In this document: positions 1-64,000 of the stretch, one piece after another
Position numbering within the stretch: the stretch's first letter is position 1
Layout: each line of letters begins with the position of its first letter
Assembly: GCA_963920765.1 (NCBI GenBank)
Contig: OY987246.1
Coordinates: forward strand, 4,094,501 to 4,158,500
Source: Ulota crispa
Taxonomy: Eukaryota; Streptophyta; Bryopsida; Orthotrichales; Orthotrichaceae
Direction: 5' to 3'
DNA length: 64,000 nucleotides
The notes under the pieces: generated by a model
The model's database searches: none
The model's input: the letters and a program-made list of their open reading frames with translations, nothing else
What the model was told of the DNA's origin: nothing
Program-made: the position numbers and the translations under genes

Positions 1-870
1 TGCTTTATTTGGACACATGCCTTAGGTTTTTCAGAAAATGCACAAATATCCTTGGAGCATAATTTTCAAGCATTTGTTTCATTGTGCACGCCATTTCTTT
101 CTTTCTTTGTGCACATAGTGTTGTGTAGTACCACATTACACATAGTAAACATTAGTTAAAATTATGATAACACAAATAAGTGAATGATTAAGTATAATTA
201 TAAAAAAAGAAAGAAGAAATAAATGATAAAAAATAAAAGCAAAAATAGATTATGAGTATAAAAGTAGGATGGAAGGTGGTTAACATTATTATATGAATTA
301 TTATGTTTATGATGGATACATATGTATGTATGATTGAGAAAGTAAAATTAAAATTATTTATTATTATTTTAATTCATTATTTTTGAACAATTTTTTGCAA
401 AAAGATTCCCTATTTCCTAAAACAAAACTCTTGCCAAGACAATGTTGTTACAAAAACAAAGTAGTGTGCGTACAAAGGAAGAAGGAAGTGGTATGCACAA
501 CATAACAAACACCTAAATATTTTGGTTTAACCCTTAAGTGTCACACTGGACATTTTCTAGATTAGGAATTTAAGAATAGCCTAGTCATCAAATCTTATAA
601 TTTTTACTTCTGTACGGTGGATTTTCACAAAAACTATAGATTTGCACTTGCCAAGAAGTCACCAACAAATTTCTATTGTAAATTTTGTAATTATGACTTA
701 CACTCCAAATTACTCCATTTTGTTTAGAATGCTCTTCCAAACATATTTAGACCTCTATGACGCTTAGGGGTTAAGAATAAAGCTTAGGGGTTAAGAATAT
801 TTGTGCAATTTGTGAAAAAACAGGGGCATTTGTACAATCGCAAATTTCAGAGGCATCCATCAAATTTTCT
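1..870. mobile_element. Relic Mutator-like MITE, interrupted
   Basis: The first ~120 bases and the stretches 450-536 and 795-860 match, in order, the left and right halves of the better-preserved MITEs at 17426, 21002 and 38216. Shared text includes the 'cacaaatatccttgga' segment, the block rich in tgtgcac, and 'gggg(c/t)at' near the right end. It is old and diverged, and its left end may lie outside the window. An AT-rich stretch (about 130-440) and a TTAA element (541-770) split it. Confidence 0.6.
541..770. mobile_element. TTAA-flanked (piggyBac-like) MITE, 230 bp
   Basis: It starts CCCTTAAGTGTC and ends GACGCTTAGGGG, with TTAA directly outside each end (537-540 and 771-774). The last ~20 bp, including TTAA, are repeated at 775-794. 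It sits inside the older MITE relic. Joining the flanks with one TTAA restores the older MITE's order (ttttggt-ttaa-gaatatttgtg against ttttggtccaacgatatttgtg elsewhere, read in two pieces). No coding capacity. Confidence 0.7.
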
Positions 871-1179
871 CTTGTTTTTAATCACCAGAGCCATAACTGT
901 GAAAATCATAGTTGGGACCCCTACTGGACACGTGGACACGCAAAGCAGGGCACGTCAGGGGGGCGGACTCCATACATACAAAGACTACATAAGGGCCATA
1001 TCGCCCATGCTTGCCAACTCCGACCTCCACCTCAAAGAAGAAAACGCTCTGGCTCTGGCTCTGGCTCTGCTTCCGTCTGCGCCATCTTCTGCTGCAACGC
1101 TCAGCTTAAGCTCAATTCAACACCGCCGCAATTGCTTTCTGCATTTGCTAACTTACGGAGAGCCTCTGTGCAGTTAATT
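871..1179 (+). promoter_or_regulatory. Putative core promoter and leader start of the TFIIA-L gene
   Basis: This is GC-richer than its surroundings and lies between the MITE cluster and the duplicated leader segment. It contains a short run of CTGGCT hexamers near 1050-1070. No transcription start can be fixed from sequence alone; assignment to the downstream gene rests on position and strand. Confidence 0.3.
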
Positions 1180-2066
1180 ACGGCGCTTCAGCAACTCAAG
1201 CGGAGGAGACCTAAGGCCGGAACGGCGGTGCGTTCGAAGTGAGTCATTTGCTGCTGCATTGCGCCTTGGGAGGCGTTTGGTGGAAGTAGGTGGCATGCAT
1301 TTGGAGAAAAAGGTAGAGAACGCTGTTTGCAAGCGGTTTTTAAGCAACATAACATGTAGGAATGTTCTTTTAATTTGGACATCGCGCAATTATAGAGATC
1401 ACTTTTTGAGTATTTGAAGCGTCGAACTTTCTTGAGATCGAATTTCTGTTGCTCAATGTGTTGATTTCTTATGCAATCATTTGTAGGAAATTGTAGGCTG
1501 TGATGATGAAAGAATATATTACTAGATAGTGATGATGGAAGAAATGAATCTAACAATGTGTTATATATCTGCAGGTGATAGTACGCGGTAATGGCCGATT
1601 AGATTGAAGATTGATCGACCGCTGTACGGCGCTTCAGGAACTCAAGCGGAGGAGACCTAAGGCCGGAACGGCGGTGCGCTCGAAGTGAGTCATTTGCTGC
1701 TGCATTGCGCCTTGGGAGGCGTTTGGTGGAATCCGGTGGGAGTAGGTGGCGTGCATTTGGAGAAAAGGTAGATAATGCTGTTTGTAAGCGTTTTCTAAGC
1801 AACACAAGTACATGTAGGAATGTTTCTTTTATTTGGACATCGCGCAATTATAGAGATCACTTTTTGAGTATTTGAAGCGTCGAACTTTCTTGAGATCGAA
1901 TTTCTGTTGCTCAATGTGTTGATTTGTTAAGCAATCATTTGTAGGAGATTGTAGACTGTGATGATGAAAGAATATTACTAGATAGTGATGATGGAAGAAA
2001 TGAATCTAACAATGTGTTATCTGCTTGTGATAGTACGCGGTAATGGCCGACTAGATTGAGATTGAT
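1180..2066 (+). repeat. Tandem duplication (2 x ~444 bp) of a leader-exon segment
   Basis: Copy A (1180-1625) and copy B (1626-2066) both open with acggcgcttca and a G/C-rich stretch ending in a splice-donor-like cgaa|gtgagtc. They then share the same intron-like tail with the block 'atcgcgcaattatagaga'. Identity by eye is above 90%; B carries about 10 extra bases near 1730. Two equivalent first non-coding exons and donors therefore lie upstream of the TFIIA-L start codon. Recent duplication is inferred from the high similarity. Confidence 0.75.
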
Positions 2067-2446
2067 TTAACTGTGGTATTACAGTTAGTTTGTAGGAAAA
2101 AAGAGGCAATACGCTTTGATCGCATTGTAGATTAAAAAAGTAGAGCGAATCAGGGATGCTGTTATGTACTTGCGAATTTGTGTGATGATTACCGTCTCCT
2201 ATGTTTGATGCTAGGTTTGTTAAGCAGAATGCGGTTGTTTGTGATGTAAGTGTGTCATATTGCTGAATTGCAATGAGACGGATGATAGTACTTGCCAAAT
2301 ATTCTGATCTTTGGCTGTTGTGTAGCAGGCGGATGAGGAGGTTTACAAGAACTGAAGGTAAAGAAGTGTGAGATTGAAGTTCGGGAAGGTGAGAACGTAG
2401 TGGTGAGTTGTAACGGCTGGAAAGAAGACGTTTCGTTACACTAACG

Positions 2447-5400
2447 ATGACAAACCGTAAGCAATTGGCGAAGGAGAAGGAGGTCGGAATGAGTGTTTCC
2501 AATGTATATCTGCACGTTGTGGAGGATGTGATCAACAATGTGCGTACTGACTTCCAGAGCGAGGGGGTGGAGGATAACATTTTGAACGAGCTGCAGTCGG
2601 TTAGTATTCTTCTTCTCTTGTTATTCGTTCGAACTTTGCAAGTACGTGCTCTAGGTATTTTTCCTTTTTTTTTAGTGGCTCTTGATTTCAGTCAGCTTAG
2701 TGGAGAACGCATCCTTTTTTTCCACTTTTCAGAAGTATAAACATTTCAAGATAGAGGTCCTGACGCTTGAAATTTTCTTGTGTTGTAACCTGCTACCGTT
2801 TGCTGTTGATATATCACACTCCAATTTACTGTGGCTTAGCAGGTTATCTCCTGTTGGTGCGTCTAGACGTTGGTTGTATTTCTTTAAATTCGATTAAAGC
2901 GCATATGGCTTTGGAAGATGTGCTGTCAGCGTAAATTCTTATCAAGCAATTTCGCTTAAAAAGCATTTTTTAAGATATTGGGAAATTATCTATTGCCTCT
3001 ACCTTTTGCTATCATGTGTATAGCGCAATGGATGTAATACCTTGGAATGTTGATATGTTTGCTATTAAATAGTTCAAAAATCAAAAGGGCAGGTTCTTTG
3101 GGAGATCGATGCTGTTGTGTGTTCAGATAAATCATATTTTTAGGAACATGGAGCAGTTGAATACTTCAATAGGCAATGGAATTCTACAAAGATAGTCAGT
3201 ATTCAGCGACTGCGCTATGACACCTACAGAGTTGGTGTCGCTGATGAAAGTCCGCAGTGTCTCGCTCTCCCTGGATTTTTTTGATTCATTTTTTTCTAGT
3301 TTTAGAATACGTGCAGTTAGGCAGCTCAAATATTTTCATAATTCTGGAAGTTACAAAAGCTCAAAAATGAAATATTCGAAAATGATTTCTTGACTTACAG
3401 ACGTCCATTTCTTCAAAAATGACTTACTTGCTACAGGGGGTATCGAACATGCTAGCACCCTGTGGTGTTGTATTTGTATGGGTGAAATGGCATAATCAGA
3501 CACAACATTTACGAGGCTTTGTGCACTTTAATTAAACTCGGTGTGGACAGTCTGAGTGTGTTGATTTTGCTGCAATGTTTAGTCTAGGATGTACTTGTGA
3601 AATGCCTGGCGAATTTCAGAGCTTTAGTACTTGGAATAAACGTTCACAAATGGGAAGAAAGTGTTCGCAACATTGTAACATGTGCTAGGAACTTGACAGT
3701 GGTTTCATTTTGCCTTCACCAACTCTGGATGCATATGATTCTGGTGCAGCTATGGGAGCTTAAGTTGGTGCAGTCAGGTGCAATCCAGGAAGTTTCCGGC
3801 CATGAAGCTCCAGGAGCCAAACCGATTTCGCAGCCCGTAGCTGCTACTCTTGTGCATGATCTGAATGTACCTTACGTGGCAAGCGAGGAACCTTCTAAGA
3901 CTCCGTCCAGTGATATGCACTTCTCCCGGGTATGGCTTTGATGTTTTTGTCATTCATGTGCTTCAAATGGCCTTCCTCAACAAGACTTTCCTATTTTGTC
4001 ATGAAAGATGGCACTGTTTCTCTAACTATTTCTCTCAACCTCTTTTCTTCTCAAGATGTTACATTTCATTGATTACTGTTCTCAGTTTTCACGCCTTTTT
4101 GTTTAAACAGTTCTATTCTGCTACATGAGACAAACTATAAAAGATTGTCTTAGATTTGTGCCATGCATTAGTAGAGAGCAATGTGCTTGAAATGACTTCC
4201 TCGTCCAGACTTTTTTATTGTTACTTCCTTTTCAATTACTGTTTATTTTCCAAAAATGTCACTTTTCAGTTATTATTCTTCTCAATTGTGATGATTTTTT
4301 ACTTAAGAAATGCTACAAGTGTTACTGGATGCAAATGTTGAAAGTTTTTCTTACGTACAACTTCATACCACTTTTTACATGACTTGTTCTAATGAGGAGA
4401 TCTCGCTTCGGTCCTGAATCTTTCATTTGTATTTTTTCTTGCGGAATTCCACAGTTTTGTTGGAGAGGATTTCTATCAAATACCGATTCGCTCTTTGTAC
4501 AAACTTCAGGGATGGTAATTTTCTTGGATTGATTTATTTGATTCTGATTCGTTCTTTTCAGGTGTCTGCATCAACTAGTTCTCGGGAGCCAATTATGTCC
4601 CAATACATTCCTGCAGGTCCTAATGTGGAATTCTTGCGGCAAAACGCTGGTCATCATCTCGCCTCAAGGATGAAAACTGGAATGCCTAGTTCTTACATGG
4701 TACTTTTTTACCCTCGTGTGTCCTATCTAATATAATATGGTCTAGTTTGGAAGCTTATAGTATCTTTCAGAATTTATTTATTTTACTTCAAAATGCAGGG
4801 TACGACTTCTTCTTATTATTGATAAATTTTGGTTAACTTTCTTGAAACTTTCCAAATGACTCGCTTCAACTCCTGTTGATGTGGAAGTAGCCACTTCTGA
4901 CCTTTTGGACTCGATGTTTAACGGAGTTGGGTTTGAAATCTTTGCTGTACTGCTTGCTCGTACAAAGTCTTGTCTAGAGTGTGGATTCTGCTTGGAGCAC
5001 AATTTTATGGATGCGGGAGGCTAGTTTAGATTGTAGAGTTCTCTTTTGTTGACGTCTGATCCATTTCGCTGGATTTTCAAGTTAATACCGTGTTACTGCT
5101 GCAACCCCTTGAGAAAGCCGTTTGATAAGGCTTTTAGTAAGCATAAGTTTTTGCTTTGCAGAGTTGCGCGTTTCTAGAATCTCTTAGAGATCATGAGACT
5201 CCTTAGCCTCACTAGTATTCATTAAAATATACTTTGCAGATTTGGTCTTTGAGTTTCATTCAAGTCCCAATTAGTTTATCACCCGTTTTTCATTAAGTCA
5301 CATAGGTAGAAAGGCTTAGAGGCTGTGCCAATAAGGTACATTCTTATCACGTTGGACAACTGTTATCATCTCGCAAAATCAAAGGTGTGCAATAGTGAAT

Positions 5401-7750
5401 ATCGGAAACTAAGTATTGGGGATCAGATGTCCGTGGGTTTCTTTCAATGCGAGTTTGTTAATACAGCGAGCTTAGTATAGAACCATTCTGACAGGGCTAG
5501 CTTGTTGATGATTGCAGCAGCAGCCAGCGTCCTGGATGAATCAGAAACATCGTGGATTTGAACTCAACATGAATGAAAGTGAGTTGCTGCTGTGCTGTTG
5601 GTAAAATATGTCAAAATGTTTTAGAGTTGCCACCTGCTCGAAATGCAGTTTCTTGCATATTTATAATGTTCGAAGCTCCAATTCATGGTGAAGACATACA
5701 ACATGTATATATAGGCCAACAGGTACGATTTGTGGTGAAATGAAGATCCTTACAAGCAGGCTTTTTAAGTAGTCTGAGTATCGTTGTAAGATATCTAGAG
5801 TACACGATCTCTTATGTTTTAACAAAAACCCCTGACTCTCTGTGTCCTGCAATGTTCATTGGATGTTTCTACGTTTACAGTTTGAATCAATCCTACGCAC
5901 CTCTATTTATTGACTTGACAATCTTGCTTTGCAGCTTATGAGGAACGAGACGAAGGGTATGGTCTAGCACAGAATAATGTTACAGCACAAGGCGCACCTC
6001 CTATTACTAAAGTAAAAACATGATTCACCCCTCGGTGCTCTGCTTAACGTCACCTTCTCTGTCATTGTTGCATTATAGTTGACGCAATGCTGCTTGACAT
6101 CATTTTCGATTTTCTCTCATGAGCTTGTATTCTTGACTTCTTTCTATTTAAGTGCTAATATGTTTACTTTTGGTCTGTAGTCCTAACTATCTTCCCGTGT
6201 CATTAAAAAGAGTTAATCTTCCACTAATGATTTTAGCAGGATCGACGAGAAACCTAGTGCATGTGTTAGCCCTCATACATTTGCTGCAAGTCGAGTACTA
6301 TTGAAACTCTTCTCATCTTGGTCATTGGCTTGGAGCAGGATTTCCTGACCATATCTACTGGCAAGAGAAAACATGACGAAATCTCTTCTGGATACTATAT
6401 CACACAACGAGATGGTGCTGCAGATGAATTGCGTAAATCGATGGGCGACACTTGTCATATTGAGGTCAGGGCTCGTCTTTGCTTGCTCCTCCCAACCTTG
6501 TGATACAGCTAAACTCTAATCAAAGGAGCCAAATTTGGTTTTGTCCTCTATTTTGATTCAACATTCTTCTTTTGGGTCACAATTGAGTTTTAAAATGCTT
6601 CTGGTAACTTTTTAAAGTTAACTTTGAACGTACGTTTGTATTTGGAAAGTTGCGATTATTCTGATGAGGTCTATTTAGATATTCGTGACCTCGACCAAAT
6701 ACTTCGGCCCGAAATTGATAAGCAGTATCTTCCTTTTACTGTTATTAATAAGACTACAGCTTGCCCTTCGTGGAATTTATAGTAGGTTTCTTTATAAGTG
6801 TAGAAGCAGGGACAGTAGTGTGAAAAGTTCCCTTCTTGGCTTGTGTTTACATTCCCTGTGTTAACGGAAAGTGAAAAAAAAATCCAACTGCTTAAAAGTG
6901 CACAATATCATTGGAAATTTTTAGAAACACACAAAGCCATTTGTATTTTTTAAGCTTTTTTATCCCATTCATTTGTGCTTAATGGTTTGAGTTTCCCCCT
7001 CAAGACTTCTTTGTTTGACTGATACAGAGGGTTCATGTTCTTTGTTGCTGTGTCAGGCTGTCTCAGAGGATTACAATGAGCCTGAGGGGGAAGGTGAGAA
7101 CCAATTCTGTCTTCATTTCGCTACAATCTTCTGATTTATCACCTTTACTCTTTAGGAACAATGAAGCCTAGACACCTGAAGTTAGTCTTGGTGGGAAATT
7201 AATGGGATTTGCTAGAATTTCGAAACTATGTTCATTCTTTTGGATCTTATTGTCCTATTTCGTTCATACAATTTTCAAGATTAATTTCAATGTGCTTCTA
7301 ACATGATAAGTAACCTTTAGTGTTCAAATGGTCAAACATGCCCACTTCCATATCTGTTGGGGCTGAAATAAATTATTTAGAAACCTCAAACAAAGGAGCA
7401 AAACGTATGAGAAGAAACCATTTTCTACCAGCTTGGACAATTGGAGGTTAAATGTTGGAGGGGTAGCCTTTGACAATATCTTGGATGACCTATTTTTTGT
7501 GAAATTCGTCTCACAAGTACTTCTGGTTCATACACACCTTTCAAAATTTATATGTAATTCTAACAAATTTGATGATTTTGGCACTGCGAAGAGAGTATTA
7601 GCTGACAATTTAAGTACACTTATTGCAGATATCTCGATAGCTAGCGACAAGGCTCCTAAGCAAGTAGGAAATGCTGAGCCAACAGAGTCAGGAACTTGGA
7701 GGAATATGCTTTCATTAGGAGATCAAGTGGAAGTGTATCCTGAAGGATAG
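2447..7750 (+). CDS. TFIIA-L: TFIIA large subunit-like protein, C-terminus lost
   Basis: Large (alpha/beta) subunit of general factor TFIIA, which stabilises TBP on the TATA box in the nucleus. Hand-built exons: 2447-2599, 3750-3929, 4562-4699, 5518-5578, 5935-6011, 6339-6464, 7057-7093, 7629-7750; all junctions keep frame, giving 297 aa. Exon 1 carries the four-helix domain signature (VYLHVVEDVINNVR, ILNELQS) and exon 2 continues it (LWELKLVQSG). Exon 6 has the conserved TGKRKHDE and QRDGAADEL blocks. ATG 2447 is used; ATG 2489 is in frame 14 codons later and fits the usual family start. The product ends ...VEVYPEG about 80 residues short of the usual ~375, because the beta-subunit domain is out of frame (next entry). 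It may be a decaying paralogue, or a functional alpha-only product; I favour decay. Confidence 0.75.
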
Positions 7751-8371
7751 GTTATCCATTTGAAAACTCGTGATTATTTTTTTGTAAAGGTGGGTTTCTT
7801 AGGGACTCGTCAACCCTAAACCTTAGTTTTGAACATGGAGTCGTTCAGTGCTTACTAAGGTCGAACTCAATGCTTCTCCTATCTCAGTCTATTCTCTTAA
7901 GCCATCCAAGTCTTTCAGTTGAATACTAATAATTATTGCTCAACAAAAGGATGTAATATGGTTTTGGACAATATTAGCTCGTGTTTGAAACCATGAGGCA
8001 ACATTCTAAAGGAGATTTTCCCCATGCTCCATAGGATGTCTCTCTATGGTCACACTAATATCAAGGCCTACTCCTATGCTGCATAGAGAGGCATTTTTTA
8101 ATCGTTGTGACTATGGGGAGACCTTAGAAAGGAAAACTCTTCTTATAATACAGTCTGAATTATTTTAACTTACAAAACATTTTTGACGCTAAGAATTTTG
8201 TCCTTTTTCCAAACAGGACCCTCCCGGGCATAGATTTTGGACGCCTGCTCAAGCTTTTGACATGCCCCAAACAACCAATTTGAGATTGTCTGTAACCGGT
8301 TTTTGCCCACTCGTCCTGACGTGCTCCTTGGGTTTATAATCTGGCAGGCAACTGGAGAATCCGAATTTTGA
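7629..8371 (+). pseudogene. Frameshifted remains of the TFIIA-L C-terminal beta domain
   Basis: In a frame not used by the preceding exons, 7728-7748 reads WKCILKD, and 7751-7789 reads VIHLKTRDYFFVK. A donor (aaag|gtgggt) at 7789 joins acceptor ggcag| at 8347 to give ATGESEF and a stop at 8369-8371. Together this matches the family's last residues (WKC.LKDG..H...RD..F.KATGE..F). Between the two blocks one base is missing from the Gly codon, and the stretch before WKC is also out of register, with the acidic segment not recognisable. At least two or three frame disruptions are needed to explain it. Confidence 0.7.
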
Positions 8372-9099
8372 GTACAATCCTTTTCTGAAAGGTGGAAACT
8401 GTCCTATTGCACTGATCGAGAGGGCATTATAGTCGTCTCAGCCTACTTCCTCAGTATAAGAATTGCCTGTTCTTATCTCAATTTTGGAATTTCTGAAAAA
8501 ATCAGAGTGTAGGTGAGTTTCATTTCCCCAGCCTTGAGCTGATGAAGCATCCAATGTGGATAGTCTACCTTCACAGGGACAGTGAGGATAATCCTTGCCA
8601 ACGTGGCCTGGTCAGTAGGACTATCTCAACCGACTCTTCATTCACGCGGGCTTGAGACTGGAGTTATTCTTCTTCTTTTAAAGAACGGAGTTCAATAATA
8701 GGCCTCATGCGTAGACAATTGAATTTCATCAGAGATTTAAGTCATGCCACAGCTTGATGACTATGATGGGCACGCTGATTGGTGTACTTGGGCACATTGA
8801 GTGCAGGGATCTCCATGTAGCATTTGAATGTAAGAAAATGAATAAGCTGGTGAAATCCAGATTATGTCCCATTTGGCACTCATGCATGAAACTTCAATGT
8901 AGTTGTTCGTGGGATAATCCTTGGTGCTCAAAAATGTAATTCGAGACTTTCCAGGTACGTATCCTTTTGCTTGGAGAGTAGTGCTGTCGTAGGCTAACAA
9001 TAGTAAGAAAGAGTCATGTGCAAGACCCAATGCTGTCCGTAGGCTAACAATAGTAAGAAAGAGTCATGTGCAAGATCCAATGCTGTCCATAGGCTATGC
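8372..9099. other. 3' flank of TFIIA-L with a 50-bp direct repeat
   Basis: No gene is recognisable here. A 50-bp unit beginning gtaggctaacaatag occurs twice in tandem at 8989-9038 and 9039-9088, with two differences at most, followed by the start of a third copy that runs into the hAT MITE's target site. Confidence 0.6.
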
Positions 9100-9218
9100 C
9101 AGGGTTTAAAATGCTGGCGAATTCTGACAGATTTCCTCCATACGGTGTGCTTCCCTCCTGATTTCCTCCAATGTCGAGGGGACAGAGCAGCAGGCATTCG
9201 CCAGCATTTTAAACTCTG
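9100..9218. mobile_element. hAT-type MITE, 119 bp
   Basis: Terminal inverted repeats CAGGGTTTAAAATGCTGGCG and CAGAGTTTAAAATGCTGGCG (23 bp in all, one mismatch in the part quoted). Perfect 8-bp direct repeats GGCTATGC lie at 9092-9099 and 9219-9226. CAGGG-type ends with an 8-bp duplication are diagnostic of the hAT superfamily. No ORF; non-autonomous. Confidence 0.85.
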
Positions 9219-10500
9219 GGCTATGCTTTAGTAAATCGAAGAATCCAAAGCGTCAACAATCAACAAAATACTGCCACCTATTTCAAGGAATCATTTGGTT
9301 TATGCTTAAAAATTTCCGACTTTTTTAATTGAAGAATGGCCCTCTTGAGTATACGATGTTGCCTCATGTATTTCTCAACGTGTTTTTCCCCAAATTCTAG
9401 ATAGTAAAATCGGCTTCTTACATCTTCTTGAATGCCTTTTTTGCTGACAGTCATTGAAACTTACGAATCATTCTGTGACCACAACCTCCTCACCTGCATC
9501 TTCAGCAAATCCAGTAGCTTGCAAACCTTACTTGTTCATGCTTCTTACACTTTTAACATAAGTTGGAACGTCGCCCGATTTTGCACACGGCAACCTCTTC
9601 AAATTCCATCAGCAAGCCACCAATGTAAGTAAGGATATTCGTGAAATAGCCCCTCTTGCTGCTTTCATTGCTATACATTGCGACTCACCTGGAAAAGAGG
9701 AGGGTCTAGAATCATAGTCCTGCACTCTCGGAGACATGATTGTTCTGCTTTAGTCCAGTGATCCCTAATGTGACGTTCATAACTAGCTCAAGTGATTAAA
9801 AACACTGCTAAACGCCGTAATGGTTTCAAATTTAATACCATAATGTTCACATGCGAGTTTAATACCATAATATACACACAAGTTTAGGTACATGTTGTAC
9901 CAACGGAGGCAACAATTTTGATTCAAAGTAAAGTTTCAATGTAAAGCATTTTATGCATGTATCTCTCCCTTATTGGTCTTCCACTAGGACTTATTGATAA
10001 CCACTTTACGCATGTACCCTCCTGTTCCCTACTGATCTTTTGCTTAAAAGACTTAGTGTAATCCACTTTATGCATGTACCCTCCTTTGTATGGTGGTTAA
10101 CAATAAAGTATGATGGATTAGTGGAAGTTATGTCACAACACTCTTTTAACCAATTAGATTGAATTGTTGCACTAGACATTAACAACATATCATTGCACAT
10201 TAACAACATATCATTGCACATTAACAACATATCATTGCACTGGCACCACAACACTCTCTTAGCCAATACCTATGTATTCTTTCATATATATAAGACTGTG
10301 TAGCTTTGGAGAGATTTTGGTTGAAAATTTTAGAAATTTCGCCACATTTGTGAACCCTTTTTCAGTCTGGAGGAGGAGGTTATGCCAATAACCTGCCTTG
10401 GAGCGGAGACTGGTTATGAAGTAGAAACAAGTCAAGCTTCCCAGCCACCCATTCCTGGAGTACAGTTGTGAGTGTTGCTAAGGTCCTTAACCCTTGAGTA
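9219..10500. other. Intergenic DNA with a 21-bp triplet repeat
   Basis: Mostly featureless. A 21-bp unit starting cattaacaacatatc is repeated three times without change at 10177-10239. Looser direct repeats around 'gcatgtaccctcc' occur at 10010-10085. No recognisable gene. Confidence 0.5.
10366..10467 (+). other. Exon-like segment, unassigned
   Basis: A good acceptor (tttttcag) precedes, and a plausible donor (tt|gtgagt) follows, a 34-codon open stretch rich in Glu and Pro (LEEEVMPITCLGAETG...). Base composition is more coding-like than its flanks. I recognise no family and no neighbouring exon joins it, so it may be an orphan exon of a dead gene or chance. Confidence 0.18.
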
Positions 10501-10720
10501 CCCCAGCAATGGGATCTTGTCGTTGCGTATCTCAACTTGATTTCACTTTTTCTCTCAATTGGTATGGTGAAAATGATAGTGGCTAGTCCCCATCAGCAGA
10601 GAAGGTAGTCCTTTATCAAATCCTATTGTCACTTTTTTTGGATGTAAGTTTTCAAGCTCTAGTGGTCATTAAATCCCCCATTTTCTCCTAAACCCTAAAA
10701 CAACTCTAGGCGCTCAAGGG
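10501..10720. mobile_element. TTAA-flanked MITE, 220 bp
   Basis: Ends CCCTTGAGTACC and GGCGCTCAAGGG (imperfectly inverted), with TTAA on both sides (10497-10500, 10721-10724). The interior is unlike the other copies. Non-coding. Confidence 0.7.
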
Positions 10721-10969
10721 TTAATGCTTGTGTATGCATTCTCCATGTATTTCTTCAAATTGGCGTTCACTTTCTTCTCCTCCCAAGGAAATCCCTGTAT
10801 GTTCTGAGATTGCAGAATCCAACGTAATGGAACACCAATCACTTATGTTGACATAAGGTAGGAGGCTCATGAACCGACCATAACATCTGTAAGAAAATCA
10901 AATCAGCTTAGAAATCTCAAAATACTTGTGGTAGAAAGTCAAAGAAGAAGCGGTTCTATGGCCATTTAA

Positions 10970-11365
10970 CCCTTAAACATCGGGTTGGTCACTGTGACTA
11001 GCCCGGCTACATTACTTTGATGAACAATGCCATTGCTCAGCAATTATAATATGATTTCCTAAGAGTCAATAGTGCATGGTACCCTCATGAAAATTACAAG
11101 AAGGGAAACTTGGGACCTAACATCATGTTTATGAAACTTATCAAAATTTGGGTTATCTAAAAAATGAATGTATTAGATGATGTAATTTTTTGCCTTCCAT
11201 GATGGACCATGTGTTTATGATCATTGTTGAAAAGAAATTAGATGAAAAACAACTTTTTTTTGAAACACAAGATCTAATTAGATGAAAAACAACTTTTTGT
11301 TTGAAAGACAAGATCTTTTTTTTTAGAGCCGGAGGACTTTTTTTGTCCTCCTTAACATTTATGGG
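10970..11365. mobile_element. TTAA-flanked MITE, 396 bp, subfamily B
   Basis: Starts CCCTTAAACATCGGGTT and ends CATTTATGGG between TTAA sites. Its interior is the reverse complement of the elements at 14526 and 31102; shared text includes the 'ccttccatgatgga' and 'tgtttatgatca' blocks. A short internal duplication lies near 11235-11300. Confidence 0.7.
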
Positions 11366-12338
11366 TTAAATTGAATTTTTTTGAGTTGTTATGAATCAAC
11401 TACAATTTATCAAAGCAAAAAGTGCATATGTAGCTATTCTTGATCATAAGCTACAGCATCCATGGTTCAAAAGTGGCTTGTAAATGGAGCACATGAGTTC
11501 AAAAACCAATCACCACAAAGCTAAGGATGCTCAACTAAGTTGTTTAAAGAGTGCAAGCACCCATTCCATATTTTGATACTCAATATATGATTGAAAATAA
11601 GTTTTTCTTTATTTTAGTATAACATGTATTTATGTTTTACTGAAGGGCAAATCTCAACACAATTATGACCAATAAATACACTCAATAGTGACTCATGTCA
11701 CTCTATTAAATTCTTAGAACCGTGCATACACAAGTACAATTTTTGAATGTAGAGAATGTGACCCATTTAAGAAGCTATATGCACTGCTTTTGAAACCCCT
11801 ACAATGGCGGTTCAAAATGCCTCCACTGTTTATGAGCCTCCTACCTTACCTCGTAAGATGAAGCGTTTTTCAAATAGATGATTATTTTGCCTAATTCCGT
11901 TTAGCTTCTAAGCCAATGAACAAAAGTGAAATATCATTCTCTAAGGTGCTCTAACAATATACAATGGACAATCTAAATAACTGGAGTAGGGCGTTCTCTA
12001 TTTCAACAATACAGAAAAGTTCTCCGTTCACTTCTATCACATGCTATTCCTACGTTCGCTGAGGTACACTCGAAGCTCACGTGGAAATTATTTTTCTAGC
12101 ACCAACAAAAGAGAAAAAGAGAGCCCTCTGCAAAAATGCAATAAAACTTCCCTTTCTTGCAGAAGATAAGTGATGCAGCGACTTACATCCATAAATATAT
12201 GGATGGGGCATGCAGAATACGCATGGAGAGTGCAAAATGGAGAGTGCAAAATATGGATGGGTATCGTAGAACCTGAATGGAGCATACAGAATATGGATGA
12301 ATGCAGCATATTTACCCAAAATGTAGGAACACAATTAA
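11366..12338. other. Anonymous AT-rich intergenic DNA
   Basis: No gene, RNA or element recognised. Near 12190-12300 there are loose repeats of 'gagagtgcaaaatggag' type. Short open frames here overlap on both strands and show no family signature. Confidence 0.4.
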
Positions 12339-12771
12339 CTCCTAAAGGACCACTTGTCCTTACGGGAACAAATGGGATTTTGGGCATGTACTTATGGTTA
12401 AACTACTTTGTGTAATTTTTTGAAACTTTTATGGAAGATGGGGAATTCAAAAATTTGAATGGTATCTAGTTTATTCCTCATTTTGATGTTTATTGAAGAA
12501 GTTAAAAATGAATTTATGTGAATTTTTGTTTTTTTAAAAATAATAATTTGAGATTAGTTCCTTAGACTTATGATATGTGGGAAGCTTTGAATCATTCAAT
12601 TCTAATTGATGAGATAAAAGTTATGAGAAGTTTTAGTTTGCGGGTGGGTGTGGAAAATCTCAAAACTATGCCTAAACGCAAACTAAAACTTCTCATAACT
12701 TTCATCTCATCAATTAGAATTGAATGATTCAAAGCTTCCTACATATACGTAAGTTTAAAGAACTAATCTCA

Positions 12772-12811
<40 letters not shown>

Positions 12812-13029
12812 ACAAAGCTTTTGGGCTGCCCGCTAAACAAAAATTCTCATAAATTTATTTTTAACTTCTTCAATAAATGTCAGAATGAGGAATAAATTAG
12901 ATGCCCACCCAAATCTTTGAATTCCCCATTTTCCATAAAAGTTTCAAAAAATTACACAAAGTAGTTTAGTCATAAGTACATGCCCAAAATCCCATTTGTC
13001 CCCCATAGGAACAAGTGATCCTTTATGAG
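12339..13029. mobile_element. Large foldback element between TTAA sites, ~690 bp
   Basis: Almost the whole element is an inverted repeat centred near 12655. The left arm starts CTCCTAAAGGACCACTTGTC; the right arm ends with its near complement CCTTTATGAG; each is bordered by TTAA (12335-12338, 13030-13033). A run of 33 A interrupts the right arm at 12777-12809. The ends differ from the CCC...GGG consensus, so membership in the TTAA family is probable rather than certain. Confidence 0.55.
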
Positions 13030-13879
13030 TTAAAGGTTAAGCAATATTAAGCACTCTTAATTGCAAAAGTATTCTCCAGTTGTTTCTTTCAAAAAAGATG
13101 GTTTTTGAATAAATACTCAAAATGTTTGCAAAGACGTAGAAAACCAAGCCAGCAAAACAGTACTCTTAACCACATTTTTCATTACAAAATACATGGACTT
13201 AGGGGCACCTATAAGGATTAAGATAGGATGCTGACTTGCTGAGATATAATGTGCAAGGATTGCTTTTGCTCAAAGGAATTTTCTAAATGAAAGTGCTCAT
13301 ATTAATACTTCTAACTCTTCAAAGTGAGTATTTGAAAGTAGATATACTATGGATCTAAAGGGAAATTGTCAAAATTTTCAATAATTGACAAAGTTGCAAT
13401 TAAACTAACTTCTTATTCAATGCTGTTAATTGAGAAGAAGTCATTCTACAATTTTGTACAGTACATGCTTTTGCAATTATGTGAGTCATAAGCTTGTAAC
13501 GACATGAACAGTGCAATATATGCAAATGGAATCATGCATTTGTACTTCATCATTTTCAACAATATGTCACACTCAAAGTATTGCAACCCTAATTTTAACA
13601 CACACAAATTCAAGGCATGAATTACAAGTTAGATTGCATAGAATTTAGTATTAAGCTCTTAAATGATTTGGAATTTTTGTATCATGCTAATGGGTGATAA
13701 CTTCATGAACCACTGATAACCTTTAGAATATCAAGATTTTATTTAAAGTCAAGAAGGTTTGAATATCAACCTATTGGCTTTGGGACTATTATTCCAAGTT
13801 GCAAAGAAAGGCCAAAAAAAGTTGATCCTCACATAGTATTTAAGTATTTATGTATTCCTTTCTGCACCAGAAGGTTTAG
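13030..13879. other. Anonymous AT-rich intergenic DNA
   Basis: I see no coding signature, repeat array or element ends in this stretch. Confidence 0.4.
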
Positions 13880-14105
13880 CCCTTAAACGTCAGGGGGGCA
13901 TAGTAGATACGTTGCCGTATATCTGGCATTTGCTACCAATAAGAAATTTTAACTTAGGATCTCAAATAGCTCACTAGAACCACGTTTATCTATATTCCAA
14001 CTTCTTTGTTGATCTCAAATATAGTAGAGGTGTGGATTCATTCCAAATACAAGAAAAATACCTTGTATTGTATTGGTTGCAAAGGGCCATTCTGAAGTTT
14101 AAGGG
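13880..14105. mobile_element. TTAA-flanked MITE, 226 bp, subfamily A
   Basis: Starts CCCTTAAACGTCAGGGGGG and ends AGTTTAAGGG. The right flank is TTAA; the left is TTAG, probably a point change. Its interior is the reverse complement of the copies at 29622 and 37431, sharing 'cttctttgttgatctca' and 'attggttgcaaagggcc'. Confidence 0.75.
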
Positions 14106-14525
14106 TTAAAAGTAGGAGCAAAGTTTCATTTAGGGGTAAAAGACAATTAATCATGATTAAGTTGCATAAAATCATGCCTTGTTAAGGAAGACATGGTTTG
14201 AATATTAATCAAATTTACTTTTGACTTAGAATAAAAAGTAGAATAAAAGAAAACCAACATTTCACAACCTACAATGTGTTCCTCCTATAGGTATAGTGCA
14301 TAACCAACAACTTGGCCAAACAAGAAATACAAAGGCACAACACATATATTCATTAGGTCAAAAGTGATTCCACCACCAAGCGGGATAAACCCTAAGCTTC
14401 ATCTTGGTGGACTCAAATTTTTGATAACTTTTTTTTTTGACAAAGCCTAAGGTTAACCACTTGAATTGGGAGTTGTTGGTTATAAGTGTCATGCAATGTA
14501 GTACCCACCAAAAATTTCCATTTAA
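14106..14525. other. Spacer between two TTAA elements
   Basis: AT-rich, no recognisable gene or element. Confidence 0.35.
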
Positions 14526-15090
14526 CCCCTAAACATTCAGAAGGACATTTTTGTCCTTTGCCTCTAAAATAAATTATGTATGACAGAGAAAAGCAAATTT
14601 TCATTTGATTTTTTTTTCAAAAGTAATCATAAACACATGCTCCATCATGGAAGGCAAAAAAAAACTTCATCAAATACACTCATATTTTTAAATATTCCAA
14701 ATTGTGAGAAGACTCATACTACCCTTCTCGCAATTTTTGTGAGGTCAGCCTGTATTGTTCACTTTGGCAACTTTTGGAAACAATATTAGGGGGTTTCATA
14801 TATCTCAAAACAATGGTGAACAGATGGTATGGTAGACAAATTTTTGTTCACCAATAAATATGCTATGACGACCTCCAAGAGTTTGTCATGGCTCGTTCAC
14901 ATAGTGACTTGTGTAGGTTTTTCACTAATCTTATTCACGTGAACAGTTTTGGTGCAAAATGCCATAATTGAACCCCCCTATTATAAAAGTTGGGCACTTG
15001 TTACACCAATCATAGTATTGAAATCCTTGAAAAACACAGTAGAAGTCACTATAGCAGGCTAGTAGCGGGGACTAGCCCAACGTTTAAGGG
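14526..15090. mobile_element. TTAA-flanked MITE, 565 bp, subfamily B with a nested insertion
   Basis: Starts CCCCTAAACATTCAGAAGG and ends CAACGTTTAAGGG between TTAA sites. It aligns along its length with 31102-31460 (shared 'gatcataaacacatg'-like and 'tccatcatggaagg' blocks), except for about 190 bp inserted at 14789-14978. Confidence 0.75.
14789..14978. mobile_element. Nested unclassified MITE, 190 bp
   Basis: Ends GGGGGTTTCA and TTGAACCCCCC are imperfect inverted repeats, with TATTA directly outside each end. The related element at 31102 has one ATTTTA-like site at this position and no insert, supporting a 5-bp target duplication. The superfamily is not clear from a 5-bp duplication with these ends. 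Confidence 0.55.
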
Positions 15091-15224
15091 TTAAAACATA
15101 AACCACTCAAAAGAAGCTAAAAGATATAACAATGATTTTTAAACCTTTTGTTTTTTTCATTAATATATGGACCAATGATGGAATGGCAGAAACAAAAATT
15201 ATGGTGAAACCACATATTTGACAT

Positions 15225-15635
15225 GGGAATTGATATGCGTACCACACCTTCTTGACTATCCCACCACACCCCGGGGTAAATTTTAGATTTCTACCATCAA
15301 AAAGCTGAATTTGAGAATTTGGAATTCATATTTGGACTCAAAGACCGTAGTTTTGTCTAGAATCACAAAAAAAGTTCTAATTGAACAACACCCAATGAAA
15401 AAGCTTATCTTTTTTATAAACAAAAGTAAAAGCTATACTTTTGCCCCAAGCTAAGCTTTTTTATTGGATGTTGTTCAATTACAACATTTTTTTATGGTTC
15501 TAGACAAAATCTAGGTTTCTAGTTTCAAATCTAAATTTCAAATTCTCAAATTCAGCTTTTTGATGGTAGAAATCTAAAATTTACCCCGGGGTGTGGTGGG
15601 ATAGTCAAGAAGGTGTGGTACGCATATCAATTCCC
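15225..15635. mobile_element. Mutator-like foldback element, 411 bp
   Basis: Near-perfect inverted repeat over almost its full length; arms start GGGAATTGATATGCGTACCA and the complement closes the right end. A perfect 9-bp direct repeat ATTTGACAT lies at 15216-15224 and 15636-15644. A 9-bp duplication with long inverted arms fits the Mutator superfamily. It lies just upstream of the leader of the 236-aa gene. Confidence 0.8.
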
Positions 15636-15864
15636 ATTTGACATTCATGTATATTTTGGATTAAAATCAGAGTATCGCTTGTATGTTATAGTATTTTCAT
15701 CTAATTTTTTGAGCACTTCCCTAAAATTAGGTCAAACACTACCGTCCTTCACATGTTTAATATATCTTTCCGCCATAGCCAGCTCCTCTCCGCCATAACC
15801 ATATCCAGCTCGATTGCATCCACATTGCAAGCTCCTCTACATTCGATGATCTGAATGTCTACCG

Positions 15865-17156
15865 ATGTGGATCGGTTCAAGTGCTGTGTGCGCCTACGCG
15901 CCGTTGCGGGAGTTCTTCATTGATCAGTATCGCGAGGTAATTCTCGAAAATCAAACCGACTCTTTTTTGCATTGAGCTGGGATCCTACTCTTGATATTAT
16001 CAAATTCCATTCAATTCGTGGTAAAATTTGATAGGAAAATACAACGCTCAGAAGTATGCATTTTTTAAACACTGAATGCAAAATCTGTGAAGGTTTAAAG
16101 ATTTATTGATAGATGACCTAATACAAATTCAAGATACATTATTCAATTGTTGTATATTCTTATAATCAACAATTACCTTTTGTGGAAGATGTTTGGATGC
16201 CGAATTTAGGTTTTTCTATCTTAATTCAGGCTCTTGCTTGCGATGCGATTGGATTGTCGCCGTTAAACTCATATGCGAATTAGGGTTGGTTCACACTTGG
16301 TATTAGGAGGGGTATTAGCAATATGAATGCAGTCTAAATGCATCTAATTTTCCTTTTCTACTACCTCTCTTAAGATCAAGTGTGAACATACCTTCACTAG
16401 CCCCTGATTGTGTGTGTGAAAATTAAGGTAGAAGCACCCAAAAGCAACATTTACCTCAAATGTGATAATTTGGAGGGGTCTTTTGAGAATGTAATGACAT
16501 GTGCTTGTTAGGAAATGGGTACATAAACAAGCAAAAAATTGTTTTTGGAATTTTTTGAGATTGTATGAATAAAGTATGAAGTGTTGAAGGTAACTCCCTA
16601 GATTTATCTATTGTGGACACTAGACCCTTGAAAAATCAACAACAAAAAGATTGTGTCATGACAACAAAAGATCATGTCACACCCAATCACAAACCACCAC
16701 TTACACAATTTCTGTTCCCTTATGTCAACTTGTGTATATGGTTTGGGTGCATGTGTGTCTTGTTTGGGTGCATGTGTGTCTTGTTTGGGTGCATGTGTGT
16801 CTTGTTTGGATGCATATGTGTCTTGTTTGGGTGCATGTGTGTCTTGTTTGGGTGCATGTGTGTCTTGTTTGGATGCATATGTGTCTTGTTTGGGTGCATG
16901 TGTGTCTTGTTTGAGTGCATGTGTGTCTGATTTGGATGCATATGTGTCTTGTTTGGGTGCAAGAGTGCTTACTTGTAGGTTTAATTTTAAATGTCACTAA
17001 ATGGCTAGTGTCGCTTATGGGTGCTTCTACCTTATTAGAACCTGCTGAATGTTCTTGTGTATTTTCTTAAGATTTGTTTCATAATTCCTTGCTCATATTC
17101 GTTTTTGTGCTCAGGAGGCCGAGGGGCGAGCTCTGGTAGCTATCCTCGGAAAATGA
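15865..17156 (+). CDS. Spliced 37-codon upstream ORF in the leader of the 236-aa gene
   Basis: ATG at 15865 opens 24 codons to a donor at 15936 (cgcgag|gtaatt). An intron to 17114 (tgtgctcag|gag) is phase 0, and 13 more codons reach TGA at 17154-17156, 25 bp before the main ATG. The peptide begins MWIGSSAVCAYAPLREFF and ends EGRALVAILGK. Codon choice in both exons is G/C-rich and coding-like. Two tiny out-of-frame ATGs lie just upstream (15846, 15855), and a 4-codon ORF follows the stop. It could be a conserved uORF, a bicistronic small protein, or chance. I do not recognise the peptide. Confidence 0.4.
16741..16965. repeat. 21-bp minisatellite, ~11 copies
   Basis: Unit ttgggtgcatgtgtgtcttg plus one base, about eleven copies, with a variant carrying ggatgcatatgtg at regular positions, suggesting higher-order (two-to-three unit) duplication. 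It lies in the leader intron of the 236-aa gene. Because 21 is a multiple of three, it creates spurious open frames on both strands. Confidence 0.9.
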
Positions 17157-17181
17157 GCTGTTCATGAAACCCTAAATCACT

Positions 17182-20050
17182 ATGGAAACAATGGCTGATG
17201 TCACATTTACTTCTGGCGATATGGCATCCATGGTGGCCAGTACCCGGGCGTGCAAGTTTGAGTTTGCCGAATTCTTTGTAAGCTGGCAAGGAGTTCTGAC
17301 GATTGCATACACCGGATTTCCAGATGCTCTTCTGGAGGCAAGAATCTGAACTTTAATATTCATTCAAATGGCAGTTTTCTGTGCATCTTGCAAAAAAATT
17401 AGCAGGTGCACACAAAATAAATCTAGGGAAAATTTCATGGATATCCCTGAAGTTTGCAATAATTTCATAGATACTCGTGCTTTTTCAGAAATATCACAAA
17501 TATCCTTGGACCAAAAAATTTAGGCATATGTTTTGTTAGGCATGTCACTTCCTTCTCCCTTCGTGCGCACACTGCTGCTTTCTTGTTATGTGTGCACAAA
17601 AAGGAAGAAGGGAAGTGGCATGCACAACAAAACAAACGCCTAATTTTTTTTGGTCCAACGATATTTGTGAAATTTCTGAAAAGCAGGGGTATCTATGAAA
17701 ATAACGCAAACTTCAGGGGTATCTCCATGGAATTTTCCCATAAATCTATGCTCATTTTTGAAGGTAATACAGTATCTCCGTTGCATCAAATTTTTAGCAA
17801 TAGGAGTGATGAAGATAACTGAAAAGTGTATATGGAGTTAAAGCACTCAATCTGTCATTGTGATAGTATTAGGTGCTATGAAACAGGATTTTCGTTAAAA
17901 CTAGACTGTGGCAGATCTTTCCTACGGGAAGGGCTCCGTATGGTCACAGTGATCATTTGATGGCCTGTCTATGTATGATGTTGTCCAAAAGCTCTTGAAA
18001 TTATTCAATCTTTCTGGAAACATTATTATGAGGAAAGTGTGGAAAACTACGTTTAGGCTTCCATGTATGGAGGAATTGTGGTCATACTTGGTTCATTACT
18101 TTGGAGGAGTTTTGACGCAGTTGTGTTTTTTGTCTGAAATTGTTGATCAGCTCAAAAGCCACATTGCAGATTTGTACCCGGGTTTAGTGCCAGAGTATGC
18201 TGGATCAAAGTGGCCCAAAACCAGCATTGGTTGCCTTCGTGACAACAAACGTCTGAGTAGACAAGATCTTGAGAGACTTCATAATATCTGCAGGTACCGC
18301 TCGTTTGATCTCACCACTAATTATCAAGGAAAAATGTCAAGCCTCGGGGTTTCTCGACTTGGCTCGGGTCTTACGAAGCTCAATTCATTCTCTCGTGTAT
18401 TTGGCAGTTGGGTGTTTAATAGCTGACTTATTAAATTAATCCTTCATTGCTTAAATTGGAAATAGAATGCTCACTTTTGAAGGTCTATATTAGAAACTTT
18501 CAATACACATTTCTATTGTTCAAAAAACGTACTCTCTCTGTCCCTCTAAAAACCTCCAAAAAGCTTCCTTGCGAAGGATTGGGCACCCAAATTCCATGCA
18601 AAAAGTACCATATTTGTGCATAGTTTGTGAATGCTACCAGCTACTCATTATTTTAATCTTTGTGCTAGTGACACATGCATTCTAGAATGAATATAGTACC
18701 TACAAAATGCGTGCAAAATCTCCAGTTTTGATGTTGCTGTTTGAACACCCAATTTCCATGCAAAAAGTACCATATTTTGTGCATGCTGCCTAACTCATTA
18801 TTGATGATTCAAAGATTAATAGCAACACTGGTACCGCCAGGCTTGCTAGGAGAGGAATGCTCCCTAACCCCTTAACTTGCTCCTATGAGATCATTGAACA
18901 TGGTACAAGGAGCTTTTTAATGAACATGGTACAAGGAGCCTTTTAGTGGTACAAGAAATCTGTCTGGTTTGGACGTTTTTGGAGGGACAGAGGGGGTATT
19001 GTTTTGAAAGAATGTCAACATGGACCTTTGAGCTTACTGTTGAATCTTTCTTGCAGCGAAGAGAATTCGAAGTTGATATCCACTGCCCCACCAGTTGAAG
19101 TGAAGGAACTTTCAATCGTTCTTTATGCCAACTGCTGCCTTGAACAGACACTCATGTCAACGGAGATTAGTCTCATCCTTCCAGTATCTACTAGAAAACC
19201 CAACAGCGACCATTGCGCTAGTGTACGAGCTGTTCTTGATGAATTCCGAAAGGAAAATCTTGACAACTATTACTTTAATGCTTCAAAGGATGGTACTTTT
19301 TCACTTACAAACTTTGAAGTTCTTTGCATTTTGATATTGTGTCTAGAACTTTGCAGATCAAAGTTGTCGCAATTTGCCTGACACACTATATCTCCCTATG
19401 CATTGTCAGTGCTTGTAGGTCCTCAATGGAAAATTTAAGCGTTTGTATTAACAAATGAGCGCTTTTATTAGGGAATTGATATATGCACACCGGGGGTTGA
19501 TATTTGCACACCCCCCTGAGATAAGTTTTAGATTTCTACCATCATAAATTCAGATTTGGACTTAGAGACCATGATTTAGACTAGAACCATAAAAAAAAAG
19601 TTGCAATTAAACAACATTCAATGAAAAAGTTTAGTTAAGGAGAAAAGTGTTACTTTTACTTTTATTTGTCAAAAAAGATAAGCTTTTTCATTGAGTGTTG
19701 TTGAATTGCAACTTTTTTTATGGTTCTAGACTAAATTATGGTCTCTTCAAATTCAACTTTATGATGGTAGAAATCTAAATTTAACCCAGGGGTGTGCAAG
19801 TATCAACCCCCGGTGTGCATATATCAATTCCCTTTTATTATTGTCTTATATTCTTGTGTATTCTTTCTTGACAGGCAATCGGTCGGCTCACTACAGAGTA
19901 TTCAAGACTGGAGTGACTCTTGTGCACTTTTTGACGACCATTCCTAGAGCTCTTATTAGTTTCAGGGAGCGCGTGGAAAAAGAGTTGCCGAACATGTATG
20001 ATTGGTTTTCTGATAATACCCTTCACATTACAGTGCGTGCTATTATGTAA
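17182..20050 (+). CDS. Uncharacterised conserved plant protein, 236 aa (2H-like motif)
   Basis: Four exons: 17182-17337, 18151-18293, 19057-19292, 19875-20050; all junctions keep frame. Intron 1 uses a GC donor (ctggag|gcaaga). Domain text I associate with a plant/algal family of unknown function: a hydrophobic GVLTIAYTGFPDALLELK segment (residues 37-54), then YPGL, GSKWPKT and GCLRD. The C-terminus has NRSAHYRVFKTG and LHITVRAIM. The LHITV motif resembles one H-x-T/S-x motif of 2H phosphoesterases (RNA ligase / cyclic phosphodiesterase type). I cannot see a second such motif, so enzyme function is not claimed. No signal peptide or clear membrane span. Introns 1, 2 and 3 each carry a MITE. 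The leader carries a 37-codon uORF. Confidence 0.7.
17426..17739. mobile_element. Mutator-like MITE, 314 bp
   Basis: Ends GGGAAAATTTCATGGATA and its imperfect complement GGAATTTTCCC; a perfect 9-bp direct repeat ATAAATCTA at 17417-17425 and 17740-17748. Inverted similarity extends over 100 bp in from each end. In intron 1 of the 236-aa gene. Confidence 0.85.
18532..18996. mobile_element. Stowaway-like MITE, 465 bp
   Basis: Ends CTCTCTCTGTCCCTCTAAAA and the complement of GGAGGGACAGAGGGGG, flanked by TA (18530-18531, 18997-18998). The interior holds a duplicated block (ccatgcaaaaagtacca at about 18595 and 18757), shared in reverse with the copy at 23488. In intron 2 of the 236-aa gene. Confidence 0.8.
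19471..19832. mobile_element. Mutator-like foldback element, 362 bp
   Basis: Arms start GGGAATTGATATATGCACAC and are near-complementary over most of their length. Related to 15225-15635 (shared 'tagatttctaccatca' and 'aaaaagataagcttttt'-like core). Direct repeat TTTTATTA, or CTTTTATTA if the last C is counted as target, on both sides. In intron 3 of the 236-aa gene. Confidence 0.75.
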
Positions 20051-20658
20051 CTTTTACTCTAGTAGATGCAATACCAGCAAGCAATAGAAGCAAACTATGA
20101 ATGAATAGGTTTCGTTGAATGGATTCCAGAAGGAAGTGGTTTCCACCAGTTTTTCACCGGTTTTAACTAAAGCAGTACCGCAGTTTTTGAAGTACGCTTC
20201 ATTCTCAATCTCCACTAGTATTGTACAGGTGTAAATGATCATTGTTATACCGTAGGTATATTTTGAAGCAGACTAAATCAGTATATCTAAGGTTGTTTTA
20301 ACGCAGCAAGAGAAGTTGTAAAAAAAATTCAGAAATTTGATCAAATTAATAAATTTTTCATAAATTTATTCATTTGTTATGCAAAATATATCATTTTTTT
20401 GAGCATGCTGCGCTCTACTTTGGAATCCAATTTCCACAACGTCTTAGTAGTACAGTTGTATGACCTCCAGCATGTTCCTATTTTGCACCTCCTGAGACAT
20501 TACTTCACCTCTGATTGAAAATTGTGGTGGGTGTGAGTAGTTCGTCCTAAAGGTCACAAAGGTCACAGGTCCTCTCTGTTTTTGGAGATTTATAAAGGTC
20601 CGTTATATAATGTAACAAGGAGGAACACTTTGGAGTTGATATTTGAATAAGAGTTCTA
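20051..20658. other. 3' flank of the 236-aa gene
   Basis: Presumed 3' untranslated and intergenic DNA. No further exon, element or RNA gene recognised. Confidence 0.4.
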
Positions 20659-20934
20659 CACTAATATTGTGTTTAGGTTGCCTTACCATGGAAAGTTATC
20701 TCAGTACTCATTGCTTGGCCTCTTGTAAGTGCATGCAACTCTATAGATACTAGGACGTTACATGATTTAGGACTTGGACGCTACTAGTTTGTTTTACCAT
20801 AGCTTTGTTGTTGTGGCTAAGCTGTTTAAAACTTGTTTATTGCAATAATTAAATTACTATAATACCAATAAGTATTTATGTAGTGTAAAATATCAAGGAA
20901 TTAGTGTGGGGCAACCTAAACACAATATTTAGTG
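20659..20934. mobile_element. TA-flanked MITE with CACTA-like ends, 276 bp
   Basis: Starts CACTAATATTGTGTTTAGG and ends with the complement (ACACAATATTTAGTG), with TA outside both ends. Two more copies are at 33270 and 61399. Shared interior text: 'tactcattgcttggcc', 'gtgtggggcaacctaaa'. The TA flanks favour Tc1/mariner-like mobilisation over true CACTA. Confidence 0.7.
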
Positions 20935-21001
20935 TAGGTTTTGAACTTAAGATTCTATTCACATGTGCTGTGTCTACCAATGCTATCACTAATATATCAA
21001 A

Positions 21002-21317
21002 GGGGAAAGTTCATGGATACCCCTGAAGTTTGCAATAATTTCATAGATACCTCTTGCTTTTTCAGAAATTTCACAAATACCCCAAGACCAAAATTCTCAA
21101 AGTATTTTTTTTTGTTATGCATGCCACAACCCTTCTTCCTTTGTGCGCACGCATAACGAGAAAGAAGTAGTGTGCACACAAAGGGAGAAGAGAAGTGGCA
21201 TGCATAACAAAACAAACGCCTAATTTTTTTGGTCCAAGGGTATCTATGAAATCTCTGAAAAAGCAAGGGTATCTACAAAATTATTGCAAACTTCAGGGGT
21301 ATCCATGAAATTTTCCC
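21002..21317. mobile_element. Mutator-like MITE, 316 bp
   Basis: Same family as 17426 and 38216; ends GGGGAAAGTTCATGG and the complement of CATGAAATTTTCCC. Flanking 9-mers TATATCAAA / TATATCAAT differ at one base. It ends about 290 bp upstream of the ICME start codon, so it may contribute promoter sequence. Confidence 0.8.
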
Positions 21318-21608
21318 TATATCAATTTGGAAGTTATATAGCCACTTGAGCTAATTTTGAAAATCGCATATAGAGTTACTAGTCAGGATATAATGCTGTA
21401 CCACGTGTCAGCTCCTGGCATGTCCTGCACTTCCCTCATCCGCTCCAGGCACAACCCCCAAGCCTTCTCTACAGGGGTCCTCTCATTCTTCACCACCCAC
21501 TTCACAAGACAACAACACCGGGTCTGTTCCAGTGCAGCATGATCAAACACGTCGAAGGTTTAGTAATTAGTACTGCTCACGACCTTCGGAGGGGAAATTA
21601 GCAAAGCC

Positions 21609-24600
21609 ATGTGGAGAATCGTCCCGATCAGAGGTCCACGGTTCTGGCCGGAATTCATACGCAGGCCCGTTCCGCTGAAGAACCTGTCGTCCTTGCCGCG
21701 TCGAAGCCCTAATTGCCCTGTCGTTCTCGAGCCCGAACGGTTTCGCGGTGCTGCAGCAGCAACGTCGTCGTCGGAGCGCGAGTATGGCGGATCATCGTAT
21801 GGACCGGCGGGGATGCAGCTACGATTTGGCGATGCCAGCGGTGCGGGGCGACCTGTCGTTGTGGTCGCTGCTGCGAGGAAGGAGGTCGTTTCTGGTGAAG
21901 GAATTGCGATTCGAATTGGCCATCGTGAGGACGTCGTGACAATGTTGGGGATGGAGGATTTTTGCGGAGATGTGGCGATGCCGGGAGGTGTGGACGAGGA
22001 ATTGTTGACGATGCTGCATGGAGGGAGTAGTGTGGCTGTGGACGTGGAGCGGGAGGCTGGAAGCGACAGCAAGGTCCGGCATGGCGGTGATGTGTCGCGG
22101 TTCCGTTCTGAGGTCGTGACCGGGGGAGTGCCTCGGCTGTTGTCGCAACGGGTACGACATTGCAGCTGAGTTGAATTTTTATTGCTGAGCTCCTGTAACA
22201 CGCTCTCTTGCGATGCCTGCATGCATCAGTGTATAGCTAGTGGCATCTGTCTTGGCCTTCGTTAGGTACTATGCCTTTGGATTTGGAGGATAAATTTGGT
22301 ACAAGCTGTGTCGTCATGTAATTTAGAATCGTAAGCTCCAAAGAGTTAACCCATTAACGTCTGGTCGACCATTTCCTGGTCGATTTTGACAGAGAGCATG
22401 TCAAGGAATTTGATGACATGGCAAAGGGGACGGGAATTGGAAAGTGAAGAGTTTAGGACAATAACCAGGTCAATCTGAGGTGGCATATGGGTTGTAAAAA
22501 ACTAAAAGAGTACCGGTTGAAAATGCACCAATATATGGAAAAAGATGGCCATAACAATGAAAGAGTGAGCATAATTCATGATGCATAACACTAAACCTAG
22601 ATGGCCATAACAAATACTTCCATTTGTACGGTTAAATCTGTGGTAAACATCTGTATTCAATAGTTTTAAAATTTGCCCCAAATGGCCATACAAAGGATTG
22701 CCCACCCCAGAATCGACCACAGACGTTAATGGGTTAAGCTCCTAAGCACGCTTTCTGGCGATGACTTAATTATGGAGGCACGTGCAAGGTTCAGGAGGAA
22801 GCACTCGCTAGATGCATCAGTTGTTGAGCTAGTGGCATCTGTCTTGGCCTTCGTTAGGTAGCATGCCTTCGGAGGATCATTTTGGTACAAGTCATGTAAT
22901 TTAGAATCTTAAGCTTCAAAGAGTTAAGCTCCTAACCACGCTTTCTGCCGAAGATTAAATAATGGAAGCACGCGCAAGGTTCAGCTTTCAGTAGCTATGG
23001 AGCTTGTTGGATTAGTCTTCATTAGCAACGTTAAGGATGATGCCTTTGGAGGAAAAATTGGAGCGATTGGTTGGAGAAACATATTGTTTGGAGTGAAAAG
23101 AAAAGGAGAGGACAAAGCAAACTGTGTCGTCATTTAGTTTATTATTATAAGCGGTTAGTGAGAGTGATTACGTTGTGTATAGACAGACGGGGTGTGAGAT
23201 GCTGCGAGTTCGGGATTTTCGGGTTAGAAGCAAATCTCGAAGGTGTTTTGGAAGATCGTAGGGTTATATTAGTATAGACTTCGATTAAGAACTAGTTTCT
23301 TCTGTATTTAGTGTAGTAGGCATGTTGACGAATTCCGATTGGAAAACGCTGTGGATTTAAATGAGACCAGTAATGACGCTTGATTGTTTTAGATGATCTA
23401 GAGGTTTTTATACCAGGTCCACGTTATCGGGGAACATCGTTACTCTAACTTCTTTTGAACTAAGTAATTTTCCTAATTTAGTAAATACTCCCTTTGTCCC
23501 ACTATAAAGCTCCAAATTAGGCATAGTTCTTGTCCCACTAAAAAGCTACGTTTTGCTACTTTCAAGCGCTAAGAAAGCGTATGTCATATTAAATGATCTC
23601 ATGTGGGCAAGTTAAGATATTAGGGAGTATTCCTCTTATAGCAAGCTTGACCTTGCCCATATGAGGTATCATTGTTGCTACTAATCTTTGAATCATCAAT
23701 AATGAGGAGCTAATAACATGCACAAATATGGTACTTTCTGCACGGAATTTGGGTGTCTAACAGCAACATAAAAACTGGATATTTTGTAGACATTTGGTAG
23801 GTGGTATATTGATTCTAGACTGCATGTGTCACACTAGCATAATGACTAAAAATATAATTAATCCCTCATGGAGAAGTTTTTTGGAGCTTTATAATGGGAC
23901 AGAGGTAGTAAATAGGATGTTTGTTATTACGTAACAAGCGCGGAATAGCTCTCCGGATCCTAGTTCAGCTTCATCTAAACGGGGCGCTATGCTTGGTGAA
24001 TTCTCTGGAAGATGGAGGCTGGTAGTAAATCTATATAGGGCAGAATGCAGTTAACATTGACAATCAATTTGGGTTACGAATCGTCGCACTTACAATGATT
24101 TTTCTTTCATTCTGTTAATACTGTTTTCGTCTCGCTTGGTTTTGAAATAATGACCATCACGTAAATGGTTGAGCAGAATCTTTTAACTGGAGCAGATCAC
24201 CGGCGGCGACGGGCCCTCACTGACTTCAGTAAATTTCAAGGCAGTGTTCCACATCGTCAAGGTTCTTTGAGGGAGTTTACTCACCACGCAGCTTCTGAGA
24301 CCTACTTGATCACCCGATTAGCTCTCACGCTATTGAAGTTGTTAGGGTAGGTTGGCATCATCTTTGATGGTGTCTCTTTAGTCCTTTTCCTCTTTTTATC
24401 TTCCCCATATTGTTTTGTCTTTTCTCAATCAGGTGATTAATGATCAATGAACAAATCTTGTCAATTTTGTCCTTTCAGCCTGATGTTAAGAGTTTCGATC
24501 CGGAAACGGCCGAAGTTAATGGACTTGTAAAACACTTTCAAAAAACATTTAGGAGTACGATCTATCTTTCATGGAGTAGTCGTGTTTTTACACTATTAGC

Positions 24601-27600
24601 ATCCTGGTTGAGATGCTGAGGCTATTTCCGTTTATTCAAAAAAAATTGAAGTGCAACTCTGTATTGTTCTGTCACTTCTATTAAATATGCAGTACTGATG
24701 TGGATTGGTCTCCTGTAACAGAATTGGCACGCGATGGATTGGCAAGTTCATCCGACTCAGTCTGTACGCAGTTTTCCTCATGCCGGGCTTTATTCAGGGT
24801 GAATTTGACAACTTTGCTCTTTACTCATAGGTCCATTCTCAACCTTTTAGGCCTCTGAACTCATCCATGTCAATGAAGGTGGTTGCATGGATCCTGTGAG
24901 GATCTTGTTATCATACTACATTGTTTATTCTATACAGTGTCAACTTCAGAACAATGTGAAGGAGCGAGGTGTCACTGAAGCATAGGAGCGTCAAAGTGTT
25001 CTCATGGAGTGACTCGTTTCTAAATATTTGTACACTAGATGATTGCCCGCTACTTCTTTTAGATCGAATTAGTTGACCCACTCTAAGTGATGAACAGTAT
25101 AGTACTATCACTTTGTTCTGGCCGCAGCTAGAAAGTATCGGAGCTGGCAAAGATATGTTTCCTGAGTCTGCTGAGGGCATACTGTTCTTTGTTAACGAAG
25201 CACTTTAAAGCACGTGCTCTCTCCATGGGGTTGGCCATTGTCTGTCTCTCAAGTAGGGAGATACTTCAAGCCACTATGTTCCTGAAAATTCAACTTATCT
25301 CAAGAGGACCCTCTCATGATTGCAGTGGGATATTTCTATTATTTTGACCAACGTATACATCGAAGTATTGTATATGGGGATCAACCTCGAAACAGGTTAG
25401 AGAGCCAATGCTTATTGCGGTTTGAGTATATGACTTGTGAAGAGTTTACTATTTCGTTGCCCCTTCACTTTTCTTGTTTGGTGATCTTCATGCCTATCTA
25501 TAACGGGTGTTTTCTGCTTAATAATTTTCCATTGACAATGTTGGACAGGTTTGACTTGTATTTACCACCCGACAGTGACAAACCAAAGCCGGTGGTTATC
25601 TTTGTAACGGGTGGAGCTTGGGTCATCGGGTAAGCACATCCTATTATTCAAGAATTGTTCGCACTTCCTGATCTTTTAGTTTCTCTCGTTTGCTTTCCTT
25701 TTTCACTAATTCTCTTCATATCTCAGTTACAAGGCGTGGGGATCTTTATTAGCGCAACAGCTTGTGGAACGCGACGTTATCGTGGCCTGCGTTGATTATA
25801 GGTGCGGCCTCAAAGCTTATTTCTTAGTGGCCATTAAATTTGATACACTTTTATATCCTGTAATCACAGTCGTTTACATTCTCTTTTTTAGCCGATTCCT
25901 TATATACCGGTATCGAGTATCTGCGAAGTAGGGAATACGTGGAAATAGGCAAGCCGCAGAGAAGAGTTAAATTTCACAATGCTGTTCCAGTAACAGTTGT
26001 TTGATGAACTTTTGATTGTATTTTGATGAGACAGTTCTCTAGCAATTGAACGACAGATTGAGTTGGATATTGGAAAGACTTCTAGTTGTCGTTCCTTTGT
26101 CATAGTGTGTTTTGATTTGCTATTTGTATGACTTTTAGCTGATGGGAGCATATACCTGATTTTTGACAATTAGGTTGTTGTGGACATTGCAGAAATTTCC
26201 CTCAAGGCTGCGTTAGTGATATGGTTGCTGATGTGTCAAGGGGGATTGGTTATGTATATCAGAATGTCGAGAGCTATGGTGGTGATCCAAACATGTGAGT
26301 CAGACTATGCAATTGTGATATCTAAAGGATTGTTTTTCTAGTCTATTTTTTAATAATGTGGAACTCGGTAAAAGGGTGACCTCTCTTGTTACCTCCTATA
26401 CAGCTCTTCTATACTCCCCTGTATGAAAATTTCTCATTATATTTTTGTTCTGTACACTATATTTAGACTCCTTGCAATGTGTAGGGTATACTTAGCAGGC
26501 CAATCTGCCGGAGCGCATCTTGCTGCGTGTTCCTTGTTGATACAAGCAGAGAAAGAGATAAGTGAAGATCCTGCAAAGCTTCTTTGGAGGTCATCTCAAA
26601 TCAAAGCATATCTGGCCATTTCAGGCGGGTGAGTTAGTTATACCTCCGTTCTAAAGTAAGAATTTGTTTGTACCATTACCTTTTTGTTTCTTTTCTCCGT
26701 TTATATGTCTAGTGTTTTTCTTCCGCAAGCAACACTCCCATCAAATCATGCCTTATGTAGTCAGCTATGCATTTAATGAGTGTTCGTGTTGGAATTTCTG
26801 CTTTATGTGTCTTCTAATCTTTGTGGAACATGCATTTGATGACTTGAACCTTTTGGAGTTTGCTTTTGATGTGTAATCTACTTTTCTTGTGTTTTTTTAT
26901 ACAATGGGTGGACCTAACTCTTCCCTTCGTCTCATAAGTTTGGCCGTTCCAGGACCAATAAATCTTACTCGGCCTCGGGTTTTCCTAATTATTTTTGAGA
27001 AATCATCAAAGGGCTTTTATTTCTTCTATATATTTTTCATTCTAACAAATTAATGCAATATTCTTCACTTTAGCCGGTGATGTAAAATTCGTCTGCATTT
27101 TAATTCTAATTCCATAATATGATCAATAAAAATGGTCATTTGACAACCATGAATTCTTGGTCTTTAACGGGTTAATGTACGTCTCTACTAATATTCTGCC
27201 AGGTTCAGTTTATTAACTCATTAGCACAACAAAAAGTTGCCATCGTAAGAATAATTACATTGGTGTAAATGACAGATTTATGAGATTCAAGTAACCAATG
27301 TGTGGCATTTAGGGAGAGTTTGAATGTTTTTATTTGTGGAGCCTTTGTTCTCTGGTTAGCTACAGAAATCTAGCGCTCACAAGATATCCATCGAAATGGA
27401 ATATCTGAAAGACTGGGTTTTCAAATGGTGCAGATACAACTTGATAAAGCTTGTGGAGTATTTCCATACAAGGGGTCTCTATAAGTCAATTATGTTGAGG
27501 TGTGCTCCTACCTTTTGCTCAGAAGCGTCTATCGATATCTATTGGGAAGGGTGTCAATTGAAGTTATTGGATGTATGAAGTAAAAGCATGATTATTGAAA

Positions 27601-28704
27601 TTAATGTCCTGGACATTAGATCATCAAACCTCTTTAAGGAGTAGTGATGCTTCTTTTTTTCGGAACTTGCTTGCTAATATTTTTGTTTCTACGAGTTTAG
27701 GGTAATGGAGGGAGAAAAGTCTCTGCCAATTTATTCTCCAGAGTTCATGGTTAAAACACCTACCTTCAGAAAAGCTGTCCCTTTGCTACCTCCAATCACT
27801 CTGTTTCATGGAACAGGAGATTACTCGATTCCTCATGAAGCCAGGTAATCAACTTTTAATTCCAAGGATTTGTGATTCACTTCAGTCAGGAGTTTTTGTA
27901 CGTTCTTTTCTTAGAGAATACTTCTGGAGAGAAGCTCAAACATACTAACTCCAACATGGAACCTGCTTTGAAGTTTTTTTAAGAGTTTATTAGCTATTTT
28001 TTTAATGTTTACTACTGTAATTCTAGAAGAGTTTGCGCACTATAATTTAATGTTAAGTTTTGCTGTGTACAGTGTCGCGTTTGCGGCTGCATTGCAATCC
28101 GTGGGTGCACGGGTTAACACGATTTTTTACCCTGATAAGACACATACAGACTTGTTTCTTCAGGTTCTCATTTTCCTCTCTCTAATAAAGTTCTTTTGAA
28201 ATTCATCTGGACAGGCCATTAGCGTTTGGATTCTATCTGTGTCAAGTTCTTAAAGACTGCTATTTACTAGATTTCTCCATTTCGGCTCACTAATTTTGAT
28301 TGCGTTTTCGAGGATTCATGTTAAGTTATTGTAAATTTATTGACCATCTTTCGTGTTGTTGTTAGAATATATATCATAACTATGATTTGACTACTTATGT
28401 GCCAGATAGTCACTTTCAGTTTCAGATGCAATTCGATGCCATGTCAATCATGACTCTTGTTAATAGCAATTTTACTGGTCTATTTTTTTATCGAGTGAGT
28501 CGTGTATGTTTTTGACACAACTTTGGTTTTTGGATGTAGGATCCCATGCGAGGCGGGAAGGATGAGTTGTTGGAGGACATTCTAGCTGTAGTTCATTCGA
28601 ATGATGAGGAAGCTAAAGCGGACGATGTGAAGAATAATAGCACTCGTCGGCGACTAGTTCCAGAGTTTCTCTTGCAACTTGCCCGCAGAGTAAGTCCATT
28701 TTAA
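21609..28704 (+). CDS. ICME: Isoprenylcysteine alpha-carbonyl methylesterase (ICME-like)
   Basis: Removes the C-terminal methyl ester from prenylated proteins at the endomembrane; the Arabidopsis enzyme influences abscisic-acid signalling. Twelve exons: 21609-22151, 24177-24346, 24722-24798, 25326-25395, 25549-25629, 25727-25801, 26193-26294, 26485-26628, 27434-27499, 27701-27844, 28073-28163, 28540-28704; every junction keeps phase, giving 575 aa. Conserved text: [20 protein letters not shown], a hydrophobic span about residues 248-270, [12 protein letters not shown], oxyanion TGGAW (307-311), nucleophile GQSAG (Ser380), Asp483 in GTGDYSIP, His515 in [20 protein letters not shown] and the end [15 protein letters not shown]. 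This is the alpha/beta-hydrolase triad, intact. Exon 1 adds 181 Arg/Gly/Val-rich residues not seen in the ~427-aa Arabidopsis protein; its donor fits in phase. Start at ATG 24165 is an alternative. Confidence 0.9.
22190..22995. repeat. Tandem duplication inside ICME intron 1
   Basis: A segment containing gtggcatctgtcttggcc, ttcgttagg and aaagagttaagctcctaa occurs at about 22190-22800 (interrupted by the TTAA element) and again at about 22800-22995. Both copies continue into cacgctttctg(g/c)cg and a gcaaggttcag block. The second copy supplies the empty site of the TTAA insertion. Confidence 0.75.
22350..22733. mobile_element. TTAA-flanked (piggyBac-like) MITE, 384 bp, with empty site
   Basis: Starts CCCATTAACGTCTGGTCGAC and ends GACGTTAATGGG preceded by tcgacca. 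TTAA lies at 22346-22349 and 22734-22737. The sister copy of the surrounding duplication reads caaagagTTAAgctcctaa at 22917-22935 with one TTAA and no insert. This shows that exactly CCC...GGG was added and TTAA duplicated. No ORF. In ICME intron 1. Confidence 0.85.
23488..23908. mobile_element. Stowaway-like MITE, 421 bp
   Basis: Ends CTCCCTTTGTCCCACTATAA and the complement of GCTTTATAATGGGACAGAGG, flanked by TA. The interior matches the reverse complement of 18532-18996 ('atggtactttctgca', 'attcatcaataatgag'-like). In ICME intron 1. Confidence 0.8.
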
Positions 28705-29173
28705 TCGAATTGATCAACCTTATGTAATTCAGTTTACTCTGACGAACAGCAACCGGGTGTTCACTGTTTATTTCCTTATCTTGCTTGGAGAGTATTTAAG
28801 TTGTAGATGCAAGTTGTTTTGAGGACAAATAGTGGTCCACACGCTTGCAAGAAGATTAGCTAGAAGATATTGGTTAGTTGTAGATATATGAATTATACAC
28901 TCCTCCTTTGACCATTAATAAGAGGTTTTGTCTACTGGTAATTTGATTTCTTTACTTTGAGATTTTAGCACAATTCCAAGATGAATTTGGAAGCATTCGG
29001 ATACCTCTCCGATTTTTTTTTAATAGAGCTTGAAGCAGGATTGGTCTGTACTTTGTAATTACCCCTTCATTCCTAAGAGTCTTTTTGTTCAAAAGTGGCT
29101 ATTTCCAAAACTTTCAGGGGTTGAAATGCATTGTTAAGGATCTAAAATAAAAAATTGGTATATATATATATAA
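28705..29173. other. 3' flank of ICME
   Basis: Presumed 3' UTR and downstream DNA, ending in a TA-dinucleotide run at 29159-29172. No other gene seen. Confidence 0.4.
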
Positions 29174-29555
29174 GGAATTGCTAAAGCCACACCCAAAATT
29201 GCTAACGCCACATCCCTATAAGCATGTATTTTGCAAATTTAATGCTATTTTTTTCTTTCAAGTGGTCCATCATTCATTCAATCAAGGCATTACCAGCATC
29301 TTCTTGAAAGAAAGAACTTTATTGCACCATTGCTATTTTTTGATGTGTTTTTGCTTTAAATATTTCAAAAGTCTTACATTTTTAGTTTCAAATTCAAACA
29401 CCTCCATTTTTTTTTAATACAACATTAGAATGATATAGGTGAAATAAATGTTTTAATCCACCTTTCACAAATCAACACTAAATTCTCATAGTTTATGCTC
29501 AAAGCAAACTTGGGGGTGTGGCGTTAGCAAGTTTGGGTGTGGCTTTAACAATTCC
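29174..29555. mobile_element. Inverted-repeat element inside a TA microsatellite, 382 bp
   Basis: Ends GGAATTGCTAAAGCCACACC and, as complement of the right end, GGAATTGTTAAAGCCACACC; the arms match for about 45 bp. It is flanked on both sides by TA repeats, so the target duplication cannot be measured. The GGAATTG start resembles the foldbacks at 15225 and 19471. Confidence 0.7.
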
Positions 29556-29621
29556 CTCTATATATATATCTATCTATATATATATATTGGTGGAAAGTAG
29601 AAATATGGCCCAAGTTCTTAA

Positions 29622-29854
29622 CCCCTAAAGGACGATGCAGCCCTTTGCAACCAATACAATATAGGATATTTTTCTTGTATTTGGAATGGATCCACACCTC
29701 TATTACATTTGAGATCAACAAAGAAGTTGGAGGATAGATCAATGCGATTCTAGTGAGGTAGTCAAGATCCCAAATCAAAACTTTTGTTGGTAGTAAATGC
29801 CAGTTATACAGCAGCGTACATATTATGTATTCTGGTAGCCTCATCCTTTAAGGA
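29622..29854. mobile_element. TTAA-flanked MITE, 233 bp, subfamily A
   Basis: Starts CCCCTAAAGGACGATGCAG and ends CATCCTTTAAGGA between TTAA sites. Interior close to 37431-37655 and, in reverse, to 13880-14105. Confidence 0.75.
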
Positions 29855-30072
29855 TTAAACTGTAGGAACATGTTTAGAACTCTGTTGTAATTATAAGTAT
29901 TGGTACAGTCACTTTAAAAAAAAATTCAAGCACTTCGGAGATAAGTTAACAATAGTGAAATGGGTGGCAAATGATGATTTATGTGTCCTTCGTTTAATTT
30001 GGAGGACGAGTTTGCAATTTTTGTAATTTTGAAATGATAGTGAAGTTAAATATCAAAAATTGAATAAGTTAA

Positions 30073-30127
30073 CCCTTGAATACACGACCCCAATGTATTT
30101 GACGGGGACAATGTGGGCGTTTCAGGA
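30073..30127. mobile_element. TTAA-flanked mini-element, 55 bp, subfamily C
   Basis: CCCTTGAATACACGACC ... GGGCGTTTCAGGA between TTAA sites; a shortened relative of the palindromic copies at 32328 and 40311. Confidence 0.55.
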
Positions 30128-31101
30128 TTAAGGAACTTTCAATTTATACTTTTCCATTATATTGCAGCTGTCCAAAGGAACAGATTGAGAGACATATCTT
30201 ATGTTCATATTACAAGGTTTCAAAGCTTGGCATAGTTTTAGCAGCTAAATATCGGTTTTCTTTTCATCTTTTTTGAAAGAGAAAAAACGTTGATTTTTCG
30301 TTGTAGTTTCAAGGTTGGTTTCTTGTTGTTTTCACATGGAAGCCTGTGCTTGCACTATTTTGCACCTTGCTAAGTACTGTACTTTTTGGTTATCTGAAGA
30401 GAAAACAAGATTTTATTTGAGAAAATTGTTGTTTCTTGTACAAAAATGCCTCAAAAAGACTTTGTTTTGCTTGAGGTTTGAAACTTGCTATTGTTAGAAA
30501 ACCAACTCAATTCTTGTTCTATCGTTCGCTAGGGGTTATTAATTTATCTAGTTTAATAAGATCAAAATAAGTAAATATGATATTTGATAACTTGGATTAC
30601 AAACTTGAAGGGCAATGAAAGTAAATTGTGGTTTTTGTAATTTGAAGTGAATCATTTTCATAAAGAAAGGTCTCTATAGAAGAGAGACATTTTTATGAAC
30701 ATTTGTGATGATTTGAAGTACATTATTGATAATGACCAATCTCAAATATCAGTTGTAGAAATGTCGTTTTCGTAAATCCCTACTTGCTTGACACTTCATA
30801 ATACTAGAATGAATTTTTTTGTTATAGATTTTTGTTAAACATTTTCTTAGAAAATTTGGGGCACACGAAAATAATATATAGAATACTGCATGCATAAATT
30901 ACGGAACAGTTTTGCACATTTAAAAAGAAAACAACAAGAGATATAGTAGATGAGATTTGGTTATGTAGTTGCTAAACATTGTCTTAATGACAATATACAT
31001 GAAGTTTTTTTGAGCATCTTGGAGGTTGTTTTAAACAAAATAAAATACTAAAACTTTGATGAGTTTGATCAAATTTTAAAATTGTAGCCACACACTCTTA
31101 A
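30128..31101. other. Anonymous intergenic DNA
   Basis: No gene or element ends recognised; AT-rich with T-runs. Confidence 0.4.
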
Positions 31102-31460
31102 CCCCTAAACGTTGAGGAGAACAAAAAACGTTGTCCGGCCCTAACAAAAGATTATGTTACAAAAAAAAGTTGGTTTTTATTTGATTTTTTCAGAAGTGAT
31201 CATAAACACATGGTCCATCATGGAAGACAAAAAATTACCTCATCAAATGCATTCATATTTTTAAGCAACCTAAATCGTGATAAGATTCAAAAACATGGTG
31301 TTAGGTCCCAAGCTACCCTTCTTGCAATTTTCATGAGGGCACCATGCAATGTTAACTCTTGCAACTTTAGGAAATAATTTTATAATTGCTAGGCACTAAG
31401 ATGAACAGTATAAAGTATTGTAGCTAGGCTGGTCACGGTAACCAGCTCAATGTTTAAGGG
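31102..31460. mobile_element. TTAA-flanked MITE, 359 bp, subfamily B
   Basis: Starts CCCCTAAACGTTGAGGAG and ends CAATGTTTAAGGG between TTAA sites. It is the uninterrupted relative of 14526-15090 and the reverse of 10970-11365. Confidence 0.75.
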
Positions 31461-32327
31461 TTAAAAGATGTATTATAATTGAGAAAAAAAGAAACAAAAA
31501 TAATAACACCACATATGAATTGGAAAATCATCTTGTTTGATCATTAGAGGGTCAAAGCTATGCAGGTAGATCAAAGTTGTTCAATCTTAATTCTACATAA
31601 GAAATTAAAAATTGAGGTTACATAAAGAATACAAGATTAAAAGACATAGCATGCATAACCATAATCAATTTATAACATCTCAAAACTTATTTTTCAAAAA
31701 AATTAGAGGCTATTAATGTGCTTATTTTCCCCAAAAATCCAATGTATTTGAGGCCCATCTAAAAAGTTCTTAACTCTAGATAATCTAGTTTTACAATGGA
31801 CACATTAGCACAACTTGAAAGTAAAATCATTAACACTCATTTTTTGAAGTAGGATGTTTGACGCCAGATTTAGATTTAAAGTAACGTTCATTTTAAAACT
31901 GAAGCACTATAAACAAGAATTCAATGGTAAGATTTTATTTTGATTTCAAAGATTTGGGGGTATGCAAGAGTTGTATTAAAATTTCATTGTTAACGCCAAA
32001 TCAAGATTTTGGATGAAGATTTAGTTCAATGAGCCAAATTTCGATTGGATTTAGGGTCAAACAATGACCTAAGGTTTTGATTTGTTCCTCATGTAAAGCT
32101 CTTGGGGTTAACTGATAACTTGAATCTAAATTAATGTATGGGGACTCAATTCTTGAGTTGAGTGGATGCATTGTGGTGAACCAATATTTTTTACTAGGGA
32201 CAAATTTTTAGCGCCAAAATTTGGCCAAACAGTCTATTGACATCCTCTATAAACTTATAAAACTAATTGGGTAGATTATCAGAATTGAGCCTTGAGATCC
32301 AATTGATGTTTTCATTATAAGCTTTAA
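31461..32327. other. Anonymous intergenic DNA
   Basis: AT-rich; no coding family, tandem array or element ends seen. Confidence 0.4.
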
Positions 32328-32411
32328 CCCTTGAACGCCAGGGGTGTGATTGTGGGTGCACGGCCCCGTGTATTCCCGGGGACGGAAATTGTCCCCTTCG
32401 GCGTTCAAGGG
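32328..32411. mobile_element. TTAA-flanked palindromic mini-element, 84 bp, subfamily C
   Basis: Starts CCCTTGAACGCC and ends GGCGTTCAAGGG, a perfect 12-bp inverted repeat, between TTAA sites. The middle has a second dyad around cccgtgtattcccgggg. The whole could fold into a stem. Confidence 0.8.
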
Positions 32412-33269
32412 TTAACCTCTAAATGCTCAAGGCACCAAATTTTGGGTGTTCATTTAACTTTGAAACCTTGCTACTGTAAAGACATAAATTTGATTATTTT
32501 AGTTTACTTTTCTTTTGAGTTGTGGTCTAAAGTTAACTTCAATGTCCAATTTTAGTGTCCTCCAAACTACATTCCAGTTTTTGTTGGAAGTCAAATTGCA
32601 AGCATATTTCTTGCACATCAAAAAGTGTAATGAATAGTGTCACTAAAGAGCTTATGGCAAGTTACCACATTGGAAAAATAGGCAACAAGTTGAGAATAGA
32701 GTGAAGATCTATATTGGCACTCCCCTAGGCACCAAGGGCCCTTCTATTGAAAATTCATCATCTAATAAAATCTGAATATTTTTTTGGGCTAATTTCACTT
32801 GGAATATCTTTGTTACACAAATCAAAATTCATTCATTGTTGAAAATCTCTTTCATTCATAGTGATTTTTGGTCCAATTTTGGAGCTAAAATTTTCTTTGT
32901 ATTAAGTGTTAGCTCTTTGATAATTGCATTGCAAACTCATTTGTAAAACTGTGGTCATAGATTTGGAAGGAGGGTCATCAATTTTGAAGTAACAACAGTA
33001 ATCACTAAATCATTGTAAATGGTCATTTCCCAAATTTATACACAATTATTGCCATTTTTGCGATTGTAGGTTTCAAGTGACTCCAAAAAATACCAAAAAA
33101 TTCCATACACATCCACATTCAATCACAAGTATTCTAAAATCCCTGTGACATTTTTGGATCTTTTTTGATAGCACCAAATAGAACTCTTGGAGTTGAAAAT
33201 CCTATAGTTATAGTTTTTGTTTTATTTTTAAAAATGATCTTGCAACCAAAATTCAAAAATTTCAGACTA
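32412..33269. other. Anonymous intergenic DNA
   Basis: No gene, RNA or repeat recognised. Confidence 0.4.
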
Positions 33270-33570
33270 CACTAAATATAGCATTTAGGTTGCCATGACA
33301 ATTAGGTTGTCTTACATTGTTAAGTTATCTCATGACTCATCACTTGGTCACTTGGAGGCGCATGCAACTCTTTAGATTCTTGGATTTCACATGGTTTATG
33401 ACTTGGATGCCACCAGTTTGTTTTCTGCAGCTTCATTATTGTTGCCAAACCCTTTAAAAAGAAGCTGTTATAGTAATTTTTGATGAAAATTATTGTAAGA
33501 GCAATGAATCTTTATATAGTGTAAAATGTCAAAAAATTAGTGTGGGGCAACCTAAACGCAATATTTAGTG
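33270..33570. mobile_element. TA-flanked MITE with CACTA-like ends, 301 bp
   Basis: Starts CACTAAATATAGCATTTAGG, ends with the complement (GCAATATTTAGTG), TA on both sides. Same family as 20659 and 61399. Confidence 0.75.
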
Positions 33571-33619
33571 TATCTTTCAAAAACAAGAAACTGAGTACGC
33601 TTGGGCATTTAGGGATTAA

Positions 33620-34159
33620 CCCCTAAAATGCCCGAGGGAGTAAGGGCAAAACATAGATGCGTTATAAAATGATACTTTTGTAACTTTGATGAAATTTGCT
33701 TCAAAAGAGAAAAAAAGAATCATGATGTTTAGTAATTACCCATATGGTCAAACATTCAAAAAAAATTTCAACTCTTATTTAATGAATTTAGAAGCATTTA
33801 ACATTTATTATTCATCAAAATTACAAATTTTATTCATAGAATTCAAAATTTAGTGTAATTGATTAAAAATAAACACTCTATTCTAAAACTAAAAAATGCA
33901 ATGGTTTTGAAGGAGAGAACATAATTAGTTTCCCAAAATAGTAAATATTATAACACTAGCAAATATTGAAATGTTTGTTTTTGGAAAATTCTCCTTGAAT
34001 TGGAGTTTAACTTGGATTGACATGATTCAAATTGGGTTGGAAAGTGGACTTGCTTTCCTATATGAAAATATTTTTCTTTTTTTCAAAAATGATTTTTCAT
34101 CCCAGGCAGCCTGCAAAAAAGGGCAATAACCAAAATATGGTCAATTGGGCGTTTAGTGA
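33620..34159. mobile_element. TTAA-flanked MITE, 540 bp
   Basis: Starts CCCCTAAAATGCCCGAGGG and ends GGGCGTTTAGTGA between TTAA sites; the right terminus is eroded. Interior AT-rich and unlike other copies. Confidence 0.6.
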
Positions 34160-34419
34160 TTAAGCCCAAGCAAAACTTTGGCTCAATTGATGGCTAGATT
34201 TTGAATTGAACCGGAGCCGCCCTAAACTTCAAGTTTTTGAGTTTGTATTAGGGTTTTTTTTGGCACTGTTCATGAACAATCCTGAGCCTATGTGTCAGCA
34301 CAAGTATGGAGAATATGGAGAGGGAAGCCAAAGCATTGGTAGAAATCAAAGAAAGTGATTTTGAATCTGGCTGCAAGAAGCCAGAAAAAAAAACCCTGGG
34401 TTGTATTGCATCTCCACAT

Positions 34420-35899
34420 TTTACAATCAACCGGATATTTTTACGCGGGCAGCGGGCAGCAGTATAATTCCTACCATGGGCAGACAGTCTCCTCCTCCAT
34501 TTCCAAGGAGAACTCTGGCGACGAGGCCCTCGCCAGAACCAGCACTCTCACAAACTCTCCCAAAATCCCTCCCCAACCTCCTCCATCGAGCTCGTTAGAT
34601 CAATTCCCGGATCTTCAGCTTCCGATCCTCTTCTTCGCCAATCGGTAAGTCTCGCCAATCCAATCCAGCTAATTTTTTCAAGCTGAATTTTCCGGTGTTT
34701 TTTTCGATATTTAGTAGGGCTTTCTAGTTTGCGTGAACGGCACTCTCCTTTGTTTTCTACGTAGTTTTCAGTCCCAGAGTTTTCAGTCCCAGAGTTTTCA
34801 GTCCCAGAGTTTTCAGTCCCAGAGTTTTCAGTCCCAGAGCATCGTCGTGGATTCCAAGGACAAACTCTTCGAAAACTCTGTACGTTCCAGTGTGAGTCAG
34901 TTTTAGGTTTTCATTCAAACACAGTTTCTTCCAATTTTAGTTCTACCGATGGATGGAGCTGGGTCGGTCATTTGTTTGAGAAAGTTGGAATCAATGCGAA
35001 TCTATTTTGGAGCCGCGTCACGATTCATCATCTCTGCAAATTAGTTTAATGATGATTCTGAAGGTGGTCAGAGAGCGAAGAATTGAGTGCTTATTTTTGA
35101 AATGGCTGGCTATTACTTGACTGGAATTTGCAAGTGTTTTTTTTCAGGATTTTGCTACCGATTTTGTGGGCTTCCTGCTTGCCACTGTCTAATTAGGGTT
35201 CGTGGTTTCTGATCTCTTGTGTGTGTGTGTTACTGATGCATTTTGTTTCTATTACTTGGTTTTCAAGCTGGCTAAGAATTTGCAGCTGCTATCACAATTA
35301 GGGGGTTTTTCGATTTCAGATGAGGTTTAGGGTTTAGGGTCTGTTGGAATTCAGGTCAGCCGTCTGAATTTTGTTTTTCCTTATTATTATGTGCGTTTTG
35401 TTCTTCGTATTCTTGGATTGATTGCATCCTCTTGAGGTGAAGAACAATCTTTCCGTCACTTTTGTATTTCTGTAGGAGTGTGCTCGGAGATCACTATGAG
35501 TACAAGAGGCAAACTCTTCTGAGATCAAATTTTTATCATTATATGAGAGTTCTTTACGCATTTTCAACGTAGGAGGTTACAGATCCATATTATGTGATAA
35601 TAAACAACTCCAATTCTCCATACAAAGACCGAATAAATGAGTGTATGTTGGTAACAGAGGTTAGTCAATGAGAGATGGAATTAGGTCGTAACGTATTTTC
35701 GCATCCTTTACCTTTGAATCACTTTCAGCAAGTTCTGTTGAGTATTTTTATTTCTAACGTTTTTTGGATGATTGCAAGTAACGAGTAAGTCGTTTTTTAG
35801 TTGGATATGTCTATCGTTTGCATACAAGCTGATGATTACTTGCTGCCTTTTTTTCCATCAATCAGGATATACTCTGCTTGAAGTTTGTGGTCAGAAAAC
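34420..35899 (+). promoter_or_regulatory. Leader exon(s) and leader intron of the TTC1-like gene
   Basis: A GC-richer pyrimidine-rich stretch near 34440-34644 looks like a 5' UTR exon ending in donor ccaatcg|gtaagtc. The matching acceptor is ccatcaatcag| at about 35866, 34 bp before the ATG. The intron (~1.2 kb) holds a 15-bp tandem repeat and a telomere-like gtttagggtttaggg at about 35326-35340 (telo-box type). Transcription start not determined. Confidence 0.4.
34765..34839. repeat. 15-bp tandem repeat, 5 copies
   Basis: Unit ttttcagtcccagag, five identical copies within the leader intron of the TTC1-like gene. Perfect identity implies recent expansion. Confidence 0.9.
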
Positions 35900-38753
35900 A
35901 TGGTGGTCATTGAGCTTGCTGAAGAAGATGTTCCAGAGTACGAGCAGCAGAAGCCAAAGAAGAAGAATGTGAAGTCGACTTCTCCTGTTACTGAAGAAGC
36001 AGAAGCAGCTCCTCTTAGAACAGAAAGTACACCAGGAGAACGCAAGGATCCCAGTGATCAACCTAGCTCCAGAAACCCTAAATCCAAACAAAAAGGGGAC
36101 TCACATGCTGACGGTGATGGAGATGGATGGGAAACTGCAAGTGAAGGAAGTGACGATGTTGCAACTAGTGACGACGTTGAGAAAGCTGCTACCATAACAG
36201 GAAGCCATGAGGAGCATTTTGAGGACGCGTTGACAGAAGAGGAGCTCCGAGCGGTGAGTATTAGTCCACAGCTTTTTTCTCTAAGTCTGTGCGTATAATA
36301 GATTAGTGTATCTGTTGGTCTTATTAGTTGTGTCTGTCTGTCAAGCAATTTAAGTTATGAACATCGTTATGCATGGATCGAGAGTTCAAGTCCTGAAATT
36401 GAGAGCTCAAGTCCTGAAATCGAGAGCTTAAGTTGTGAAGGTTAAGCATGGATCGAGAGCTCAAGTCCTGAAATTTGAGAGCCCAAGTTAATGGCTACCG
36501 TGTCCTTAAAACACGGGTCATACTAGTCTTCATATATATATAGACTTGGATTTGGAAAGTGTCTGTCAGTCAAGCTGCCATAAGCAACCACCTAGGCAAA
36601 AAACACAAAAAGCTTTTTAGGCTATTTTTTTCCTAGAAAGTACACTTACTCCTTATGACCGGAATTCTGGATCATCTTAGGTGGTCACAAGATGCTTGGT
36701 GTTGGGAAACAATTGGCATGAGTTATACCCAAAATGTGTCCATAGGACACGGGTTATACTAGTGTGAAATCAATGATTTACTTACAGACCCTTCTCAGCT
36801 TGTTTTCCTTTTTTGTAGGCTCTGACGAAGCGTTTGTGTGATGCAGAAAGCTTTATCATCAGCAAATGCTGCGAAGTCACAGGGCAACACTTTGTACGCA
36901 GCTGGCAAGTACTCGGAGGCCTTGGAGTGCTACGCTAATGCATTGGAAGGTGTCGCCAACGATCTAAATGCAAACGAGCTCCGTGCACAATGCTACTCGA
37001 ATCGAGCTATCTGCGAAATTAACCTGGTATTTTGTTAATTGGTGTCCTTAAGTATATATATATATGTGTTGGTTATACTCAACGATGTACTCAAGTTTCC
37101 TGTTGTCAAAGCGTGGGTCGTGATTGTTTACAACTTTTGCAGTGTTCTCAAAGTCTAATTTGAATAATTCTGAAAAGTATTATTCTTTGGAGATTTTATT
37201 GTTTGATTATCAGGCAGTCACGAGGCTGTCAATTTTTGTATAATACCACTCGAGTGATTTTTGACAAAAAAATAATAAAAATAAAAATAAGCATAAACAT
37301 GAGCAAGGATTGACTATTTGTGTACGGTTTAGAGTAAATAGAATAGTTTAGATTGAAAGGTGTCTAGATATAGTTATATATTGTGTTATTGGTGACATTT
37401 GTTTGAACTACGTTGTCACTTCCCTCTTGACTCTTAAATGTCCGAATGGCCCTTTGCGACCAGTACAATATGGGGTATTTTTCTTGTATTTGGAATGGAT
37501 CCACATCTCTACTACATTTGAGATCAACAAAGAAGTTGGAATATAGATAAACGCGGTTCTAGTGAGCTATTTGAGATCCCAAGTTAAATTTCTTGTTGGT
37601 AGCAAATGCCAAATATACGGCAACGTATCTACTGTGCCCTTGGGATGTTTAAGGGTTAACTTATGATTATAATCTGAAGCTACTTGATTTATAGAGCCTT
37701 GTGGGTATAATTAGGCGTGGGATTGTTTATTTTTATTCAGACACACATATCTTAAACTAGGTTTCTAACGAGCTCTTTCTTGCGTTACTTACTTATTTTG
37801 CAGAAAAATTACTCAGCTGCAGTGACAGAGAGCACAAAAGCTTTGGAGCTTGATCCCAAGTATGTGAAAGCTCTTATGAGACGTTCCCAGGCTAATGAGA
37901 GCCTTGACAAATTTGAAGAAGCTCTTTCTGGTACGGACTGGGTGCCCACGTAGTGTGTTGTTTTAATATCAATGATGCAGGATCTATGCTCAAGCAGGTT
38001 AAGGCAAACTGGAACTGAAAAAAATCCGGGTTGTTCTGTTGCAGATATGAAGAAGGCTCTTGAGTTTGACCCCTCCAACAAAGCAGCTCGAGCGTCCGTT
38101 ATCAGACTGGAGCCAATCGTTGCGAAGAAACGAGAGGAACTCAAGGATGAAATGATCGGTAAGATAGTTTCCCAGTCCACAAGTGAACTGCTTTGTCTTG
38201 GTCCATTTCATTTTAGGGAAAATTTCATGGGGACCCCTGAAGTTTGCAATATTTTCATAGATACCCCTGCTTTTCAGAAATATCACATATACCCTTGGTC
38301 CAAAATTTTCAGGCGTTTGTTTTGTTAAGCAAGTCACTTCCCTTCTTCCTTTGTGCGCACGTTGCTTCTTTTTTGTTTCATTACATTCCCATGGAAGAAG
38401 GACAAGCAAAACAAATAAATTTCTAATTTTTTTGGTCCAAGGGTATCTGTGATATTTCTGAAACAGCTATGAAAATATTGCAAACTTCAGGTGTATCTAT
38501 GAAATTTTCCCTTCATTTTAATCCTTGTTCTTAGGCAACTATTTTGGATAATCTGTTGCTCAGATATAGATGTGAGAATCCATTTGAATTTAGTTTGGGC
38601 ATAAGATTTACTCCTGCACATTGTTTTTGAGCAGGGAAGTTGAAGGAACTGGGTAACAATGTACTTGGGAAATTTGGCATGAGCGTGGATGATTTCAAGG
38701 CCGTGAAGGATCCCAACACCGGAAGCTATTCCGTATCTTTTGGCAAAAGTTAA
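35900..38753 (+). CDS. TTC1: TPR protein of the TTC1 type
   Basis: Tetratricopeptide adaptor; the animal TTC1 family binds chaperones and G-protein subunits, and the role in plants is poorly known. Five coding exons: 35900-36253, 36847-37026, 37804-37930, 38045-38158, 38635-38753; phases agree, giving 297 aa (human TTC1 is 292). An acidic, Lys/Ser-rich disordered N-terminus (residues 1-118, with GWETASEGSDDV and EDALTEEELRA) precedes three TPRs: AKSQGNTLYAAGKYSEALEC (from ~127), CYSNRAICEINLKNYSAAV (~168), ALMRRSQANESLDKFEEAL (~200). The end GKLKELGNNVLGKFGMSVDD is family-typical. Start ATG 35900 is the first after the leader acceptor and gives the expected MVVIELAEED. For exon 2 the acceptor tgatgcag|aaa was chosen because the earlier ttgtag puts a stop in frame. 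MITEs occupy introns 2 and 4. Confidence 0.88.
37431..37655. mobile_element. TTAA-flanked MITE, 225 bp, subfamily A
   Basis: In intron 2 of the TTC1-like gene. Right end GATGTTTAAGGG then TTAA; the left flank is TTGA, probably mutated. Interior matches 29622-29854 closely ('catttgagatcaacaaagaa'). Confidence 0.7.
38216..38511. mobile_element. Mutator-like MITE, 296 bp, in a TTC1 intron
   Basis: Starts GGGAAAATTTCATGG and ends CTATGAAATTTTCCC; perfect 9-bp direct repeat TTCATTTTA at 38207-38215 and 38512-38520. Same family as 17426 and 21002. It starts 57 bp after the exon 4 donor. Confidence 0.88.
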
Positions 38754-40310
38754 AAGCTAAGAAGACATGCAAGTTTGCCTCTGTTCTCCACTTTTTCGGT
38801 ACTTGCAGATTCTCTTCCAAGCTACAGCCCTAGTTCATACACCTACCTACTAGTAAAACAAGTAGGATTTCAATTTGAAGTTCTGCTCCTGTATAGTTTC
38901 TTTACAATTTTTGTACCTCGAAGTTGGATTGCTGCTGATTAATACGCAGTGACAGCATATTGTTGTTATCATCCGTTCTTGGAAACAGAGTTTCGTCATT
39001 ACAGTGGGCTTGGATGAACTTTTTTCTTTGTGTTCTTTACTCGTTGGACAGAGTTGATAAATGATTTACTCTTCACCCAGTTTTGCTGAACGTGACAGGG
39101 GCCTGCAGGTTCAAGTTATCTCCAAAATTAATTGTAAATACCACGTCAGTTCTTGAGTTTATTTTGAAGCTTGAGGTTGTAGAAGTCCAACACCAGTTAC
39201 AGCCGTTTGTCCAAATATCGATTTCCTTGTGTTTTAGAAATATTACACTCGAGTACTTGTGAATGGTCGCACTTATGCCATTCTAGTTCTGTAGCAGCTC
39301 AACATTTGTTTTCATGTGTTTCACCTTCAAAAAGCAAGGTTTGTAGCATTTAGCGACCTTTCTAGTCCAATCACTAGTAGTAACTTCTGGCTCCTTGTGC
39401 ATATGGTGAGTAGACGTTGTTGCAAACTGAAGGGTTTTATAACATTCTAGTTCCTACAAATGCACTCTTACTGGCTAATATGAGTATGAAATCGTCTAAT
39501 GTTGTGTGTAATGGGATGCCACTTTTGCCAATCTCTTCTTTCTTAAATTCTGTAATAAATTTTTTAATATAGCTTTGGTATAGTTGGAAAGGTCTAACCA
39601 CATCTCCGGTAGATGTACTACCTTACAACCTTAAGAAAATACCTTGTTGGAACTCTTGAAGTATTTGATAAAAGCCTTGCACTTTCACCATTCTTGATTA
39701 CAAACATGTAACATATCAAATGGTAAATTTTTTTTGTTATTCTTTATAGGCTTTTTTTGAAAATGACTAATGTAATGTAATGTGCTTGTAACTTTTGAAA
39801 ACGTCTAAATTGGTAGGTTAAAAATTTGCAAAAGTACATGAGGTAGTACTCGTGAAGATGTTGTTTGCGCAACTCAAAATAAGTAATAAGTAGTTTAATG
39901 TTATATTCCATGTTATGTGGCTAGAAATGACTTGGTATGTTGATATTGTGTGTTTGTTAAAATTGAGGTTGTGATTCATCAATATTTGTGAATTATTGTT
40001 GCAAATTATGAATCTCAAATGATTCATTCTATCTCAATAAGTGACATTGTTTAGGTTTAAATCAATGTATAACCTATCATTGATGCAAAATTATATACAA
40101 TTGATGCAAAATTATTTACAAAAATTGTATTGTTTCTTCTTGATAAAATGACATTGAATGAGAAACCTATCCATTAGCCAATAACACAAAATTTGAAGTG
40201 GAAAAGTATTTTGTATATGGAGCAAAATGTAGACATTGCTTTTGTCTAGATTCATTCCAAATATAAAATATGTTTCTATATTGATTAAATTTTGTGCTCA
40301 ACTTTATTAA
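38754..40310. other. 3' UTR and intergenic DNA after TTC1
   Basis: The first few hundred bases are presumably 3' UTR. Beyond about 39100 the DNA is AT-rich with no recognisable gene or element. Confidence 0.4.
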
Positions 40311-40397
40311 TCCTTAAGCACCGGGGCCTATCGTTGCAAATACACGGGCTCAGTGTATTTGCAAGGGACAATTTTTGTCCCCATCGGCGTTTAAGGG
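40311..40397. mobile_element. TTAA-flanked palindromic mini-element, 87 bp, subfamily C
   Basis: Starts TCCTTAAGCACCGGGG and ends CATCGGCGTTTAAGGG between TTAA sites. An internal dyad around 'aatacacgggctcagtgtatt' (read in halves) parallels 32328-32411. Confidence 0.7.
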
Positions 40398-41175
40398 TTA
40401 ATTGTTCAAAATCCTTTTAAGGGCTCACTCCTCTTAGTAAATAAGAGCACGCAAAGTGACCACTCACTACAAGGGAACTGTGGTTTCATTGACTAAAAAA
40501 TGACAAAGAATTTTCCATCATGACAAGACTGGTAGATTGACTAAATTCCCTATCAATTTTAAAAAAAAATAATCACCTTTTGAGATGTAGGGCTTTCATT
40601 GACCTAAAGGGTGGACACATGTCCAAACAGATACAAGGCTTTTTTTAGCTGCCCATAAAGACAAAACTTGACAGTGCAGTTTCAGTCATTTATTGTTACA
40701 GAGGGGCCTCTTTGGTGTAAATAAGCACCATTTACAGAAAGGTGCTCGCCATTTCCAGCAACCAAACTCTCTTCACACGGCCAAACTGCGGTTTATATGA
40801 AAATGATAAAGGACATATTCTATTGTTGAATAAAATCTTTTCATAATTTGTGGTAATTGCCATGCCTTTTGCGCAAAACTCCACAAAGTAAAAGGTAGAC
40901 GTGAAACATAGTAAATTATTCAAACACATATGGGACTCTAATGCTGCTTCCGTGCAGTGAACCTATTCCTCACTCCCTTGCAATGAACAATCCAAACTAT
41001 CACTAGAAACCAGTGGTGTGTAGTCATTGGTGTCGCTGTTGTCATTGAGCAATGCGTTTCTACGCAAACTTGAGCCTTCACCGGCGCTAGATTGCACTTG
41101 CCTCTGTCGACGTTCAAAATTACCACCCCTAGATTGCTGAATGCTGACGCCATTGTCCTTGTTCTCTCTGTGTTC

Positions 41176-41490
41176 CTACCCTAAATTTTCTTTGTGAAGA
41201 AGGCAAGATGCCATCCCCTGTCGACTTGCTCTACCGCCTCGGCCTGCAATCCCACCTTCACCTTGCCCACGTACGCTTTGTGTAGCAACATTTTTGCCTT
41301 GATTTTCCAAATTCCTCTTTGATCTACCACGCCCTTGAATGAGTACTTGCTTTGCTACTACATTTCTCCTTGATGATGGCGCTGAAATAGGATCCTCCCT
41401 TAACTCTTGCGGTTGCTGCAGTCCAGTATAATCATCAGTTTGGCCCATGCCAAACAATTTAGTGTCATTACTATCCTTGCTATTTGGCAA
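41176..41490 (-). pseudogene. Low-complexity tail downstream of DUF4216 in the CACTA element
   Basis: Open for 104 codons and rich in Gly, Arg, Gln and Ser (GRGRSKRN, GQGEGGIAGRGGRASRQG). Position just after the DUF4216 remnant suggests the C-terminal tail of the TNP2 product. No independent family recognised. Confidence 0.35.
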
Positions 41491-41502
41491 GACACGTCGT
41501 CC

Positions 41503-41910
41503 TCACACCTCCTTCCTCAACACTACTTTCCACCCTAGTGCATCCTTGGCATCTGAATAAAACACTAGTTCCACATGTATCGGAAATGCAAAGCTGTCAC
41601 GACCAAATCCATGTATTTGTTCATAATTCGCCAAGGTGAAGCCCCACTTGTCTCTTTTAATAGTTGCATTGACTCCGATGTAGTTGGCCTTCACAAAATC
41701 GCAAACTAATAGTACCAAGGAATGTCTTTAATAATGCAATTCTAGAGTTTCCTCTATATGCCCAACGTATTGCACATCTGCATTAACTATGTTGTTGTCA
41801 TGTCGCCCATTCCTGCAAACTTGCCTGAAAGTTGCTGCCATGCTGCTGTCTACGGTCTTCAGTTTTTGTTCAGCACTGATCACTCGGTAGTGATGACCAC
41901 AATAATTCAT
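41503..41910 (-). pseudogene. CACTA transposase C-terminal DUF4216 remnant
   Basis: Two adjacent frames carry DUF4216-like text: NYCGHHYRVISAEQK, VQYVGHIEETLELHY, KRDKWGFTLANYEQ and VFYSDAKDALGWKVVLR. In CACTA proteins this region follows DUF4218, matching the order here on the - strand. The frame is split between the two parts. Confidence 0.65.
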
Positions 41911-42165
41911 AGATTTGAATGAAGTGGCAATGGATTTTGGCCCTCTAATCGTGTCTACAACCTCAACAAGGACGTCGATTCCTTGTTGCTCTTCTCATCT
42001 CACTTCTTGGAGTGCCCATTCCCCAAATTCTGGCAAGCCTTGAAGGTCATCAAGAAAAGTGAAATGAAATCTCCTACCTCTTTGTCGATGTTGTCTGCAG
42101 TAAACATCCTTTTGTCTCTTTTGCTCCACTGCCGCTTCCTCATATCATCTGGACACATGTTGTAA

Positions 42166-44050
42166 GTCACACATAAGCATAAGATTTGACAGGTTCTACC
42201 TCAAAGCGTTCCAAGTACTGATACACATGAAATCTAGTCATGCCTCTATGCTTGACCTAATTTTCAGAAACATATGACTACAATGTGCTATGACATAGTC
42301 ATATCTCTAGTCGTAGACCTCCTCTCTAACCCCTAGTATAAGCTGAAGGTATCAGGATTCCACCCCATCACATAATACTGAATGTCAAAAACTGTCCCAT
42401 TCCTGTGAACCTTAACATAAACAAATATCATTCAATCTCATACTTCTCTCAGGTTCCATGCAAGACAATATAACTTCAAAAATTAGCACAGTAATTCAAC
42501 TTTGGCTTTGTGAATTACACTGAACTTCTCCTTCTTATACCTGCAGTACTTGTGAAATGCATTGCATCACAAGATTTTGACATAATCGACATTTGAAAGT
42601 CCCTCATAATATTGACTCTCATCCGGCACATGATACTCTTGTAAACACTATAAAAAGAGTTATTGGTGTCTCACACTTCTGAATTTGAATTCAATTAGAA
42701 CTAAACCACTAACATTGACTTGATTACCCATTTTACAACAACAGTCAATACTCTTTCATTTCAAATATTGTTCCTTTTCCATATTAACACCGTACATGGC
42801 CATTTCATTTTGTGAATGCATTCAACTGTGCCTATCTAGTCTACAGATTTCTCCTTAATTGCAAAGAGGAAATTTTTTTCCATGTCCTTTGCATTTGCTT
42901 AGAGAGCGGTTATACATTTCACATTCTAGTTCCTTGATGAACAAGACTGGATTCAAAAATTCATATTCCAGGGTCTATTTTGATATTGTGCCACAATCAT
43001 TGTTTAGAATCGTACATAATATTAAGGGACTCCAAACCTTAACATTGTATCATTAGACATATGAGGATCATTCCTTATCATTTGATTACTCCTGACGTAC
43101 GTGTATTGAGGAATGACGTCGTCCCAGAGAATACTTAGTAACTCAAAAAATTCTAGAAGAGCAAAACTAGACAGTCACGGCTGTGCTCATACTCTAAACG
43201 CCTTACCTACTGGTTAGCTGCATAATATCATACCAGCCAAGAATTTCATCAACACACTTACTAGAATAGGTTACTAGAGATATTTGTCCCTCTTTCTTCA
43301 AACAGAAGGGACATACCTCAGTATCGATGCACTAAAACAATTTCAAGATAAACTTCTATCATCTTCTAAAACTATTGAGAGTGGACTTCAAAGACACATC
43401 CCCCTATGACCTTAAATCTTTGAGCTCCATGCCCTTCATTCCTTCTTCATGTTATAAAAACCAAAGGATACGCAGTCCAAGCATTTTAAATCCCCTTCAT
43501 CAAAACAAACATCTTCTTAATACTGATATTTATTACTAGGACAGTCTAGTAAGATAATAGTCAGTAATTGCTTGTAGTAGACAGAGGAATACTGCAGCTT
43601 TAGCCTCTAATGTTAGAAAAATGTTGGTCTCAACATGTGGTGTCATACTCTCCTTTGTATTGTCATTTGACTCCAGTTTGTAAAATTAATTGAAAATCTC
43701 TTGAACCCTCTCCGTAAATTCCCCATCACAGCTGACGTTTGAAATCAAAACCACTTATATCCCTCCATTTGCTGTCCAACACCCACTTTGTAACAACAGC
43801 TCATTCTAAACTTAATGAAATAAAATAAAAATTCAAACATGCATTGAAGAACTAGGTGATTGATATTTACTTGCAATATGCTTCCATGTGCATTGTATTA
43901 TCTAGAACAAAATTCTGAATTAGCCCTTGATTTCCCCAGCCTATATCATGTTTTTTTTCCCCCGCTGCATTTCTTCATCAAATATAGCTGGCTCTTCTTT
44001 GTTGTCCCATGCTCTTTTCCGCATTGGTGTATACTCCAAGATGTACTCTT
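42166..44050. other. CACTA interior between DUF4216 and DUF4218 remnants
   Basis: No coding family can be read in this stretch; it may be intron or decayed linker of the transposase gene. Confidence 0.35.
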
Positions 44051-44803
44051 TCAGAAACCCAACCGATTCATCACACAAATATTTGTAAGCAATATTGCTC
44101 TTAGGTTTAGCTCTTTTTTGACATATCCCTTTAGCACTTTCATAAAGCGCTCAAACGGGTACATCCACCGTGCATGGACAGGACCACAAATATATAAATT
44201 TTCCATTAAGTGAACAAGAAGATGCATCATCATGACAAACACAAAGGGTAGAAATTCTTTCTCTAAAGTACAGAGAGTTTCAGCAACCTCTTTCAACAAT
44301 GCATCTTTCTAGTCAAAAGCAACAACCTTGGAATAGAGATTGCAAAACAACCTACTCAATCTCATCACAGCTCCTACAATAGATACTTCTCCTATTCCCC
44401 TTAAATACAAAGGGAGTATCTATTGCATTAGGATGTGGAAGTCATGGGTCTTCAAGCCCTTTAACTTGCCATCTTGAATCATTTTCCCCAAAGGTGTGAC
44501 ATAGTTAGGTGGAAACTTTATTCTTCCCAACGTCCTCAAGAATTGCTCTTGTTGCCCTCTTGTTAGTACATAAGGCACATCAGGCATAAAGAATGTCCCA
44601 TCTATTGAACAAGATTGGAGGTGCAAGAGCTGTCTTATGTTGCATATGCGCATGTCTTCCTTGGATTTCATGCTGTCTGTATCTCCAAACAAAGTTTGAA
44701 GAATGTTTTTGCAAACATTCTTTTCATAGTGCATTACATCAAGAGTATGACGTACTGGAAATACTTGCAAGAAACACCATAATCGGTAAATTAGTTTGTT
44801 CAA
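44051..44803 (-). pseudogene. CACTA TNP2 C-terminal part and DUF4218 remnant
   Basis: Reads PVRHTLDVMHYEKNVCKNIL, LKGLKTHDFHILMQ, then a stop where the family continues. After it come LCTLEKEFLPFVFVMMMH, LVHLMENLYICGPVHARWMY and PFERFMKVLKGYVKK, the DUF4218 signature. Two in-frame stops separate the halves (after HILMQ and in the following linker), so this copy is broken. Confidence 0.8.
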
Positions 44804-47555
44804 TCACTAAACATATTTGACAAAATACCTAATACAATGCATAACCAATATGTACTTTCAAATAGAGGTACTTGTTCTTTTATATATTCAAGGGCTTCCT
44901 TCTATTTTAGGCATACTTCTACCTATTTAATTCTAGTTAAAAATCATCGATGCTAAGTCCTCTCAAAGCAGTTGTCTTCCACAGTTTCAACAAAGTATAA
45001 CAACGTGCTTTGAATAGTACTCGGAGGGCACACAGTTAGTGCGATCAACAAAAATCTCAAAGAAACCGATGCAATTGATCTAGATGTTCAACACCCTCAA
45101 CTCCATTCTGCAATCTGTTAAGCGTAATAAAAAATAAAAAATTGTGCATTGCGTTAATAAATATTGAAGGTGAATTGGCGTAACAATCATCATTGCTACA
45201 TTAACGCATGCCATGGCAATGTGATTTGAAAATCTACTAGAACAAACTTGCTCTAATTCGAGTTTAGAAGATAATGATGGACTTTTGAATTGTTGGAATT
45301 ATTGAATTCAATAACAGTACATGGTATTACAAGCAATCCCAACTTCCATGCTTAGGATGAAGTTCCAACTCCATCCTCACAGACTACTGTGCTTACGAGC
45401 ATCCCCCACCTGCACTGCATTGAATAGAGGAGACTCATAAAGAATTCAATGACTAATAAATGATCAACACTTCTATCATACATAAGGCCTAAAGAGGCCT
45501 AAATAAAAGGAAAATATAAGATGCAGTTTGTCCAATCTCCCAACTGTTTGCCAACAAACCAGCACACAATTAAACAAAAATCAACATTACAAACCAGAAT
45601 AACAAAAGAGCAATTGCTTGGTTACAAATTATGAATCTATGAACTACTGTTTCCTAAATATTATAAGCATGATGAGGAGCAATCTGTGCAATGCACTAGA
45701 TTTACCGGATGTTTGATTCTTGTACAAATCTGTTCAGGCTAGAAGGTCTTTTTTGACGACCAATTCACAGCAATAGAACTCTAGGAAATGGTCTTTCAGG
45801 AGAAATGAACACGTTAAAGGAGAACATCTCAACCTTATTACAATGTTTTTTGTCACCACCAATAAAACATGTGACACAAAATAGGTATGGGCAAAATAGC
45901 ATTTCACCAAACATTGAAAATTACAAGGATGCTTGGAAACAACAGCAACACTGAACATCTACTCCTCCTTCCACTAAAATTCTTATACTAGCATACATAG
46001 AGAAATAGTAGAAGAGCCAATTATAGTAAAACTTTGTACTATACATTAATTGATTCACAAAGTTCCATCCATGTTCCTAAATCAATGTTCATTACTTATG
46101 TGGGGACGGCTCCACTAAATGTTCAAAAATTGCGAAAGAATCTTGACCTTTAAACCCAGCTTTACAGCGACATATACTCAACTTTAACGTGAACCACCAT
46201 TACTCTTCCAAAACACCTGCTTGTAGTGGAGAGAAAATAACAACAACTTTGATACAACTGCAAGTACCAATAAAATCCTTCTTACATTCTATAAATAATG
46301 AAATCAGCTAAGCATGCACTTTTCATTAGAGGTAAGCTACTATTATAGGCATTCCATGAAATATTCTTCAAAATCTCAAAGAATTTAGGTACGCAATACC
46401 TTGAAATACTAGACACTGAAAAATGCAACACTTCTTATTAGCACTACGGCAATTACATGTCTTATGTATAGAAACATATGCAAAATACCTTGAATTTCTC
46501 TGTGTCCTTCACTCCCACTTGGAAAATAACCGTGTACATGATTTGAAGGTCACTATTTCTTGCATGAATTTATTCCACTGTGTGAACAATATTTCCTGAC
46601 AATATAATTCTATATATGACAGTGACACTCAACTCTATCGTCACTTTTGTAAAACCTTAAAAATATATTCATCCAGGTTCAAATACATCCTCGTAGTACT
46701 CTCCAACACAACAATTTATATTTGTCCATCTCATACTCTTAACCCATTCTAGCAGCGTCTTTTTGTTTAATTGATTTTTGTATTTTACTTGGTAGACGGA
46801 CTAGAATAATTTTCTCTTCCTCTGAATACTTGTAACTAGTTTCAGTAATCAATAGCACAAAAGGAAGTCTTCCCTACATCTTTATATTTATAGTGACTAC
46901 TTTCACCATTTCATAGTCATTTATAGCTCAAAGCCACCCTCAATTTTAGTAGGCCTTGCAACAAGATAAATGTGGTGAAGCCTAGATTTCAAATACAACT
47001 TCTTCAACAGACTTCAGGAAAGAAACTATTTCTATTTATATGGAAATGAGGGTAATGACGGCATGCAATCACAACTTTCAGCACATGATAACAAAAACAC
47101 GCTTGAAATACAAACATCTAGTTTTGCTCTCCCATCATGTTCTCAATGTAATTTGTACCAGCATTCTCTTGCACTTGCGTGGTGAGGTCTCTTATTTTCA
47201 GCCGTACAGATTCAAAAAACAGAGATCTTTGCAATGTTTGGTGCTAGAGTCCTTTGCATTCATACACACAGAACTATATTGATAAAATGTGACATATACC
47301 ACTTATAGACCCTCTATGTCTCATATCTCCATAGTGACAATAATCCATCAAAAGGGAGCAGGACTCCTAATTAAATAGTTCAACCACAAAAAGCATATCA
47401 AACATTTAGAGCATGTTACTAAATGAGGAAATTGAATTGACCTCCCAATACGGCAACTCATAAAAAACAATGCATTTCACACTTGTTTTCAAGGAATCAC
47501 CTTCACCATTTGGTTTGCCACCTCCAATAAGATACGCCTAACAACATGCTCCATT
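44804..47555. other. 2.75 kb without TNP2 similarity inside the transposase gene
   Basis: The family needs only about 100 residues between the two flanking blocks, so most of this is intron or inserted DNA. I found no element ends or coding signature within it. Confidence 0.4.
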
Positions 47556-48998
47556 CTACCTAATTGTTTGCCTTGACTGACATGGGGGCGCCCGCTCAAA
47601 GTTGACATTACCATTAAAAGCAACGCGGGCGGACCTCCAATTGTGCTCATCAAGTAGCCATCTCCAATTCTCCAAATACATCATCTTGTCTGCTTCTTTT
47701 GAGAATTCCGCACAAGTGAATTCCCCGCATACAAGACATCTTGTGTACCCTTTCCCTGTTTGACCCAAGATCAAAGTGTATGCGAGGAAGTCGTTCACGG
47801 TCCAAATTAGCATTGCACGGAGTTTGAAATTCCTAAATGTTCTAACAAGCTCTGACATGTTAATTGTCGACACGCCGACCCATAATTTCTTCAATTCATG
47901 AACTAGAGGTTGCAAGTAGACATCGATGGATTTGTCAGTTGGTGAATTGGGGCCCAGAATAATCATGGTCAAAGAAATAAAAAATTTCTTTGTGATTAAG
48001 TAAGGTGGTAAGTTATAAAAAAATGTCATGACTGGCTAAACCAAATGCTTGGAGGATTGCAAACTATACGGATTCACTCCATCTAGGGAAAGCCCCATGC
48101 GGATGTTTCTATGGTCACTACTAAAACTAGGAAATTCATTATTGATGAATTTCTATTGTTTAGAATTAACTACCGACCTCATTTTCCCATCCACCAAATG
48201 ATTTGTTTCGTGCCAACAAAGATGTTTTGCAATTTGTGGACATCTAAACAACCTGCGCAACCTTTTAATCACAGAGAAATAACGGAGAACTCTAGCAAGA
48301 ACACTGACAGACCCTTCTATAAACCTGGACTTCAAATGGTGAGGACATTGATGCAAGTGAGCTTTGTCCTTCTAGTATAGAGTCTTACCACATGGATAGT
48401 AGTGGATACTTTTGTGTGACACCCCTATCTTTGTTAACATTGACTTCAGTTGGTAAAACTTTTTGGGGCATTTGTTCTGAGGAGGAAGAACATCATGCCT
48501 CAAAAAATTTAGCAACTCATCTAGGCAGCTGTGGCTAACAAAATAAAGGGTACATAGTGACATTAGTATGAAATTAAACTGCAAGCATTTAGTATTGGAA
48601 CTCGGAAAAAGAGGTTGAGCAACATCCCATAGTAAAGACTCAAGCAATGATGTGTTGTCGATCTCCTCTTCCGTAGAGGATAAATCTTTGAAATCCACCA
48701 CATCTTTGTTGTCATGCTGGACTTGCTAGTGGATTTCATCAGCTTGGGCAAAATAGTTTTTTGCCATCTCCTCCAAATTTGTTGAAGTATTGTGCTGCGT
48801 ACCTTCAACATCAAGGAAATTCTCTACATCATGAAATGCATCCTCCTGTGGCAAATGTGGAGGTTCCTCTCGGATATCTTCAATAACACTTGGTCCATCC
48901 CTTGGCAAAGTTTGCATGTCCTCCGCAACACATGCAAGAGTTGCATTGCCATGCTGGGTGTCCACTCCATCATCATGAAGGCGTGCTTTGGACTGCAC
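47556..48998 (-). pseudogene. CACTA TNP2 transposase N-terminal and core remnant
   Basis: On the - strand: a Glu/Asp-rich leader (48998-48726), then LDELLNFLRHDVLPPQNKCP and KSIHYYPCGKTLY. Next come VLRYFSVIKRLRRLFRCPQ and CWHETNHLVDGKMR, then SLDGVNPYSLQSSKHLV, YNLPPYLITKKFF, IDVYLQPLVHELKKLW, RAMLIWTVNDFLAY and EHNWRSARVAFNG. This is the TNP2 domain in family order. Pieces lie in different frames or are split by stops; one stop (TAG) falls where the family has Trp before the YNLPP block. The usual N-terminal zinc-finger-like transposase-associated domain was not seen. Confidence 0.8.
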
Positions 48999-49057
48999 AG
49001 CACATTCACAAGTAAATTACTCCAAGTACTTTGATTGATTGAAATGGCTAGCCTCAT

Positions 49058-52000
49058 CCTTCATATTGAACATGCATATGAGAAGGAATATAGTTGAACA
49101 TGCTAGCATACGTGATTTTCAACATTCAGGGAAAAATATGTATTCATGAGCTTATAGTGAATAATTTAAGGAATGTCATGTTTGAACAATCATATGCTAA
49201 CATATCCAATTAAAACTGATGCCAAGCAATGTACGTATGTACATGACTAGTACAACACCTCTTCACAATGTTAGTAGGTGCAACTACTAACACCATATTT
49301 GAGAGAGCATGATTTCTTGAAGCGTTCTAGAATTGTGTTGTGAATTAATAGCTCACGATTTCAAGACAATTAAGAAGCAAAAGGGCATGAAATTCAAGAC
49401 ATGGTAAATGAGTAATCGACGGCATTCAAAGTATTCTCATGTATCGGTAGGGTCATTTCCCTTGATGACTATTACTTCTCTTCATTGGGTAATCAATACT
49501 TATGGATTTCCATTGAATGAATATACTGTAATTGAAATTATGTACTTCAGATCCCTACTACAATTGGGTGCAGACATATTGTTGCCTAATCCTTAAAGAA
49601 AATAGCGACTATAATACGTAGTGTTTATGCTATTGTATACCAGGCATTTCCTATGAACAAGAATTTTTCAGTTGGGATGTAGACTACGTTGCGTTAATTT
49701 TATAACAGGAGTGATCTATATTCATGCTTCTTTGTACATTGCAAATCTAATGAAAGTTTTTATCACTACAAAAGGCAGAGAAATACCCCGTATTGTATTG
49801 TCTTTGAAATGGTGCTATGTCAGTGAGGGGTTAATTAGTGCTGCTCTATTTAGAACTTCTAGGTTCACATGATATATGCATATATTGACCCCGCCATCTA
49901 TGTGTAGTGATAGTATCAGTATGTACTACATTTGTCATAGAAGTTTAAAGTTCTATACCGTGGATTTCATGTACATTGACCCAAGTGCAAGTTTGTAACA
50001 GAACAACTAAAACAAGTATAGCTTCAATGACAGTATTTGAAGATGTATTGCAGAGCTTACCAAAAGAGGATGTGGAAGCATAACATCTCAACCATAAAGT
50101 TGATGATGACGCTCCGCGGTGTGCTCTGACTAGATCTTAAATCCGTGGCAGGTATTGCATGCACAAGGATAATGTCTAATACCTTGCTGAGCAACGATTT
50201 CTCTCTCTGCATGGTAAGCAAGGCACCCTTGATTGGGAGCCATATTGTGAGGTCTTGTTATGACAAACACTCACTGTATTAGTAACGTGTTTATGAATGG
50301 GAACATTTGGAATATTTGTTGTATAAAACGGAACAACATATTAGTTCATACTAGAACATTGCACTTGTCTTAACAGTAGGCATTCTTTGTCAGTCACTAT
50401 TGTCATCATTCATATGTGGAATGCCTGTTGAATGTGCCGGTTGAAGTCACTCCATGCTGCCGTAATGATAATTAACAAAGTGAATTCTCAAAGAGAAGTT
50501 CTAAATTAGAGGGTAGCAAAATTTAACAATCCATATGAGGTGGACATCTCCATAGCTATATTTACGATGACCTAAGCAGGTTCAAAAAAATATATATAAA
50601 ATGATTGATTTTTGAACATGGAATAAGGAAATGTTTAGTGAAGAGCAAATGTTCATAGTTTTGCTAGAAAGGTGTGAAATTAAGTCTTCTGAAGTTGCAA
50701 TTGTTGCAAATATAGAGGACTAAATTGCAAAATAGACATAACATTTTTGACTTTTTAGAGAATGCTATTTTTTTGTAGACTTTTATCAGTTATCTAATGA
50801 ATATTTTGTTTTTGTACTTTGCAGATTATGTATATTATAGGGTCCCTAGTATTGTAATGTACCAGATTGTAGAGTCATAGTAGACAAATAAATAATACGA
50901 GGACTTTTCCATAAGTTATTCTCAAATTAAAGATGCATTACAATCAAAGGAATTCAAAAGTTTAGTACCAATGACAAGATGTACCCTAATTAAAAACAAA
51001 AATCAAAATGATAAAGTAGGGAATGGATACAAACAACAAATTCAAAAACAAAGATTTACATTTGAAGCATTGGAGTCATTTAACAATCAAATTATGGAAC
51101 CACAAACAGAGGAACCTTGTCAAAAACCCTAAAAACATTTATTAATACAATAGACAATTTTATGTTACCAAGAACTGTAGCGTCAGTATGTACGACTCAT
51201 TCTTATGCTTCAGCTAATGCAGTTGTAGAATTATTCTCTGAAATTCAATACAAGAAAATTAAGTACAAACTGACCTGTGAATGAAATACAATTTCAAACA
51301 ACTGTCAATGACATTGATTGCTCTTGCGTAGTTTCTCATAGTTGTTGTCGTCAGAAAATGGAAACCATATGAAAGTCCTATCCTTGTATCTTGGCGTTCG
51401 ATCCTTTTTCTAAATCACGCTCCACATGACATCCACAACCACATGGATAGGATAATGCAAAGTGACGCAATTGTTGATGTTATAGGAAGTTCACAGGAGT
51501 AGGTCGTTCAGTGAAGCAAGTGCCACGGTGAATCAAATTTCTAATTTCAAAGGGGGAAAATTCAAGGGCAGAAGCCATTTAGAACATTATGCATAACCGA
51601 CTTGCCTTTCAAAATTCACGACGAGTAAGTTGCGGGTAAAATGGAAGAGAAGTGATACGTGGCAAAATGAAATATGAAGGCGGTGATAGTTCACATTAAC
51701 TAAGGAGATTTACTAAAATTGTAAAAGCATGAGTGATTGTAGTTGAGAGCTGGAGTATCCTACAAAGTCGTAATGAGTAGTTACTAATAATGTCATTTGG
51801 TGCATAACATGGATGACATGTGTCCAAATGGATGGATGAGAAGTTACTCTTTGCGATGAAATCATGGAGTTTCACATCCGATTGGAAGTAGACATGAAAG
51901 GATGGCCTGTCAATTCTATAACTCAAGAGACATTTTTGGAAGTGATAGCTAGATGGATTTTGGAGATCATTTAATGATGGTAGTCATAGGCTACTCATAG

Positions 52001-54762
52001 TTGTCTCTGTGGTACAGAAGAGGCTTCTCTTATTTGCTCTGTGCTTCAGAGAAGAGAGTTAACAAAGGCATGGCAACATCAGAGCGCAGCAAATGATCAT
52101 CAAGTGTGTTGTTGCGAGGCATCAAGGCCATTGTAGGTTTGTCAATGTCTGCACCTTGTTAAATTACAACGTTGCTTTGTTTTGTATCTTGCAAAAAACT
52201 TGAAGAATCAATGAATATGGTGGTAGAGGAATACACATTACAAGGATATGGAATTTTGTCATACTCTTAACTTGCTTATTAGAGAAAATTTAAGAGAATT
52301 AGCGTTTGGTATGAGAGGCAAGAAGATACAAGAGAAGCAAATGAGTGTAATACATGTGACATTACATTCAAAAGGCAAATAATTGAAGGAAGGGAACGTC
52401 CCCAATTATAGTTTCTTTGGTTTGGAGAGAGTGAGCTTGCAAGCTGGAACAACTACAAACTTGAACTCCGTTTATAGTTGGATTAAGGACAACATGAAGA
52501 AACTATCCCCACTAGTATCTCCGGCAACGACAGGTTTGGAGGATTTAATGTTAACATACTTATTCTCTGTTACACTGCATATGCAATCACGCAATGAGCC
52601 CCTAATGTAAGTAGTGTGTACATGTGTGCATGTTGTATGAAGAGGGTCACAATTGTAGTGTGCATGTTTGTTTGAATAGTATGTTTGTAAAATCAATTTT
52701 ATGGACACTCTGTGCCACAAACATTGTCATGTGTCAATGAATATGTTCATTGTTGTTAGTTATGAAACTTTAAAAGAGAACTAATTGAGTGCATGCAACA
52801 TGGAATTTGTCACTTTTTAGTTTTTATTTCAATATTTTTGAGGTACATCATTTGGTGTCGAGCGCATTCCAATGTTGAATATCAAGCGTGATTGTACACA
52901 AAAGACCAATTGATGAGGTACGTGCTATTGAAAGCTATTGTGCACCACTGAAGGAGGTACTATAGGTATTGTTACTTGTCCTAGAATTATTTTGGCACTC
53001 CTATTTCTTGTACATTTCACCAGTACAAGGTGTTGTCAATTGTCCTCATAAATTACATTTTACTCAGTTTAGCAAAAACTGTGGAAAATGGATGATGGAC
53101 CTCACATCGCTGCAAAAGGGACAATAATAATCAAAGGGAAATTGAAATAGTTTAAGAAGATGTAAATTTTGTTAGATAAATGTCATCATTGAGCATTCTT
53201 AGAAATGCTTGTCAAACAGAAGTAGGTAAAACTTATATGCAAAGTATTCATTATGAAAGGAAGTAAGAAAGGTATGTGGTTAGCATGTAGTTATGTGTGA
53301 GAGCACTGCTATACATGTCATGTGGAACTCCTAGCAGTTCATAATATGAAGAGTTCCTCAAAAATAAATGGCAAGCTTGTTATTACTTTCTAAAACTGAG
53401 ATTTGTGCAATCAATGAAAAGGAGAAAGGGCTTATGGGTGGCCAATGCAAGATGGATTTGTAGCAATCTGTGCGACATGATTATAATGGTGATCTAGATT
53501 TTAATCTAGTGAAGGCATAGTTATTTTATTACATAGAGAAATTTGTAGGACAGCCCGTCGTACTCTATGTCTACAATGTTTGCACATGCACAGTATGGCT
53601 CCCTTCAGTAGGTCAAATGTTGCAAACATCAAAATAGGAACGGCCAAAAATGCTAACATGTAATTTTAATGAACTTTGAATTCATGCATAGAAATTGCAG
53701 TAGCAATTCACTATAACTGAGTAAAATGTTTACCGCAATTTTTATTGATGGGGAATTCTGAGTCTGTAATAGTGGACATTGTTTTTCAAGGAATGGGTCC
53801 ACATGCTACTAGGCATAAGACAGTGGAGAGTTTTGTTCCTTGGTCCAAATGTGCATATAGGTTTCTTGACTCCAGACATCAAGCTGCAAGGCTAGCCATG
53901 TCATTGCCGAGGATGAGTACTCCTGGCGTAGGCAAACGAGGTGGCCGTGTAACCAAAGCTGAGTATTCACCTCGGAAAAATGCCCCACTTGGCGTAGAGA
54001 GAGGTCTTCAAAATGATGAGGGCACTTAGGGAATGACCAGAATGAGAATGGGCGTTGGGGGAGGAGTGTCCATGTCATGTACCAGTAAGAAATGCGAGCT
54101 CCTTTATTTTGTATTTTTTATTTTCATTCAAAAAATAACATGGACATGTGAATGCCGTGGATAAATGTCATGTGTAGAAGTCATGCATTACCAAATTGAC
54201 CTTGAATGTAGTGTTACAATGAGACATAGTAGTGCACAAACATGTTGAATAATGTGAGAAGATCAGTACACACCATACCCTTCATATTTATTGTGAATAA
54301 GGTTATAGTGCCTGTTATTTTGTTTTTTTGTCAATGGGCTCTCTAGGTTATTGCTAACTTTGTAAGAAAGGTCTGTAGTGGAGAACCACGTGTCAATGAG
54401 TGCTGCATAGGGGAATCCTAATGTAGTCAACCATCGGAAGAGTTGGTACTTCTTAGGAATTCAAACCCTGCCACGTCCTTATTCCTTCTAAAAAAGTTAC
54501 GCATGTATCATTCACACTACAAATGTGGTAGATTAATAATTGCTTTTTTAGTTTTAGTGGAAGCAGGACAACAAGAGCTTGCAATAATTTGTATAATACA
54601 AAATTAGGTCCAAGGAAAAGTTGTTTGATTGTAGAACCATACAATATTTTAATATAGTTATATATATAGAATGATACAGTGTGACATGAGTAGAGTGGTT
54701 GTGGCGGAAATGATTTTAGAGTGATGTAATATTTTGTAATATGGAGGTAAGAAAGGGTAATA
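49058..54762. other. Non-coding centre of the CACTA element
   Basis: AT-rich DNA between the two outward-facing genes. A + strand stretch at 53745-54027 is open for 94 codons, ends in a Lys/Arg-rich segment (STPGVGKRGGRVTKAEYSPR) and might be an upstream exon of the next gene. Otherwise nothing recognised. It may hold both promoters. Confidence 0.4.
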
Positions 54763-57050
54763 TTGACAAACACTTTCTTTTTTGGACATGAAGGCGCACA
54801 AAGGCCACCAAACGTTCATATTGGTCTACATTGCTTTGCTTTGAAACAACAACAACATGCCAAGAGAACTGGTATGCTTACGAGGAATTCATTACTCAGT
54901 AGGGAAAATGACGTTTTAATTTTTGAAAGAAGCTTTGAAGGGGGTAGTCACAAACAACCTCAACATAATCCATTGATGCCTCAAGATGTGAACCAAGCGG
55001 TAGGAGAGCGTCAACCACATGATGAACATGGCATGGAAACCGGAGAGACATTGTTGCAATTTCCACGGTCGGCAAATCATCAGCGCAGTCATGGTATGAC
55101 AAGTCATGAGTCACCTCCAATTACATCAAAGACATGGCAGGTGTGTTCATTTCTGTGTTCTATTTGACATAGTAGTTTACAATGAGTTATATTCCATCTT
55201 CAATTTTTTGTTTTTTGCCGTCCTTACTTTTGTAAATGTTACATTGGTAGTATGATTATGTTGCAATCAATATCTAAAATCATAGATCTAGTCATGCTAT
55301 GTATTACAACTTCTTCATTGTTTATGACCGTGTTGACATTTTGTCTATTTCATATTCCCAACTACTCCAATTTTTGGCGTGTTATTTAATGACTATGTCT
55401 ATGGAGTCTGATAAGCATTGAAAAATTTAATGTGGAGAATGTATAGGTATGGAAGCTTCATTGTTTTAAATGAAATTTTGACTATTGAATTGAAGTGCCA
55501 TGCTTTGTGGGAACCTTGAGTATTAAAAATTGAGTACTTTACTTTTTGGAAGGGCTAGGGCATTTTGTATTGGGATGTATCTAGAGTGCCATAAAGTTGA
55601 CTACAAGTGATTTAATTTATAAAGCGTCTATCAGTACAAGCTGGTAGACTAAGCACTTGGTTGCACAGAAATATAGACATGTAGTTGACGTTTTTTTTTT
55701 TCCTCATGCACATTGTCAACAGTTAGCACCAGATGTGTTGGAAGTTCAAAAAATTGGAATAAGAGTAATTCAATGATTCTGATTTTGACATTCTATATAG
55801 TACTATACATTATGACTAAACTTATGTGATATGCAAAATACATAGCACAAAGAGTCGCAGGAGGTACCACAGAGATCAACGCACAAAACAATATTGGAAG
55901 GGCAATCTGAGGAGTACATCGACAATGCCAGTGATCGTGAAGACTTATACTATAAGGATGCCGAGCATACAGGCTATGACCATGACACCGCCATCACTGA
56001 GGATAGGCCGGAGTATGATTCATTGGTAGGAATTGAGAGTGAGAAACGCAGAATGAGGCGTCACAATCAAGCGTCCTGAACGCAAGAGAGGGCAAGGCGT
56101 TTCTGTGAAGGCTTACCGCTGAACTTCCTTAAGGTAAATAGATACATTGGAGTGCCATATGGGTATGGAATTGGTCATTGGCGGCGAGATTTGAAGCTAT
56201 TGTCTAACAAATTAGATCCTACTATTGGGAACATCAACCAACAGCCTCCAACAAAGGTACAAGAAATTGCAATTGGATAAAGCACACGTGGGAGTATACT
56301 AACTCCATTGAGTTCAAGTGTGTGAAGGACGTGATTGCCAAAAGTGTTGTTTGACGTCGTTCAGATTTGAAGGCCAAAATTGAAGACGGTGATCCAAAAC
56401 CACAGGATGTCTCTGATTGTGTGTGGCGTACTCTTTCATTGGAGTTTCAAAGTCCAGCTAGCCAAAAGAAATCTACAAATTGTAGCAGAGCAAACTCCAT
56501 GCGTCATAATTTTAGGAGGACTGGACTGTCAGGAGAGTATGGTGTGTACAACAAGTTGAAGAGCAAACTAGGGAGAGCACCAGACCCAGAGGAGGTGAAC
56601 TTCAAAATGTTTGGAGACAAAGAATATGGAGGAAAATCAAAGAAGTTGAAGCAGAGAAAGAGTATCATGCAGGGAAGTACTAATCTGTCACAGCAGTTGT
56701 TGCAGTTGCACCAGTCAGTGCAATCACAATCCTTGCAGGTAATTGGAGCATCAAATCATAAAATGTCTTCCAGAGCTCCAGGTACAGACAGAACAACTTC
56801 CATGGCTCTAATATTGAGGGCAATGCCTTCGACCATGTACAATGATAGTGCTGCAAAGGTTGAAATTAGGAAAGTGAAGGAAAAAATAGCGTCTTTGGAG
56901 AAGATGCAACGACTACTTATCGGCAGTATTGAAAGTGACGATGACTACGACGTCAATAGCGCAAGACATGAGCAAGATCCCATATGTTCGCCTAGGAGGC
57001 ATTCTTTGTGTATGACCATGTGGAATCCGTACAAGCCAGGGGACCCGTAA
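54763..57050 (+). pseudogene. PF03004-type (Ptta/En/Spm) accessory transposase gene of CACTA
   Basis: A first open block ends at a donor-like ggcag|gtgtg (55141). A second begins about 55843, with acidic text (EGQSEEYIDNASDREDLYYK). A shifted frame reads NFLKVNRYIGVPYGYGIGHW. The last open block (56367-57050) has NSMRHNFRRTGLSGEYGVYN and KLGRAPDPEEVNFKMFGDK, a good match to the PF03004 pattern with N..R..H..G and GR.P.P.EVF. A charged coil follows (VEIRKVKEKIASLEK) and an acidic tail. Stops between blocks indicate decay or unrecognised introns. In related elements this gene supplies the DNA-binding partner of TNP2. Confidence 0.6.
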
Positions 57051-58002
57051 CACCAAGAGGTATGCCGTCTAGATTAGTGAACCGAGGACTTCATCACAAT
57101 CCACGTGACATGGAGTACAACGATATTGGTAAGTTTCATCTAGTATTCTCAAGAAGATGTATTGGCATTTAGTAATTTTCTATATCTTCAGCCATGGCTT
57201 GCCGTTTGCAATTTTAAAATGCTATAGTTGTTCAGTTGAATGTGAGCTTTTTTAGTGTTAAATTATTACATGAGGAGTATGTTTGAGAATAGAAGATAAT
57301 CCAATATGAATGGTGGGTATGCCAATTAAAAGGTGAGGGCAATGTGAGATGAAACAGATACAATATCTTTTAGGTAGTAGGTTCTCTATATTAAAGAAAA
57401 TATGGACTGAGAGAGGAGGTTTACATTTATATGTTGAAAATGGTGTACCATGTGACAGAGGACACGGTCATGCAGAAGTAACTGTGCTAAATCCAATTAC
57501 TCTTTATACAACTTATATTGATTCCAAAATTTGTTTAGTTCTCAACAGAGTGTAATAGTATAGGATGTTGCAAAACGCGACTGGATTTCTTTGTCTGTAT
57601 TGTTTTATAGGTTGTTGTTTCTTGATATAAGTCATTTTCTCACCATGCAGAGGAGACATGCTCAAAGACGGTACTGACTGTACTCAAAGGAATTTGTCAT
57701 TGAAAATGTGCTAACCGCTCAAATATGCTAGGTTGCAGATGACAAAAGCAGTGAATGAGTACCAGAAGTTGAAGAGAGGCATGTGGCATACAATGTCAGA
57801 GAAATATGTTTGACAAGAACTTAAATATTTTTATTTGTTTTGTGTAACAAGAACTTGAGTGCAAGGACATTTGACCTACCTGTGTACTTAGGGTGTACCC
57901 GTAGTGATTCCTACTCACCTAGTATGTTTTTACATATATAGCAAGGTTTTAAACTAGTATGTTTCTATTTATATAGCGGAGTTTTTAATTTATGTACTAC
58001 TA

Positions 58003-58003
<1 letters not shown>

Positions 58004-58036
<33 letters not shown>
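58004..58036. repeat. AT dinucleotide microsatellite
   Basis: About 16 AT units, inside the CACTA element near its right end. Confidence 0.9.
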
Positions 58037-58038
<2 letters not shown>

Positions 58039-58651
58039 TGAGAGTAGAGGTGCTCATGTTTGTGTGAACGTGGTATGTGATTCACCAGGTGACAATGCAT
58101 TGCTGGCATTAATGGGGAGCTAAATAAAATGTCTGTATTACACGTGGCCGAGCATTCATTGGCTCTATACTTTTAGAATAGCTAAATGTGGAGAAATTTC
58201 TATATTGATGAGCCAAGCAAATTGGTGCACATGTAATAAACATAATTGGGTAATGCAAAAGTATGCATCCAAGGCATGCACTAGCATTTAACCATGCCCT
58301 AAAAATAGGCATTGACGGTGTAATTTATTACACAAATAGCAATCGCATACAGTCATTTCCATTTTTTGACAGTTACTAAGTTTAAACCAAATCACCTACC
58401 GGGGTGAAAGTGAGACGGTGAAAGTGAAAATAAATGAAGAAGACTGTGAATGTTGACATGTCACAGGGGGCTGATATAGTGGAGTCCAAAGGAAGGGAAC
58501 CTGGTAAGACAGAGAGATAACTGATCTGACAATGAAATTAACGGATTACTATCAATCAAACGTCCAAAACATATAGCCCAAATTGAGGGAATGGTTAATA
58601 GGAATGTGTCAATTATGTGTCAGACAGGTCACCAATGTCCTTGTAGTGACT

Positions 58652-59079
58652 TTTTGTTCTTTGCCAATCACATTTGAGCCTTAAATGGCCACAAATATCT
58701 ACCCAAACCTTTTGTATATTTGAGAGCGACCAATGAAAACTAAGGGTTCTTTGAAGCGTGTTTGTGTGCTTCATAAACACCCATTTAACAAGAATCTAAT
58801 GTCATTGTTTGTACCCTATGTTCACACCTTATAAAAATATGGAAAAGTGTTCTCTAATCTTAAATAATTGTGAAACAACTTGAACTGGCTTTTTCTTCAA
58901 ATCACATTAAAAAATTCACCTCTCATTTTGATCACGGAGATTGCATCCCCCTAAAGAAAGTGCCAACTTTGGGTGCTCCTACATTAACAATGCTATGAGC
59001 TTGTTGCTATGAACGTATTCCTCAAAATTCCCATGAAACCACTAGCCCAAGGACTTTTACATCTGTTCATCCACAGACA
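58652..59079. other. Spacer between CACTA and the repeat arrays
   Basis: No gene or repeat recognised. It is the distal upstream flank of the carbonic anhydrase gene. Confidence 0.35.
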
Positions 59080-59104
59080 TTGTTTCATTCACCCACGATA
59101 ATCC

Positions 59105-59450
59105 TTCGTCCATCCATCAAGGATTTCTCATTCATCAAGGATTGTTCATCCATCAAGGATTGTTCATCCATCAAGGATTTCTCATCCATCAAGGATTTCT
59201 CATCCATCAAGGAGTTCTCATCCATCAAGGATTTCTTATCCATCAAGGATTTCTCATCCATCAAGGATTTCTCATCCATCAAGGATTTCTCATCCCTCAA
59301 GGATTGCTCCATCCATCAACAATTCCTCATCCATCAAGGATTGCTCCATCCATCAACAATTCCTCATCCATCAAGGATTGCTCAGAAGTCAGATCGCTCA
59401 TCCATCAAGGATCGCTCATCCATCAAGGATCGCTCATCCATCCACTGAGA
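59105..59450. repeat. 18-bp minisatellite, ~18 copies
   Basis: Unit tcatccatcaaggatttc with variants (gattgt, gattgctc, gatcgc). The unit length is a multiple of three, so long low-complexity frames appear on both strands but are not genes. About 0.8-1.15 kb upstream of the carbonic anhydrase ATG. Confidence 0.9.
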
Positions 59451-59599
59451 CGTGGCCAAGGTTCAAAATTGCTTAACCATCAAAGATTTCTCATCCGTCG
59501 AAGTTTATTCATTCATGGAGGACTGCTCATCCATCCACTGGGACCGGCGTGCACTGTGACCAAGGTACAAAGTACAGCATCCTGCGTGTCAGAGAGCTC

Positions 59600-59712
59600 T
59601 TTGTGCACTCCGCCTTTTCGTCAACACTCCATCGCCAGCGTCGTTGCTCCCGTTGCCAGTCCACCTTTTCTTCTAGACTCCATCGCCAGCGTCCTTGCTC
59701 CCGTTCCCAATT
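59600..59712. repeat. ~59-bp direct repeat, 2 copies
   Basis: Both copies contain ccttttc(g/t)tc, actccatcgccagcgtc and ttgctcccgtt in the same order, one after the other. GC-richer than the flanks. Confidence 0.75.
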
Positions 59713-59819
59713 GCAATCATCACTGCTGCGCTCGTCCCATCTATAGGAAAATGACATTGGTTCCAATCTGCGCTACCGCTCCATGGCTGCTGCAACGGCA
59801 GAGCTGGAACGGCTGACTG

Positions 59820-60050
59820 TCTCCCCTCATCCTCACAGTGAGCATCACCTTTTGATCCTGCAAAAGAACTCTCCCTCATCCTCACAGTAAGGATCAGATT
59901 TCTTTCCAGCCAAAAATCCCTCATCCTCACAGTGACGATCAGCTTTTGATCCAACAGAAAACTCTCCCTCATCCTCACAGTGACGATCAGATTTTGATCC
60001 GGCAAAAGAAAACTCCTTGATCCTCACAGTGAGGATGAGATTGTTTTCTG
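59820..60050. repeat. ~48-bp repeat array carrying five short dyads
   Basis: Five copies of atcctcacagt(g/a)a(g/c)gat begin at about 59829, 59878, 59923, 59971 and 60020. The last copy is a perfect palindrome ATCCTCAC-a-GTGAGGAT. Text between the dyads (ttttgatcc..caaaagaa) is also repeated. It lies 210-430 bp upstream of the carbonic anhydrase start, so it could act as a cluster of protein-binding sites; this is inference. Confidence 0.75.
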
Positions 60051-60257
60051 GCGAAAAATTTGATAGGTTTGACAGATTTCCATGAACTAGGAGTGGTCTC
60101 TTCCGTTTTGACCTAATAGATTGTTGACACTTGCTAGTTCATTGCCAGAATAAAATGCCCCTTGATCCTCACACTCAACCACAACAGAGTTGGTCTCATT
60201 TAGTCACAAATACCTTGCATCCTTTGTAGATAATTGTCTTTCATAATTTAGGTCGCC

Positions 60258-63200
60258 ATGGAGGCAGTGCTGAGCAAGAGCGCATTCATTCCAGGCTTCG
60301 CCATTCCTGATCGGGAACTAAGCTTCGTTCGAGTGGCGAGAACGAACAAGTCCTTCCAGGGGACGACGAGATCCGGAGCGTTGATACGGCGGAGGCAGAT
60401 CGGCGAATCGGAGGGCTGTGCTTCGCGCGTCGTGATTGCCAGAGCGGGAGGGCGAGAAACAGGACCGTTGCAAGGCTTGGGAGGGTCGCTGAAGGAGGGA
60501 TACGTGCTACGGAACCATGGGATTGTGGATGAAGACACGGCGGTGGAGAGCACGGGCGATGTGATCGAGAAGCTCAAGAATGGGTTCAAGAATTTCAAAC
60601 AAACCCAATACAAGTAAGTCATGTGCTTCTCTTCTTTCAATATCACGACCCCCTTTTTTCTAACTCCCACCTTCAATCATGGTTGTCACATTGGATTAAC
60701 CCTAAATTGCCCGCCAGTACTGATGCAAGTCTGATGCAAATGAGATTCAGGTCCAGAAGTTTTTCTACGCATCTGTGCATTGCTGTCCTTGCATCTTGAT
60801 TCTAGCATGGGTAGATTGTGTCCTTGCACCTTGATTCTAGCATGGATAGTCACATTGTTGATGCTATCCTTGCATCTTGATTCTAGCATGGATAGATTGT
60901 GTCATTGCAGCTTGATTCTAGCATGGATAGATTCTATTGTTGCACCTTGATTCTAGCATGGATAGATTCTATTGTTGCACCTTGATTCTAGCATGGATAG
61001 TCACATTGTTGATTATATCCTTGCACCTTGCTTCTAGCATGGATAGTCACATTGTTGATTCTATCCTTGCACCTTGATTCTAGCATGGATAGTCACATTG
61101 AACTTGCACCTTGATTCTATCCCTGCACCTTCATTCTAGATTCTTGATTCTAAATTCTAGATTCTAGCATGGACAGCCATATTGTTGGGTTTGGACCACC
61201 CACTTGTGAGTCTTTTGGCCTAAACTTGCTTGAAGTAACAACCATGACTTCAATTGACTTGGGGCAGTTCTCTTACCTCTTTTAACCCTCTTGTTTTCTA
61301 GCAATTTGAATAGGCCCTATAATGGCGTCCGCAATATGTTGTGGAGTGATGGCCTTTGCATTTATTGTTCATTCTAAGTTTATTGAGTTCTTAGTTTGCA
61401 TTAAATAGTGCGTTTAGGTTGCCTTAACAGTTAGGTTGCCATACCGTGGGAAGTTACTTTGTGACTCATTGCTTGGCCACTTGGAGGAGCATACAACTTA
61501 CTAGATACTAGGATTTTACATGGTTTACAGCATGGACCACTGCTAGTTTGCTTTTCTGCAGCTTTGTTGTTGTTGATAGTGCAATAATTTGCTGAAACTT
61601 ATTGTAGTATTGGTAAGTAATTAAAGAGTGTAAAATGTTGAGAAATGAGTGTGGGGCAACCTAAACGCATTATTCAGTGTAGATTCCGGTGAATTAGTAA
61701 TTGACTATTATTGTGAGCAAGATATTTGATGAGCAAGAATGGGACTAGAGTTTTGAGCAAATTTCCTGTGTACCAAAGAAGGTTAGATCTCGAATCCAAT
61801 GGCTATGACCAGAGTTTTAGTCCCTTGTGGACTTCAATTGTCCAAACTGGTTTTTGAATCTTTTAAAAGAAAATTGCTTCGGACCAATTTAGGTCACAAA
61901 GGACCAGTTATAAAAAGACTAATTTTTTTGCTACTATATGAATGAAGTCAGGCTTGTGTAGTGTGTGAGGATGATTACTAATATAATGGTTCCTTTTGCG
62001 CAGTCAGAAGCCAGATTTATACGCCAAGCTCGCCGAAGGGCAAGAACCAAAGGTACTGAAATCTACTCTTGAAATGACACATACCTTAATGAGCATGTTT
62101 TAGGGTTAACGGTTGAGTCAAATGTTTAGGGTTTAAGTCTCAGCGTTTTAGAGTTTAGGGATTAGGGTTTGTCTGTCTGCATATCTAAGCTATTTCTGTT
62201 CTGATGTGAGTAACTTACCTTTTACTTTGGTTTTGGTGTTCAGGTGATGATGATCACGTGTGCAGACTCGCGGGTGTGCCCTACCATGCTGCATGGACTG
62301 GAGGCTGGTGAAGCTTTCATAGTCCGGAATGTTGCGAATTTGGTCCCCCCTTGTGAAGGCTCGGTATGTGAATTTATGCTTCCAACCTGTGGTTATCTTA
62401 ATCTCATTGACGCTATTCATGTGAAGCCTTACCTTAATCAGAAAAACTTTCCATTTTGACTCACATTGAACAAGGATTCATGGTTTGAAGATTTTCCACT
62501 TTTCTAGTGATCATTTTATGAAAGGTCTCATTTGAGATCTGGCTAAATTCACATCACCTCATTTTGGCTCTTGAGTTGCATTCAGTTTTGAAGTAGTTGA
62601 TCGTCCATGTGTCAAATAGTTATACCCTTGTTAAGAATCAAAGACTCGAAGTTTTTGTTAGCATGTTATTTTTCATCTTGGAGTTCATACGGCATTTTGA
62701 AATACCATTGTTTTGAAGGGTTGTGCAATAGTGGATATAAGGATCTAAGCAAATGACTTGTTTATCCCAAAAGAAATCCAGACAAAAGAAAGTCCTTATA
62801 TGAGTTATTATAAAAACATTACGTTCAATTTGGGCGTCTTGGTCCCTTAAGGGTTAATGTCCATTTCTGAAGATGAGTAATATTGGGTGTTCAGGGTGAG
62901 CATCACGGCACAAGCGCTGCTATAGAGTTTGCAGTGACAGGTCTCCAGGTACGTGCAAAAGCAGAGCAACTACCCAATTTTCACTATGTCTTTTACTGTA
63001 TTTTTTAAAGCTTTGCACGTTCTTTTTTTTTAGTGAGCTGATTTATTTACTTTTCTAACATTCTTTAGCATTTGTGAGAATTCACCCTTCTCAGCTGCAA
63101 AGTCACTTAAAAGTCTGCCATTCATTGTAGAGGACATACATAATGCTCTGGCTAGTTCGTCTTCTTCTTCCTGTAGCTTTTGGTTGGTGCCTCCAACCTT

Positions 63201-63766
63201 AAATGAACTCAAGATTGAACACAAAAGAATTTGAATTCCTTCTCAAATTGTGTTGAAGTAACTCCTAATGAATGATTTCTATTTGTTTCTGCAATCTTTT
63301 ATATGGTTGGCTTTTTGCAGGTGGAACGTATTGTAGTTATGGGGCATAGCAGCTGTGGAGGTATCAAAGCGCTTATGAGCCGAGACACTTATTCAGGGTA
63401 CACTCTAACCTCTTTAAATTCACTGCTTGGATAACACATTCCATAGCTTGAATGCGTGATATGGTGTGCTACAATCAATGATAGTATGCCAAGTGTGCAA
63501 CATGTTTTAAAGTTTTATTTTACCAAGGGTAAGATTTAAGAGACTTTGAGTGTATATTTTGTGAATCCTATGATTTCTTCCCAAACCTTGTCTTGAGTTT
63601 TGGTTCCTACAAACTTCAAAACTCCAGTCCTTCAAAATTGTTGTTTTGTTATTCTTGCAGTGACTTTGTTGGAAGTTGGATTAAAATTGGAGATCCTGCC
63701 AAAAAGAAGACTCTGTCTGTAATGTCAGGGAAGTCGTTCAAAGACCAGTGTAGTTTTTGCGAGCAG
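60258..63766 (+). CDS. BCA: Beta-carbonic anhydrase, plastid type (3' end outside window)
   Basis: Zinc enzyme interconverting CO2 and bicarbonate, probably in the chloroplast stroma. Exons: 60258-60613, 62004-62052, 62244-62363, 62895-62948, 63321-63397, 63661-63766; phases agree and give 254 residues before the window ends; the next exon is missing. Residues 1-~85 are Ser/Arg/Ala-rich with few acids, like a transit peptide. Then comes [20 protein letters not shown]. Active site: Cys141, Asp143 and Arg145 in [32 protein letters not shown]; His202 and Cys205 in [12 protein letters not shown]. The zinc ligands (Cys141, His202, Cys205) and the Asp-Arg pair are all present. Later KDQCSFCEQ fits the family. 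ATG 60258 sits in a good context (gccATGG). Intron 1 (1.39 kb) carries a minisatellite and a MITE. Confidence 0.93.
60785..61185. repeat. ~28-37-bp minisatellite in carbonic anhydrase intron 1
   Basis: Around ten units of 'ccttgcaccttgattctagc' plus atggatag, alternating with spacer variants (attgtgt; tcacattgttgat). Copies differ by a few bases and spacer length. Confidence 0.85.
61399..61679. mobile_element. TA-flanked MITE with CACTA-like ends, 281 bp
   Basis: Left end CATTAAATAGTGCGTTTAGG is eroded; right end (ACGCATTATTCAGTG, then TA) is better kept. Same family as 20659 and 33270. In intron 1 of the carbonic anhydrase gene. Confidence 0.7.
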
Positions 63767-64000
63767 GTACGTCATAAGCTTTGGGTTTATATTCAAATGT
63801 CAACAAAGCTTCTATGTTATTTTGATCTATCGTAAAACTTGTTTTACATGCCTCTATTATCCTATGAATATTCATATGCCAGGAAAGTCAAGGTACAATT
63901 GGTCTGTATTTTTAGTTAATGTTATCCATGTCTTAACGTAGTATCAAAAATAGCAAATCATACGAATTGTGTTCGTTAAATTATGTACCTTGGTATCACG

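Follow-up and report, generated by a model that had tools for sequence, protein, structure and literature searches.

A short insert between two TTAA motifs in the window (the whole stretch of 64,000 nucleotides of Ulota crispa DNA that was analysed) raises the question of which transposon superfamily placed it in this moss genome. A duplication of TTAA by itself does not identify a superfamily, and Kolobok and Sola3 are TTAA-specific superfamilies. The earlier note had read the locus as the signature of piggyBac transposition.

The insert and its empty paralogue

The 384 bp insert starts with CCCATTAACGTCTG and ends with CAGACGTTAATGGG. When the neighbouring TTAA copies are included, the ends form a perfect 18 nt inverted repeat (22346–22363 and 22720–22737). 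A diverged duplicate of the host segment lies ~590 bp downstream; it lacks the insert and has a single TTAA. The joined flanks of the insert aligned to this duplicate ungapped at the junction, with the nearest gaps >30 bp upstream, and the identity of the flanks between the occupied and the empty segment was about 85–90% in blocks. The earlier description (a 384 bp insert CCC...GGG with TTAA duplicated) was right to the base. The features in window coordinates are as follows:

22230–22345, plus strand: host flank on the left of the insertion, with a duplicate downstream
22346–22349, no strand: left TTAA of the target duplication (TTAA here in 27 of 29 family copies)
22350–22733, plus strand: non-autonomous piggyBac-type element (MITE), 384 bp, with ends common to transposase-bearing elements
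22350–22363, plus strand: left terminal inverted repeat CCCATTAACGTCTG
22362–22383, plus strand: left subterminal TGGTCGACCA...TGGTCGA repeats, candidate transposase-binding sites
22713–22719, minus strand: right subterminal TGGTCGA (minus-strand reading)
22720–22733, minus strand: right terminal inverted repeat
22734–22737, no strand: right TTAA of the target duplication (TTAA here in 24 of 29 family copies)
22738–22794, plus strand: host flank on the right of the insertion, with a duplicate downstream
22822–22984, plus strand: empty site, the paralogous host segment without the element
22924–22927, no strand: single TTAA of the empty site

The TGGTCGA repeats beside both termini of the MITE may be transposase-binding sites, judging from their sequence and position. 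The left ends of the large elements described below carry TGGTCGA-like variants at the same place. The earlier note had put the insert into intron 1 of ICME; the 10 frames tested for ICME gave two weak alpha/beta-hydrolase matches below the cut-off, 3–4 kb downstream of the insert.

The MITE family in the assembly

The assembly searched comprised 274.8 Mb in 157 contigs. The insert as query gave 664 candidate places; the 40 that were scored comprised the copy in the window and 39 more with 81–86% identity, and the family copies among these places were found on contigs C1–C10. Thirty of the 40 (L009–L038) were read, and both ends were located in 29. The flank counts refer to these 29: L027 was excluded because its right end was not located, and L034, with a doubtful right end (three mismatches), was counted.

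The expectation that further copies would be bounded by TTAA held. TTAA was found on the left in 27 of the 29 copies, on the right in 24 and on both sides in 22, while the bases further out varied; other flanks occurred on the right in five copies and on the left in two. Of the 30 copies read, 27 measured 384–409 bp (the right end of one being uncertain) and the other three 362, 455 and 483 bp.

The 18-mer TTAACCCATTAACGTCTG occurred 191 times in the 275 Mb assembly with up to one mismatch, and its reversed-pattern control did not occur, which excludes a chance origin of the insert's pattern. The right terminus TTAACCCTTTARCGACCRTGGT was found 401 times (up to two mismatches) and the left terminus TTAACCCTTTAACGACTGGTCGACC 328 times (up to three mismatches), again with zero hits for each control. 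Two copies, L024 and L030, bear a CCCTTT form of the terminus; as they match the window element across its length (83 and 82% identity, respectively), the CCCTTT and CCCATT forms belong to one family. Taken as a family, these elements are short and non-coding, have terminal inverted repeats, occur in many copies of uniform length and have left hundreds of ends in the assembly, as is usual for MITEs.

Empty sites of other copies

Flanks were joined at a single TTAA for 24 copies (omitting L009, L014, L025, L034 and L037). A second search used 14 of these 24 joins, including a few neighbouring letters and ending four letters short. Both searches scored 40 candidates, and joins without a match are uninformative.

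All 40 scored places crossed the junction of the L011 join at 92–99% identity, meaning that L011 sits in a high-copy repeat. The six empty places fetched for it each had one TTAA and were ungapped near the junction. In the second search (43 rows), 36 rows belonged to L029 and seven to L020; three and four of them were fetched, respectively, and all seven were ungapped at the junction. Hence, three further copies lie within other repeats, with 13 of 13 fetched empty counterparts ungapped at the junction, and the comparisons total four sites when the window paralogue is included.

Scoring empty sites, as the earlier note had suggested, confirmed one TTAA without a gap in the window and for L011. 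It did not do so throughout: the empty copies read TCAA for L029 (three of three) and L020 (three of four, the fourth reading TTAA). These TCAA copies are probably variants of the repeat family, and the element would have entered a copy with TTAA, in keeping with a strict requirement for that target. Integration at TTAA with its duplication, as in piggyBac, was thus seen in 22 of 29 copies and at the empty sites.

The empty paralogue in the window might also be an excision product, if the segment was duplicated together with the element and one copy then lost it seamlessly. The two segments in the window do form a local duplication, and piggyBac excision restores TTAA exactly (PMC7351741, excerpt). 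As such excision is traceless, the paralogue could be pre-insertion or post-excision, and the window site by itself does not decide. At L011, however, the element is missing from 40 or more related places, which a single insertion into one of the copies explains more simply. We regard excision in the window as a real but minor possibility.

piggyBac transposases in the genome

The profile search for a piggyBac transposase (DDE_Tnp_1_7) proposed earlier was positive. PF13843 gave 120 matches above the cut-off on contigs C1–C11 (116 of 528 candidates scored), with a best E value of 1.3e-73, and matched in none of the 14 control genomes. When two of the proteins were compared with the PDB (E ≤ 0.001), the matches were exclusively piggyBac (6x67/6x68) and piggyBat (9c0f).

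Most of the PF13843 copies listed contained stops. The motifs TxDE, DNxFT and GVDxxDQ were all present in L050, L056 and L057, and one or more of them were missed in other copies by the loose motif pattern used. The three motifs appear to correspond to D268, D346 and D447, the catalytic residues of T. ni piggyBac (PMC7351741, excerpt); the first two were aligned to the PDB matches and the third to piggyBat. L051 has an open frame with N at the third catalytic position. L055 has N at the second, and L055, L056 and L057 have in-frame stops inside the transposase domain. Among the elements read, none combined MITE-type ends with an intact and catalytically complete transposase.

No Pfam match to a zinc-ribbon domain was obtained for L051:3550-3963, the sole C-terminal frame tested; a Cys/His spacing at the C-terminus of L051 was seen by eye. 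L050 and L051 have a similar upstream frame, also seen by eye, and the coding part of the large elements is perhaps split.

Stop-free piggyBac domains were observed at C1:1180709-1181995, C8:19570986-19572215, C2:36765124-36766008 and C2:36779670-36780554, the last two on opposite strands with identical scores. Such copies may be recent, active or domesticated. A further stop-free transposase frame lies at C2:34594948-34595949.

Link between the MITE ends and the transposases

We compared 116 transposase places with 100 listed of the 401 right ends and 100 listed of the 328 left ends; four of the 120 PF13843 rows were left out as further pieces of split matches. Nine pairs of end and transposase, no more than 5 kb apart, fitted the arrangement left end–transposase–right end on matching strands; no pair was arranged wrongly. 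One of the nine is not independent, since the right-end pattern was modelled on L051. Random placement, in which the size of C11 was a guess, gave 0.20 pairs on average and never more than three in 5000 trials.

In three complete elements, the left and right ends of the insert surround a piggyBac transposase:

L055, C6:4934225-4939386: 5162 bp, TTAA at both ends
L056, C2:17807089-17812653: 5565 bp, TTAA at both ends
L057, C4:2140470-2146183: 5714 bp, TTAA at both ends

A fourth candidate, C2:2654623-2660750, was recognised solely from the coordinates of its two ends and a transposase. The left end of L051 adjoins another TTAA element, and L051 was not counted as complete because its outermost bases there are unrecognisable. 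Over its first 43 bp (81%) and its last 67 bp (74%), the window MITE matches the element at C2:17807089, with which L030 has 51 bp at 84% in common. Among the first ten transposase loci, a search within 1.5 kb of the domain located a right end in three and a left end in none; L049 had a right end only and L050 neither end.

In a tree of 15 transposase domains, L051, L055, L056, L057 and L043 formed one clade with a support of 1.000. The identity was 64–73% within this clade and 29–38% to the other ten domains. MITE-type right ends were present in L051, L055, L056 and L057, and the ends of L043 were not located. Outside the clade, L039, L044 and L048 had other candidate right ends (TTAACCCTTCAYYGCC).

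A DDE_Tnp_1_7 transposase between matching ends was accordingly found in the larger relatives, the MITE itself having no transposase. The piggyBac termini rule CC[C/T]T (PMC2872659, excerpt) applies exactly to the CCCTTT members and the transposase-bearing elements, and the window copy reads CCCATT. Ends of beetle piggyBac elements include CCCT, CCCTTT and CCCATT (PMC12732532, excerpt) and are very like the moss ends.

Interpretation and mechanism

The insert is almost certainly a non-autonomous element of the piggyBac superfamily, with ends presumably recognised in trans by the transposase of 5–6 kb elements in the same genome. This reading draws on the insertion structure, the TTAA duplication, the common ends and the piggyBac transposases inside elements with those ends, all of which were observed directly. 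The independent TTAA duplications and the PF13843 transposases within the same ends uphold the piggyBac signature. The earlier note had left a choice between an unusual piggyBac lineage and an unrelated transposase with convergent specificity: piggyBac is present, and convergence is not needed, as the same ends flank PF13843.

The reaction chemistry and the mobilisation in trans would follow those of the known T. ni enzyme. Transposase from the 5–6 kb elements would recognise the ends of the MITE, which would contribute its ends alone, and would nick or cut there. Hairpins would form with the four flanking bases (TTAA) and reopen, leaving TTAA overhangs, and the ends would be joined into another TTAA, bent and unpaired, so that TTAA is duplicated. 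The donor site would be repaired seamlessly, making excision traceless. Nicks, TTAA hairpins, TTAA overhangs, a bent unpaired TTAA target and seamless repair are the steps described for piggyBac (PMC7351741, excerpt).

A different TTAA-specific superfamily, Kolobok or Sola3, might have mobilised the MITE, its likeness to piggyBac being convergent. The ambiguity of the TTAA duplication would allow for this. The same ends enclose elements encoding a PF13843 transposase, however, and one transposase clade bears those ends (CCCATTAACG/CCCTTTAACG), with L039, L044 and L048 differing in their candidate right ends. We therefore consider such an origin very improbable.

Equally improbable is an element of mariner/Stowaway type with ends A...T that duplicates only TA and has a strong preference for TTAA. 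As TTAA is palindromic, a 2 bp and a 4 bp duplication are indistinguishable in perfect copies, and the sequence is compatible with a 2 bp duplication. Moreover, conservation is highest in the bases directly next to the element (29 of 29 on either side), and the outermost ones are found in 28 of 29 copies on the left and 25 of 29 on the right. The associated transposase is nevertheless piggyBac and not mariner, and the ends of the insert are those of the elements with piggyBac transposase and look quite unlike those of a Stowaway-like MITE elsewhere in the window.

An assembly artefact or contamination with animal or fungal DNA can practically be dismissed: piggyBac is rarely reported from plants (PMC12732532, excerpt), but the MITEs are spread across C1–C10 and the transposases across C1–C11, some MITEs are inserted within other repeats of the genome, and contig C157 carries plastid genes (psaA and psaB, adjacent). 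Compared with the PDB, the PsaA protein scored best against 8htu, followed by 6l35/7ksq/7kux/7xqp (1733 and 1713 bits, respectively), ahead of 9lut (1698 bits) and of a group at about 1650 bits and lower; 8htu and 6l35/7ksq/7xqp are photosystem I structures from the moss Physcomitrium, in line with a moss host.

Comparison with known systems

The moss elements resemble the piggyBac superfamily (T. ni piggyBac and piggyBat) in TTAA duplication, CCC...GGG termini, DDE_Tnp_1_7, DDD motifs and repeats near the ends; they differ in their moss host. Stowaway and other Tc1/mariner MITEs have in common with the moss MITE an AT-rich target and a short non-coding element with terminal inverted repeats, but the partner found here is piggyBac. 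The moss MITE presumably lacks mariner-type ends.

MITEs of piggyBac type with TTAA are an accepted kind, e.g. in corals (PMC2872659, excerpt). According to the same excerpt, the coral CMITE is likewise short and non-coding with terminal inverted repeats, TTAA on both sides, kinship to piggyBac and an empty allele or paralogue; it has another host and is about 100 bp long, compared with about 385–410 bp for the moss MITE. The large moss elements that were read are 5.2–5.7 kb long with a coding part that is perhaps split, whereas beetle piggyBac elements are 2.1–3.5 kb long with a single ORF (PMC12732532, excerpt).

piggyBac in plants

The REXdb library of plant transposases includes a PiggyBac class. 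A plant review lists PiggyBac among the class II superfamilies of plants (PMC10794571, excerpt). A paper from 2025 describes piggyBac as widespread in animals, fungi and protists and occasional in plants, e.g. red algae (PMC12732532, excerpt), and surveys of insects (bees) and animals mention it in 'plants' in passing, without detail. Repeat tables give 1,230 'PiggyBac' fragments for a fern, 206 for Oryza coarctata and 60 for Stellaria, each ~0.00% of the genome, with no structural proof in the portions of text available. There was no report of piggyBac in a moss among the matches listed for the open-licence literature, which speaks only weakly for its absence; in the genome paper of the moss Pohlia nutans, piggyBac is not mentioned in the main text.

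The individual element is an ordinary piggyBac-type MITE; the unusual part is that a land plant should carry a number of divergent piggyBac lineages. Transposase lineages within this genome share 29–56% protein identity. Mosses as a whole, or else just this lineage, are likely to harbour a piggyBac radiation that is diverse and of long standing, which would make piggyBac a genuine genome-shaping superfamily in a land plant; some of the stop-free frames may be active or domesticated. The non-autonomous offspring amount to hundreds for one family; they may run into the thousands if piggyBac also accounts for the window's other TTAA families. The superfamily itself is known but little described from such a host, and its scale in a moss is what makes the finding of interest.

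piggyBac is a main tool for transgenesis, and a moss genome with many copies offers native plant ends and transposases. It is also a natural case in which to ask how land plants acquired piggyBac, kept it and silenced it. A warning follows as well: TTAA MITEs may have been misclassified in assemblies of bryophytes.

Other repeats in the window and the assembly

A second TTAACCC...GGGTTAA element lies at window positions 31098–31464 (367 bp; ends CCCCTAAACGTTGAG and CCCTTAAACATTGAG). It had 3,551 candidate places, and most of the 40 scored (itself included) were near full-length with 81–86% identity. It is probably another family of piggyBac-type MITEs.

A nearly palindromic fold-back element of 699 bp with TTAACTC ends occupies positions 12335–13033. 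With 40 of 6,417 candidate places scored, it matched not only itself but also numerous relatives, on both strands.

More TTAA-bounded inverted repeats with CCC ends lie at 527–774, 29618–29858 and 32324–32415. Their status is unproven because TTAA-bounded inverted repeats were not in excess in the window: there were 10 pairs, compared with 0–16 for eight other palindromes. The motif TTAACCC occurred 31 times in the window and ranked third of 210 letter permutations (median 9).

The Stowaway-like MITE is an inverted repeat at 23486–23910. Its ends, CTCCCTTTGTCCCACTATAAAG, adjoin TA and resemble the Stowaway signature of grasses.

At L010, L017, L052 and L055, TTAA elements seem to abut end to end with one TTAA in common, which suggests insertion into the TTAA flanking an earlier element. 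Furthermore, 46 of 48 PsaA/PsaB matches were found outside contig C157, on C1–C10, and the nuclear contigs therefore contain many insertions of plastid DNA.
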